Assembly (NCBI GenBank): GCA_031276875.1
Contig: JAISMG010000024.1
Span: 1 to 57,091 of the forward strand
DNA: 57,091 nt
DNA from: Candidatus Peribacteria bacterium
GTDB taxonomy: Bacteria; Patescibacteriota; Gracilibacteria; Absconditabacterales; Absconditicoccaceae
Reading direction: 5' to 3'
Within the stretch, counting starts at the first letter, position 1, and each line of letters opens with the position of its first letter. The notes below the pieces were generated by a model. That model did no database searches. It worked only from the letters and a program-made list of their open reading frames with translations, and was not told the DNA's origin. Below are positions 1 through 57,091 of the stretch, piece by piece. The translations under genes were made by a program, and so were the position numbers.

Positions 1-1129
1 AATTTCCTGCTGTATCTCTCAGGGAAAGTACAAGGATTTTGTTGTCTCTCACTTTCTCTATATAAAAATTACTTTTCCCTACACAATGATTGAGCTGTTT
101 GCTTTCTTCTTCCATTTGTTTTTTGGTGATAAGCGACACGAGCTGAAAAGCTTCTCCGTTGACGTTCACGTCTGCGATGAAAAGAGGTTCTTTATTGGGG
201 TCAAGTTCCGAAAGATAGGCAGCATTATAGATGATATTGGGGTTATAGGCAATATGATGTTGCTGAAAGTATGCTTTCAGAGTTGTATCTCGTTGCTTTT
301 GAGCGGTAGTTGCCAAAAGCGTTTGTATTTCTGATATATATATCGTATTATCAATTTCTAAGTTCTGAGCGAGAAAATTTGCATATGCTGTATATTGTTC
401 TGTTTTATTCTGTTGGGTTTGCAAAGCATTTGCTTGTTCGTAAAGTTTAGAAAGAGAAAATGGCCTATTTAAAAGAGCATTGGTATGACGTTGAAGCGTA
501 TCTAACGCTCCATACAGTAGATGAAGCTGTGGGTCGATATGTTGCTGTTGAGCTTGGATGAGTGCATTGCGTAGATGAATGAGTTGTTGCTCTGTAAGCT
601 GGTTCATTACTTCTGGAGCTTGTTGACGCAAATATTCCATTCGTCAGTTAAGCTCTTTGACTTCAGGAGTTCCTTCTTTTAAATCCAAGACATTGAAACT
701 TGGAGCTCCTTCTCCTCTAGAATGTTCCACAAATCCATATTTTCTGAGAAATCTATTTAGTGCAGGATTAAATCCGTCAAATTCCAAACGGTCGTATCAT
801 TTTTTTCTCGCTCTTGTGATGAGTTTTTGTACTTCTTCATCAAGGTTTATGTTCATCTCACGTTGTCCACGAGGCAAAAGAGCAGTAGCTCAAAGGTAAG
901 CGATTTTTTTACCTTGTTCATCTGTTCTGTCTTCCACAGCAAGAAATCAGATAATGTTTCCTTGAGGGTCTCTGATGAGCCTATTGAGGGGATTACCATT
1001 TTCAAGTGTGGTAAAAAGTTCTTCTTGAGTATTCTGTAGTATTGCACGAGAAACGGTAGTAATGGTAGCATTGATAGCTTCAATTTGTTTTTTATCTGCT
1101 GGAGTAAGCTGTAATTGTTTGGATTTCAT
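1..1129 (-). CDS. PcfJ-like domain protein (3' end beyond window)
   Basis: Minus-strand gene whose C-terminus lies beyond the left edge; about 376 codons are visible, with TGA read as Gly at four places (for example in YLGATALL and RKKGYDRLEF). The start is the ATG at 1127-1129, which has no Shine-Dalgarno. Around residues 340-376 there is an LNHCVG stretch followed by KILVLSLRDTAGN; this Cys/His-plus-SLRD arrangement is characteristic of PcfJ-like proteins, named after a gene of an enterococcal conjugative plasmid and of unknown biochemistry. Residues about 60-165 look like an acetyltransferase-type fold (NPALNRFLRKYGF resembles the end of a GNAT domain), but no acetyl-CoA loop is clear. Residues 170-330 are helical and Gln-rich. 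The family call rests on a short motif, so the function is open. Confidence 0.55.
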
Positions 1130-1270
1130 CGTAAAAAGTAAAAATAAATATACCTAAGTATAGTCATTTCTTTCTATTTTGTCAACTTTCTCTCCTCTAT
1201 TTTCACTGCTGTCCAAATAAAATCATATAGCAAATTTTTCTTTATGGTATTCATCAATCCTACAAGTAAT

Positions 1271-1370
1271 AGTCATTCTGACCCCGCAGTCCTGCGGGGG
1301 AAGAAACCAGATATTAAGATTATCTTTCATCTGGATTCTTCACTTCGGCTTCGCCTTGTTCAGAATGACT
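1271..1370. repeat. Palindromic intergenic element, about 100 bp
   Basis: The outer arms AGTCATTCTGA (1271-1281) and TCAGAATGACT (1360-1370) are a perfect 11-bp inverted repeat. Inside are further hairpins: CCCCGCA/TGCGGGG near 1282-1298, and CCAGAT/ATCTGG near 1317-1334. It is far more GC-rich than its AT-rich surroundings. Nested stems between genes are typical of dispersed palindromic repeats or small non-autonomous elements; no second copy is in this window. The rest of the 1130-1628 gap shows nothing else beyond the terminator at its end. Confidence 0.6.
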
Positions 1371-1577
1371 ACCGCCACTAGTGATGTACTTCTTATAACA
1401 GCCCTTTGAAAAAATTTGTACGAGAGATTTTTTTTCATTACCTCATAAGTAGAGGAATAGGTAGGATAGTTGTTCCTGTCTTCAAAATTTTTTTATTTGG
1501 ACAGTAGTGAACCTAATTTTTGACTATTGCTATGTAAAAAATAGTAAATAAAACAGTTTTTTAATGATACCAAAAGC

Positions 1578-1607
1578 AATAAAAAGCTCCCTTTATGAAA
1601 GGGGGGA
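1578..1607 (-). terminator. Rho-independent terminator of the 1621-aa gene
   Basis: On the minus strand a CCCTTT/AAAGGG stem with a short loop is followed directly by GCTTTTTATT. It lies about 20 nt past the TAA of the large minus-strand gene, where a terminator for it is expected. Confidence 0.6.
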
Positions 1608-1628
1608 GGGAAATTTCACAACAGATAA

Positions 1629-4600
1629 TTATTGATTATTTTCATCGTCATCATCGTCATCATCTCCCTTTCAACCTCCACCACTAGGAGGAGTACCACC
1701 ATTAGTAGCCACTCATTCGTGATATTTCTTATATCTTTCCAAAAAGCTGGATACATGTTTCTTTCCTTCTTCATCATAAGCGTCCACTCCCAAATTCAAT
1801 CCCAAACTATTTCCTCCTCTAGAATTGATACTATTGAAAATGCTTCTCATTTCATTATTTACAAAACCTTCATCTAAATTGCGTAAATCACTCTTAAGTT
1901 TCTGAGCTTCTTTGTCTGAACTATTAGAATTTTCAATTCTGTTGTACTGCTCTTGGTGGAGATACTGATACCTTTTTTGACTAAAAAATATTTTATATTC
2001 ATCACCTGAAGTATATTCATCAGCAAAAGTAGTCCCAATAAAACTTTCATCAATATTCCCTGCTTTAATATGGTTCCAAAGTACATTGGTCAAATTTTTA
2101 ATTGCAGTTTTTACTTCTTTGGGAGGATTACTTCCATATTGAGCAAAAATTCTTCCATATACCATAAACTCTAAAATCTGTTTGAGGTTATTGTCTGTTA
2201 TAGAAAATCCTGCATCATCTACTTTCTTTTTATGAAGTTGTACTACAGTCCCCAATGTTCTCGCAAGTTTTTCTTTTCCTTGCTGGTCAAATCAATAATT
2301 CTCAAACCAGTTAAACAGCACTTTCTTCATAAGATACGTTAACCCTCTTGTTTTTTCTGGATGTTTAGGGTCAATGCTTCCATAACTCGTAATTCCTGAA
2401 TTCACTCCTCACCAAAAATCCTCCATTGCCTGTTCCATATCTGCATCTTTTGCGTCAAATTTTCCATTGGAATACTTGGTCAACGCAGCAAAGGTTCCTT
2501 TGGTTTTTCCGAGAGCATTCCATTTTGCTAATCTTCCATTTCCCAGAATATCGTCGTTAATATGGTCAACCTGCGGTTCAAACTCACGCTGTTGAATATA
2601 GGCAATCACTTCATCATCTTTAGGGTCTCTCAGATCATCATCTTTAGGGTCTCTCAGATGAAGCTTCTGAATTCCATCACTAATCATACCCGACATACCA
2701 TCTTTATTCCAAAATTTATCAAAAGCATTAAAGTAGTCTTTGTAAAAATCTTGAGGTTTCTCTTTATCTTTTCCCTCTTTAGGTTCATCTGGATTATTAT
2801 CAAATCTTGACCATTTTCGTTGAGTTTCTTTAGAAAATTTTCACTCTGTCAATACATCTAATAAATGAGCAATTTTCTCAGGATGGCGAGCTTCGATTGC
2901 CATCATTCCCGGAGTAAATGCCATAGACCTACTTAATTTTTCCAATCGTCCTTTCCAAGAATGAGGAAGAAAACGGAAATATCCAGACGTCAACCCAAAG
3001 AGCAATACTTCTTGAAGCTTTGAAAATTGTGCAGACGTTTTAGCCATTTCTGCCATTCTCTGAATATAGGGTAATGCTTTACCGGGTCTATTGGACAGCC
3101 CGTATCTCTTAAATTCATTATATGCATTTTTAAAATTAGTAACACCACGTTGTTTGCTTACTCCTTCATTTAATTTCTCCTCACTAATATAGTCTTTGTA
3201 TCTTGTTTCTAATTCAGTAGCAAATTTTGCTGATAATCGTCTTTTATTGCTAGGCTTAATTCCTTGTTGAAATCCAAAAAAGCTATCATTATCTCCTCCT
3301 CTTTCGTCCAATTGGTTTACAATATACAGCATTTCAGCTTTTGCTTGGGTATCCATAATATGCCCATCTTTCGTTTTGTGTTCTCATTTTTCATCATCAA
3401 ATTCAGCTTTTTGAAGTTTATATTGCCTCACAAATCTTTCGTGATGTTCTTTTCCAAGTAACAGTTTAACCCAATGTCCCGTAAATTGTAAATGTGCCAT
3501 TCTAGCATAGGGACCACCTCCTTTGTTAATATTTGCTAAATATGCTGCTGCTACAAAATATCTCTGTTTTTCATCTGTAATCAATCCCTTTTGAGAAGAA
3601 ATATAGCCTATAATACTCTTCCCTCCCAGAAATTGAGGAAGATATGCTTTATTGACGGTATCTCCAAAATCGGGATCTTTGTCAAAAATATCCAACCATT
3701 TTTGAATTTTTTTCCAAACCCTATTGTCTCTTTCATTCCAATGCTCCATATCTGCTTTGGCAGTAGCTTCTGCACCTCCTGTCCATCCCACTGCTCCAAA
3801 AAGGTTTCAGAGATGTTTGTACAGTCCCCATTCTCCTACTACCAAATTCATAAAATCATCATCTTTTTCTTTACTATATTCATCCACCAGTCCTTTTATT
3901 TTCTTTCGACAGTTTTCCGCAGTATGAATAATGTTATTAAATGACCACCACTTCAATCATTTTTGACTAAGAGGAATTGATTTTTGTTGTATTTTATTGC
4001 TTTCCTCTTCTTCCTCTTGTTGAGCTTTAGTTTTGGGTTTTAAATGTTTAGTAGCAATAAAAATCAGAAAATTATTGTAGTCCATTTCTCTACTATAACC
4101 TTTTTCTTCAAAAACTTCTTTTTTGTTTCCATCTACCTTTGAAAGATAAGTAGAAGTTACTTTAATTTTTCCATTAGAAAGGTATTCTATTTTATAATGC
4201 ACATTCTGAGAACGTTTATCTGTTAATTCATCTTGCAGTCAGAAATATTCAACTTTTTTTCCTTTTTCTTCTCCTAAATTAAAAAGTATTTCATTATCTT
4301 TAAAGACAATACTTTGGTCCAAAAAAGTTCCCCAATAATCACCAAACATATTGGTCTTTTGTATCGTCTTCATACAATCTTGTAACGTTGTTCCATTTGT
4401 AGCAGGCGGTAGTTTATATATGTCTCCTCCAGCTCCATTAGCAAATTTCTCGAGAAAAGTAGTCCAATGTCCTTCATCTTTGGGAAAGTCTACAATTTTC
4501 CCTTCCAAACTTCCCAGTCCCAGTTCTCCTCCAGATAATTTTACTTTCACACTATCAGCACTTGTACTTACAATTTCCATTTGTATTCGCTGGTCTCCAT

Positions 4601-6494
4601 CCTTTCCTTGAGGAGGTAATTCGCTTTCTCGTCCTGTATTTATCCATAATCTCGTCCCTTTTTTCAGTCAGGCTTCTTCTTCTCTTTTCTTTATTTCTTC
4701 TAAGGAAAGTTTTTGATTATCTACGTTATGTTGATTATCTTTAAGTTTATCATACCCAAACGGATGTCCCTTCATATCTTGAAAATAGGTCAAAAAGTTT
4801 GCTCTTTGCGTTTCTGCTTCTTCTACAGGAACATCTGTAGCAGGTTTAGGCATGTTATCCAAAAACTTAGCTATTTTCTTTTCTGATTTGTCTGAATGAC
4901 TTTCAAAACCTCCTACTTGCATTGTCAATACCTGTCCCACAAAACGTTGCAAATCTTCCCCCGCTAATTGCAATTTTTTATCTTTCACATTTAAGGTATG
5001 TTGTTTCAGTTCTTCATCCGTATACGCTGCTAAAGGATTACCTTGTTCATCCACCAAAAATCTCAAGTTATCTTCTCCTTCAGTATCTATTTTTTGTTGT
5101 ACTTCAGGAGGATAAGGATTTTTCAGGGTGGGGTCTAGAGTTTCAGTCAGCTTTCCTGTCTTTTTATTTCCCTGATTATCTGTGAGTTCTACCACATAAT
5201 CTTCTGTAATTTTCTGTGGTTGTCAGCTCTTATCCACCACCGTAAAAAATTTATGTCTCAGAGGGCTAGTTTCTGCACTTAAAAACGCTTCCGCTTCATC
5301 AGGGATAGTGAGAACAAACTTCATATCCAGCATTCCTTGTCCATCTCCGATACGTTTTTCTACAGGAAAGATAAGGGTTCCACCGGGAGTTTCTATCTTG
5401 ATTTCTTTTTGGGTCAAATCCAAAAGTGTATACATCTTATCTTTTACCGTTTCCATATAGTTTTTCATCGCTACGTTCAAATCAATATCATCCTTGGGAA
5501 TGCTTTGCAAAAAATCATTATTTCTCTGTACAATGTTTTTTCTTATCAGCTTGTTTCGTTCTTCTGGAGTTTGGGGAGGGATAGGCAAACTCCTCATCAA
5601 ATCCTGCAAATCAGGAATAGTAGCGGTAAAGAAACTTTGAAATTTTTCAGCCTGCTTTTTTTTCTCTTGCATTCTTTCCAGTTGACGTTCATTATCCCCT
5701 GTAACGATACAATCCAAACAAATTTCAAGGTCGCCCCATTTAGTGCCTTTTTCAAAAAGATGTTCTGCTTTTTTTGCTGGAATAGCACGAGTTTGCTCCA
5801 GTTCTTGTAAAATATCTTTCACGGAAAACTGCACCTTGTGATAAATTTCTCCCAATTTAGGAGCAATATCCAAATTTCCCAGCGGAGCTTTGGGATTTGA
5901 TTGCCCAGAAAACAGTTTCCCAACATATCTTCCAAATTCCGTCAACGTAAGCTTCCCCTTTTTTCTCTGCAAATCGTCCTTACTCTTTTCCCATTCTTGA
6001 CGAATTTCATCCCAGTTTTTACGAAACTCAGCATCAGGACTTTCCAGAACTTCTGAACTATATTGAGCAAGCTGTTCATCTATAGCAGTAACAAAACGCT
6101 GAATGAGCAGTGGAATGATTTGTTTTCCTAATTTATTTTTCTCCAAATGTTCTTGAAAAAATCCGAATGAATTTGCAAAATGTTTCAGAGAAATTTGATG
6201 TTCGTCTACTGAAGAACGTTCAATATTGCCCTTTTCATTTAGCACCGCAAGCATTCCTTTTTTCTGTTTAAAAATCGTCGCATCCAAAAACTGTTGGATA
6301 GCTTCCTCACTAGTATTGACATTAAGTCTTCTAAATTCCTCAGGAGTAGCAACATTTTCAAGGGCACTCTCATCTCACTCTGAAGTATGAAAAAAAATAT
6401 CAAAAAGCTGTTGTTTGATTTGAGGAAGAGAATTCCTAAATCTCATAAGCTTTTCTTGTTCTTCTTCTGAGAGATGTTCAAAGAATGATGCCAT
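1629..6494 (-). CDS. Giant protein of unknown function (1621 aa)
   Basis: One reading frame from ATG 6492-6494 to TAA 1629-1631, with TGA read as Gly at about a dozen positions. I do not recognise a domain. The protein is mostly charged and helical, without a signal peptide or an obvious membrane segment. Residues about 250-330 are rich in Lys/Gln coiled-coil sequence. The middle (about 690-850) is more beta-like, with Gly/Ser/Val stretches. A tandem RDPKDD repeat lies near residue 1285. The C-terminus is a Gly-rich linker followed by a run of seven Asp. There is no Walker motif, protease signature or transposase triad. It is followed by a terminator and the PcfJ-like gene on the same strand. 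Alternatives are a tape-measure-like, giant cytoplasmic or host-interaction protein; the sequence does not decide between them. Gene reality is near certain. Confidence 0.9.
2611..2658. repeat. 24-bp perfect tandem duplication inside the giant gene
   Basis: The 24-bp unit beginning TCATCATCTTTAGGG occurs twice back to back (2611-2634 and 2635-2658). It keeps the frame and gives two DLRDPKDD units in the 1621-aa protein. The identical copies suggest a recent slippage event. Confidence 0.85.
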
Positions 6495-6600
6495 ACTATC
6501 ACGTTAATCAGGAAATAAACACTACACTTCAAGTATACTCACAAACTCCCAAATTTACCAATTTTGGGGGAATAATTACCCTTTTTTATCTTCCTTTTTG

Positions 6601-6620
6601 TTGTATTTATGATATAATAT
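6601..6620 (+). promoter_or_regulatory. Candidate promoter upstream of tsaE
   Basis: TTGTAT (6601-6606) and TATAAT (6613-6618) are closely spaced in the 284-bp divergent gap between the giant minus-strand gene and tsaE. TATAAT is a perfect -10 match, but the spacing to TTGTAT is too short for a classical -35, so only the -10 is supported. It would give a leader of about 150 nt. Confidence 0.35.
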
Positions 6621-6778
6621 ACACATATGAGCATAGCATTGTAAAACACAATGTCAAGACATAATCATTAATTACATCCATAAACAAAGAAAAAGAGCAT
6701 AAAAAACCAGAAAATAGCTTGTTTTTCTCCTCTACATTGTTATTTTATAGTCAGCTTTTTACTTTTTCTTTTTCCTCT

Positions 6779-7198
6779 ATGACACGTCATCTCATTTCTT
6801 CTCCTGAAGCAATGCAAGCATTTGGAGCAAGTCTTGCCAAAACTCACCCTATCATCCTGCTGACCGGAGACCTTGGAGCGGGAAAAACTACCTTTGCCAA
6901 AGGATTTGCACAAGCTCTTGGTATCAATCCCTCCCAAGTCCAAAGTCCCACCTATACTTATCTCAATAGCTATGACAATCTTTTGCTCCATATCGATATG
7001 TACAGATTGGAAGATTTTCATCAAGTGGTAGAAAAAGGCATTCTCGACCAAATGAATGCATACGATTATGTTCTCATTGAACGACCCAAACGGATTGAAC
7101 AGCTTCCTTTCACCACGTATATTCATCTCACTATCAAAAAAACCTGACCACAAGAGAGAGAAATCACCCTTTCCCCTATCACGACTCCACAACAATAA
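6779..7198 (+). CDS. tsaE: tRNA threonylcarbamoyladenosine biosynthesis ATPase TsaE
   Basis: The 139-aa product is the ATPase partner of TsaB/TsaD in t6A37 modification of ANN-decoding tRNAs. The P-loop GDLGAGKTTFAKG (about residues 31-43) is the family hallmark. It is followed by SPTYTYLNSY, the HIDMYRLED segment and DYVLIERPKRI, matching the usual order of TsaE. Length fits (about 140-155). ATG 6779 was chosen over an in-frame start 60 nt upstream because the extra 20 residues are hydrophobic and Phe-rich and match no family sequence, and because ATG 6779 follows a pyrimidine tract as other starts here do. One TGA (Gly) lies near the C-terminus before the TAA. No TsaB or TsaD is adjacent. 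Confidence 0.93.
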
Positions 7199-7200
7199 GT

Positions 7201-7247
7201 TTAGTGTATGTTTTTAGAGATTAATTTTCAAGCAAAATGCACTAAAG
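7201..7247. other. Imperfect hairpin after tsaE, similar to the 24987-25022 hairpin
   Basis: TTTAGTG (7201-7207) pairs with CACTAAA (7241-7247), and the adjoining T-rich and A-rich stretches extend the stem imperfectly. The context AAGCAAAATGCACTAAA is nearly the same as ACAAAATGCACCAAA at 24985-25000. It may be a terminator of tsaE or the remnant of the same element end; the sequence does not settle which. Confidence 0.4.
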
Positions 7248-7333
7248 GGATAATCAAGTAACGTAAAAAGCGAATAACGAACGTTATAGTTTGATATAAA
7301 AAATTTTTTATCTGAAGATTTTTTTGATTTTTG

Positions 7334-7570
7334 ATTTGCAATTGCTACTAAAATTTATACATTCAAGTTGCTGTTATACAATGTAAATCCATAACGGAAT
7401 ATTTCCGCGGTTTTAGGTATAGAATTTTGGAGTATAATCTGGGCAAACGACATCATAGTCGTGGATACTTCGGGTTGTTTCTTTATCTGTTAAAGTTGCG
7501 ATTATGTCGTTATAGCACCACGTCTATGGTGTCTTTTTATTTTCTGAAAAGGCATTAAGTGGTACTTTTA
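7334..7570 (+). ncRNA. Structured non-coding element, copy 1 of a tandem pair
   Basis: Non-coding stretch sharing ordered blocks with a second copy about 275 bp downstream: TTGCAATTG, TATACATTCAAGTTGCT (7356-7372), ACGACATCAT (7447-7456) and AGCACCACG..TATGGTGTCTTTTT (7514-7536). The ACGAC/GTCGT stem is at 7447-7462. Its 3' end can form either CACCA/TGGTG followed by TCTTTTT, a terminator, or a longer arm pairing AGCACCAC (7514-7521) with GTGGTACT (7559-7566) and TGTCTTTT with AAAAGGCA. No open frame spans it. It is unassigned: it could be an sRNA, a leader or a riboswitch-like attenuator. Confidence 0.5.
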
Positions 7571-7612
7571 TCTTGTATGATGTTGTAATGCCATCACCAC
7601 CATAAAATTTTC

Positions 7613-7838
7613 AGTTGCAATTGGTTTACAGATGTATACATTCAAGTTGCTAATATATAGTATGCTGCTAGGGTGAGTAACCTGAACCAGTTTTAATGAG
7701 ACTTATAATCAGAAAAAACGACATCATTGTTCGTGGATACTCTGATTGTTGTTTTCTTGTTGAGACTGCAGTTACTGTATATTAGCACCACGTTCTATGG
7801 TGTCTTTTTTGTTATAAAAGACATTGAGTGGTGCTTTT
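7613..7838 (+). ncRNA. Structured non-coding element, copy 2, abutting the next gene
   Basis: Second copy of the element described at 7334-7570. Shared blocks are at 7613-7622, 7635-7651, 7718-7727 and 7784-7809. The alternative 3' stems are cleaner here. CACCA/TGGTG is followed by TCTTTTTT. The competing long hairpin is perfect: AGCACCAC (7784-7791) with GTGGTGCT (7828-7835), and inside it TGTCTTTT with AAAAGACA. In copy 1 the inner stem keeps pairing through a G-U wobble. The element ends about 15-20 nt before the start of the next gene, so control of that gene is possible. Confidence 0.5.
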
Positions 7839-7858
7839 ATACTTTTCTCTTTATGACA

Positions 7859-8785
7859 ATGAAAAAAACAACTCTTTTTCACCATTTCAAACAATGGTGT
7901 GTAAAAATGTCTGTCAGTAGCGTTATTTTTGTGTCTGTAGTGATTTTAGGAGGTGCGATTATTACTTGGGCTTTGCCCTCGTCGCTTGATGAAGTCACTT
8001 CACAAGCAGAACCAGCAAATCAACTCACAGCAGAAAAACGAAATTATTTGGTAGCTCAAGTGAAACTACATAATCTTGTTATTGGGTCAGGATTAGAAAG
8101 AGCTGACAATCATTTGCTTACTATTATTGATCTGTTACATAATAGAGATGAAAGCCAACAAACTATACTTGCAATGAATGAAGAAATGATAACTTTACTA
8201 AGAACCAATAATGAATTATTAGCAATGCTTTCTGAGAAATTAGAAGGAGGGGGAAATGGATGAAATGGTGAAGATTGTGAAGAAAATGGAACCTGTGAAG
8301 ATGGACAACAACCAACTCCTGAACCAGAAGAGACAGAGGAGGAAACAGAATATTGAACAGTTGCTGTTAGTAATAATGGCAGTACTACAAAGATAGTGGC
8401 TTGTGAAACTACTAACTTTGCGTGTAAAACTTATAGTATGAATAATACTTATAATGGTTGATCAACTGTAACTAGTACTGGAGGAGTATCTGTAGTGAAA
8501 AATGAATATAATATAGCTGTATGTAAAGGGACCTCTTGTATAATTGGAGCAGGTGGAAAATGAGGTGGAGTAGCATATTCTGATTGAACTGTTGTAGTTG
8601 CTGGAACCTATGATAATACTACAAGGATAGTGGCTTGTGAAACTACTAACTTTGCGTGTAAAACTTATAGTATGAATAATAGTTATAATGGTTCATCCAC
8701 TGTAACAGCACAAGCTGGTGGAACAGTTACTGTAACTAATCAACAAACAGTAGCAGTATGTAAAAAGACCACTTGTTCAATTTAA
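7859..8785 (+). CDS. Membrane-anchored repeat protein
   Basis: The 308-aa product has a basic N-terminus, one hydrophobic segment (about residues 17-36) and then an extracellular part. That part has a helical stretch (residues 60-130, LLHNRDESQQ..LLAMLSEKL), a Gly/Asn linker, an acidic Pro/Glu/Thr stretch, and two near-identical repeats containing VACETTNFACKTYSMNN (encoded at about 8396-8445 and 8630-8680). Each repeat carries paired Cys, fitting disulfide-stabilised surface modules. Several TGA codons encode Gly in the linkers. ATG 7853 two codons upstream is an equally possible start; I chose ACAATGAAA by similarity to the 22699 gene, which begins the same way. The function is unknown; a surface or adhesin-like role is inferred. 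Confidence 0.75.
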
Positions 8786-8812
8786 TGATAGGTTATTCTA
8801 TGTCTTTCTCTT

Positions 8813-8845
8813 ACAACCCCGTATCTTGTTGCGGGGTTTTGTTGT
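8813..8845 (+). terminator. Rho-independent terminator
   Basis: CAACCCCG (8814-8821) and CGGGGTTTTG (8832-8841) form a GC-rich stem ending in a short T run, 28 nt after the TAA of the repeat protein. Confidence 0.75.
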
Positions 8846-8888
8846 GAAAATATTTTTTGTATTCTTTAAATCTTTCCTCTTTTTCATA

Positions 8889-9248
8889 ATGAAAAAAAAC
8901 ACTACAAAAAAACTGCAAGAACTCTTGCAAATCACTTCCACTTCTCTATGCTTATATCAGCATTTTAGTTCTTGTAGAAAAATAATGGGAATAGAAGCCA
9001 GATTTAATAGATGGGTTATCAGTATTGTGATGGGAAAAAAATATGTACTAGAGCAGCAAAAACTTGCTGGAGACTTCCAAACCCAAAAAAGCCAACTGCT
9101 TGATGACACCAAAAAAAATATCAATGTTTTGAAAGGATTTTTGCAAGGAGGACTCCAAGAATTTAAACAAGATGTCCGTAAAGTAAAAACCGGAGGACTC
9201 TTCAAAAAATCCCCCGAAAAACAACCTACTCCTTACGAAGAAGGGTAG
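8889..9248 (+). CDS. Hypothetical basic helical protein (119 aa)
   Basis: No family recognised. The first ten residues are Lys/Thr-rich. Residues 12-60 hold a partly hydrophobic region with Cys (LCLYQHFSSC). Residues 60-110 are amphipathic and Lys/Gln-rich, and the end is Pro-rich (KKSPEKQPTPYEEG). ATG 8889 is preferred over the in-frame upstream start because the extension is only Phe/Leu/Val and overlaps the terminator. It follows the TTTCATA-ATG type of start seen throughout the window and has no TGA codon. It ends 10 bp before the convergent ZIP transporter gene. Confidence 0.65.
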   Translation: MKKNTTKKLQELLQITSTSLCLYQHFSSCRKIMGIEARFNRWVISIVMGKKYVLEQQKLAGDFQTQKSQLLDDTKKNINVLKGFLQGGLQEFKQDVRKVKTGGLFKKSPEKQPTPYEEG

Positions 9249-9258
9249 TAAAAACTAC

Positions 9259-10047
9259 TTATTCCAAAAGCAACAAAGAACACATCACCCCAATTCCACA
9301 CAAAAACAGCACAATCTGAACTACTGACTGACTCAAACGCGACTGTTTATGCATTTCTGGAATGAGGTCTGAACCTGCTACATAGATAAAAAGTCCTGCA
9401 GCAAACGGCATCAACATAACTACAATATCTTCTGCCATATTCGCTAACAAATAGGCAATTGCTACTCCAATAAACGCGGTTAATGCACTCAAAAAGTTGA
9501 GCAGTAGTGCCTTTTTCTTTGAAAATCCTCAATGCAGCAACACTCCAAAATCTCCGATTTCTTGAGGGATTTCGTGGAGAATAACGGCAATCGTTGTTGC
9601 CACTCCTACTTCCCAGCCACCCATAAATGCTACTCCAATAATCATTCCATCTATCAAATTATGTACCATATCACCCACCAAATTCATTCGTGCAAAGGGA
9701 TGTTGATGTTCAGTAGTGATAGGGAGATGGCAATGATTTCGATGAATAATTTTTTCTGTGATAAGCCCCACCAAAATTCCTCAGAGAATAGCCAACCCTG
9801 TAGAAGTTTCAAAGCCATACGTTTCTACCGTTTCCGGTAACAGGTGAAGAAAAGCGTCTCCCATCAAGGTTCCCGCAGAAAAAGCGATAAAATAAATCAG
9901 CATTTTTTTGAGTTTTTCTGTAGAAATCCCCAATGTAAGGATTCCCACAAAAGCTAAAAGGCTGACCAAAAGCACAGCAAGCATTGCATATCCAAGATTT
10001 GTCATTACGAGAAGAATAAAAAATAAAAGTGTATCTGCACTATACAT
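9259..10047 (-). CDS. ZIP-family metal transporter
   Basis: The 262-aa polytopic membrane protein has about seven or eight hydrophobic segments. The two family signatures are present: [10 protein letters not shown] in one helix and [11 protein letters not shown] in the next; these His/Glu residues form the binuclear metal site of ZIP/ZupT-type divalent cation (Zn, Fe) importers. A His-rich cytoplasmic loop ([17 protein letters not shown]) precedes them, as usual. Two TGA codons encode Gly, one in LHGGFSKKKA. Several in-frame Met codons lie near the start; I used 10047, preceded by AAGGGAAAAGAAT, one of the few Shine-Dalgarno-like stretches here. It is convergent with the preceding gene. The substrate is not determinable. 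Confidence 0.9.
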
Positions 10048-10172
10048 ATTCTTTTCCCTTTTGCAAATCAGAATGTATTACGTTGCCAAATTACCCAACA
10101 AAAAATACGCTTCACCTTGAAAATGCTTGTTCTTTGTGTATAGTGAGAGTAGATTTATTTTTTCTCATCCTT

Positions 10173-10457
10173 ATGCAAAAAGCTGAATTAGACAAATTAC
10201 TCCAACTTACTGCCATAGAACTCGCTCCGGAACAAATGCCAGCATTTTTAGACTATTTTTCTTCTATGAAAAAAATGTTTGATGAGTTCTACAATTTCCC
10301 GTTGCCAGATGACATCAAACTTGCAGAAGATGAAAAAAGTATTGCCTGTTTCGAACAAGGAAATGTCTTCCCTTCTGCTGAAGCGATATTGGCAAATGTT
10401 GAAAAAAAACGTTTGGTAGGAAATGCGATTGAAGTGAAATCCGCTTTTGGAGAATAA
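10173..10457 (+). CDS. gatC: Asp-tRNA(Asn)/Glu-tRNA(Gln) amidotransferase subunit C
   Basis: The 94-aa product has the GatC pattern: an N-terminal LDKLLQLTAIELAPEQM, the middle FLDYFSSMKKMF, and the end EAILANVEKK..VKSAFGE, where the family has a NAP..+..+.V..vf block. GatC stabilises the GatA-GatB transamidosome, which makes Gln-tRNA and Asn-tRNA by amidation. GatA and GatB are not in this window. The in-frame upstream extension (from 10029) was dropped because ATG 10173 follows a TTTCTCATCCTT pyrimidine stretch and matches GatC length. The family is short and poorly conserved, so confidence is moderate. Confidence 0.7.
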   Translation: MQKAELDKLLQLTAIELAPEQMPAFLDYFSSMKKMFDEFYNFPLPDDIKLAEDEKSIACFEQGNVFPSAEAILANVEKKRLVGNAIEVKSAFGE

Positions 10458-10480
10458 AATATATTTTTATCTTTTTGTCT

Positions 10481-11125
10481 ATGATGATGTCTGAATTACT
10501 GGAAATTTATGATTTACATTCTAATCTTATCGGTATCCAAGAGAGGAAATCATTTTATACAGACATCAAAGAAGAATTTGCTACAACAGGAAAAATTACC
10601 AAAAAAGTCAAAAGAATAACATTACTCTTGATGAATTCTGCGGGTCGCATTTATCTCCAGAAAAGAAGTAAAATTAAAAATGAAAATGCTGGAATGTATG
10701 ATAAAACTGTAGGAGGGCACGTAATTGCTGGAGATAGTTTTACAATGACGGTAGTAAAAGAATGTGTTGAAGAATTATGATTTCCTGCAGCGGTAATTAC
10801 TCAAAAAGAGTTTTTGCGTTCCATTAAAGTTGTTAATTTTGAAATTATAGGACTTTTTAGACAGATAGACTATTTATCAGAATTTCTTTCTTTAAGGCAG
10901 TTAAAAAACAATTGATATATATATCAACCATATATAACTACAATGTATTGTGGATATTATGACGGTGCTATCAAATTTAAAGATGGAGAAGCGAGTGGAA
11001 TAGAAACCGTATCTCTTGAGGAAGCGAAAGAAGAATTACATAAGTATCCAGAAAAGTTTACAGAAGATTTGAAATTTATGATAGAAAAATATGAAAAATA
11101 CCTCATTCCCATTACAAAGTTGTAG
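10481..11125 (+). CDS. NUDIX hydrolase family protein
   Basis: The 214-aa product has a NUDIX box: GGHVIAGDSFTMTVVKECVEELG (about residues 80-102), with the G..E(C)xxEExG core, one Gly of which is TGA-coded. Preceding it, KITKKVKRITLLLMNSAGRIYLQKRS matches the N-terminal beta strands of the isopentenyl-diphosphate isomerase-like and YfcD-like subgroup. Those proteins hydrolyse or isomerise nucleoside or prenyl diphosphates. Two TGA codons are read as Gly. Three ATGs in tandem (10481, 10484, 10487) make the exact start uncertain. The substrate cannot be read. Confidence 0.82.
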
Positions 11126-11211
11126 TATTTGTTGCTAATTTCTCAATAATCTTGAAAAGAAACAGCATTTCTGTACTATCACTTGCAGAATTTTATTCCT
11201 TTTTCATCTTG

Positions 11212-12708
11212 ATGCATATTTCCAGAGCTTTGATTTTTGATAGCGTTTTTGACCCTTATAAGGGCGTTCTTGCGTATGTGAAAGTTGTAGATGGAAGTTT
11301 CAAAGCAGGAGAACCTGTACATCTTATCCATTCCCAAACCACGTTTACTCCTACAGAAGTAGGCTACTTCACACCAGACTATAAAGCTGATACTGCACTT
11401 TCAGAAGGACAAATCGGCTACATTACCACAGGACAAAAATCAGTTCGTGAAGTGAAAATAGGTGATACGATATTGAAGCTTACAGAAGAAAATAAAAGAT
11501 TACAGAAGATTTCAGAAGATGGCAGAGGATTAGAGAAGCTTACAGAAGAAGATGAGAAAAAAACTCTGAAATCCTATCTCATCCCGGGCTTCAAAAGGAT
11601 TACTCCTTACGTATACGCTGGTGTCTATCCCATAGACTCTACAGAATACGATAAACTCAAAGACTCCCTCGAAAAACTCTCTCTCAATGATAGTGCTGTG
11701 GAATATGAAATGGAAGAAAGCTGAGCATTGGGATTGGGGTTTCGTTGTGGATTTCTGTGAATGTTGCATATGGATATTATCAAAGAAAGGCTGTGGAGAG
11801 AATACAAACTTGATACGATTTTCACTATTCCTACGGTGATGTATCTCATCAAATCCAAAAACCTCTCTCTTTCCCCGATAAAAACCTGAAATAATATCAA
11901 AAGTCTGATTTCTACAGGACTTTATGAAACCATTCTCAAACAAGAAGGTATTGCACTTGCTCCCGACCAGAAACTCCAACTAGAACAGAGCCAAGGTATC
12001 TTTGGGACAATGCTTGAAAATGCTGATTTTCAACAGATAGCCCAGCTCCTCAAACCACGAATGGTAGTCAAATCTGGTTCAGAAATGATTGACCAAGGAA
12101 CGATAGAGAATATTCAAGAACCGATTGCAGAAGTAGAAATCGTTTGACCCAAAGACTTTGCAGGAAATATTATGGCACTTGCTCAGGAATATCGTGGACA
12201 GCTCAAAGCGATGGAATATTTGGATGAAACCAGAGTAGTACGAAAATACCTGTTGCCGATGGGAGAGATTATTATTGATTTCTATGACCGTTTGAAGTCT
12301 GCTACCAAAGGCTATGCAACAATGAATTATGAATTTAAAGGCTATGAACCTGCCGATTTGGTGAAGTTAGATATTTTTATCAATAATGAAAAAGTAGAGG
12401 CGTTGACGCGAGTAGTGCATAAGGATAAAGCATATTATTTAGGACGTGATGTAGTAGAAAAGTTAAAAACGCTGATACCCAAACAGCTGTTTCCTATCCC
12501 TCTTCAAGCAGGATTGGGAACCAAAATGATTGCTCGTGAAACCATTCCTGCGATGAAAAAAGATGTGTTGGCAAAGTGTTATGGGTGAGATGTATCCAGA
12601 AAAAGGAAGCTCCTCCAAAAGCAAAAAGAAGGAAAAAAGAGAATGAAAGCTATTGGGAATGTAGAGGTGCCGACTTCAGTATTTATTGATATGGTAAGTA
12701 GGGGGTAG
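11212..12708 (+). CDS. LepA/EF-4-like protein lacking the GTPase domain
   Basis: The 498-aa protein begins at domain II of elongation factor 4: [22 protein letters not shown] is where domain II starts in LepA. Domain III ([19 protein letters not shown], Gly by TGA), the [10 protein letters not shown] stretch, and the LepA-specific C-terminus ([18 protein letters not shown]) follow. The whole N-terminal G domain (about 185 residues: P-loop, switches, NKxD) is missing, and the 86 bp upstream do not encode it. Two insertions occur: a charged repeat ([14 protein letters not shown]..) between domains II and III, and about 70 residues before IQEPIAE. The C-terminal region is intact and uninterrupted, so this is not simple decay. 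EF-4 is a ribosome-binding back-translocation factor; a G-less form would bind ribosomes without GTP hydrolysis, if it is expressed. Confidence 0.85.
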
Positions 12709-12875
12709 GAGGTGGAGAAAGAAAGCTGAATAGAGAATAGGGGAGTCTCTTTAGCTAAAATACAGTATTAATATACAAGAAAAGCGATAATTTATTATCT
12801 AAAAAAGATAACTTTCTCTTGTAATTGAATACTACACTGGTATACTGCCTTTACAGATTTATTTGCTATTATACT

Positions 12876-13217
12876 ATGATTACCGAAATGAGAATTGCTT
12901 ATCATCCCGGGGAATATATCCTAGAAGAACTCAGAGCTAGAGGATGGTCTCAAGCAAAGTTTGCAGAACTTATTGGAATTACAAAAGCAGAAGTAAATGA
13001 CTTGGTGAAAGGTCGCAGAAATATAACAGCCAGATTAGCTGTTCGTATCAGTGAAGCTTTTGGAACTTCCGCAGATATCTGGATGAAATTGCAAAACATC
13101 TACGACATTTATTTGGTGAAGAAAAATAAACAAGAAATTAGAGAAGTATCTAAAATTTCCACCAGAGTGTTAGAGTTTACTTCTTATGTACAGAAAGAAC
13201 ACCTTGCTCTTGCTTAA
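12876..13217 (+). CDS. higA: HigA-type antitoxin / XRE-family regulator
   Basis: The 113-aa helix-turn-helix protein has the HigA/VapI pattern: HPGEYILEELRARGWSQAKFAELIG, then KAEVNDLVKGRRNITARLAVRISEAFGTSADIWMKLQ. HigA antitoxins bind DNA and neutralise the RelE-fold HigB, usually encoded just upstream. No HigB is visible on either side: the 160 bp upstream and the region after it contain no compatible short frame. So it is either an orphan antitoxin or a stand-alone regulator. No TGA codon is present. The start at 12876 follows ATTATACT. Confidence 0.85.
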   Translation: MITEMRIAYHPGEYILEELRARGWSQAKFAELIGITKAEVNDLVKGRRNITARLAVRISEAFGTSADIWMKLQNIYDIYLVKKNKQEIREVSKISTRVLEFTSYVQKEHLALA

Positions 13218-13297
13218 TGGTATTTTACAATATTTTATAATGATTAAAAAACCAATCTTCTCTCAATTAAAATGAATATAAGAGAATAAGGAGATTA

Positions 13298-14220
13298 CTA
13301 GGATATACTAATATAATCAATATCATCTGGAATTTTATTTATTTTTTTCCATTTCTCTTTTTTTATACTTCATTGTTGTAAACCTCAAAATTTCATATTC
13401 CCCGTATCTATTCCTGTATAATATAATGTTCCATCTGATGAAAAAGCATATAATCATTTTTTACCTTCCCTTTCATACTGATTTTCTCCTATTTCTGAAA
13501 GCTTAAGTGATGTAATAATTGCTTGTTTTCAAAATTCCAAAGGTAATTCCTGTTGTGATATATTTTGTCGTCCATCATGTTCTGCTCATCAAATATACTT
13601 TTGATTTCCCCCAATCTGAACCTGAATAGTACAGAGTCCCTTCATTAAAAGTATATAGTCATATATAATTTTCTCTTTGATAGTAATCAGTATTTGGTAT
13701 AATTTCTAAATTAAAATTTTTTACAAGGTTAGTTTTTTTTGTTTCTATTTTCTTTTGAATGTTTCATAGAGATATTACAACATCCTTTGAATTATTCATT
13801 TTTCCTCCTTCATTAACTCTTCCATTTCCATAAAAAATGTAAGATTTTCCATCAAATTCATATTGATAAACTATCTTGTCTGACCAAGTATAGTTTTCTG
13901 GTAATTCTGTCAATTTTTCTATTTTATAGATGTCATTCCCAAGGAATTGTTTCCCTTCAATTTTTACACCTATTTTACGCAGGAGCAAGTGTTCCATCTG
14001 CATTTTCTTTCCAAAATTGATTGAATAAGTCAGCATTTTTTGTCTTTAAATCTTCAACAAATTTATTTCAAAAAAATTTCATCCCTTTAATGTCTTCTTC
14101 TGTATATGTTTTCTCACTATCAAATGAAGGATTACTATTTTTTTTCTTTAATAAATAAAGCTCTTTTAGGTATACATAAAAGACATACTTTTGTCAAAAT
14201 TCTGAGGACTTTTTTTAAAT
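13298..14220 (-). pseudogene. Decayed gene with at least two frameshifts
   Basis: Coding-like sequence on the minus strand lies in three successive frames. The first reads ..KSSEFGQKYVFYVYLKEL..NADLFNQFWKENADGTLAPA and stops at TAA near 13980. The next frame continues VKIEGKQFLGNDIYKIEKL..NNSKDVVISLG and LYTFNEGTLY. A further shift near 13630 gives GGNQKYIGGAEH.. and LYAFSSDGTLYYTGID up to TAG at 13298. The repeated LY.F..GTLYY motif in two frames supports one original protein. There is no start codon at the 5' end. The family is unrecognised; beta-propeller or secreted repeat proteins have similar motifs. Sequencing errors are an alternative explanation. Confidence 0.55.
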
Positions 14221-14235
14221 AATCTCCGATTATCG

Positions 14236-15333
14236 TTATTTTTTCCAACGTCTTTTTCGTGGTTGTTGGTTAATGTAGGGTTCTATTTCTTCTCCTACAT
14301 TTTCTAAATCAGTGATTTTTCATTCTTGTAGTTCAATTCAAATAGGACTAATCTCTTCGGCAATTTCTCGTTCTGACAGTTCAGGAAAAGCTTGCTTTAT
14401 TCCTTTCTCTTCATCAGCGAATTCTTTGTGTAAAAATTGATTTTCTTTTGTTGCTTCATAAGGAAAACGGTTATATTTTAGGATAATTTTATTGGGGAAA
14501 AAAGTGGTTTCTTTCTGGATTTGGTTTCCTAAAGTGGTATATAAAACATAGGTATTTTTTAAAAAAGGGTCTTCGGTTCTATTCATACTTTGTCAAGGAA
14601 ATGGAATGGTTTCATTAGAAATATGGGTGATATTTCCCGAAATATTTTTATAGGTTTCAGGTAAGGTCGTATCTCATGCTATAATTGTTCCTATCCCTAA
14701 TGTCTGTACTAACGTATTTGCTTTAGTTTGTATATCTTTATAATATTCAATACCTATATTTTCTATATGTGTAAATCCATTTCTTTTTGCTTGAAGATAT
14801 TGTGCCAAAAGTAAAATGCCTGTTCCCGACCCTAAATCAAGTCATAGATATTTTCAATGAGAAAGTTGGGGATTATGTTTTTGTTGAATAATATTTTTTA
14901 TAATGCTGACGGTAGAAGGAATATCACTTAACATAGCAAGTCCATATTTATTTTTATCAAATACTTCTACTAAAGGATATTCTTGAGATAGTTCTGAAAT
15001 AGTGCGATTATATTGGTCTGAAGTCATAAGAAAATTACTTTTTTGATGAGCAAAATGAAATACTTTTTCTCCCACACTAAAAAGGTAATCTATATCCTGA
15101 ATATCTACAATCTGATGGAGACTATCAATATCTACAAAAGCATACATATATTTAAGCACAAGATTTATTATATGTTTATCAGTGAGTTCAATTTCTGGAT
15201 TTGCTAATGCTTCAACTAATCCTGTTAAAGAGATAGTATCAATATATATATCTTTATTTCTTAAAATGGGAGTAGGAGTTATTTGAAGAGAAGGAAAAAG
15301 AGTAGTACTATGATTTAAACGATTAAGAGACAT
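14236..15333 (-). CDS. SAM-dependent methyltransferase-like protein
   Basis: The 365-aa product has a class I methyltransferase motif I, KYLGLDLGSGTGILLLAQYL (about residues 163-182, first Gly by TGA), followed by an acidic strand NIGIEYYKD as motif II. The N-terminal 160 residues form a separate helical part without a recognised family. The C-terminus is basic (EPYINQQPRKRRWKK). The target (protein, RNA or small molecule) is not evident, and no target-recognition motif such as NPPY or DPPY is seen: the expected position reads HISNETIPFPG. TGA encodes several Gly. The gene starts at ATG 15331-15333, and its end lies immediately upstream (in transcription order) of the decayed gene. Confidence 0.75.
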
Positions 15334-15400
15334 TTATGATACATAAGTAGTAAATAGTGTGATTATTATACTTATTTTCTTTTTTTTCGCAAAATTTCTT

Positions 15401-15946
15401 TTACTTTTTCAAAAACTCCCTCATAAATCAGAAAATTTCCTCTTCTTTTCATTCCAGCACTTCCCATTCATTTGGCTTAAACGGTTGCAACACATATTCA
15501 GCTACGCCAATATTGCTAGCTTTTCCCACTCCAATGCGAAGTCTCATAAAATCAGGACTTGCAAGTTTTGTTGTGATACTTCTGAGTCCATTGTGTCCCG
15601 CAGCTCCTCATCAGCTTTTTAAAGCAATTTTCCCGAGAGGAAGTTCAATTTCATCGTGCAAAACGAGTATCTCTTTGGGAGTAATTTTGTAAAAATTTGC
15701 AAGCAGGGTCACGGCATCTCCTGAAGCATTCATATAGGTTTGTGGATTGGCAAACAGCACTTGTTCCGTTTCTCCTCCTTCTTTATTCCACAGAAATGTG
15801 AGAAATTCAGCTTTGTATTTGTTATCATATTTGAGTTCGCCAAGCTGTTCTCGTTTCACAAACTTTTCCACCATTGTGGCTCCGATATTGTGGCGAGTGT
15901 TGTTGTACTGAGGTCAAGGATTTCACAGTCAGACAATAAGTTTCAT
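15401..15946 (-). CDS. pth: Peptidyl-tRNA hydrolase
   Basis: The 181-aa enzyme releases peptides from prematurely dissociated peptidyl-tRNA. The N-terminal MKLIVGLGNPGPQYNNTRHN contains three TGA-coded Gly and the catalytic His (NTRHN). Further conserved parts are NPQTYMNASGDAV, ILVLHDEIELPLGKI and GAAGHNGLRSI, the last preceded by two successive TGA codons read as Gly. Without recoding the gene would fall into fragments, so it is a good proof of the code. Start ATG 15944-15946; stop TAA 15401-15403. Usual family length. Confidence 0.96.
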
Positions 15947-15996
15947 TAGAAAGAACAAGCAGAAGATAAAACGGAAACCAAATTTCCATTACACAG

Positions 15997-16425
15997 TTAT
16001 TTTCCATATCTTTCGATGACCATTTCTTTAATAGTGGTAGGGAAAAGAAGATAGTGATGAAGTTCTTTTAACGGAATTTTAACGATTTCATACACATTGT
16101 CAATCAGCTTTTTTTTGAATTCTGGTCCATCTCCAGGTTTGATTTCTCCTTGAAGATGTGTACAGAGATAAAAGTAATCGTGATCATTCAGCTTTGGATT
16201 GCGATGTTCTGCAAAGAAATCTCCCACTTCGATATCTGCATTGATTTCTTCCTTCATCTCTCTTATGAGGGTTTCTTGGTGAGTTTCTCCCTGTTCGATT
16301 TTTCCACCAGGGAAGGCATAATATTCTTTTCCTTGTTTAATTCTGTGGATAAGTACGATGTTGGTTTCGTTTTCTTCTGTGATGAAGAGGATACCGCGAA
16401 CGGTGGTTTTTATGGGATGAAGCAT
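15997..16425 (-). CDS. NUDIX hydrolase
   Basis: The 142-aa product has a full NUDIX box: GGKIEQGETHQETLIREMKEEINADI, with the metal-binding REMKEE. TTVRGILFITEENETNIVLIHR precedes it as the first beta strands, resembling MutT-type house-cleaning pyrophosphohydrolases. I chose ATG 16423-16425, which follows CTTCTTTTTCTA, over the frame's first Met at 16539. The 38 residues in between are a hydrophobic stretch that NUDIX proteins lack. If the longer start were used, the protein would be membrane-anchored. No TGA codon. Confidence 0.85.
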   Translation of the reverse strand: MLHPIKTTVRGILFITEENETNIVLIHRIKQGKEYYAFPGGKIEQGETHQETLIREMKEEINADIEVGDFFAEHRNPKLNDHDYFYLCTHLQGEIKPGDGPEFKKKLIDNVYEIVKIPLKELHHYLLFPTTIKEMVIERYGK

Positions 16426-16646
16426 TAGAAAAAGAAGAATAAAAGTCAGAGTTCTACCGAGATAGTCTTGACAGGGTAGAGCGAACATAACTATAAAGAT
16501 TGCTACGTCAAAAAGCAATACTTTTTTCAGCAGATGCATTTGGGTGATTTGTATGTTACAGCAAATTCGTAAATTAGTTTTAAAAATTTATTTGATAAAG
16601 TTCTCCTATTGAGTATACTTTCTGCACTTTATTTTTCTGTATTTTG

Positions 16647-17774
16647 ATGAAAACGCCTTTGTTTGATACTTCTGCACTTCAATCTCGAGCTACCTCTCAC
16701 CAACTTCCACCCTTCAAAGTGAAACAGATTTTTTTTGAACTGTTTAAAAATCAACGTATTCATCGGGAGGAAATGACCACACTTTCCAAAGACTTGAAAG
16801 CTGAATTAGCTCAAAGTTTCACTCCGCTTTCTTTGTCTATTATTGAAACTGTGAAAAGCGATACAACCACAAAATTTGTCTTTCAAACGTTGGATGGATA
16901 TATTGTTGAGGCAATGCTGATGCTCCATCGACAGGACGAAAAGTACGCTCCTTATTCCGCAACTTCTCCGCGTAAAGTAGCAGGTCGTAAATTGAACCGT
17001 ATTACGTTGTGTATTTCTTCACAGGTTGGCTGTCCGGTCAATTGTCTGTTTTGTATTACTGGGAAATTGGGATTTACGAGAAATTTGAGTTGGGACGAGA
17101 TTATTAGTCAGATTTTATATGCTAATCGGCGAATACAGCAACAGTTTGGCAAAAAAGAAGATGGTTCGCTTCGAGCAGTACGTAATGTAGTGTTTATGGG
17201 AATGGGAGAGCCTTTACTCAATTATGACAACGTTATCCAGAGCATTGAAATAATGTTGGCTCAAGAGAGGTTGTCGTTAGGACGCAGGCATATCACGATT
17301 TCTACCGCAGGGATTATTCCGGGGATTAAAAGGCTGATAGCAGATAAAGTACAGGTGAAATTGGCTCTGAGTTTACACGCTCCTCATCAAGTATTGAGGG
17401 AGAAATTGATGCCTATTGCCAAAGCGTATCCTTTGCCTGCATTGATGGAAGTGATAGATGAGTATGTAGCAGCGACGGATAATAGAATTTTTTATGAATA
17501 TATTATGATAAAAGGAATTACCGATACGCCAGCATTGGCTCACGAATTAGTTTCATTATTGGCGGGAAGACTAGCACACGTAAATCTTATTCCTTACAAT
17601 CCTAATCCTGTACTTGATTTTTTGGAGTCGGACGTGAAGAATATCCAGCTTTTTAAACAGATATTGGAAAAAGGCTGATTGACGGTTACCGTGCGTGAAA
17701 GTATGGGGCGTGAGGCGAAAGGAGCGTGTGGGCAGCTTGGTTGGGAAAACGTGAAAAAGCGTGTAAGTGAGTAG
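16647..17774 (+). CDS. rlmN: Dual-specificity 23S rRNA/tRNA m2A methyltransferase RlmN
   Basis: The 375-aa radical-SAM enzyme methylates A2503 of 23S rRNA and A37 of some tRNAs. The cluster motif CPVNCLFC (CxxxCxxC) sits in QVGCPVNCLFCITGKLGFTRNL. NVVFMGMGEPLLNYDNV, RRHITISTAGIIPGI and LALSLHAP follow in family order. The C-terminal VRESMGREAKGACGQL holds the methyl-accepting Cys. The single TGA (Gly) is at 17676, just before TVTVRES; its read-through restores that essential Cys, which a standard code would remove. Start ATG 16647; a TTG one codon upstream is ignored. Confidence 0.96.
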
Positions 17775-17846
17775 AGAAAGAAATGTGGGGGTTTAATAAC
17801 ATATTTCCAAAAACAACCATCAATACAGATTTTTTATCATTTTTCT

Positions 17847-17930
17847 TACCCGGAACAGGACTTGAACCTGCACAATCTTGCGATTACTAGCACCTGAAGC
17901 TAGCGTGTCTGCCAATTCCACCATCCGGGC
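17847..17930 (-). tRNA. tRNA-Leu (anticodon CAG)
   Basis: 84-nt class II tRNA read on the minus strand. The acceptor GCCCGGA pairs with TCCGGGT (one G-U at the end), followed by discriminator A. D-arm GGTGGAATTGGCAGACACGC; anticodon stem CTAGC/GCTAG with loop TTCAGGT (CAG, decoding CUG); a long variable arm; T-arm GCAGGTTCAAGTCCTGT. The 3' CCA is not encoded. Convergent end to end with rlmN and close to the truncated TrmA-like gene. Confidence 0.95.
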
Positions 17931-18033
17931 ATAACAGCTTTATTTCCACTCTTTGAGTCTAACCTTTTTGCATTTATTTCAATGTTAGCAGTATAGAAAA
18001 ATCACTAATAAAAGTCAAATGAAAGTTTAAATA

Positions 18034-19056
18034 TTAGCGTGAAAAATTCAATATTTCATAAATAACGCCCTCTCCCCAACATACTTTCGTTTCCGATTGT
18101 TCATTTTTTACCGTATCGGCAAGTCCTTCATTGTGGGTGAGGACAAATGTTGTTATCTCTTCTCTCCAGAAAGAGTCAGTTTTCAACTGTTCTAGTAATG
18201 CCTCCCAAATTTTTATTTGTTTTTCATCCAAATTTGCCAACGAAACGGAAAGATTCACCATCAATTCTCAAGTATTCACTCCTTCGCGGAGTACGAGATG
18301 ACGGAAAAATCCTTGGTGCGTCTTCTGGTCATAGACAGGCAACCCCGACTTTAAACACAGCTTTTTAATGGTTTGAAAAATCTGATTGGCTTTCTCGGAA
18401 ATAAGTCCGCAGGTGTCCACATCAACGATTTTACTAAATTCGCCTTGTTTGTGAAATCCACAACCTCGTGCATTATCGATAGTGTATTGTGGGAGATTGG
18501 CTGGATAAGGATTAGAAGTCTCGCTGGTAGAAGTGTTGTGTTTTTGCCATTCGCGATATGCTTCACTTTGCTGTTTGTATACGCCAAAACTAAATTCAAT
18601 TTTATTTCTGTATGCTTGCGTTAGTGGTGAGCCGATAATGGGTAAAAAGCTTATTTCCTGTTTTCCTTCAGCTTTCAGTTTACTGTTGATTTTTTTAAAG
18701 GCTTCTTTTACGAGGTGTTGTTTGAGTTCTAGTTGTCTTTCATAACTCATTATTTGCCGTTTACAGCCTCCGCAACCGATTTTTGCTGTTCCTGCGTTGA
18801 TTTCACTTACCCCTTTGGGAATGAAATAATGAGGACAAAAAATGTCTCCATCAGCAAAATGGGGGTCGTAGTGTTTGGTGTCAATGATATGTGCTTCAAT
18901 GAAGTCTTTTCTTTTTTTCACAACTTTAACGTCAACAACACTTCCCGGTAAGGCTCAGCCTTTTATCAGGATTTTTTTCCCATCAGGAAGTGAACCGATA
19001 CCAATTCAGCCGTGTCAGAGTTTAGAGATTTTGATGTTTGTGAGGGTGGGTTTCAT
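18034..19056 (-). CDS. TrmA/RlmD-like RNA methyltransferase lacking the catalytic domain
   Basis: The 340-aa protein has an N-terminal TRAM-like domain (residues 1-50, KLGHGGIGIGSLPDGKKILIKGG, rich in TGA-coded Gly). An Fe-S region follows (FCPHYF.. and CGGCKRQ, as in RumA/RlmD), then the central domain of the RNA (uracil-5-)-methyltransferase family (AYRNKIEFSFG, GCGFHKQGEFSKIVDVDTCGL, GFFRHLVLREG). It stops at TAA 18034-18036 right after GEGVIYEILNF, exactly where the SAM-binding Rossmann domain with the catalytic Cys should begin. Family members are usually 430-480 aa. The remaining 100 bp up to tRNA-Leu do not encode the rest in any frame. Either a stable truncated RNA-binding protein or the remains of a deletion next to the tRNA. 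Confidence 0.85.
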
Positions 19057-19364
19057 ATTGGTAGGTGTAGTGATTTCCTTTGTATTTTCAATACAACAAC
19101 TTGTAGACAAGTACCAAAGTAAGTATTTCTCCCTTTATCATAGAGAAATCTCATAGTATATTTCCTATAAAACGCTTTTTTCTAAGTTTTTTTGTAAAAC
19201 CTCTGGTAATTGCAAATAAAATCTTTACACTGAGACCGTGTGCAAGGAACATAGTTTTTTGGAAGATGATTACAAAAGCTCAATGCTAACTGCTTTCAGC
19301 TCTTATAATCAACTTTCTCTTACTAGTTCCTGCTTCACTTTTTATTCTTATACACGTTTTTATA
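19057..19364. other. Divergent intergenic region upstream of pnp
   Basis: 308 bp between the truncated TrmA-like gene and pnp, AT-rich, with no convincing open frame under code 25. It must hold promoters for both directions, but I see no confident -35/-10 pair. The last 30 nt before the pnp ATG are pyrimidine-rich (CTTTTTATTCTTATACACG), as for other genes here. Confidence 0.4.
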
Positions 19365-21500
19365 ATGCCAACGAGCAAAAAACAATTTACCGACACCCAG
19401 CAATCTTTTGATTGGGCTGGAAAAACCCTTAGCTTTGACCAAGGGAAATTAGCATTACAGGCTACTGCATCTATTACGGTGAAGTTTCAGGACACTTCCG
19501 TGCTGTTCTCTACCGTAATGGCAAAAGATGCCAAAGCTGACACCGACTTTCTTCCGTTGATGGTAGAAATGAGAGAAAGTTTCTCTGCCGCAGGAAGAAT
19601 TGGCGGAGCAGCTTATCGTAGAAGAGAAGGGAGACCTTCCGACCAAGCAATCTTAAATGCAAGATTGACCGACAGAGCCATTAGACCAATGTTTCCCAAA
19701 GGAATGGTGAATGATGTCGTTATTACTGCTACTCCCTTAGCAATGGACCCCGAGTACCCGTTAGGAGTGCTTTCTATCATTGGTTCGTCGATTTCTATTA
19801 TGGCGGCGGGATTACCATTTGATGGACCTGTAGGTGCTGCACAAATCGCCTACCTAGATGGAAACTACCTCATCAATCCTACCAATGAAGAGCTAGAAAA
19901 AGCTGAACTTAACCTTGTCGTAGCAGGAAAAAAAGGCAGTATCAATATGATTGAAACCGAAGCAAACGAAGTGAGCAAAGACATCTTGAAAAAAGCGTTT
20001 GAACTCGGACAAGCAGAGATTGACCGTAGCTGTGAATTTCAGCTCCAATATCTCAGTCAGCTTTCTCCTACTCCTAAAGAAGTGAGTTTCAATAAGCCTT
20101 CTTCTGAATTAGAAGCTGCCGTTCGCACGTTTCTTGGAGAGGAAAAATTGGAAGCGATGATGGGAAACGCCAAAGTATCCTTCAATGATTTGTATTATGA
20201 CTATGAAAAAGCACTGCTGGAACAGTTCAAAGCAGAAATTGAAGACGATACTAACGAAGCATATTCTGTTTCCAAAGTGAAAATGGCATTTTTCAACATC
20301 ACCAAATACTATATCCGCGAAAGGACACTTTCTACTGGAAAAAGAGTAGATGATAGAACTTCATTGGATATTCGTCCGCTCTATTGTGAAGTAGGACTGT
20401 TTGAAAGAACGCACGGAACGGGATTGTTTCGAAGAGGGGATACGCAAGTATTATCTACTGTTACATTAGGAGGACCTACCGATTATCTCATTCTCGACGA
20501 TATGGAAAATGACGACGTCAAACAAAGATATATGCATCATTACAATTTCCCGCCGTTTTCTACAGGAGAAGCGAGAGGAATTAGAGGAACAGGAAGGAGA
20601 GAAATCTGACACGGAAGACTGGCAGAAAAAGCATTGGAAAAAATGATACCTGACAAGAGCGATTTTCCCTACACGATTAGAGTAGTATCTGAATGTCTTT
20701 CATCAGGAGGTTCAACGTCAATGGGGTCTGTCTGTGGTTCAACCTTATCGCTGATGGACGCAGGAGTACCTATCAAAAAACCGGTTGCCGGGATTGCAAT
20801 GGGACTCTTTACTGACCACGACGAAAGCGGAGCAATTACCAAACATCTCGTGTTAAATGATTTGATGGGAACAGAAGATTTTATCGGTGATATGGATTTC
20901 AAAGTCGCAGGAACGCGTGAAGGAATTACTGCCATCCAACTCGATACAAAACTCAAGGGCATTCCGCTTTCTATTGTTTTTGAAACGATTGACCAAGCGT
21001 TCACGGGATACAATGAAATTATGGACGTAATGCTGGCAACGCTTCCTGCACCGAGACCAGCGGTGGGAAAATATGCACCCAAAATCCACGTTTTCCACGT
21101 TGACCCTGAGAAAATCAAAGATGTGATTGGAAAAGGTGGAGAAGTCATCAACAAAATTATTGAGCAATGTGATGGCATCAAAATTGACTTTGAAGATGAT
21201 GGAACCTGTTATTTGACGCACCCTGACCAAGCGATGATTGACAAAGCAAAAGGCTTGATTTTGGAAATCGTAACGGATTTAGAAGTCTGACAACAATTTG
21301 AAGCAGAGATTAGTAGAGTGGAAGACTCCTATATGTTCATTCGCCTCCCAAAAGGTAAAACCGGATTTCTTCACGTTTCCAATCTTGCACAGAAACCTGT
21401 TGGAAATCTTTCTACTCATTTCAAAGTAGGGGGAAAGCTGAAAGTAATAATTAGTAGCGTTGGTACTGATGGGAAAATTGCTGTAAAAGAAATGAAATAA
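19365..21500 (+). CDS. pnp: Polyribonucleotide nucleotidyltransferase (PNPase)
   Basis: The 711-aa phosphorolytic 3'-5' exoribonuclease has the full domain order. First RNase PH domain (residues 10-230; GRIGGAAYRRREGRPSDQAIL), helical linker, second PH domain (DIRPLYCEVGLFERTHGTGLFRRGDTQ, then FPPFSTGEARG and GGSTSMGSVCGSTLSLMDAGVP), KH domain with IGKGGE (about residues 586-640), and S1 domain (VEDSYMFIRLPKGKTGFLHVS). Two TGA codons are read as Gly: GRREIGHGRLAEKAL, a conserved family motif, and the KH-S1 junction. Length is normal. Long spacers on both sides suggest a monocistronic unit. Confidence 0.97.
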
Positions 21501-21632
21501 GAGATTTGGATAGCTATCTATCAGATATCGTAAATGTCTAGGAGTAAAACGCGTGTAGAGTAAGAGAAATTTGCATTCTGGAGAGACAAGGAATACAATT
21601 ACTTTACAGCGTTTTATTCTTTGAGGCGTAAA

Positions 21633-22436
21633 ATGAAAAAGTGTATCTTTATTTTCCTACTCATTAGTATACTGTGTGTGGATATTCCTACTACGCATTT
21701 CGTTTTTGCTGTCCAGGAAGTCAGAGAAGAAATGTTGCCAGAATTGCTATTTGAGACAGTTGAAGTTGAGGAAGAGCTCCCACAAACAGAAAAAATTATA
21801 GGAGAATGGTGTGAATGAATTATTTATCATGAAACACAACCTCCAAAAATTGAAAAAGGAACCCTTCTTTCTCAGGAGATATTTTTTGAGGAAGAATGAG
21901 AAAAACAACTTCAAGAAGAACAACTCCAAGAAGAAAAATCTAAAAAACAACATACTATACAAAAAACTTATAATGGATTGCCTCTGTTTTCTGCACGTGA
22001 TTTACACAGACCTGCAAAAAGTAGAAATGTAGGTAGTGATACCAATAATTTTGGAAATTTGATGGAGGGAAGAGGAAAAAATGCTATTGGGGTATATCGT
22101 TCTCCCAATGGAAGATATTATTCAGTATTTGCGACGGCACAAGCAGGATATGATGCTCTCATTCACGAAATAGAAGTGAGAAAAGCCACAACACTACCTT
22201 CTAGACTTCATTTGACTGCTTTTTTGGGCTGATGGGTATTGGGAAGAAATGGAGAACTTGACCCCAATTCGTTTTATTACAACTATGCTCTGAAGAGAGT
22301 AGGAGAAGATATTTCTGTATTACAGATTTCCACAGAAGTTTTGGCAGAAATTATTATGCAAGGAGAAGCGACATTTAATGCATATAAAAAGTGAGGTGTA
22401 GATTTGCGTTATTTAGTAGCAGGGGAGTCTGATTAA
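21633..22436 (+). CDS. Secreted protein with lysozyme/endolysin-like C-terminal domain
   Basis: The 267-aa product has a signal peptide (residues 1-26, KKCIFIFLLISILCVDIP..VFA) and then a Glu-rich low-complexity linker (EEEGEKQLQEEQLQEE). From about residue 120 there is a compact domain: NFGNLMEGRGKNAIGVYRSPNG, YYSVFATAQAGYDALIHEI, LTAFLGGWVLGRNG..NSFYYNYAL. The order G.YAVF.T...G..AL...I followed by L..F...W resembles a domain seen near phage and bacterial murein-degrading proteins; no catalytic residues are assigned. Start ATG 21633 rather than the TTG at 21621. Five TGA codons are read as Gly. A 5'-truncated near-duplicate lies at 25208-25570, on the other side of the Cys-rich surface protein. 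Confidence 0.7.
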
Positions 22437-22698
22437 AAGGGTGTGTGCAGAGTCTTTTTCTCCTTCAATTAGGGCTTGCTTTTTGTGTTGAAAAGGGTAT
22501 ATACGTAACGTATTTATTTTTTTCTTCTAGTAATGCCAGAGAGAAACCGCATCTCCAGTCTGTATCAGCAATTAGTAAAATCGATATATATATGCGTTAG
22601 AAATTTTAACGTTAGGTAAAAGAATAATACATATATACTTGTCAATATTTTCTTTCCTCAAATAGTGGGAATTTTTTATTTTTCTTCTTTTTATTGCA

Positions 22699-24945
22699 AT
22701 GAAAAAAAGACAAACTTGGTTAGAAAGTCTGAAGCAATGGGCATTCAGATCAGTGGTAAGTGCTGTAGTGTTTACACTTACTGTGGCGGGATTAGGAACG
22801 GTACTAATTTATGCAGCAACGACACTGCCGTGATTTATAAGCATAGATGATGACTATCAATTAACGTTTGCAGAATGGAAAGAAACGGTAGCTCATCTTT
22901 TTTGGAGGACGTGATCTGTAGCAGGGGAAATTGTGTATACAGGAGACATTGCAGTAATAGGAGGAGCGAGAATAGGAAATACAACAGCTGGATGTTCAGC
23001 GAGCAATGCAGGAAATTTGAAATATGTAGATAGATGTTTGTCCTATTGTAATGGAAGCAATTGGACTCAAGTATCGTGTGTTACATATAGTTGGAATACG
23101 TCTAGTTATGGAAGTTGTAGTGCCACGAGTCCGACAATTGGCTCTCGATGAGCTTGTAGTGCAAGTTGTGGAGGAGGAACACAAACTAGAACATGTACAG
23201 CTACGAATGGAACACAAAGCAGAACAGTACAATGTAAGGGTTCGGATGGTTCTGTAGTAGCGGATAGTGTGTGTAGTGGAACGAAACCTGGAACTAGTCA
23301 AACTTGTATAGCAGGTTGTAGTGGAATCGCTATTAGCAAAGATTGTAATACGCAAGCTTGCCCAACTAATGGAGCGTGTGGAACTGCACATAATACAAAT
23401 AGAACATCAGCACCATCTACAGTAGGAGAGAAATGTTCAGTAGGGACAGCGTCATCTGTCAGTGGAAGCTGACCACGAACTTGGACTTGTGCAGGAGTAA
23501 ATGGAGGAAACACTTCTTCAACTTGTACTGCTAATAAGAAAGAAAATGGAACGTGTGGAACTGCAAATGGCATAGCAGTAACGACTTATCCAACAGTCAA
23601 TCATTGTTCAGCAGGAACGAAAGAAGATGTAGATACATCGGCAACAGATGGAGCATATAACTGGAAATGTAAAGGAGCAAATGGATGAACAGATGTAAAT
23701 TGTACTGCAAATAAGACGGCGGTAGCAGTAAATGGAGCATGTGGAACAGCAAATGGCATAGCAGTAACGACTTATCCAACAGCCAATCATTGTTCAGCAG
23801 GAACGAAAGAAGATGTAGATACATCGGCAACAGATGGAGTATACAATTGGACGTGTGCAGGAGCAAATGGAGGAAGTACAGCAAACTGTAGTGCCAATAA
23901 AGCAGTACCCGGAGAGGGGACATGTGGGACTGCAAATGGAACAAGTATATCAAGTAAACCAACAGCAAATTTATGTTCAGCAGGCACAGCATCATCTGTC
24001 AGTGGAAGCTGACCACGAACGTGGACGTGTAATGGTAGTAATGGAGGTGGCAATGCTAGTTGTACTGCTTGTAAAACAAACTATACATGGAAAAATAATA
24101 CGTGTACAGCAGATACCAAGACGTTCACATGTGCAACGAAACCAGTAGGTACCGTACGAAATACTGTGAGTAGTTATACTCAAACACGAAATGGAAGTGC
24201 ACGAAATCCAGTAAACTCTACAACAGCGTATAATGCAACAGCAAGTACCACAGCTTGTAGGTATAAATGTGCTACAAATTATACGTGGAAAAATAATACG
24301 TGTACAGCAGATACCAAGACGTTCACATGTGAAACGAAACCAGTAGGTACCGTACGAAATAGCGTTAGCAGTTATACTCAAACACGAAATGGAAGTGCAC
24401 GAAGTCCAGCAGACTCTACAACAGCGTATAATGCAACAGCAAGTACCACAGCTTGTAGGTATAAGTGTGCTTTTGGATATACTTGGAAAAATAACATCTG
24501 TGAAGAATTGCCTATGAAGTGGGTATGGACAGTGACAGCTAGTGAAGAAAAATGTTTGGGTTACTCAACGAAAACTTCCACTTCTATAACTATTAATCGA
24601 GGAGATGGATCTAGTGCATCATATGAAGGAAGTTATAAAACAGCTTGTCATACGTATGCTACTGCTGGAGATAAGACTGTCACTATTCCTAATCCTAGTA
24701 ATATAGGTGGTTTATCCATAGATCTTAGTAATAAAAAATTAAAGTCTTTTATAGCATGACATTTAGATATAACCATTCTTCAATTAAACAATAATGAAAT
24801 AGCTACCATACAAGCAGGAGCATTTAATGGATCGAAAGTAAGTCAGCTAGATTTATCTTACAATAAACTATCCACAGTTCCTACAAAAGAAAGTTTGTGA
24901 TTACCTAATTTAACATCTCTTAATGTTAATAATCAGTCTCCTTAA
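22699..24945 (+). CDS. Large Cys-rich repeat surface protein with TSP1-like segment
   Basis: The 748-aa product has an N-terminal membrane anchor or signal (residues 14-35). An extracellular region follows: a Cys-rich segment with GACSASCGGGTQTRTC, the core of a thrombospondin type-1 repeat (residues about 150-200); then about five 55-62 residue modules of the form CGTANG..CSAGT..W.C.GANGG...C.A. Next are two 66-residue repeats (TFTCxTKPVGTVRN..TTACRYKCA), and a C-terminal stretch with LRR-like motifs (LDITILQLNNNEIATI, VSQLDLSYNKLSTVP) resembling BspA-type surface proteins. TGA encodes Gly, for example in SGSGPRTWTC. Many disulfides imply an oxidising exterior location. Adhesion is the likely role, by analogy. 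The 262-bp gap before it shows no other gene. Confidence 0.85.
23571..24480. repeat. In-frame 186-bp and 198-bp repeats in the surface protein gene
   Basis: A segment starting at 23571 recurs at 23757 (period 186 bp, 62 aa) with few differences. A second type containing CAGTAGGTACCGTACGAAAT recurs from 24143 to 24341 (period 198 bp, 66 aa). High DNA identity implies recent duplication or ongoing homogenisation, and likely repeat-number variation between strains. Confidence 0.85.
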
Positions 24946-24986
24946 CCACTTCTTCTATCATAGTGTCTTATAGCTTAATTCTCAAA

Positions 24987-25022
24987 CAAAATGCACCAAA
25001 GAAAAATGAGTGGTGCATTTTG
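24987..25022. repeat. Perfect 12-bp inverted repeat (element end or terminator)
   Basis: CAAAATGCACCA (24987-24998) and TGGTGCATTTTG (25011-25022) form a perfect 12-bp stem with a 12-nt loop. It sits between the stop of the surface protein gene and the 3' end of the transposase remnant. It may act as a bidirectional terminator, or be the end of the insertion element; related sequence is at 7231-7247. Confidence 0.6.
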
Positions 25023-25058
25023 AATTATAATTTTTGGTATAATTAAATTTTTGTGTGA

Positions 25059-25207
25059 CTATTTTCATAAATATTTCCGCATTACTTTGAGTTTTCTGTG
25101 TTTTTTAAATCCTCTATGATGTACTACATTTTCTTTCATATGACCAAATGTAGATTCTAGGCTTCCTGTTGTTCTTGGAATCTCTATTATTCACTTATAA
25201 TCTTTGA
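25059..25207 (-). pseudogene. Transposase C-terminal remnant
   Basis: On the minus strand about 49 codons end at TAG 25059-25061 and read IPRTTGSLESTFGHMKENVV then HHRGFKKHRKLKVMRKYL. The PRTT..LES.F.H.K....HRG pattern is the C-terminal end of DDE transposases of the MULE/IS256-like kind. Its 5' part is missing: homology stops at about 25207, where the truncated lysozyme-like gene begins. One TGA is read as Gly (LGK-stop), so the element is adapted to this genetic code. Confidence 0.65.
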
Positions 25208-25570
25208 ATGTATAATGCTATTGGAGTATATCGTTCTCCCAATGGAAGATATTATTCAGTATTTGCGACGGCACAAGCAGGATATGATGCTCTCATTCAC
25301 GAAATAGAAGTAAGAAAAAATACTACAGTACCTTCCAGACTTCGTTTAAGTGCTTTTTTAGGAGGATGGGTATTGGGAAGAAATGGAAAACTTGACCCCA
25401 ATTCGTTTTATTACAACTATGCTCTGAAGAGAGTAGGAGAAGATATTTTTGTGTTGCAGATTTCCACAGAAGTTTTGGCAGAAATTATTATGCAAGGAGA
25501 AGCGACGTTTAATACGTATAAAAAGTGAGGTGTAGATTTACGTTATCTCATAGAAGAGGAGTCTGATTAA
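25208..25570 (+). pseudogene. 5'-truncated duplicate of the lysozyme-like secreted gene
   Basis: 120 codons nearly identical to the C-terminal domain of the 21633-22436 gene (NAIGVYRSPNGRYYSVFAT.. through EATFNTYKKGGVDLRY), ending in the same position at TAA. Signal peptide and linker are absent. The 5' junction coincides with the transposase remnant, so an insertion or recombination removed the front. An ATG at 25208 could start a cytoplasmic fragment, but without export this is unlikely to be functional. One LGGW Gly that is TGA in the other copy is GGA here. Confidence 0.8.
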
Positions 25571-25703
25571 AAGGATGTGTGCAGAGTGTTTTTTTTAATA
25601 AAATACATGTCTAAAAAAGATATAAAAAAATAAAAATACTTTTTCTCTTGAAAAATTGCCGAAAAAGAATACAGATAGTTTTACCCCTTAAAAGTTGTCA
25701 AGA

Positions 25704-27320
25704 ATGAAACTTATTTGTATCACTGGAGGCGTGCTCTCCGGTATTGGAAAATGAATTACGGGTGCCAGCATCGGTGCCATTCTCAAATCAGCTGGCTATC
25801 AGATTTTTATGCAGAAATTTGATGGCTATCTCAATGTAGACCCTGGCACGATGAACCCGCTCGAACACGGAGAAGTTTTCGTGACTGATGATGGAGCAGA
25901 AACAGATTTGGATATTGGACACTATGAAAGATATATCGATACAAGTCTGAGTGCAAATTCCAGTTGGACGACAGGAAGAATTTATCAGGAAATCTTTGAA
26001 AAAGAAAGAAAAGGTGAATATTTGGGACATACGGTGCAAGTCGTGTCCCACGTAGCTCAAATTGTCAAAGAAAAAATAAAAGACTGATATATATATGGTA
26101 AAACAGACATCTCCTTGATAGAAATCGGAGGAACGGTCGGAGATATGGAAAATGAATATCTCATTGAATCAGTTCGTCAACTTAGGCACGAACTCGGCGA
26201 ACAAAATGTGATTTTTGTGCATTTGGTGTATGTGCCATTTCTGGGAGCTTCTCAGGAACTCAAAACCAGACCTGCTCAATTTTCTGTCAAAGATTTGAGA
26301 GCGAGAGGAATTGAACCTGATGTGCTGGTAGTCAGAGCTGATAAACCCATTGAAAAAAAGGTACTGCACAAACTTTCTCTGATGACGGGAGTAGAAGAAA
26401 ACTGCGTCATTCCTTCTCCTACGGTCAAATCTATTTATCAGGTTCCTGTCAATTACCAAGGATATGCGTTGGGGAATATCTTACTCCAAAAGCTCAATCT
26501 TGCACAAAAACCGTTTGATATGTCTAAATGGAATATTTTAATGCAACACATTGAACAGGCGACGGTGGTCAAAAAGATTGCGATGGTAGGGAAATATTGT
26601 ACGCTGGAAGATGCGTATTATTCCTTGAATGAAGGACTCAAAGTGGCAGGCTATCGAAATGACATCAAAATTCAGCTTTCTTTTGTTGATGCAGAAAAGA
26701 TAGAAAAAGACTGAACGAAACTTTTGGAAGGGTACGATGGGATTGTCATTCCCGGTGGATTTGGTAATCGTGGAATTGAGGGGATGATTTTGGCTGCTCA
26801 ATATGCGAGAGAAAACCATATTCCGTATTTGTGAATTTGTTTAGGTTCGCAGATTATGGCGATAGAATTTGCCAGAAATGTATTGGGGTATGCGGACGCT
26901 CACAGTGAAGAATTTTCACCAGAAGGACAGCATAATGTCGTGCATTTAATGCAACACCAGAGAGGAATTCAAACGAAAGGCGGGACAATGAGATTGGGAA
27001 GTTATGAATGTGTGCTGGACCCTGAGAGTTTAGCTTATCGCTTATATGGCACTAAACAGATTGCGGAAAGACACAGACATCGTTATGAATTTAATAATGC
27101 ATTTCGTGAAGCGTTTGAAAAAAGCTGATTTCATATTTCAGGGACGAGTCTCGATGGCGAACTCGTTGAAGTCGTGGAATTACGCGACCATCCGTTTATG
27201 ATTGCGACGCAGGCTCATCCCGAATTTAAATCTCGCCCTTTAGCACCTCATCCTTTATTTGTCGGACTCATCCAAGCAATGAAAGGAGACAAATGATCAT
27301 TCAAAAAACACCAACAGTAA
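25704..27320 (+). CDS. pyrG: CTP synthase
   Basis: The 538-aa enzyme makes CTP from UTP, ATP and glutamine. The synthetase domain starts [17 protein letters not shown], where the last Gly of the P-loop is TGA (25752-25754). [25 protein letters not shown] and [14 protein letters not shown] follow. From about residue 290 comes the class I glutamine amidotransferase: [10 protein letters not shown], the nucleophile motif GICLGSQ (its first Gly TGA-coded), and the HPEF triad part ([10 protein letters not shown]). Six TGA codons all fall at or next to family Gly positions. In GICLGSQ the Met usual after GICLG is Ser. Normal length; flanked by long gaps. Confidence 0.97.
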
Positions 27321-27532
27321 GATAAAAAAGAAAAAAAGGGTTTTGATTGGGATTTTTGTTTTTATCTTAAATAATAAAAAATAATGTCAATATATATATA
27401 GCTTATTTATAAAATTACAAGATGAAGTGTCGTAAAAAGTGGGGATTTTTTTGCATTATTATCGTGTTTAAGGTATAATGGAAGTGTAGAGAAAATGTAT
27501 ACTGTATTTTATCTGTTTACCTTATTCCACTT

Positions 27533-27832
27533 ATGACCACATCTCGCAAAGTGACCCTTATTAGCATTTTGGAGCAACTCGTAGGACATCGAGAATTAGC
27601 CGAAGGATTTTTGGTGCTTGCACAACAAAGTGATGATGAGCAGTTTGTGGAGGAGTTGTATGGGTTTATTAGGGAACAAATAAGAACGATACAAGACCGT
27701 CAGCAAAAAGAACACATTAAAAAGCAATTACAAGCCACGAAGAAGTATCAGGAACGTATGGAAGCAGTAGAAGCACAAGAACACGAAGGAGCTGAACACG
27801 TCCTAGATACTTTATTTTGTGATGAAAAATAG
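27533..27832 (+). CDS. Small helical protein overlapping the zeta-toxin gene (antitoxin candidate)
   Basis: The 99-aa all-helical charged protein (ISILEQLVGHRELAEGFLVL, then YGFIREQIRTIQDRQQKEHI) has no recognised family and no TGA codon. Its TAG at 27830-27832 overlaps the next gene's start at 27822 by 11 nt, so the two are probably translated together. Epsilon antitoxins that inhibit zeta kinases are also short (about 90 aa) helical proteins encoded immediately upstream of zeta and overlapping it. The position and fold type fit, but no sequence similarity to epsilon can be claimed. Start ATG 27533 follows TTATTCCACTT. Confidence 0.6.
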   Translation: MTTSRKVTLISILEQLVGHRELAEGFLVLAQQSDDEQFVEELYGFIREQIRTIQDRQQKEHIKKQLQATKKYQERMEAVEAQEHEGAEHVLDTLFCDEK

Positions 27833-30800
27833 AATGGTAGAAGAACTGAAAAAAGACCTTATTTCCAAGATAGATGGAAAAAATGCAACTCAAGAGAAGA
27901 ATAATGAGATTGAGGATGAAGAACTTTTGAATTTTGTAAACAAAAAAAGGAATTTACAACAGTTAGGAGCAGTTTTAAACAATGAAGGAAGAGAGAAATT
28001 ATTAGAAGTTCTTCCTAGTTTGGAGAAGGTATTGGAAAATTCTCTAGATGATATCTATAACAGAATCAATGAGAAAAATAGGCAAAATACAATATCAAAT
28101 TGGGATTACTATACCAAACTAGATGGAATACTTATTCAGCTGTATGCAAATATTAAGTATGGAGAAAATCTTGCTCTTACTGGTACAAGACTTGGGGATG
28201 ATAATGCAAAAAAAACCAATTTATATATGTGGAGATTTGAGTTGGAAAGAAGAAGTGGAATGATTGAATATCGTAAAATTCATCGTTTAAAAGATTTTTC
28301 TGATTTGTTAGATATTCCTAATTTATCAGCATTATTATCTGTAGTTGGTAATCAAGAACAGCAAAACAGAGTATTTGATAAATTTTTAAACTTCTTTCTG
28401 AATGATGTAAAAGTGAACGGAATGTTTTTTGAAAATCAAATAGGAAATGAAAATTTAACAGCACTGCTTAATTATCTGATTTTAGCGGAAATTAAACCAA
28501 CAGAAAAGGTTGAACTAGAATGATGACAAAAGAAAACGCGATTGCAAATGGCAACTGACTTGAAAAATCAGATTCAAAAGGGTGTATCTATCATTGTAGA
28601 GAAAAATAAGTATCAGTGGATAAACCAACAGTTTTCGGAAATCACGAACATTATAGGTGACGGCAACAAGGTGCTCTCTTGAACAGAGAAACAAGAATTA
28701 GTAAGTATATATACAAATTTGTTTACATCTCTCCAAAAGACAAAAGATTTTACACTCAACAAGGAGATTTTAATTTCTTTATCTACTGTATTTACTGAAA
28801 ATGAAATTGATAAATTTTTTGGAGGAAAAGTCCTAGCAGATGTAGTATTGGCTAGGTGAACAGTTGGAAGAGAACTTACATTATATGAACCTATAAATGA
28901 CATTTTAGCTCAAGTGGACCAACAAACTACTAAAGAGCAAACAAATGTGTCAGAATGAGTTGGGACAAAATGGGGAATGACTTCTCTTAAGGATTGGGGA
29001 CATAATCTATTTGTAGCACAAGCTAAAGAAAATGGGAAAAGTGGAACAGATATATACATAGAAGATCCTAGAAATACTGCAGGTTATAGGGCTTGGCAGG
29101 CCTTTGCTGCAACTCGACCACAAGAAGCAAATGCAGTTTATAAATGATACAGATGAACAATGGGTGACTATACAAGATCACATATAGGTGGCAATGTACC
29201 AGCAAATTATACAGCACATCAATTTATTCCCGAACAGTTTAAAATAATAACTGTCCCATGAGCTCAACCTATTTTTATGAGAATACCTCCAGAAAAAGAA
29301 ACACAAGTGAAAAATCTGTTTAATCAAGCAAATAGTGGAAAAATTACTCTTATTATGCCAGAATATAGTAAAGAATTTTCGAAAGTTGATCAATCCAATC
29401 AATGATCAAGCTATAATTATGATCTATTAAACCCTGAAGAAGCAAATAAAAATGTACTTGATCTTTCAGACCTTGCAATTTCCAAGACAAATAAAGATGG
29501 AAATATCTTACTCTATAAAATTGGTGAAGAATCCCCCTATCAGACCATCGGCAAGGAAGAGCAACAAAAAGCAAAAAATGCTAATCAAATGGCTTTGATG
29601 AGTATACAAACTCCAGAAGTGAGAGATGTATATGAGAAAGCGAGTGAAATTAACATAAAAATGGGAGATATTCAAAAATTGTCTCAATGATTTATAGAAG
29701 TATTTACACAGTGAGAAAAAACACTACAAGAAGGAAATGGAAAAATGTCAGATAAGCAAGCAGAAGCTGTAAGAAATAAAGCGAAAGAGCTTGGTGACTC
29801 TTTAAATACTCTTCGTGCACAGGAAACAACATTCAAAGCAATTAAACAGCAATTGGAAGATATGCTGAAAAATATTGATAAAAATCGTCTTACTTCCAAC
29901 GACGAAATGAAACTAAAATCTGCATTGGAGCAAGTAAATTTTATTTTGGAAGGGATTTGACCTGATGGAGCAATTACTCAATTTGCGGAATTTATGAGTA
30001 ATCCTAAAAATATAAAATCCAATGATACTCGATGGAAAAATGTGAGAAATCGGTTGCAAGATAATGGAATTAAAATGCTGACCGCTATTGGATTAGCTGT
30101 CGCAGCTATTGTTGTGACAGTCGGTACTTTTGGTGCAGGTTCTGGTGCTGGTGGTCTTCTTATGATGGGAGCGGTAGGAACGGCTGGAGGAATAGTAGGA
30201 AGTAGAGTGGGACAGTTTGTAAATGAAACATTATGGAATGCAACTATATATAGAGATACACAATACAAGTATGACGATCCTATTGATATTGAATTGTTGG
30301 CGAACGGTAAAATCGAGCCAGCAGAGTTTATCAAAAATGTAGGTACAGAGTTTCTGATTTGAACGCTCACTACTGCTGCATTTATGGGAGCAGGACAGCT
30401 TATAGGTAGGGGATTATGAACTCGGGCAAGGAACGCAACGCTCCACTGAGTTACTCGACCTCAAAACATATTAAATAAACTCACTTTTGGAAAATTTTCT
30501 ATAGGAGATGCTTATACTCAGCAAATCTTTGAAAATGCAGCAAAAAATGGAATAAGAGAGTCAGCTTTGAAACATTTTACTAAGGAGTTTTTTCAAGAGA
30601 TTTTTGAAGAGAGTTATGAACAAGCTGCTGAAGAACTTGGAAATGCTCTCCATATGCCAGCTTTGGCAACTTTAGCAAGTATTTATAGTTGTTTAACCCC
30701 TTGAACGTGAGGTGCGAAAATCTTTATGGATAACAAGATACAATTTAATGGACTTTCTGCTTTTAAGTCTAATGGTTCTGGTGCTACGACAATTTTAGAA

Positions 30801-33107
30801 TTGACATATAATGGAGATATCAACCAAATTCAAAAATATTATACTAGTTTGAAAGATTGAGCTTTTACTTATGATGCATCTACACAAACACTTTCTAGAC
30901 CAAGTACTTTTGCTAAAGAGTGAAAATTAACGGAGACTATCAAACTTATTCCATCTAAAGTTTCTGTTGAGATTAGAGCAATGGGACCAACGCTTTCATC
31001 AGAATATGGTATAGAAATTGACCACGAAAATGGGACTCTTCTCGCTTTTGACCCAAAAAAGTTGGCAGAATTTGAAAAGAGTATTCAAAAGAATGGATTG
31101 GGACAAGTGGTAATACATCCAACTACAGGAAGAATGCAATTGATTACAGGAAAAACAACTAAAGAAGTGATAACTATCAAACCTCATCCAGAACTTGTAA
31201 AACAAAATGCTCAGCTTGATGATAATGCGAGGATTTTAAAGGCTCAGGAATTATTAAACGGGGAGGTATTGACCGAAGCTCAAAAGCAAGCTATTTTAGA
31301 TGCTCATAATCAAGAAGGAACGATTTATAATCTTACTCCTGAACAAAAAAGAGTAAGAATAGACATTTTAGGAAAGGCAGGATTTACGAGTGCAGATATT
31401 AGAGTGTTATTTGAAAATGGAATTGTAGGTAAAGACTATTATAAAACAAAAGCAGAAGCTAATCCTCATTTTCAAGAAACTATAGATATTGAGGGTATCA
31501 AGAAATACTTTATAAATAAAGCACAGAATACTGAAGGAAAAGAAAAAGAAGCATATGAAAATAGCAAATTTATGTGTACAATAAATACAAAAACCACCAC
31601 AAAAAACTTTGTACAACAACACACAAAACTCAAAGAAAAACTCCTTGCTGAATATAAAAGAATAAATAACCTGCTTCCTGAGGGAGAAAAAATGCCTTTT
31701 GAGAGAAGTGAATTAGAAAATTTTACCCAAGAACAGATGAAAAGTCTGATGGATGCTCATGAAGCTGATGGAAAATTAGGAGAATTAACTACAGGTCAAT
31801 TGAAAGAGAAAGTAGGACTTTTGGCAGAGACAGTGACTAATGAGCAGGTGAGGAGATTCCTTCTGGAGGGAGGATTTAGTGGAGAAAATTGAAAAACTGT
31901 GCTAAAAAACAACGAAAAGATAATTTACAATACTACAGAAAAGATTAAAATAAACAATCACAAAAATATGGAAGTAGATCAGTATAAACTTTTAACGGAA
32001 AATGTGGATATAGAAACAATGAAAACTAATGCAAATTTTCTTTATTTTAATAGATCTACTAAAATCCGTGGAGAACCTACTGCAAAAGTAAAATTTGAGA
32101 ATGCTATTCAAACTTGAGATATTGCCATAGTTAGAAAACTCTATGAAGAAGCTGTTCGTCTATCAATAGAGAAATTTGAAAAAATTGGACTCACTGTTGA
32201 AGAAAATAAACATTTAGTAGAATATTTTAGAACGAGAAATATTAAATGAATAAGGTCAATTTTATCAAAGATAGAAAAAAAAGAATCAAGAGTCATAAAT
32301 GATACTGAAGCTCACTACTCTCGTATCAATGAACAAACAGGAGAAAGAATATATGATAAAAAATCAGAAAAAATGAAATGCAAGGATCCATTTACGAATA
32401 AAGAAATAGAACTAACAAGGTCTGAATTACATGACAAAATTATTAAAAAATTTTTATCTGATGGAGAGAAAAGTAAGGGAAATAAAATTCTCGGTTTGAC
32501 CTGATGAATGCCCGGAGCTGGTAAATGAATGATAGAGGGAGATTTTAAAAAGAGAAACGAATCTTTCGTAATTGTAAATCCAGATGAAGTTAAGAGATTT
32601 CTCCCAGAATACGATAAAGGGAGCGGTGTTGTGGATGGAGGAATTGTTCACGAAGAAAGCTCCTATCTTTCCAAGATTATCTACAATAAAGCTATAGAAG
32701 GATGATATAGTATTCTTTATGATTCCTCAATGAAAGATAATCCTACAAAAAATTTTCCTAAATATAATAATATCATAAATGTTGCACATAATAGTGGATA
32801 TACTATAGAAGCACATTTTGTATTTGATGGAGGAGAAGCTCGATATAGAAATGCTGTTATTAGAGATAGAACAGTTGCTCTTGAGAGCTATTTAGATTAT
32901 CGTAGTGGTTATCAAACTATTGATTATTTAGCAAATGACCCGAAAGTTTTAAAAGTGGAAATTCGAGACAATAGTGTCAATAATACTAATGCAGTTCCAT
33001 CAAAACAAAAAATTATTTATGAAAATTGACAAATACAAAAGGAAAATTCAGATCCAGATTTAATCAAGAGGTTTTGAGAATATAAAAACTTCTTGGAACA
33101 AATTTAA
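27822..33107 (+). CDS. Giant protein with C-terminal zeta-toxin kinase domain (1761 aa)
   Basis: One frame from ATG 27822 (or 27834) to TAA 33105-33107, with TGA read as Gly throughout. Residues 1-740 are mostly helical and charged. Residues about 752-797 are a long hydrophobic Gly/Ala segment (MLTAIGLAVAAIVVTVGTFG..), able to insert in a membrane, with a second hydrophobic patch at about 945. Residues 1050-1500 are helical again. From about 1550 comes a zeta/PezT-type P-loop domain: ILGLTGGMPGAGKGMIEGDF, then FVIVNPDEVKRFLPEY and a His/Glu stretch GGIVHEESSYLSKIIYNKAI, then YSILYDSSMKD. Zeta toxins phosphorylate UDP-N-acetylglucosamine and block wall synthesis. Three Gly of the Walker A region are TGA codons (32502, 32505, 32526). 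The layout (long delivery-type body plus small C-terminal toxin) resembles polymorphic toxins; this role is inferred. Confidence 0.88.
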
Positions 33108-33190
33108 TTTATTACATCAAAGTCTTGAAAAAACTCTTTTATTTATTACAATTAGCACTAATGAAAAACTTTACTACCTGACCTACTATA

Positions 33191-33976
33191 ATGAATAACA
33201 CACCTTCCAATCTAGCTTTTCCTTCTGCTCCTCAAGAAAAAAATCCTTTTACTGATTATGGCAATGTTGCTAACAGAGCATGGTTAAAAGCAAGCCTAGA
33301 AAACGGAATGATTACTGATAAGAAATATATAGAAGAACTACAAACCTATCCTCTGGAAGAAAGAAAATTAGGTGATTTTTATGGAGAGAAAAAGGAAGAA
33401 CAGATAGCTTTTAATAACGAGTTGTTGGTAAATGAAGAAATATTATCTACTAAACAATGGGTAGAAGAATTATTCCAATGAAAGCTTAGTAAGGTTAATT
33501 GAAAGCCGTTGGCTGATCATTCCTTAGGAGTCGCCGCAATTTTAACATATTATCAACAATCTAAAGATAATATTCTTATTTGATTATTACACGATGTAAT
33601 AGAAGATGTGGAACAATGAGAAGAAAAATTGATCCAAAAATGATATGCCCCAGAAATTATTGCTAAAATCAAAGAACTTTCAGAAGATAAAACTCTCTCA
33701 CGAAAAGAAAGAAAATCTACTTATATTAAACATTTACAAAATGCCTCAAGTGATATAAAAACTATTTCCGCAGCTGATAAAATTTACAATATTCGTTCAT
33801 TTATTGATCAGTATATTCTGGAGCAAGAGAATTTACGAGAAAAATTTAATGCTGGAAAGCAAGATCAATTAGAATATTTACAGAAGTATTTAGTTGCACT
33901 GAAAAATAACTTCGATGCCCCTATTGCAAAGGAATTAGAATATTTAATAGAAAGATTTTTTAGAATAGTAAAATAA
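33191..33976 (+). CDS. HD-domain phosphohydrolase, RelA/SpoT-HD-like
   Basis: The 261-aa product has an HD domain in the second half: KPLADHSLGVAAIL, then ILIGLLHDVIEDVEQGEEKL, then AADKIYNIRSF. This His...HD..ED...D..N order is that of (p)ppGpp 3'-pyrophosphohydrolases (SpoT/MESH1 type) and related nucleotidases. The N-terminal 95 residues are helical and unassigned. Several TGA codons encode Gly. It starts 84 bp after the zeta-domain gene in the same direction (ATG 33191 after CCTACTATA). It may share a transcript with the toxin-like gene and either reverse its effect or act in stress signalling; both are inference. Confidence 0.8.
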
Positions 33977-34568
33977 ATATTTTAATTATTACTTGATGAT
34001 ATCTGAAATATTACTCCAATCCCCTAAATTCCCGCTCTATCCATCACCGTAAAAATCTAATCTCCTCTAACAAATCTTCCTGAGAAGTCGTCAAGAGTGC
34101 CAAGAAGAAAACTTTGCATCCTTTGCATTTCTTGTGGTGAAAACTGCGTGTTATGATAAAATAGAACGGGTAAGGAAGGTAAAGAAAATATCGGGAAAAA
34201 AAATAGTTGATTGATTAAACTGTTCATCATACTGAACAAAATTATCAATTTTCCTTTTCTGTTCACCATAGTGAACTGAAACACTATTGTTTATTTTCAC
34301 AAAAATCAATCCATCTCACAAATTTTATGTTAATATATTCATTGTATTATGCGATATGAACATATTCTATTGAGCACCCTTCTTATAAGCATGCTTTATT
34401 TTTCTAAACTCCAATCTATTATATTTCTCATATCTATTCATTTATAATCATAATTAGTGTCATCTAGGGTCAATACAGCCTTTTTATATTGTTGTTTGAT
34501 TTTAAAAAATGGTTGCACAACTCATCGCAAGGAACGCAAAGCCCAAAAAGGGAGGATTAACAAAAGTA
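33977..34568. other. Intergenic region with a possible small minus-strand ORF
   Basis: 592 bp of AT-rich DNA between convergent units. On the minus strand a short frame ends at TAG 34057 with a protein-like tail (FSPQEMQRMQSFLLGTLDDFSGRFVRGD), but its upstream part is hydrophobic, has no clear start and overlaps paired palindromes. It could be a small real gene or the end of a decayed one. 34300-34560 shows nothing recognisable. Confidence 0.35.
34221..34276. promoter_or_regulatory. Two palindromes of the GTTCA-N-TGAAC type
   Basis: TGTTCA-TCATAC-TGAACA (34221-34238) and GTTCAC-CATA-GTGAAC (34261-34276) are perfect 6-bp-arm palindromes sharing the GTTCA/TGAAC arms, with centres 39 bp apart. 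Such spaced pairs are typical of dimeric repressor operators. They lie just upstream of the possible minus-strand ORF ending at 34057. Confidence 0.4.
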
Positions 34569-35288
34569 TTATTCATTATAATGCACTTCTAATACTTTAG
34601 AAATAATATACAATTCCTCCAAAAGCTGAGGCTTCAACATATCATAATATTGGATAATTTTTTCTTCATTGAGAACGAGATAGTCTACTTTCCTTTGCAA
34701 GGTCGCTTGAGCAGTCAGTATGTTATTTTTGTAGAGCAAATGAGCTTTATAATACACCGTCTGTTCCGCAATACAAGCTCTCAAGGTCGCAATCTTTTGT
34801 GCAAGCATTTGGGAAAGTGTATAATTATTCCTTTCTACCGCAGTGGTAAATTCAATATTATATTGCTTGATGGGCGTTTCACATTCGGTAATCTGGCGAC
34901 TGTACTTCTCCAAAAGAGCAATTTCCGTATCCAAAAAAGTATGAGCTACTTGGAGTATTTCACGAGCATTTGCAAGATACGTATTGAGTATAATAGCTCT
35001 CGCTGAGGGAGTCATTGCCATATCTAATGCATCAATTAGAGCATACGTAATTTGACGGTTCATCTCTTCCAAAAGCTGACCAGCATCGGAAAGATTTTTC
35101 GTAGCGTGCGTATTTTTCATCGTTGTGTTGTTCGTCAATGTGGAAGGAAGCCTTGTCTCTTCCAATCCCAACTCTAAATGCACCCCTAAAAGGTTCCAAA
35201 CGCTCACATTACTTGCTACCACGAGAATACTTCCGCTCCCAAGAGCAATACTTATCCCTATTATCCATCAGCTTTTTATTCGGTTCAT
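34569..35288 (-). CDS. Membrane-anchored helical protein at the end of the pilus operon
   Basis: The 239-aa product has a short N-terminus and one hydrophobic segment (residues 8-30, GWIIGISIALGSGSILVVAS, first Gly by TGA), then a long helical region (residues 60-235; QLLEEMNRQITYALIDALDMA, LLEKYSRQITECETPIKQY). No family recognised. It starts 25 bp after pilC in the same direction and is the last gene of the pilus unit, so an assembly or alignment role comparable to PilN/PilO is possible but not shown by sequence. ATG 35286-35288 requires the TGA read-through. Confidence 0.65.
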
Positions 35289-35312
35289 TGGTGTATGTTG
35301 TATCAAAATAAA

Positions 35313-36404
35313 TTATTTAATCTGATTTACCATATCCGCCATTGGTAAGTAGATTGCACCCAATAATACTCCCACAATACACGCCACAAATGCCATCAAT
35401 AACGGTTCAATAATTGCCATCAATGCATCAATCGCGTTTTTTAGAGAAGACGTATAATATATGGAAATCTTTTTTAATACTTCCGTCAATGACCCCGTAT
35501 TTTCTCCTACATTGATAATCTGAATTAAAATAGGGTCAAATAATTCTGAGCCTTCCATTGACTCGTAAATAGAAAATCCTGCACTGATAGAATTTTTGAT
35601 TTCAATCATTTTTCTTTTGTAAGAGAAATTATCAAAAATACTTGCTAATAATCCAAAAGAAATCACAGGACTTACTCCTGCTTCATAAAATTGTCCTAGC
35701 AATGACGTAAATCTACTCATATAAAATAGTCTAATCACATTTTTCACCAAGGGAACTTTAAGCAACAGAGCATCAATAAACATTTTAAATACCAACACTT
35801 GCATATAGAGTAATTGATATCCTACGACAGTTCCTACCATACCTATCAATAATGTAAACCAACGCTCTTGCAGAAAATGAGAAGCATTCAGCATAAATTT
35901 GGTAATTCATGGGAGGTCTTCAGGGTCTCCATACATTGTTACAATAGTTGGCATCACAAAAATCAATAAGACAATCACCGCCACCACTGTAAAAATGATG
36001 ACGAGGGTAGGGTAGGTTAACGCTTTTTTTACTTTTGCATTGATATTTTGGCTTTCTTCTAAGTTATCAGCGATTTCTTCCAAGGTTTGTGCCATACTAC
36101 CCGTAATTTCTGTTGACCTGATAAGTTCAATTTCATCAGATTTGAAAAAATGCATATGATGTTCCATTGCTTCAGCGAGACTGGAACCTTCGGTCAATTT
36201 CTGTATCATATCTTCCAAAATCAACATCAATCCTTGATGAGTTTCTCCCTGTTGCAGAGAAAGCAATGATGCTCTGATTCCCAATCCTGCTTTCTGAGAC
36301 ACTGCCAAAAGTCTAAAAAAGGTTGCCTTTTGTTGGAGGTTAGGCTTTTGCAGTTCAATCACAATATTGTTAATGTATCCAGTAATATTTCAGAAGAGCG
36401 ACAT
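35313..36404 (-). CDS. pilC: Type IV pilus inner-membrane platform protein PilC (T2SF family)
   Basis: The 363-aa product has two T2SF domains. The first is residues 18-140 (FFRLLAVSQKAGLGIRASLL, LIRSTEITGSMAQTLEEIADNLE); the second is 210-335 (FTSLLGQFYEAGVSPVISFGLLA, IINVGENTGSLTEVLKKIS). Three membrane helices follow the PilC/GspF pattern. The paired G..GSL/M...L motifs are the family hallmark. Start ATG 36402-36404 (after CTACTATA), with TGA-coded Gly at residue 5 and in DLPGITKF. Starts 23 bp after pilB and ends 24 bp before the next gene, so it is in one operon. It anchors the pilus assembly motor. Confidence 0.95.
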
Positions 36405-36427
36405 TATAGTAGGGTAAAAAACTAAAA

Positions 36428-37744
36428 TTATATTTCTTGAATTTTTACAAATCTGTAGATTTCATTCAAATCTAATTTTCCTTGAATGGCTTTGAAAAGT
36501 CCGTCTCTCTCCAAATCAATCATTCCGTTGGCAAGAGCGTATTTCCCGATTTCAAAGGCAGATTTTCCGTCTAATAACATCATTCTAATGTTGTCGGTAT
36601 AATCCATCATTTCATACAATCCCACTCTTCCTTTGTATCCTATCCCTTTACATACCGGACAAACTTCTCACGTTTTGGGGTCTTTTCCAGTTCCTTGCGT
36701 AATATATCCATTAGTAAAAAAATCTGACCATTCCGCTTGAGTAATCCCTCTCAACAGAATTTCCTTTTTCAAAATTTCCTTATCAAAATTTTGAAATGTT
36801 TTTTTGGCATACAAATATTTGGGGTCGTCTTTTACGGAAATTTTCGTTGCACAGTGCGGACAGATTTTTCTTCCCAATCTCTGAGCAATCACCAAATTAA
36901 AGGTTCCCGCAAGCATAAATGACTGAGCTCCCATATTCAAAACCCTTGTAATCGTTTCTACTGCTGAATTCGTATGAATAGTAGAAAACACCAAATGTCC
37001 CGTCATCGCTGATTCCATCGCCATTTCCAAGGTTTCTTTATCACGAATTTCTCCCACCATAATAATGTCCGGGTCTTGTCTCAATACCGACCTTAACCCT
37101 GAAAGAAAGGTAAATCCAATATCTGACCTTACTTGTGCTTGATTGAGTCCCATCATTTTATTTTCCACTGGGTCTTCAAACGTCGTAATATTTACTTCAG
37201 GTTTATTGATGTCTCCCAAACACGAATACAGCGTTGTTGTTTTTCCAGAACCTGTTGGTCAAGTATTGAGAATAATTCCGTTGGGGTATTGAAGATTTTT
37301 CTGGATAATACGTCCATTGGAGCCTTCCAATCCCAAATCTTTCAACGGAGGAATTTCTTTGGATTTATCCACGATACGCATTACCAATTTTTCTCATCGA
37401 ACGGTAGGAAGCGTATTTGCACGGAGATCGATTTCTTTATTCGTCTGGGTAATCGCAGAAACTCTGGCATCTTGAGGCAGCCTTTTTTCATCTGGTCTCA
37501 TTTGTCCAGATTCGATTTTAAATTTTGAAATAATACTATCGTGAAAGGATTTGGGATATTGTACCAATTCTAGCAGCACTCCATCTATTCTAATCCTAAT
37601 CCTACAATAGTTTTCAAACGGTTCAATATGGATATCTGATGCTCCTTCTTCTACACCAATCGTCAAAAGATAATCGAAAATTTTTACGATATCTGACTGT
37701 AAAATGGCTTTGTTGAGGAGTTCTCTATAGTTTTGCGGTTCCAT
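36428..37744 (-). CDS. pilB: Type IV pilus assembly ATPase PilB (GspE family)
   Basis: The 438-aa hexameric motor drives pilin extension. [15 protein letters not shown] begins the N2 domain. Walker [16 protein letters not shown] has its first Gly as TGA. The Asp box [10 protein letters not shown], Walker [16 protein letters not shown] and His box [14 protein letters not shown] are all present. Two Cys pairs (CPHC and CPVC) form the zinc site of extension ATPases, arguing for PilB over PilT. The usual N-terminal MshEN/N1 domain is missing, which makes the protein shorter than typical 560-aa PilB; the gene begins at the N2 domain. Upstream ACAATA-ATG start. Confidence 0.95.
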
Positions 37745-37838
37745 TATTGTATAAATACTAAAGATGAAAGTATCTTCTCTTAAGTATACGCAAAAAGATA
37801 AAAAAAAGCAAAAATCTGAGCAGTTTTTTCAGAAATGA

Positions 37839-39011
37839 TTATTGACTATAAAAAGTTTTGGTATTGAATATAGTTTGAAGTGCAAATTGAAATTGTTGTG
37901 TATAGGCAGGAATTTTACTTTGTCGTGCAGGCAAATACACTCTATTTAATATAAAAATCTGAAAATACGGGTTCAATTGAACACCTTCTTTATAAGCTAA
38001 ATACGGGTCAGTATCCGGATAAAGTACCAAATTCCACGCATCACTGCTAATAGCTCCTTGAGGAATATCCACCCAACAATCATTTTCATCTTTGGGTAAT
38101 TTGTAGCCAGAAAATGTTTTTCCAATTTCCTTTCAATTTCCCTCAAATCCTTGTGAATAATCACACGCCCACGTGTCTATTTTCCCGTCATACAGTCCGG
38201 GATTAGTATTTCCATCAACGGTATCAAAATTATGCAATGTTCCTGCGTCAAATCCTCTGAGCCTCAACATTTGAAGCACATACAACTGTTCTCCTGTTCC
38301 TATACCGTTTCCATTTATATCTTGTTGTTTTATCAGCTTTCTCCTAAAATACAGACGATTTCTTCCATCCTGAGAAATTAAATAGAGTTCTTGCACTCCT
38401 GTAGAATGAGCAATGGCAGCTGGTCATTTTCACAAATCTTCATCATCAGAGTCATTTACCAATCCATTTATCAAATCTGTATCATTTTTTACATCAAAAA
38501 ATAGTTTAGCGTATTGTCCAAAGGATTGTTGTTCATAACCTTTTGAACAGTCTAACATACTATTAGACAGTTTAACAATAGGTATTGTATAAGTATTAGA
38601 AGACATATTTTGGCTTTGAAGAGAACTACAATAATACAAAATATGATTATCAGTTTTTGAACTATCACTCAAAGAATTTCTATTCCCATAAGCGGTGAAA
38701 TTATCACAATATCCACTTCCATTTACATTCCATTCAAAACTATCTCATTTTTTAGTAGTTCCAGAACATCCCACCATCTTTCTATTGAAATATTCCTCAT
38801 AATCTATCGTGTAATCTTGCATTAAAATATTTATCCTCTCAAATGTTTCATAACTCTGCTGGATAAGTTGTTGTCTGATACTGAGTTCTTGTTTAGTTCT
38901 CTGAATGGAAGTGTACGTCAGAAAGATTGTAGGCAAAATCAACGACAAAATAATGATAACAAAGAGTAATTCTACAATCGTAAAGGATTTTGTGTAATAT
39001 CTGTAATACAT
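37839..39011 (-). CDS. Type IV pseudopilin-like protein
   Basis: The 390-aa product begins with a class III (prepilin) signal: KSFTIVELLFVIIILSLILPT. Phe is at the predicted +1 and the conserved Glu at +5, but Ser replaces the Gly before the cleavage site. The hydrophobic helix is followed by a long soluble part with paired Cys (MVGCSGTTKKG, SGYCDNF, YYCSSL, DCSKGY) and Asn/Asp-rich loops such as FDTVDGNTNPGLYDGKIDT. Size and order match PilW/PilX-type minor pilins. Three TGA codons are read as Gly. It lies 94 bp before pilB on the same strand. The -1 Ser could reduce PilD cleavage; no peptidase is in the window. Confidence 0.8.
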
Positions 39012-39054
39012 TGTCCATAAAACAATAAAGTAAGGGAAGTATCGTAGGTCCTTG

Positions 39055-40854
39055 TTAAGGGTTCATTTTTTTATTTACAGCTGCTCTCGTAGCAGGTCCC
39101 ATTCGTCCATAAGCAGCTTTATTAGCTTCTTTTCCGCTAACTACTCCTTCCTGCAACTGAAAATGATACACCGCTTCAATCGTTTTTGCGTCGTACAGTC
39201 CATTGATTTCTCCATTGTAAAGCCCTTGTGCTTTGAGAAATTGTTGTAAATACGTAAGCTCTAGTGCATATGTTCCTTTATTGTAGGTCTTGGTAAAGGT
39301 ATAGGGTGTCCACGAAACCGTTGAGGGAGTAGGAGCTGTAGGTTCAGTTGGCTGAGGGATATTCGCATAATATGCTTCAGAAATAAGCTGCATAACATAG
39401 GACATAAATTCCTTCTTTTTGGTAGTTAAGATTTTATTGTAAGCATCCTGCAATAACGTCATCATCGTAGTTTCAATCGTTTTTACTTGGTTGGTATCTC
39501 GATGATGTACTTTTTCTTCAGCTTTTTCAACTCCTTGGATTAAGGTTTTTAATGCTTGAGTCAAGTCCAAATACGTTCTTTCTCGATTGAGCGTAGAGGC
39601 AATGATAAGTCCACATTGATAGGAACGTTCTACCGTGTATTGAGTCAAAAAGTCTTTCGTTTTTTCCAGCGTGGAAAGATACAACTTTTCATCAATATCA
39701 GACTTAAAAAGCTCATTGATAAAACTTGTAGTCTCATCAACAAATGCCGTTACGAGACTATCCCTTTTTTCCGTCATTTTTTCATAAGACACCTCAGGAT
39801 TGCTGGTTTGGTAATTTCTGATTAAATCATCAATATCTCCTTTCAAAAGATTTGTAAATGACTTCTGAGGACTGAGTAAAGCTGTTCTGAGGGTAGTTTT
39901 ACTATCCAAAGTCTGATAAAGCTGCGTTTGTGCCTGCTGTAAAGCATTATATTGTGCTTGGATAGTGTCAATCTTTTGGATTTTTTCCGCTAAACCATAC
40001 ACCAATTCTTTATTTTGAGTATAATAGACTTCAAAATCAGCTTTCAACGTCGCAAACGTAGTCTCATAGGTAGTTTCAATCGTGGAAATCTGACTAGCAA
40101 AGGTAGAACCAAAATCATATATTGCATTACTAATCGTTTTTTCATTCGTCAATAATCCTACAGAAAATCTTTTAATGTCCGCAGAAATTTCCACATATTT
40201 TTCCAAAATAGCTTTTTGATATTCATTTTGGATAGTGAGTACATCTACATCGGTAGCATTAGCAGTCAAAAACCCTAAACACGCTACTGCTTTAAACATT
40301 GAAGTTTCTACCAATGGTTGTACTTTCGTATTATAAATATTTTGAATACGTTGAAGGGTAGTCGCTAATGTAGATAATAAGGCATCTTTTTTCTCATCTA
40401 ACTGTTTTTGGAATGTCGCTGCATTTCCCGTTAAATGGGCATCTGTTCCTGTACTAACCGTTCCCGTCTGCACATTAAAATCCAGATATCCTTCATTTCC
40501 GGTTCTATCAATAGCATACAGTCTGTATTTTAATATTCTGGGAAACATCAGAAATCCTGAATATTGTTTTACTCCTTTATCTCCAGCAGAAAATCGACTG
40601 CCTTCATAAAAATCATTAACGCCACTCAAGGTTGATTTGGTTAAGGTTGTTCGCGTACTTCCATTATAGTATTCTACACGATAATTTACAGTTCCTTTAT
40701 AGTCACTTGCCACCTCAACTTGTACATCCACTTTTTGTCAAACTTTGGGAGTTGTGGTAGAGGAGGAGAGCGAAACCAATCCTGCAAAACTAGAAGAAGT
40801 CAAAATGACCAAACCACAGACAGAAAAGAGAAACTTTGAAAAAGAAAACATCAT
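39055..40854 (-). CDS. Secreted protein with C-terminal peptidoglycan-binding domain
   Basis: The 599-aa product has a signal peptide (residues 1-26, KFLFSVCGLVILTSSSFA). A beta-rich region follows (VDVQVEVASDYKGTVNYRVEYY), resembling an Ig-like or bacterial surface domain, with one TGA-coded Gly. Residues 130-480 are a long coiled coil. A Pro/Thr linker (PQPTEPTAPTPS) precedes a PG_binding_1 domain (LTYLQQFLKAQGLYNG, YDAKTIEAVYHFQLQEGVV, GPATRAAVNKKM). It is the first gene of the pilus unit, 43 bp before the pseudopilin. It probably fixes the pilus or a surface layer to the wall; this role comes from context only. ATG ATG at 40849-40854 are alternative starts. Confidence 0.85.
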
Positions 40855-41167
40855 TGTTTATATAGTAGAAATAAAAGACTGAAATATGTTCATAGTCTTA
40901 AGTTAGCATTTTAGATAGCAAATGCAAGCCCTATTTATAGAAAATGAGAGAAAATATAAAAAGTGAGGTATGAACATACAAAACTACCATTCAAAACCGT
41001 TATCGTTATGCGGGAATATTGACACGGAACCTCAAAAACGAACGTAAATACATCGTGTAGGACATCCTATTCACATTACATAATCAAATTCACATTCACA
41101 GATACCACAGTCTTGTGGTACCTCTACATCATTTAATATACAATTTATTTAAATTGTTAATATATAT
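40855..41167. other. Intergenic region upstream of the pilus unit
   Basis: 313 bp, AT-rich, no gene seen. It presumably holds the promoter of the pilus operon. ATATATATATGAA at 41160 is the only strong AT tract. Confidence 0.35.
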
Positions 41168-41577
41168 ATGAATATTTTAAAGAAATCAATTAAAAGTGGT
41201 TTCAAAACTGGTCAAAATTTTGCATTTAAAATTTTTTGGGGTACAATAAAAAAGTTTTATCTTTTACCCAAAACTAGCGATGTATTTTCTTTCTACTTCT
41301 TAATCTGGTCTGCATTGTTCTTTTTATGCAACATTCGCTTTCCGGAGAACAAGAAATGCAATTCCACGGAGAAATTGCAAACGACTCGTCAACATCCAAT
41401 TAACAGGAGATGAACAAGGGCTGAGTATACACAGACTATGATGTCGTTTATACAGATTATTTTAAGTTTACTATTAAAATCGCTCTGGAATACTCCGTCG
41501 CAGATTTGTATTAGGACAATTTCAATGTACCTATTTCAAATTCAATTGCAAATGAAAATACAAAAAAACACCACCTA
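41168..41577 (+). pseudogene. Possible decayed small membrane protein gene
   Basis: With TGA read through, one frame stays open from ATG 41168 to TAG 41575-41577. It has a basic N-terminus (MNILKKSIKSGFKTG) and a hydrophobic segment (FSFYFLIWSALFFLCN). Beyond about 41320 another frame looks more protein-like (MQHSLSGEQEMQFHGEIAN, later GVYTDYDVVYTDYFKFTIKIALEYSVADLY), interrupted by TAA and TAG. This mixture suggests a frameshifted remnant of a membrane or secreted protein rather than an intact gene. No family recognised. Confidence 0.35.
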
Positions 41578-41584
41578 GCACAAT

Positions 41585-42757
41585 TTACTCAATCCTTGGA
41601 ATTTCCAGTTTATTATCTTTCAAAGTCAAAGGGTCTACCTCCGCGAGAATAAACGCTAACAACACCGTCGCATAACTTCCCGTTGGAAGTGAAAATTGCA
41701 AACATACATCGTCTCCTTCCCACTTCCATTGCAAATCATCTACTTGTACCCACAAAGGACGACGCACACCTCGAAGATGATACCTTTTACCTGCTTCCCA
41801 TAGCTGTTCATCATATGCAGCTAATGCAAAAAGTTGCTCTTCTCTCACGTTCGCTTTGCTTCATTTTGGAGCTACAAGTAAATTCCATCAAAGCATTGGT
41901 CCTGTAGGAAACCATTGCAACGTACTATTTCATCCAGAAGTCAGCTCATATTCCGTATGCAAATCGTCGGGAAATACACTCCACATTGCCTTGTCAGCAT
42001 TTTTCTGTTTCATTTGCTCATAGTCAAACGTTTTCACGCTTCCTTCCTGATAGATTCCTACTTGGGCTCACGTAGCATAATAACGATTGACCATAATATC
42101 TCCCGACAATAAATGTAATCCCTTTTCTCGCCTCATCATCGCATAAACATTAAAATACATACTCGCATATGCTTGCAACATAAACCTTAAATGATAATGT
42201 TCTCCTATATTTACTTGTTCATTGGTGGATTGATTGGTGAGTATGTTCTTTGCTTCCCAGAAATTTTTGTTTCTTTTTCAAAACCTCTGAGTTCAAAAAC
42301 AATTGGGAAATCCTTTTGTTTGCACGTTCTCTATATTTTTTTCAATCAGCATTTTTACGGGTTCACTAACAGTGGAAGTCGCTCTCAATCTCACTGTAAA
42401 TTTATTACCAGCATTTCCTCCTACTCTCAAAGGCTGTGTTCCTCGTGAAGTTTGTAGCACGTTTACTTGTTCATTTAAAACAGCTAAAAAAGCTGACTCT
42501 CCTCCTATTTGCTCTAGTTTTCTTTTGAAAAGGGAAATCCATTGTCTGGTGATACCTACTTTGTCCTTAAGCCCTGCAATACCGATATCTTCACGAGAAA
42601 GATGAAAAGAACGCTGAAGAAACTCCACTACTTCCATTGTCGTCAGATTTCTTTTTTCGATATATACATAAAATATATCCCCTTGTCCTGCTGGAAGTTG
42701 AGGAAGGAGTTCTTCTACAATAAAGTCTTCTGGTTGGTGTTTCACTTGAAAGAGCAT
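41585..42757 (-). CDS. truD: tRNA pseudouridine(13) synthase TruD
   Basis: The 390-aa product starts with FQVKHQPEDFIVEELLPQLP. The catalytic Asp lies in GIAGLKDKVGITRQWISL. The FPNCFGTQRFGKRN motif (family NYFG.QRFG, with TGA giving the Gly) and GLHLLSGDIMV follow. A C-terminal TGPMLGWNLLVAPKG and LRGVRRPLWVQVDDL match the TRUD domain end. It isomerises U13 in tRNA(Glu). Several Gly are TGA-coded, so without recoding only two unlinked fragments would be seen. It is divergent from dnaG with a 101-bp gap. Confidence 0.93.
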
Positions 42758-42858
42758 TGTGATGACAATACTATGTATTTTGTGTTGTAATTAAAGACAA
42801 AATACCTAGTGCATAAACATCTCTTGACACTCCACTAGCAAATCCTTATCCTAGCACT

Positions 42859-44643
42859 ATGTCCAAAGATAACTCCGTCATAGATGAAATTTTATCTCGC
42901 GTTGATATTGTCGACGTAGTCAGTCAATATGTTCCGCTCAAAAAATCAGGGACAAATTTTTCTGGATGTTGCCCATTTCATCACGAAAAAACGCCTTCTT
43001 TTATCGTTTCTCCTCAGAAACAGATTTTCAAATGTTTTGGCTGTGGAAAGGGAGGAAATGTGTTTGTTTTTATCCAAGAGATAGAAAAAATCGACTTTCG
43101 GGACGCTGTCAAACTTCTTGCCGAACGCAATCATATTGAAATGCCCACTTATCAAGCTTCAGGCGGTTATTTTCAGCGTTTTCAGGACGAAAAAGAAAAG
43201 ATGAAAAGAATGCACAAACTCGCTCAAGAATTTTTCGTAGAACACTTACAGCACCATCTGAACGCAATACAATATCTCAAAGAAACAAGAAAGCTGACCG
43301 ATGAAATTATTGCAGATTTCTGACTCTGATATGCTCCTGACAAATCCTATGAACTCTTGCAGTACCTGAGAAGTAAAGGTTTCACAGACGATGATTTGTT
43401 TCACGCCAGTTTAGCGAAAAAAAGTGCTAATAGTCCAGAACTTTACGCATTTTTTAGAAATAGAATTATGTTTCCGATTTATGACCTGATGAAAAATGTG
43501 ATTGGATTTACTGCCAGAAGTCTTGACCCCAACGACCAGCCAAAATATCTCAATAGCTCTGAACACAAAGCCTTTGAAAAATCCAAAATTCTGTACGGAC
43601 TTTCACACGCTAAATCTCATATTAACCAGTTTCAAAAGCTGATTGTCGTAGAAGGACAGATGGATGTCATCGGATTGCATAGACTCGGATTTCCTATCGG
43701 AGTGGCGACCAGTGGCACGGCATTGACCGAAGACCATATCAAAATTCTCAAAAGGCATACCGAACATTTGTATTTTCTGTTTGATAATGATACCGCAGGA
43801 CAGCAAGCAACGTTTAGAGCAATGAAACTCTGTTATCATCACAATCTTTTCCCAAAAATCGTGAATTTGCCACCAGAAACCAAAGATGTAGATGAACTCG
43901 CGAACCTTGAACACGGGAAAGAACGTTTTGAAAGCTGTTTACAGCAGGCACAAGACGGCTTTTTAGCTCTTTTTGACCAGATAAGAGCGAGTAGCGATAT
44001 GAGTTCTCCTATTGATAAACAAAAGCTGATTAACGCAATGTTTGAGCTGATTATTTCCGTAAGTAATCTCACCATTCAGGAACATTACAAACTGCTTTTG
44101 GCAGAGAAACTGGGATTTGCACCGGAAATCATCAAAGTACAATTTCAGAACTATAGAGCAGGGGAGGGAAAATTTCTCCTCAGACAACAGGAAAGACAAG
44201 AAACTTCTGCCAAACCCCCTTCCTACCAACCCCAAAGAGAAGCATTATTTGCTGCATTATTTTATCAGGGATTTTTGGAGAAACTACGAACTACGGAACA
44301 AGCACCCACAGAAGAAGCATTTGTGCAGGCTTTGCTCCAATTTGCCAACCAAATTGCGGTTGCCGTCCCAGAAAGTAGCATAGCAAAAGTGCTCACAGGA
44401 ACGCTCACCGAACCGGAAAAAGAAGAAATGAGTGCTTTACAACTGCGATGGGAAAAAGAATTGGGAGAACTCGGAGAAGAAACGACAAAAAAAGCTGTCC
44501 TTCAGAGAGTGATTTCCCCCAATAATCCCGGTCAGCCTTCTCCGATAATGGAATACTTCAAAATGGCGAGCAAAAGCCCCCATCTGAGCAATGAAGAAAA
44601 GATGCAATTGAATAAACTGAAAAACACGATTGGGAAAAAATAA
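42859..44643 (+). CDS. dnaG: DNA primase
   Basis: The 594-aa product synthesises RNA primers at the replication fork. The CHC2 zinc finger has C38, H41, C59 and C62 (CCPFHHEKTPSF, KCFGCGKGGN). The catalytic core includes YAFFRNRIMFPIYD and the Toprim domain with VVEGQMDVI and LFDNDTAGQQA. The C-terminal region (residues 390-594) is helical, as in the DnaB-interacting domain. One TGA (Gly) is at 43321. It ends 17 bp before the following lipoprotein gene, so the two could share a transcript. Confidence 0.96.
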
Positions 44644-44659
44644 CCCCTACCTTTATTTT

Positions 44660-46855
44660 ATGAGCTTTCATCGAATGAAATACTTCCTTTTTCTCCTCGC
44701 TCCTCTGTTGCTCCTCCTCAATGCAGGTTGCACGTCTACCACTACACCATCAACGCAACAGTTGCCACCACCACCCAATATTTTTTTCAATGAAACTAAC
44801 CTCCCAACAGGATTTGTAGCCCTGCTCCAAACTTTTTCTCCCGATACACTTCCTCACGCTCAGGAAATATTCCCTCCTGAACATATCAAAACTCCCATCA
44901 GAATGTTTACGTTTCAAGCGATTGACTTCGCCAATGCAGACTATCCTGAAGCAAAATTCCTTCCTGAACACTCTGACCTAAAAAATAGCTCGTTTCAGCT
45001 AATATTTTATAATGCATATCCTGTAGGACTTTTTCAAAGTCGAACTCCTTTAGGACAATACGGAGCAATCAATCAATACGGATATAATGATTACTATGTA
45101 CTACTTACTTCTGATGATAATCATTCTGAACCCCAAAAGACCCTCTACAAAAACTTTGAAGAAATAGCAACAGGAGTAGTTGACTACCGTCTTAATACCC
45201 AAAACCAACTTTACCTCGTCAAAAATGAAGGCGTGAACGACAAGGGACAGCCGCTCAACCTCATTCTCACCAAAGAAGGAAAACTTCTTGAGAAAATGCC
45301 AGCTACTTCAGGATACGTTAAACCTTTACTCTTTGATGAAAATGACCAACTCATTTATGCGGTTTCTGTGCTGGATAATGAAGAAGCATATGCCAATAGC
45401 ACGTATTTTCTGAAAAATGAACGCGGTGAAATCATTGACAGCTGGACAGGAAACTTTTTGGTAGGAACAGAAACCTATACCTTGCAAGCATTGGAAACTG
45501 GCTTTGCCATAGGGAGAAAGTATGATGAACGACCCAATGACATCGAAGAAAGCATTTCAACCATTACGCCAGAAATCCTTACTGAAGTACAGCAACAGGA
45601 AAAAACGCTGATGAAGTATTACCGCTTGATTGACCAACAGCACTTTGAAGAAGCCTATGCAATGCTGAAACAACCTCAGCTTTCTTTGGACGCATTTAGA
45701 AAGCAATGGAACAAGTACAATCTCGTAGATATTGACCGAATTGCTACCCCACTCATTTTTTTCAAAAGCTATCCCAGCACGAATACTCCGTATTTGGAAG
45801 GCATAGGACAATTAAATCAGTTTGAGGTAAGACTGTTTATGAGGACGCTTTCTGGAACTATTGAAATCAACAGAGAAATATTGCGTGTTTCTCCGAGCGG
45901 AATTGAATTGCTTGCATCTGAGCCAATGCCTATTTTCCACACCCTCAATACTCCAAAAATGCTTCTCGTACAGCTCTATTATCACCTCATCGCTAGTGAG
46001 AGATTTGAAGAAGCCTATCAAATGCAATATCGCCACAGCCAATCTTTGCAAGCATTTCAAGATACCTATAAAAATGTTCAAGGAATAGCTATCCATCAAA
46101 TGACCGATATGCGTACTCTTAGCAAAGAAGATTGGGAAAGTTCCAGCACAGATGATAAAGAAGAAGGAGAAGTACAACTGCTCATAGATTTCATCACTCC
46201 AAAAGGCAACGAGAGATACGCCATCCAGAAAGAAGTCCTCAACGGGAAAATCAAGCACCTTTCCAGTGAAGCTACTACCAAGTGATGTGTCTTTGTCTGT
46301 GGATATGGCTACAAACCTGTCATCTACCTTTATCCTCCTCAGCCAACAGAAATAAAAGTCTGACTATACCTTAAAGGTCAGCTTACCGTTGCTTATCCCG
46401 ACATCAGCGAAACCAACAACCGAACCGTCCTTGCTCATCCCGACGGAACATTAGTGAATAAAGCTGACGGAAAAGAATACTCTTACCTCTTCCGAGAAGG
46501 AACAATGCCAGACCCACGAACCATTACAGAAGGATTTGTGGTGAAAAATAAAGATACTGTCGCCTTTCTCCAAGATACCCTCGCCTATCTCTGACTAACT
46601 CCGAGAGAATACAACGAATTCATCGTGTATCGACGACCATTGATGAAACGCAACCCACGAAATCTGATTTCCTTTATGGGAGAAGCGTATACGAAACAAG
46701 CACCTTTAACCATCACGCCAACACCCGACAGTATCCAACGTGTCTTTATGGTCTTTCAAGGATTGAAGGAACCTATCGAAATCAAACAACAGCTTTTAAA
46801 ACCTTTTCAAAGAACCGGATTTGCTGTCATTGAACGGGGAGGAAGCGAACTCTAA
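44660..46855 (+). CDS. Large lipoprotein with KPVIYLYP domain
   Basis: The 731-aa product has a lipoprotein signal: hydrophobic stretch LFLLAPLLLLLNAGC, lipobox LNAGC near residue 26. The N-terminal half (residues 60-330) looks like a beta-propeller-like or WG-like region. It is followed by two copies of a helical NTF2-like module (YYRLIDQQHFEEAYAMLKQPQ; YYHLIASERFEEAYQMQYRH). The C-terminal part CGYGYKPVIYLYPPQPTEI, LTVAYPDI and HPDGTLVNKADGKEYSYLF matches a conserved domain found in many CPR and firmicute surface proteins, of unknown function. TGA encodes Gly at three places. ATG 44675 is an alternative start. The role is unknown; the surface location is well supported. Confidence 0.85.
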
Positions 46856-46911
46856 CACTTCTAACGAATACTACATACCACATCCAGCTTTATCATTTCT
46901 TAAATACAACT

Positions 46912-48051
46912 ATGCGAACCTTCATCAAAAACCTCTTCAAGCCCAAAGTAGCACCAATGAACATTATCCATCTGGACAAAAAAGCTCTGCTGGATAATTT
47001 CGTCTATCTCAAAACCTTGAAACCCCAAGCAAGACTTTTTCCCGTAGTGAAATCTAATGCTTACGGACACGGACTCGACCAAATTTTGCAAATCTACAAA
47101 AAAATTGACGTGCCATATCTGGTTGTAGATAGCTTCCCGGAATACAACATCATTGCACGCCACAGCAAACACCACATTTTGGTACTCGGCGAAACCTTTT
47201 CCCAAAATTACAAAGAATTTGACCTCAAAAGAACTACCTTTGCTGTATATAATGCGGAAACCTTGCACGGTTTAGCCAAATTGAAAAAAAAGCTGAATAT
47301 CCATCTCTTTTTGAATACGGGAATGAACAGAGAAGGAATTCAGCCTTCTAATCTCGTTAATATTCTGGAAACGCTCAAATCCTTTCCTCAGCTCACGGTA
47401 GAAGGCGTAATGTCGCATTTCCATAGTGCCGATAGCGTACAATCTACGGGAATGCAGGAACAAATCGAACAATTTAAAACAATGTATTATCAAATATTGG
47501 AATACGGACATACACCAAAATGGAGACACATTGGAGCCAGTGCAGGATTATTGAAAATGGAAGATGATTTTTTCAATGCTTATCGTCCGTGATTGGCATT
47601 GTACGGCTACAATCCCTTGTCGCCAGAGGATACCGCCTTTGAAAAGGGTGAGAAATTGCAACCAGCTTTATCACTTTCTAGTGTCATTGTAGCGTTAAAC
47701 CAGCTGGAGAAAGGGGAAATCGTCAGCTACAACGGACAATGGGAAAATCAGCAAGCTCAGCAAATCACTGCAACAGTTCCTTTTGGATATGCTGAAGGAT
47801 TGCCTAGAAAGCTGAGTGGAAAACTCTTTTTTCGCTGGAATAAAGAACTTGTTCCACAGATTTGAACGATTTGTATGAACTTATGCTGTTGTCTAGGAAA
47901 TGAAAAAATGCAGATTGGAGAGAGGGTTTGGATTATTGAAAGAGAGAAAAATACTCCTTTGAGTATCGCTCATCTTGCTCGTGAAACCGACACCATTCCA
48001 TATGAAATGTTGGTGAGACTGGAGAAAGGGATTAGGAGAGAAATTGGGTAA
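46912..48051 (+). CDS. alr: Alanine racemase
   Basis: The 379-aa PLP enzyme makes D-Ala for peptidoglycan. The PLP lysine is in FPVVKSNAYGHGLDQ (about residue 47). Family motifs: NTGMNREGI, GVMSHFHSAD, WRHIGASAG, AYRPGLALYGYNP (Gly by TGA), and the catalytic Tyr in VPFGYAEGLPR. The C-terminus reads GTICMNLCCCLGNEK then GERVWII and ETDTIPYEML; the usual CMDQ/CMNL..D segment has three Cys in a row, which is odd but keeps the frame. The N-terminal 15 residues are basic. Two TGA codons. It follows the lipoprotein gene by 56 bp. Confidence 0.94.
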
Positions 48052-48062
48052 TAAACAAAACT

Positions 48063-48113
48063 CTAGGATATTCTAAATAAAATACCCTAGCTAAATTTTA
48101 TTTTTATTAGTTT
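48063..48113 (+). repeat. 51-bp direct repeat, copy 1
   Basis: 50 of 51 bp are identical to 51346-51396, in the same orientation. The first 28 nt are themselves an imperfect palindrome (CTAGG-TATT / AATA-CCTAG). The two copies bracket the pilin pair and glyA. Apart from this repeat and a candidate promoter, the 48052-48673 gap holds nothing recognisable. Confidence 0.85.
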
Positions 48114-48574
48114 AATCAATTGTATTTTAATTTCAAATTTTGATTTACCATATCTGAACTCACATTCTTTGAGATGCAGAGCAAAGTTCTTACGAACACA
48201 ATTGAATTTTTTTGTGAATGACCAAAAGTTTTTCTATTCAGTTGATATGCTATCAATTTCATTTACTAAATCCATTTTCTCAGTGATTAACTCTACAATG
48301 TTTATTATATCAGATATCTACTAATCCATAGTATCTATGAACAAATGAACAAACCTCTTTTTTTGCAGAAGTATTAGATAACGAAAGATTTGAAGTAGTG
48401 AAGAAATGATTACAAAAAGCAGTAAAGAGATTGAGTTAAAAAATTTCATTTTAACGACTTTTTGTATCTTCAATGTAGTAATAAGACATTATCAAAAACA
48501 CTAGTCTTAATCTGTAAAATATCGTAATAAAAATAAAAAAGATAAAAAAAGTCCCAAAAAAAGTAATAAAAAAT

Positions 48575-48602
48575 TTGCAAAATAAAATTTTTTATATACA
48601 AT
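48575..48602 (+). promoter_or_regulatory. Candidate promoter of the pilin pair
   Basis: TTGCAA (48575-48580), a 16-bp AT-only spacer and TACAAT (48597-48602), about 70 nt before ATG 48674. The match to a sigma-70 type promoter is fair, but the surrounding DNA is so AT-rich that chance occurrence is likely. Confidence 0.35.
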
Positions 48603-48673
48603 ATACAGTATCAGATTAGTTGAAGACTTTTATTCCTTCACTAATCGCTTTTATCCTTTATATACTTATAGAA

Positions 48674-49120
48674 ATGAAAAAAACAATGTATGGTCTTTTA
48701 TTAGGTTTCGTGGCTCTCTTTGGTGTGGCTACAGTGGTTCCTGCTTTGGCTCAAGGTGGAGCAGGTGGAGAACCTGATTACTCTTCATTTGGTAATTCTA
48801 CTACTTCTTTTAACGATTCGGTAAAAACTAACACAAGTGGTATTGGAGTAAGTGGAGCTGGAGAGAATAAAGGAGCTGGTATTATTGATGTTATCAAAAG
48901 AGCTTTGAACTGGGGACTAAGTATCCTTGGATTTGTAGCACTTGTACTTTGTCTGTATGGTGGATTTATCATTACGACTGCAGCTGGTGATGATGGTAAA
49001 GTAAAAAAAGGAAGAACAATCTTGACGCAAGCAGGTATTGGACTAGCAGTAATTGCACTTTCTGCCTTGATTGTTAACCTTATCTTCTATGTTATTGGTT
49101 GATCAACTTCGTGAGTTTAA
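48674..49120 (+). CDS. VirB2/TrbC-like small membrane protein 1
   Basis: The 148-aa product has a signal peptide (residues 1-25, ending VVPALAQ), a Gly/Ser/Asn-rich stretch (residues 26-70), then two hydrophobic helices (IKRALNWGLSILGFVALVLCLYGGFI and GIGLAVIALSALIVNLIFYVIG) separated by the charged loop AAGDDGKVKKGRTILT. This hairpin with a GxxxKVKKG loop is the TrbC/VirB2 pilin pattern common in CPR genomes. ATG 48674 is preferred to the upstream in-frame start at 48620, which would add a second hydrophobic leader. Two TGA codons fall near the end (VIGGSTSGV). 24 bp before its paralog. Confidence 0.85.
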
Positions 49121-49144
49121 TTTTACTTCACAAATAAAAATCTA

Positions 49145-49537
49145 ATGAAACAATTCTTTTGACGACTTCTTGGAGGAGTTTTCACACTTACTATACTACT
49201 TCCTCTTTCCGCTTCTGCTCAATGATTTTGAGATACAACATATGTGGAAGGAATTGGTGTAGCAGGAGCTAGAGATGGTGATAATCCGTGAGCAAGTGAT
49301 GGCTTAATTCAAGTTATCAAAAATGCTATCAACTGGGCATTAAGTATCCTTGGTTTAATCGCTTTAGTATTATGTCTATATGCTGGGTTTCTTATTACAA
49401 CAGCTGCTGGAGATGACGGTAAAGTGAAAAAAGGTACTGGTATTATAAAAAATGCAGCTATTGGATTAGCAGTAATTGCCCTCTCTGCCTTGATTGTCAA
49501 TCTCATCTTCTATGTTATCAAAGGAGCCACTGGATAA
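49145..49537 (+). CDS. VirB2/TrbC-like small membrane protein 2
   Basis: 130-aa paralog of the preceding gene: signal peptide (residues 1-25, ..LLPLSASAQ), short linker rich in TGA-coded Gly (QGFGDTTY, NPGASDG), and the same two-helix hairpin (INWALSILGLIALVLCLYAGFL; AAGDDGKVKKGTGI; IGLAVIALSALIVNLIFYVI). The C-terminal halves of the two proteins are about 80 percent alike, while the N-terminal linkers differ. The linker is invisible under a standard code. The pair is closed by a strong terminator. Confidence 0.85.
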
Positions 49538-49556
49538 TTTCTCTTATATGCAATAC

Positions 49557-49608
49557 TAAAAATCAGACTACATTTTCTTTGAAAAGAAAACATAGGCTGA
49601 TTTTTTGT
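49557..49608 (+). terminator. Strong terminator after the pilin pair
   Basis: AAAATCAG..CTA..ATTTTCTTT, a GAAA loop, AGAAAACATAGGCTGATTTTTTG: a stem of about 20 bp with one or two mismatches followed by a T run, 20 nt downstream of the TAA. Confidence 0.85.
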
Positions 49609-49669
49609 TTCAATACATTTTTATTATCTTCTCTACAAGATAACTAATGATTAGAAAACACAAATTTTC

Positions 49670-50956
49670 TTACCTAATACTCGGCACGGGATACGAACCA
49701 CAAAACTCCTTTACTTCCTCTCTCAGTTGTGCCAATTTCTCTTCATCATTTGTTGCCAATAACGCCTGATGAATAAACGACGCTATCTTTTTCGTTCAGC
49801 TTTCTTTTACTCCTCTAGTGGTCATTGCAGGCATTCCAATGCGTAATCCACTCGGTCTAAACGGCGGATTAGGGTCATCAGGAATAGTGGACTTAGAGGT
49901 AGAAATTCCAATCTTATCTAACGTCCTTTCTGCGATGGCACCATTTCGTTGCGTTCACGAAAAATCCACAATCACCATATGATTATCCGTTCCTCCAGTA
50001 ACTAAAGTATAGCCATATGCAAGTAGTTCAGAAGCGAGTAATTTCGCATTAACCAATGTCTGTTGAGCATAGTCAAAAAAGGAAGAAGTCTGAGCTTCTT
50101 TGAGTGCGACGGCAATTGCAACGATAGTATTCATATGAGGTCCTCCTTGCATTCACGGAAATACTGCTCTATCTATTCTCGTAGGAATATGTTCAATCGT
50201 ATCTTCAGGTTTTTTCAAAGGATTGGAAACAGTACCTTTGGAAAGTAGCAATGCTCCTCTGGGTCAGCGAAGAGATTTGTGGGTTGTAGTCATTACTGCG
50301 TGAAATCCATAATCAAACGGATTTTTCAAGATTCCCGTAGCGACAAATCCTCCAATATGAGAAATATCTGCATACAAAATAGCTCAGCTTTCTTTGGCTA
50401 TTTCAGCAAATTTATCATATTCCAATTCTCTAGGGTAAGCACTAAATCCAGCGAGAATGACTTTGGGGTTCAACTCGCGAGCTAAATCACGCACTTGAGC
50501 AAAATCTATTTTTCCATTTGGCAATGTTTTGTATCTCTGAAAATTAAACACTTTGGAAAAAAACGTCACCGGTGCTCCGTGCGTAAGATGTCCTCCGTGG
50601 GTCAAATCCATTCCCAAAATGGTATCACCTGGTTGCATTACCGCAGAATAAAACGCCAAATTGGCTGCCGCCCCAGAAAGAGCTTGCACATTGGCGTGGT
50701 CAGATTTAAAAAGCTGTTTAGCTCTTTGAATAGCAAGTGTTTCAATAGTATCGGTGTATTCTTGCCCACCATAATATCTTTTGCCAGGAAATCCTTCGGA
50801 ATATTTATTGGCAAAAACGGAAGACTGAACAGCAAGAACCGCAGGGGATTGGTAATTTTCACTTGCGATAAGTTCCATTCCTTCGGATTGTCTGCGTTGT
50901 TCGTTTTCAATGGCAGTTCGGATTTCTGGGTCTGTGGTAGAAAGGGGAGTAGACAT
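49670..50956 (-). CDS. glyA: Serine hydroxymethyltransferase
   Basis: The 428-aa PLP enzyme interconverts Ser and Gly with tetrahydrofolate, giving one-carbon units. Motifs: [74 protein letters not shown] with the PLP lysine, [12 protein letters not shown] (Gly of FPG is TGA), [17 protein letters not shown]. Length and C-terminus ([11 protein letters not shown]) are typical. It is convergent with the pilin pair. In a genome that uses three glycine codon families (GGN plus TGA), glycine supply is a sensible need; that link is inference. Confidence 0.96.
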
Positions 50957-51225
50957 CGGCAGAAGAAAAAAGAATAAAAAAGCTGATTACTATGCTTATA
51001 AACTAATCGTATCCGTTTTCAAGGGAAAATGTATTATAGAAAATCCCACCCTAATAGAAATCTAAGGTAGGACCAAACTTTATTTTTTAATATAAATTAT
51101 ACCAAATTATTTTCGGAGCCAACTTATCACACTTGTACCCCAAAATAGGACACAAAACAACAAAAAAATATAACTTTTATTTATAATGTCTCCGATAGCA
51201 AATTTTCCTACCAGAAACGCACATA

Positions 51226-51265
51226 ATAAAATGGCTTCTCCTATTATAAATAGGAGACATTTTAT
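51226..51265. repeat. 40-bp intergenic hairpin
   Basis: ATAAAATG (51226-51233) + TCTCCTAT (51237-51244) pair with ATAGGAGA (51250-51257) + CATTTTAT (51258-51265): a 16-bp stem with a 3-nt bulge and a 5-nt loop. No T run follows on either side, so it is not a classical terminator. Confidence 0.65.
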
Positions 51266-51345
51266 ATCATTTATCTTTCTATGGAGTTTTTTTTAATTCT
51301 TTTATTCCATTTTTTATTCCATTTTTTTTCTTATTTTTTAAAATT

Positions 51346-51396
51346 CTAGGATATTCTAAATAAAATACCCTAGCTAAATTTCATTTTTATTAGTTT
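51346..51396 (+). repeat. 51-bp direct repeat, copy 2
   Basis: Same sequence and orientation as 48063-48113, with a single T/C difference. It lies between glyA and the HExxH lipoprotein gene. The internal CTAGG/CCTAG palindrome is intact in both. Confidence 0.85.
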
Positions 51397-51434
51397 TATA
51401 TCAATTACCTACTAATGTTGCCACTTAGAAAAAA

Positions 51435-52688
51435 CTAATCCAAGAGAGGTTTTATCTTTTCAAAGAGTGCAGGATTTTCCGTTTGAAGTTGTTCCAACAG
51501 AAGATTATAAATGGCAACATCCTGCTGTTTATATTGTTTAAACATATTGAGAATATTTTCTATTTGTTCAGGAGTCAGTTCTTTCCCTTTATCTGCAAGA
51601 CGAGCATACTCATCTTTCATTTGTGTACTTACAACGACAACATCCTGAGGAGTAGTTTCTTTCTCCAAATAACGTGCTAAAAATTCCATTGCACTCGTAG
51701 AAGTTTTCATTGTTTCCTCTTTTCGACCAGTTTGTCCTATATGGTCAAGCAATATTCCTGCTATTCCTCCTAGTAGATATCCTTCATTAACAGCACCAAC
51801 CCAATCTATCACCTTAACGGTCGGAGCAATTTTTCAATATACATAATACACATCGTCAATGGTTTGTATCGTCGGATATCAGACTTTTAGAGAACTAATA
51901 AGTTCAAAATAATAAGCTGACCCTTCTAACGTATCCCATTGGTGAGTAATGGTTGCATCTTGAGGAAATGCTTTCTCATAAGCACGATAGGTCGCTACAG
52001 CTTTTTTAAGATATGCAAGCTCTGTTTGTGGAGAAGAGAAAGCCGATAATAGTTGTTGGATAATGACTGCTCTAGCTGCTCTTGCTTCATAGGCATCTAG
52101 TAATTCATTTCTTTCTTTATCAGCGAGGTTCGTAGGAGTGTTTCGTTTCGATTGTTCTTCTTTGTGAAAGAGTTCGTGTACATAGGTAATGAATAAGTCA
52201 TAGGTCCCTAAATGGGCATATCTTTCAAAAGAAGAAGGATTTTTGAGCCTAGCTTCATTGAGGGTCAATACTATCCCTTTCTCTCCTTCCTTGGAGAAAT
52301 ATATAAACTCTGTATCATAGCCTACAGTTTTTCAGTAGGTGTCAGCCTCTGCTATAGTAATGGAAGTATAGGTTCCATCTGGCTGAACTTTTCGAGCTTT
52401 GGTTCTCTCCATATTCACAACGATAGCAACGAAATCTTTCACAGCATTATCTGGTCGTAGCGTTGGTGCTAACGAAGCATATTGTTTAATTTGCTGAGCA
52501 AATACAGGCATAAAATCTTCAGGAGTAGTTGGTTGAGTTCTACATTGTACCCCAATACAAGTATTCTCTACAGCAGAAGAAGGTCACTGAGAGAGTGGAG
52601 GTGTGGGACTTGAAGGTTTTCAACACCCAGAAAGAAATAAAAAGCTGGTCATCAACGAAATCATCAGTAAAGCGTAGTAGTTCATCAT
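51435..52688 (-). CDS. Lipoprotein with HExxH metalloprotease motif
   Basis: The 417-aa product has a lipoprotein signal (MTSFLFLSGC, lipobox LSGC near residue 20) and a Pro/Ser linker. At about residues 150-160 there is the zinc motif YVHELFHKEE (HExxH), and about 70 residues later the LEGSAYYFELISSL stretch, whose Glu could be the third ligand, as in gluzincins. The remainder is helical (LLEQLQTENPALFEKIKPLLD). Four or five TGA codons encode Gly, including the Gly directly after the lipobox Cys. Start ATG 52686-52688 (a second ATG follows). Function inferred: cell-surface peptidase. Family not named. Confidence 0.75.
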
Positions 52689-53076
52689 CAGTAATAGAAA
52701 TAAGAGTAAAAATCCGTGTTCGGCCTTCCTTATAATGATTTGGTAAGCATTTGCAAGAGTAAATGAAATCAATGTGTCCTGTTTCATAAAATAGACGGTA
52801 CACTATTACATATAATGATAAACATTAAATATGTCTAAAGAAAGAGGGTAAAAATGTCTTCTTAATACATATTTTTTATTGATAACCAAAAATTATCAGA
52901 TTTAATCTCTTAAAAATTCTTCTGCTAACCAATGTATAGCACAAAATAAAAACATTCATTTGCAATCATCTTCAACATCCATACAACCCTCAATGTGAAC
53001 AATGCAAACAGGGCTTGTTTCCACAACATTTAATTTTTTTTCTTCTCTTTTTACCTCTTGTACTTCACGAAATATA
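52689..53076. other. Divergent intergenic region upstream of ftsA
   Basis: 388 bp with no credible gene in code 25. It must contain promoters for the lipoprotein gene and the ftsA cluster. The last 60 nt before ATG 53077 are a pyrimidine tract ending AATATAATG. Confidence 0.4.
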
Positions 53077-54249
53077 ATGAACGACATCAGAGCCATCTTT
53101 GACATTGGAAATGAAACTATTAAAGCAGTTGTCTTTGGTCGCGACAATGACAAAGACATCATCCTTGCCAAACAAACCGAACCCGTCCTGGGAATGAGAA
53201 AAGGAAAAATCATTGACGCAGAAGCCTTTACCAACACCTTGAATAAAATTACGGAAAGTTTTATCAAAAAACTCGGTGGAGACTTCATCGAAAAAGTGTA
53301 TATTGGTATTTCTCATCCCGAGATGATGACCCAAAGAATTATCGAAGGAAAAAGAATTATGAATGACGAAGTAGAACCTGATGACTTGGAACACCTTTCT
53401 AGAATTGTTGCTGATATCGCCAATGTCAATAATTACGAAACCATCAAAATTGTGCCTGTTGCTCGGATTGTAGACGAAGAAAAGAAAGAGAAAGACCCGA
53501 TTTGACTGAAATGCAAAAAATTGGAATTGATGGCAGACGTGTTCCTCATTCCTAAAAATTATTACAATGGACTGATTGATGCCTTTGATAAAATAGGGTT
53601 AGAGGTCTCCGACATCATCCCAAATATCCTCGCGTCCAGTGAAGTTGCTGTGGATTATGACCACAAAGACCTGGGAACAGTGCTTATTGATATTGGGAAA
53701 AACCAGACAAGTTATGTGATTTACGAAGATGGATACCCACTAGGATATGGAACGCTTCCTCTGGGAGGTGAAGACGTAACAAAAGACATTTCTATTGGAA
53801 TGCAAGTAGATATCAAAGAAGCTGAAAACATTAAAAAGACCAGTGGAGCTGCAATTGTGGATAGTGAAACTCCAATGGACGTAGCCCTTGATATCCATTT
53901 CTTAGCAGAGATTATTAGTGCGAGATATGAACAGATATTTTTCAAGATAAATAAACATTTAGAAAATTTAGAAAAAGACTGACGCCTTCCCGGAGGTATC
54001 TTGCTTATCGGGTGAGGCTCCAAAACAAAATATTTAGACTACCTTTCCAAAGATAACTTTAAGTTAGCAACCTTCTATGGTAAAGACCAATTGGTTAATA
54101 TTGGCGAACTCTCCAATAATATTCAATTTGTGAATGTGTTGGGATGCTACTATTGGTCAATGAAATATATGGACGAAAAGAGGGGAGGAGGAATAAAAAT
54201 CTGAAAAATTGGAACAAAAATTTGAGACTTCTTCAAGAAATTATTTTAG
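53077..54249 (+). CDS. ftsA: Cell division protein FtsA
   Basis: The 390-aa actin-fold protein tethers FtsZ to the membrane. The N-terminal phosphate-1 loop IRAIFDIGNETIKAVVFG, the 1C/SHS2 subdomain (residues 85-165, GISHPEMMTQ), the phosphate-2 strand GTVLIDIGKNQTSYVIYEDG and the adenosine motif LPGGILLIGGGSKTKYL (two Gly by TGA) are present in order. The C-terminus GGGIKIGKIGTKIGDFFKKLF is an amphipathic membrane-targeting helix whose Gly residues are partly TGA. Start ATG 53077 directly after AATATA. First gene of the division cluster. Confidence 0.95.
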
Positions 54250-54278
54250 TTCTTTTATCTTTATAATAGATTATTACA

Positions 54279-54746
54279 ATGAATGAAAAAATTACCGTTA
54301 CCTCACTAGAAACTGGTATTCTAAAAAACAATATAATCTTACGAATAGATGACGATATAGAAAATAGTACGTTAAGACCTTATGTCGATGAATTGAACGA
54401 ACAATGATTTACAATTATCGGAGCAAATAATCCTGATAAAGTTGAAGCACTCATTGAAAAATATCAAAAACAGATTAAACTTATTATTATTGATGATGTT
54501 ATGCCAACTTGAGAGAACATTAGTTATGGAGAAAGCAGATGAGGAATGCAAACAGGATTAGTAGTCTTAAAAAATCTTATGGAAAATTTAACATTAGGTC
54601 ATATCCCAAAGATAATGTTTGTATGATGAGATAATGAAAATATAAAAGAATATTGTGAAAAAAATACTGTCCCTTATCGAAAAAAAATCAACTATTTAAC
54701 AGATGCCTTTGCTACAGATATAAAAAATATTATTTTAAATCAATAA
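54279..54746 (+). CDS. Stand-alone response-regulator receiver-like protein
   Basis: The 155-aa product is invisible under a standard code because of seven TGA codons. It shows the receiver layout: ILRIDDDIENSTL (acidic pocket DDD), ELNEQGFTIIGANN, KLIIIDDVMP with the phospho-acceptor Asp, PKIMFVGGDNEN where the conserved Thr/Ser is replaced by Gly, and YRKKINYL with the conserved Lys. There is no output domain. An insertion around TGENISYGESRGGMQTGL lengthens the loop after the Asp. 29 bp after ftsA and before ftsZ, it may control division by protein contact; the missing Thr suggests altered or absent phosphoswitching. Confidence 0.75.
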
Positions 54747-54853
54747 CAACTTTTTAATGGGACGGTGGAATAAATCGGGACAATGAAAGAAATCGAGGTG
54801 AGACACTATCTCAACAATCTCTTAGTTGGTTTTAACATTTATTATCTATTGCA

Positions 54854-55288
54854 ATGGAATACCACAACTACAACTGAAACTACTGTAAAAAAGCAAACCT
54901 AAGTTTGGGATTGGAAAACGGATTTAGGAAAAATAGTATTATAAATAATCTTATAAGATTAGAAACACATTCTAAAGAAATATGATTGTTACTCGACCAA
55001 ATTACAACTACTAATGACGTAGCAAAGAAAAATCTTAAATCTTGTAAAAAATTAATTGAACGAGAAAATTTAGAACCACTTGAATATATTAAAAAATATG
55101 AAAGCTTTGGAAATCATTTATCCTTCCTCCTTCTTGATGACATTGAAACCAACCCAAAAAACTTAGAAAATCTTGAAAAAATTGCTAAAATTTACTTAGA
55201 CATTGCAAACTATATAGGTGATGAAAGGATTAAACAACGTGCATCTACTATAGTTAATAGTATCAACAATCTCAACATAAAAAAATAA
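54854..55288 (+). CDS. Small helical protein between ftsA and ftsZ
   Basis: The 144-aa product has an ATG at 54854 (after ATTATCTATTGCA, as in other genes here); the first 44 residues need TGA read-through. It is all helical and charged ([47 protein letters not shown]). No family recognised; the spacing resembles helical-bundle regions in wall-linked proteins. Same direction as the flanking division genes, 107 bp after the receiver gene and 52 bp before ftsZ. Confidence 0.65.
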
Positions 55289-55340
55289 AAACATAATTCA
55301 GCCTTTTAAAGCCCTTTTTAACCTTTACAATACTATTACA

Positions 55341-56534
55341 ATGCCAATTCAAGAAATCACCCCAGAATTCATTCCTGGAGCAAAAATTAAAGTCCTCGGA
55401 GTCGGAGGATGCGGAAACAAAGCCCTCAATAGAATGATACAAGAAGGACTCGACGGTGTAGAATTCGTCGCTATCAATACCGATGCCCAAGACCTCGCCA
55501 TCAACCTCTGACAAACTAAAGTCAACATTGGACTCAATATCACAAAATGACTTTGAGCTGGTGCCAATCCAGAAATCGGAAGAAAATCAGCAGAAGAATC
55601 TGAAATGGAAATCAAAGCAGCACTTCAAGACGCCGATATGGTGTTTATTACCGCTGGAATGGGGGGAGGAACGGGAACCGGAGCCGCACCCGTGATTGCC
55701 AATATCGCAAAATCAATGGGAATTCTCACTATCGGTATCGTGACGAAACCCTTTAGCTTTGAAGGGAAAAAGAGAGAAACCAATGCTGAAGAAGGTCTCG
55801 TAAAGATGAAAGATGCAGTGGATACGCTTATCGTTATCCCAAATGATAAAATCTTCACCGTAATTGACAAAAAAACTACCTTCAAACAAGCCTTCACAAT
55901 GATTGATAAAATTCTCTACCTCGGAGTACAAGGAATTTCCGACCTTATCATCAAACCGGGAGACATCAATATTGATTTTGCTGACATTAGAGAAGTAATG
56001 TCCAATTCTGGAAATGCCTTACTCGGTATCGGATATGGAGCAGGGGAGAAGAGAGCAGTAGACGCTGCGAGAAAAGCGATTGAAAATCCACTATTGGAAA
56101 CTAATCTCGATGGAGCAAAGAAAGTGATTTTTGCAGTATCGGGAGGATTGGATTTGACGCCAGTAGAAGTGCAAGAAGCTGCTACTGTGGTAGAAGAAAT
56201 TTTGGATAATGATGTGAATATGATTTGGGGAATGAGTTTTGATGAAAGCTTTGAAGATGAAGTGAAAGTGACGATTATTGCGACGGGATTTGAGGAACAG
56301 AGCAAAGACACGATTATTAAAAAACCCAATAGAGATATCCTTGGCAGAAAAGAGACAGGTCGTCCAACACCCGGAATAAATGCAGGAGGCGAACATTTTA
56401 TGATAAGAGGTTTAAAATCTGACTCTTCATCTGCTCCAGCTCCCCAAGAAAAGGAACCTTTCCAACTCAACACCCCAGAAGAGGATTTGGAAACGCCTGC
56501 ATTCATTACCAAGAGATTGAATAATGAAGGATAG
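55341..56534 (+). CDS. ftsZ: Cell division protein FtsZ
   Basis: The 397-aa tubulin-like GTPase has [17 protein letters not shown] at the start and [17 protein letters not shown] (two TGA-coded Gly in KGLGAGAN). The tubulin signature [15 protein letters not shown], the T7-type loop [21 protein letters not shown] and a C-terminal tail ([15 protein letters not shown]) for FtsA/membrane partner binding are present. The Gln/Pro-rich linker is short (about 60 residues). It starts with ATG 55341 after ATACTATTACA. Three TGA codons within the first 75 codons show that the recoding is active in a core gene. TAG stop. Confidence 0.97.
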
Positions 56535-56559
56535 ATATTTATATTTTGTTAGTATTATA

Positions 56560-57091
56560 ATGAGTAAAGAAAACTTTGATTATGCAAAAATAGATTTTCA
56601 TAATCTTATTGACCAACACAACCATCGTCTCATCAATTTTGGAAAAGATAATGAGTTAATCTATAAGCCAGAAAATTTTAAAAAAGATGCGATAAAAAAC
56701 AATATATATATCATTTTAACTATTAAGGATAAAGAAAAAACACTGGAAATATTAGAAGAAGAAATCAACGAATTATATGATAAGTTATCAGAAAGAAAAG
56801 AAGATGATTGGAAAAATGAATTATTACAAAAATCTCAAACAGTAGATGATATACGGGAACTTGAACCTTACACAATAATGAAACAGATGGAAGAGTTAAT
56901 GTGAAAATATGAAAAGTTGAAAGATGATATAGATAATTATTATCTTCAAAAGGCTGAACAGGAAGCACGACAAAAAGAACAGGAAGAAATCAATAAAGAA
57001 CAGGAAGAAATCAATAAAGAACAGGAAGAAATCAATAAAGAACAGGAAGAAATCAATAAAGAACAGGAAGAAATCAATAAAGAACAGGAAG
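56560..57091 (+). CDS. Coiled-coil protein with heptad repeats (3' end beyond window)
   Basis: 177 codons are visible; the frame continues past the right edge. N-terminal part (residues 1-115) is mixed: FDYAKIDFHNLIDQHNHRLINF. It is followed by a helical region and a run of at least five KEQEEIN heptads, which make a long charged coiled coil. ATG 56560 after TATA was preferred to the in-frame ATG at 56524, which overlaps the end of ftsZ. One TGA codon (Gly) at 56902. It lies directly after ftsZ and may belong to the division unit. Function unknown. Confidence 0.75.
56980..57091 (+). repeat. 21-bp perfect tandem repeats
   Basis: Unit CAGGAAGAAATCAATAAAGAA occurs five times without change (56980-57084), plus 7 nt at the edge. 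It encodes seven residues per unit, so copy number can vary without shifting the frame. Confidence 0.95.

Follow-up and report, generated by a model that had tools for sequence, protein, structure and literature searches.

The two similar segments at positions 7336-7566 and 7615-7835 of the window, the whole 57,091-nucleotide stretch of DNA analysed here, are copies of an undescribed bacterial RNA family that is transcribed immediately before accessory genes. The family has at least 29 intact members; this genome carries 15, and the others come from 12 further genomes in the same order. In 29 of 29 members, the apical loop of a long hairpin is complementary to the RNA's own terminator over 14-21 bp. 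This means that the tip of the hairpin matches the RNA's own stop signal, thus the RNA looks built to switch the following gene on or off. We propose that each segment is probably a self-contained transcription attenuator whose apical loop serves as a built-in antiterminator in competition with the terminator hairpin T1, although no transcript data are at hand.

From start to start, the two segments are offset by 279 bp in the 5' block and by 271 bp in the middle block and the 3' block. Their RNA folds are more stable than those of dinucleotide shuffles (z -2.6 and -3.7), which bears out the preliminary description of two alike segments with conserved blocks. BLAST within the genome found about 12 matches, full and partial, and two further copies lie in a genome of the same genus. 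Three covariance models of increasing breadth (R1, R2 and R3) were used, and this search, which the preliminary description had suggested as a check, returned the 29 intact members from 13 of the 49 genomes of the order, spread over six genera; several genomes carry one copy only. Outside the order, a shallow scan of 353 genomes of the class, 31 of which were searched more deeply, yielded only weak matches. The weak matches in genomes G217, G320 and G340 were rejected: those in G217 and G320 are short terminator-like stretches, and the one in G340 apparently falls within coding sequence. A loose DNA pattern of the terminator, run against genome and viral contigs, matches in unrelated bacteria and viruses; as a specificity check, R3 was applied to 45 loci with such a chance copy, and none scored below E 0.1. 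Relatives of the downstream surface protein were not found in viral contigs. No family of Rfam 15 matches the window copies or other members at the gathering threshold, relaxed thresholds gave chance-level scores only, and a limited literature search found no published description of such a regulatory RNA in this lineage. The suggestion of an unnamed structured tandem leader or RNA family is thus upheld by the covariance models, the covariation described below, the homologs in six genera and the absence of an Rfam match.

All members share one module order: a promoter, an RNA of 137-181 nt folded as a long bent hairpin (P1-P4), a weak terminator T1 with its T run, and a gene start. The promoter pattern TTGnnn-N16-TAnnnT is found at -32/-33 relative to the start of the RNA in 28 of 29 members, mostly with a 16 nt spacer, and the RNA starts about 4 nt past the -10 box. 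In copy 1 (forward strand, as are all features of both copies), the promoter spans 7336-7363, with the -35 box TTGCAA at 7336-7341, a 16 nt spacer and the -10 box TACATT at 7358-7363; in copy 2 it spans 7615-7642 (TTGCAA 7615-7620, TACATT 7637-7642). The 5' conserved block TTGCAATT...TACATT had been taken for part of the RNA. It is a promoter instead, because the motif TTGCAAT-N15-TAnAnT is enriched in the genome, with 45 sites versus 2 for a reversed-pattern control. The same motif looks like a general housekeeping promoter of this organism.

The RNA of copy 1 (w1) runs from the 5' strand of P1 to the T run at 7368-7538 and matches R1 with 114 bits (alignments A5 and A6); its minimum-energy fold is non-canonical, and its stems are preserved partly through G-U pairs. 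The RNA of copy 2 (w2) occupies 7647-7809, with the T run ending at 7809/7810, and is supported by an R1 match of 136.8 bits, its minimum-energy fold and covariation. P1 is the main structure, a long-range stem of about 9-14 bp in nearly every member, in which the 5' nucleotides of the RNA (nt 4-16) pair with those directly preceding the terminator. It is followed by a hinge, either a one-sided bulge or a small 5'-side hairpin, then by P3 and P4, jointly about 20-26 bp, and the apical loop. In copy 2, P1 is 7650-7662/7773-7785, P3 is 7689-7701/7755-7767 and P4 is 7705-7713/7741-7749. The hairpin noticed earlier near the ACGACATCAT block is real, with ACGACATCAT forming the tip of this long hairpin.

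Lack of covariation among homologs would have refuted a structured RNA. In an alignment of 22 sequences, fitted to the model, 85.5% of cells pair, and both sides have changed in 51 of 58 pairs. The alignment scores 0.585 for covariation, versus 0.189 for shuffled alignments and 0.08-0.13 with slid partners, and none of 500 shuffles scored as high. Indeed, the first MAFFT alignment of nine copies already held 27 doubly changed pairs, again unmatched in 500 shuffles. Outside the apical loop and the terminator, almost no nucleotide is conserved (A6).

Directly after P1 stands T1, a stem of 5-6 bp (mean -8.0 kcal/mol). The CACCA/TGGTG terminator with a T run, recognized beforehand, is present in both copies: in copy 1 at 7516-7538 (CACCA 7516-7520, TGGTG 7527-7531, T run 7534-7538) and in copy 2 at 7786-7810 (CACCA 7786-7790, TGGTG 7798-7802, T run 7805-7810). 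Across the alignment, 98% of cells keep the T1 stem paired, and its last pair has changed in a compensatory manner; thus, T1 appears to be selected as a hairpin in its own right. About 11 of the 29 members have a second arm, T2. In copy 2 it lies at 7816-7840, with AAAAGACA at 7816-7823 and GTGGTGCT at 7828-7835 followed by TTTTAT, and T1 plus 45 nt folds to -20.7 kcal/mol versus -6.5 for T1 alone. The alternative long hairpin described before, pairing AGCACCAC with GTGGTGCT and TGTCTTTT with AAAAGACA, pairs exactly in copy 2. The inner stem of copy 1 is held by a G-U pair as claimed, but its outer stem has a C.A mismatch between AGCACCAC and the optional second arm GTGGTACT (7559-7566). T2 is limited to about 11 of 29 members; the competing partner universal to the family is the apical loop and not T2.

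The complementarity of the apical loop is the new element of this analysis. In 29 of 29 members, the best terminator-complementary site in the whole RNA is the apex, at 45-57% of the length, with energies of -16.7 to -26.9 kcal/mol; the runner-up site is much weaker. The apical loop of copy 1, GACATCATAGTCGTGG (7449-7464), forms a terminator duplex of -25.2 kcal/mol, the next best site reaching -8.0; that of copy 2, GACATCATTGTTCGTGG (7720-7736), gives -20.5, the next best site -8.7. As an example from the conserved apical block, GACATCATAnnnCGTGG complements the terminator sequence CCACGnnnTATGGTGTC. Loop and terminator vary together across members: GGCAC/GGCAT occurs with GGTGCC, CTCTAnnnTGTGG with CCACAnnnTAGGG, TGCGG with CCGCA and TTTGG with CCAGA. 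Among 23 distinct terminators, the own pairing averages -24.4 kcal/mol versus -15.0 when partners are swapped, the own partner is best in 17 of the 23 types, and the observed sum was not attained in any of 100,000 permutations. Shared ancestry within subtypes inflates this contrast, yet divergent single-copy members also prefer their own partner, and all seven members that came to light only later have the complementarity. The pseudoknot sum minus the full minimum free energy averages -5.3 kcal/mol before any pseudoknot penalty, which puts the two states close together in energy, as one would expect of a switch. Considering that the loop match and the T1 stem are both kept, selection appears to maintain two uses of one sequence that exclude each other. 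An attenuator calls for an alternative pairing that is mutually exclusive with the terminator; this is met in 29 of 29 members, and the partners coevolve.

It also calls for a promoter, a leader RNA, a terminator hairpin with a T run and a nearby gene start, and these are met as well. In 27 of 27 members without another copy behind them, an ORF starts 12-67 nt past the T run, the gap being usually 12-25 nt, and 42-67 nt with T2 or a longer spacer. We judged a separate downstream promoter unlikely, as many gaps are only 12-25 nt and by eye no consistent promoter or -10 motif lies between the T run and the start codon. Behind copy 2, the region of interest reaches the start codon of a gene at 7853-8785 (+, ATG at 7853 or 7859, table 25), whose product has an N-terminal hydrophobic segment of the surface or secreted type and no Pfam match; with table 25, the window genes stay open, which agrees with the Absconditabacteria/Gracilibacteria placement in the preliminary description. 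No gene of its own follows copy 1, which may be a duplicate in decay or the source of a trans-acting RNA. The spacer TTGTATGATGTTATAATGCCATCACCACCATAAAATTTTCA (window 7567-7614) is conserved between tandem copies at three loci, including L003 and L004, which suggests that recombination duplicated a unit of roughly 275 bp. A degenerate third copy at about 41348-41551 on the minus strand, matched by the models at 41352-41525 and not counted among the 15 intact ones, retains the promoter and the 5' half up to the apical block; its 3' half and terminator are missing.

The downstream genes are diverse and accessory, without a common pathway. The position upstream of a surface protein gene, pointed out in the preliminary description, holds here, but the family also precedes methylases, an SNF2 helicase and a dCTP deaminase. 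The products include surface or secreted proteins with an N-terminal hydrophobic segment, a dCTP deaminase (PF22769), DNA methyltransferases of the D12 class and EcoRI type (PF02086, PF13651), an SNF2 helicase closest to DrmD, NERD-domain and HARE-HTH proteins, a hexapeptide transferase and a zinc-ribbon protein. Several genomes carry the leader ahead of restriction-modification or defence-type genes or a dCTP deaminase (L063 3-1445 (-), L080 1699-2559, L097 1673-2653 and L072 985-1479 (-)). Three surface-protein families with conserved N-termini lie behind leaders (L069, L065, L067 and L099; L058, L098, L070 and L101; L087, L078 and L100), and in this genome two of the three occur with either leader subtype, thus leaders and genes have been reassorted. 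The surface-type product at L067 1-1449 (-) weakly matches the C-terminal domain of phage baseplate Gp10 (PF21939).

From the sequences alone, the promoter, the structure, the terminator, the coevolved complementarity and the gene placement are supported. Comparison likewise supports that transcripts of the conserved promoter would start where P1 has its base and that the leader folds into the long bent hairpin (P1, the one-sided hinge, P3 and P4), with the 5-6 bp terminator and its T run immediately behind. By default, T1 is inferred to form and a stable short RNA of about 165 nt to be released. Alternatively, the apical loop may pair with the emerging terminator through 14-21 bp that take in the loop and 3' arm of the terminator together with some of its 5' arm; T1 could then not form, and polymerase is inferred to read into the gene. 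Where T2 is present, it could give a backup hairpin once T1 is passed. The full duplex of 14-21 bp inside a closed loop of about 24-28 nt probably needs P4 to open, or else a sharp bend that lets the loop dock. The competition between the two states during transcription, and the direction in which it acts, are inferred, and the loop may act in cis or in trans. The balance might be tipped by a ligand, a protein, an ion, polymerase speed or another copy of the RNA. The sign of the effect is not proven, since a duplex of the apical loop extending to the T run could promote termination.

This last point leads to a reading of the opposite sign, in which the loop-terminator duplex, ending at the T run, acts as the terminator stem or reinforces the weak T1. 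The duplex does extend that far, with GAC:GTC in type A, and in type B it enters the T run, and T1 alone has just 5-6 bp; however, the duplex would break T1, whose pairs are kept nearly throughout and compensated once, and we hold this reading to be improbable. It is possible, though we think it unlikely, that the RNA acts in trans on itself, the apical loop of a terminated RNA pairing with the nascent terminator of another copy, at its own gene or a paralog, as expression feedback. The predicted 5' end, paired beside the terminator, has a form typical of stable RNAs, and the stiff stem of roughly 33-56 bp may block contact in cis. Moreover, the gene-less copy 1 carries a loop that fits the copy 2 terminator slightly better (-22.0 kcal/mol) than copy 2's own loop does (-19.4). 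On the other hand, there are single-copy genomes, the own pairing is best in most distinct types, and the hinge recurs where the stem could fold back. Extended further, released short RNAs would act through their apical loops on the terminators of paralogous leaders in a genome-wide RNA-RNA network, with loop subtypes as separate channels over the surface and defence repertoire of an episymbiont; we offer this only as speculation of rather doubtful standing. If true, it would be a natural counterpart to synthetic transcription-activating RNAs.

The leader position, the recurring hinge and the near-balanced states would also suit a riboswitch that has a genuine ligand pocket and uses the loop-terminator contact as its expression platform. 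The scant nucleotide conservation outside the apical loop and terminator leaves no obvious pocket, however, and the downstream genes lack a common pathway, which makes a riboswitch very unlikely. Finally, the hairpin might act as DNA, in a dispersed MITE-like mobile element or a recombination site, as the 15 intact copies in one genome, the tandem arrays with a conserved spacer and the partial copies could suggest. A repeat search of 6900-8300 listed no inverted repeat joining both ends of a segment. The promoter and T1 are fixed, the stems covary, other genera hold single copies, and the family sits before the start codons of unrelated genes; we find this origin scarcely credible. The insertion element named beforehand as a possible refutation is contradicted by the covariation, the fixed promoter and the unrelated genes, and we rejected that reading on covariation and gene-start placement.

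These RNAs add a covariation-supported family in a lineage with a recoded UGA codon. At its hairpin tip, the leader bears the complement of almost its entire terminator, which gives a direct mutational prediction, and the members offer a natural set of coevolved loop-terminator pairs. They also outline a candidate regulon of surface proteins, type II methyltransferases, a DrmD-like helicase and a dCTP deaminase, whose co-regulation was unsuspected in these small-genome, presumably host-dependent bacteria.

Several known RNAs share parts of this design. 6S RNA is a hairpin of about 170 nt with paired ends and its own promoter; this family, in contrast, lies directly before gene starts and has many divergent paralogs. 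We rejected a 6S-like global RNA on copy number, location and the absence of an Rfam match; the Rfam models of 6S RNA, the T-box and the cobalamin riboswitch all gave no match. T-box and amino-acid attenuators place a leader with a mutually exclusive terminator and antiterminator before a gene, whereas the genes downstream of this family are not amino-acid genes. In synthetic STAR activators, RNA-RNA pairing in the leader sets read-through at an intrinsic terminator, with the antisense RNA coming from a separate transcript. Pairing in the leader likewise sets read-through at an intrinsic terminator in pT181-type antisense attenuators, which make loop-first contact (PMC3753616). The antisense strand of pT181 comes from a separate transcript, whereas here the complementary loop lies within the same leader. 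In the corrinoid (cobalamin) riboswitch of the activating cobT type, with its L5-L13 kissing loop, the kissed hairpin excludes the terminator (PMC10653944). As in that riboswitch, an upstream loop of our family pairs with the expression-platform hairpin; the corrinoid loop-loop contact, however, is 3-5 bp and needs a conserved aptamer, versus 14-21 bp against the terminator itself here. To our knowledge, neither corrinoid riboswitches nor pT181 are known to use a loop of the same leader complementary to nearly the whole terminator. We class the RNAs described here as a new family and a variant of the attenuator kind.
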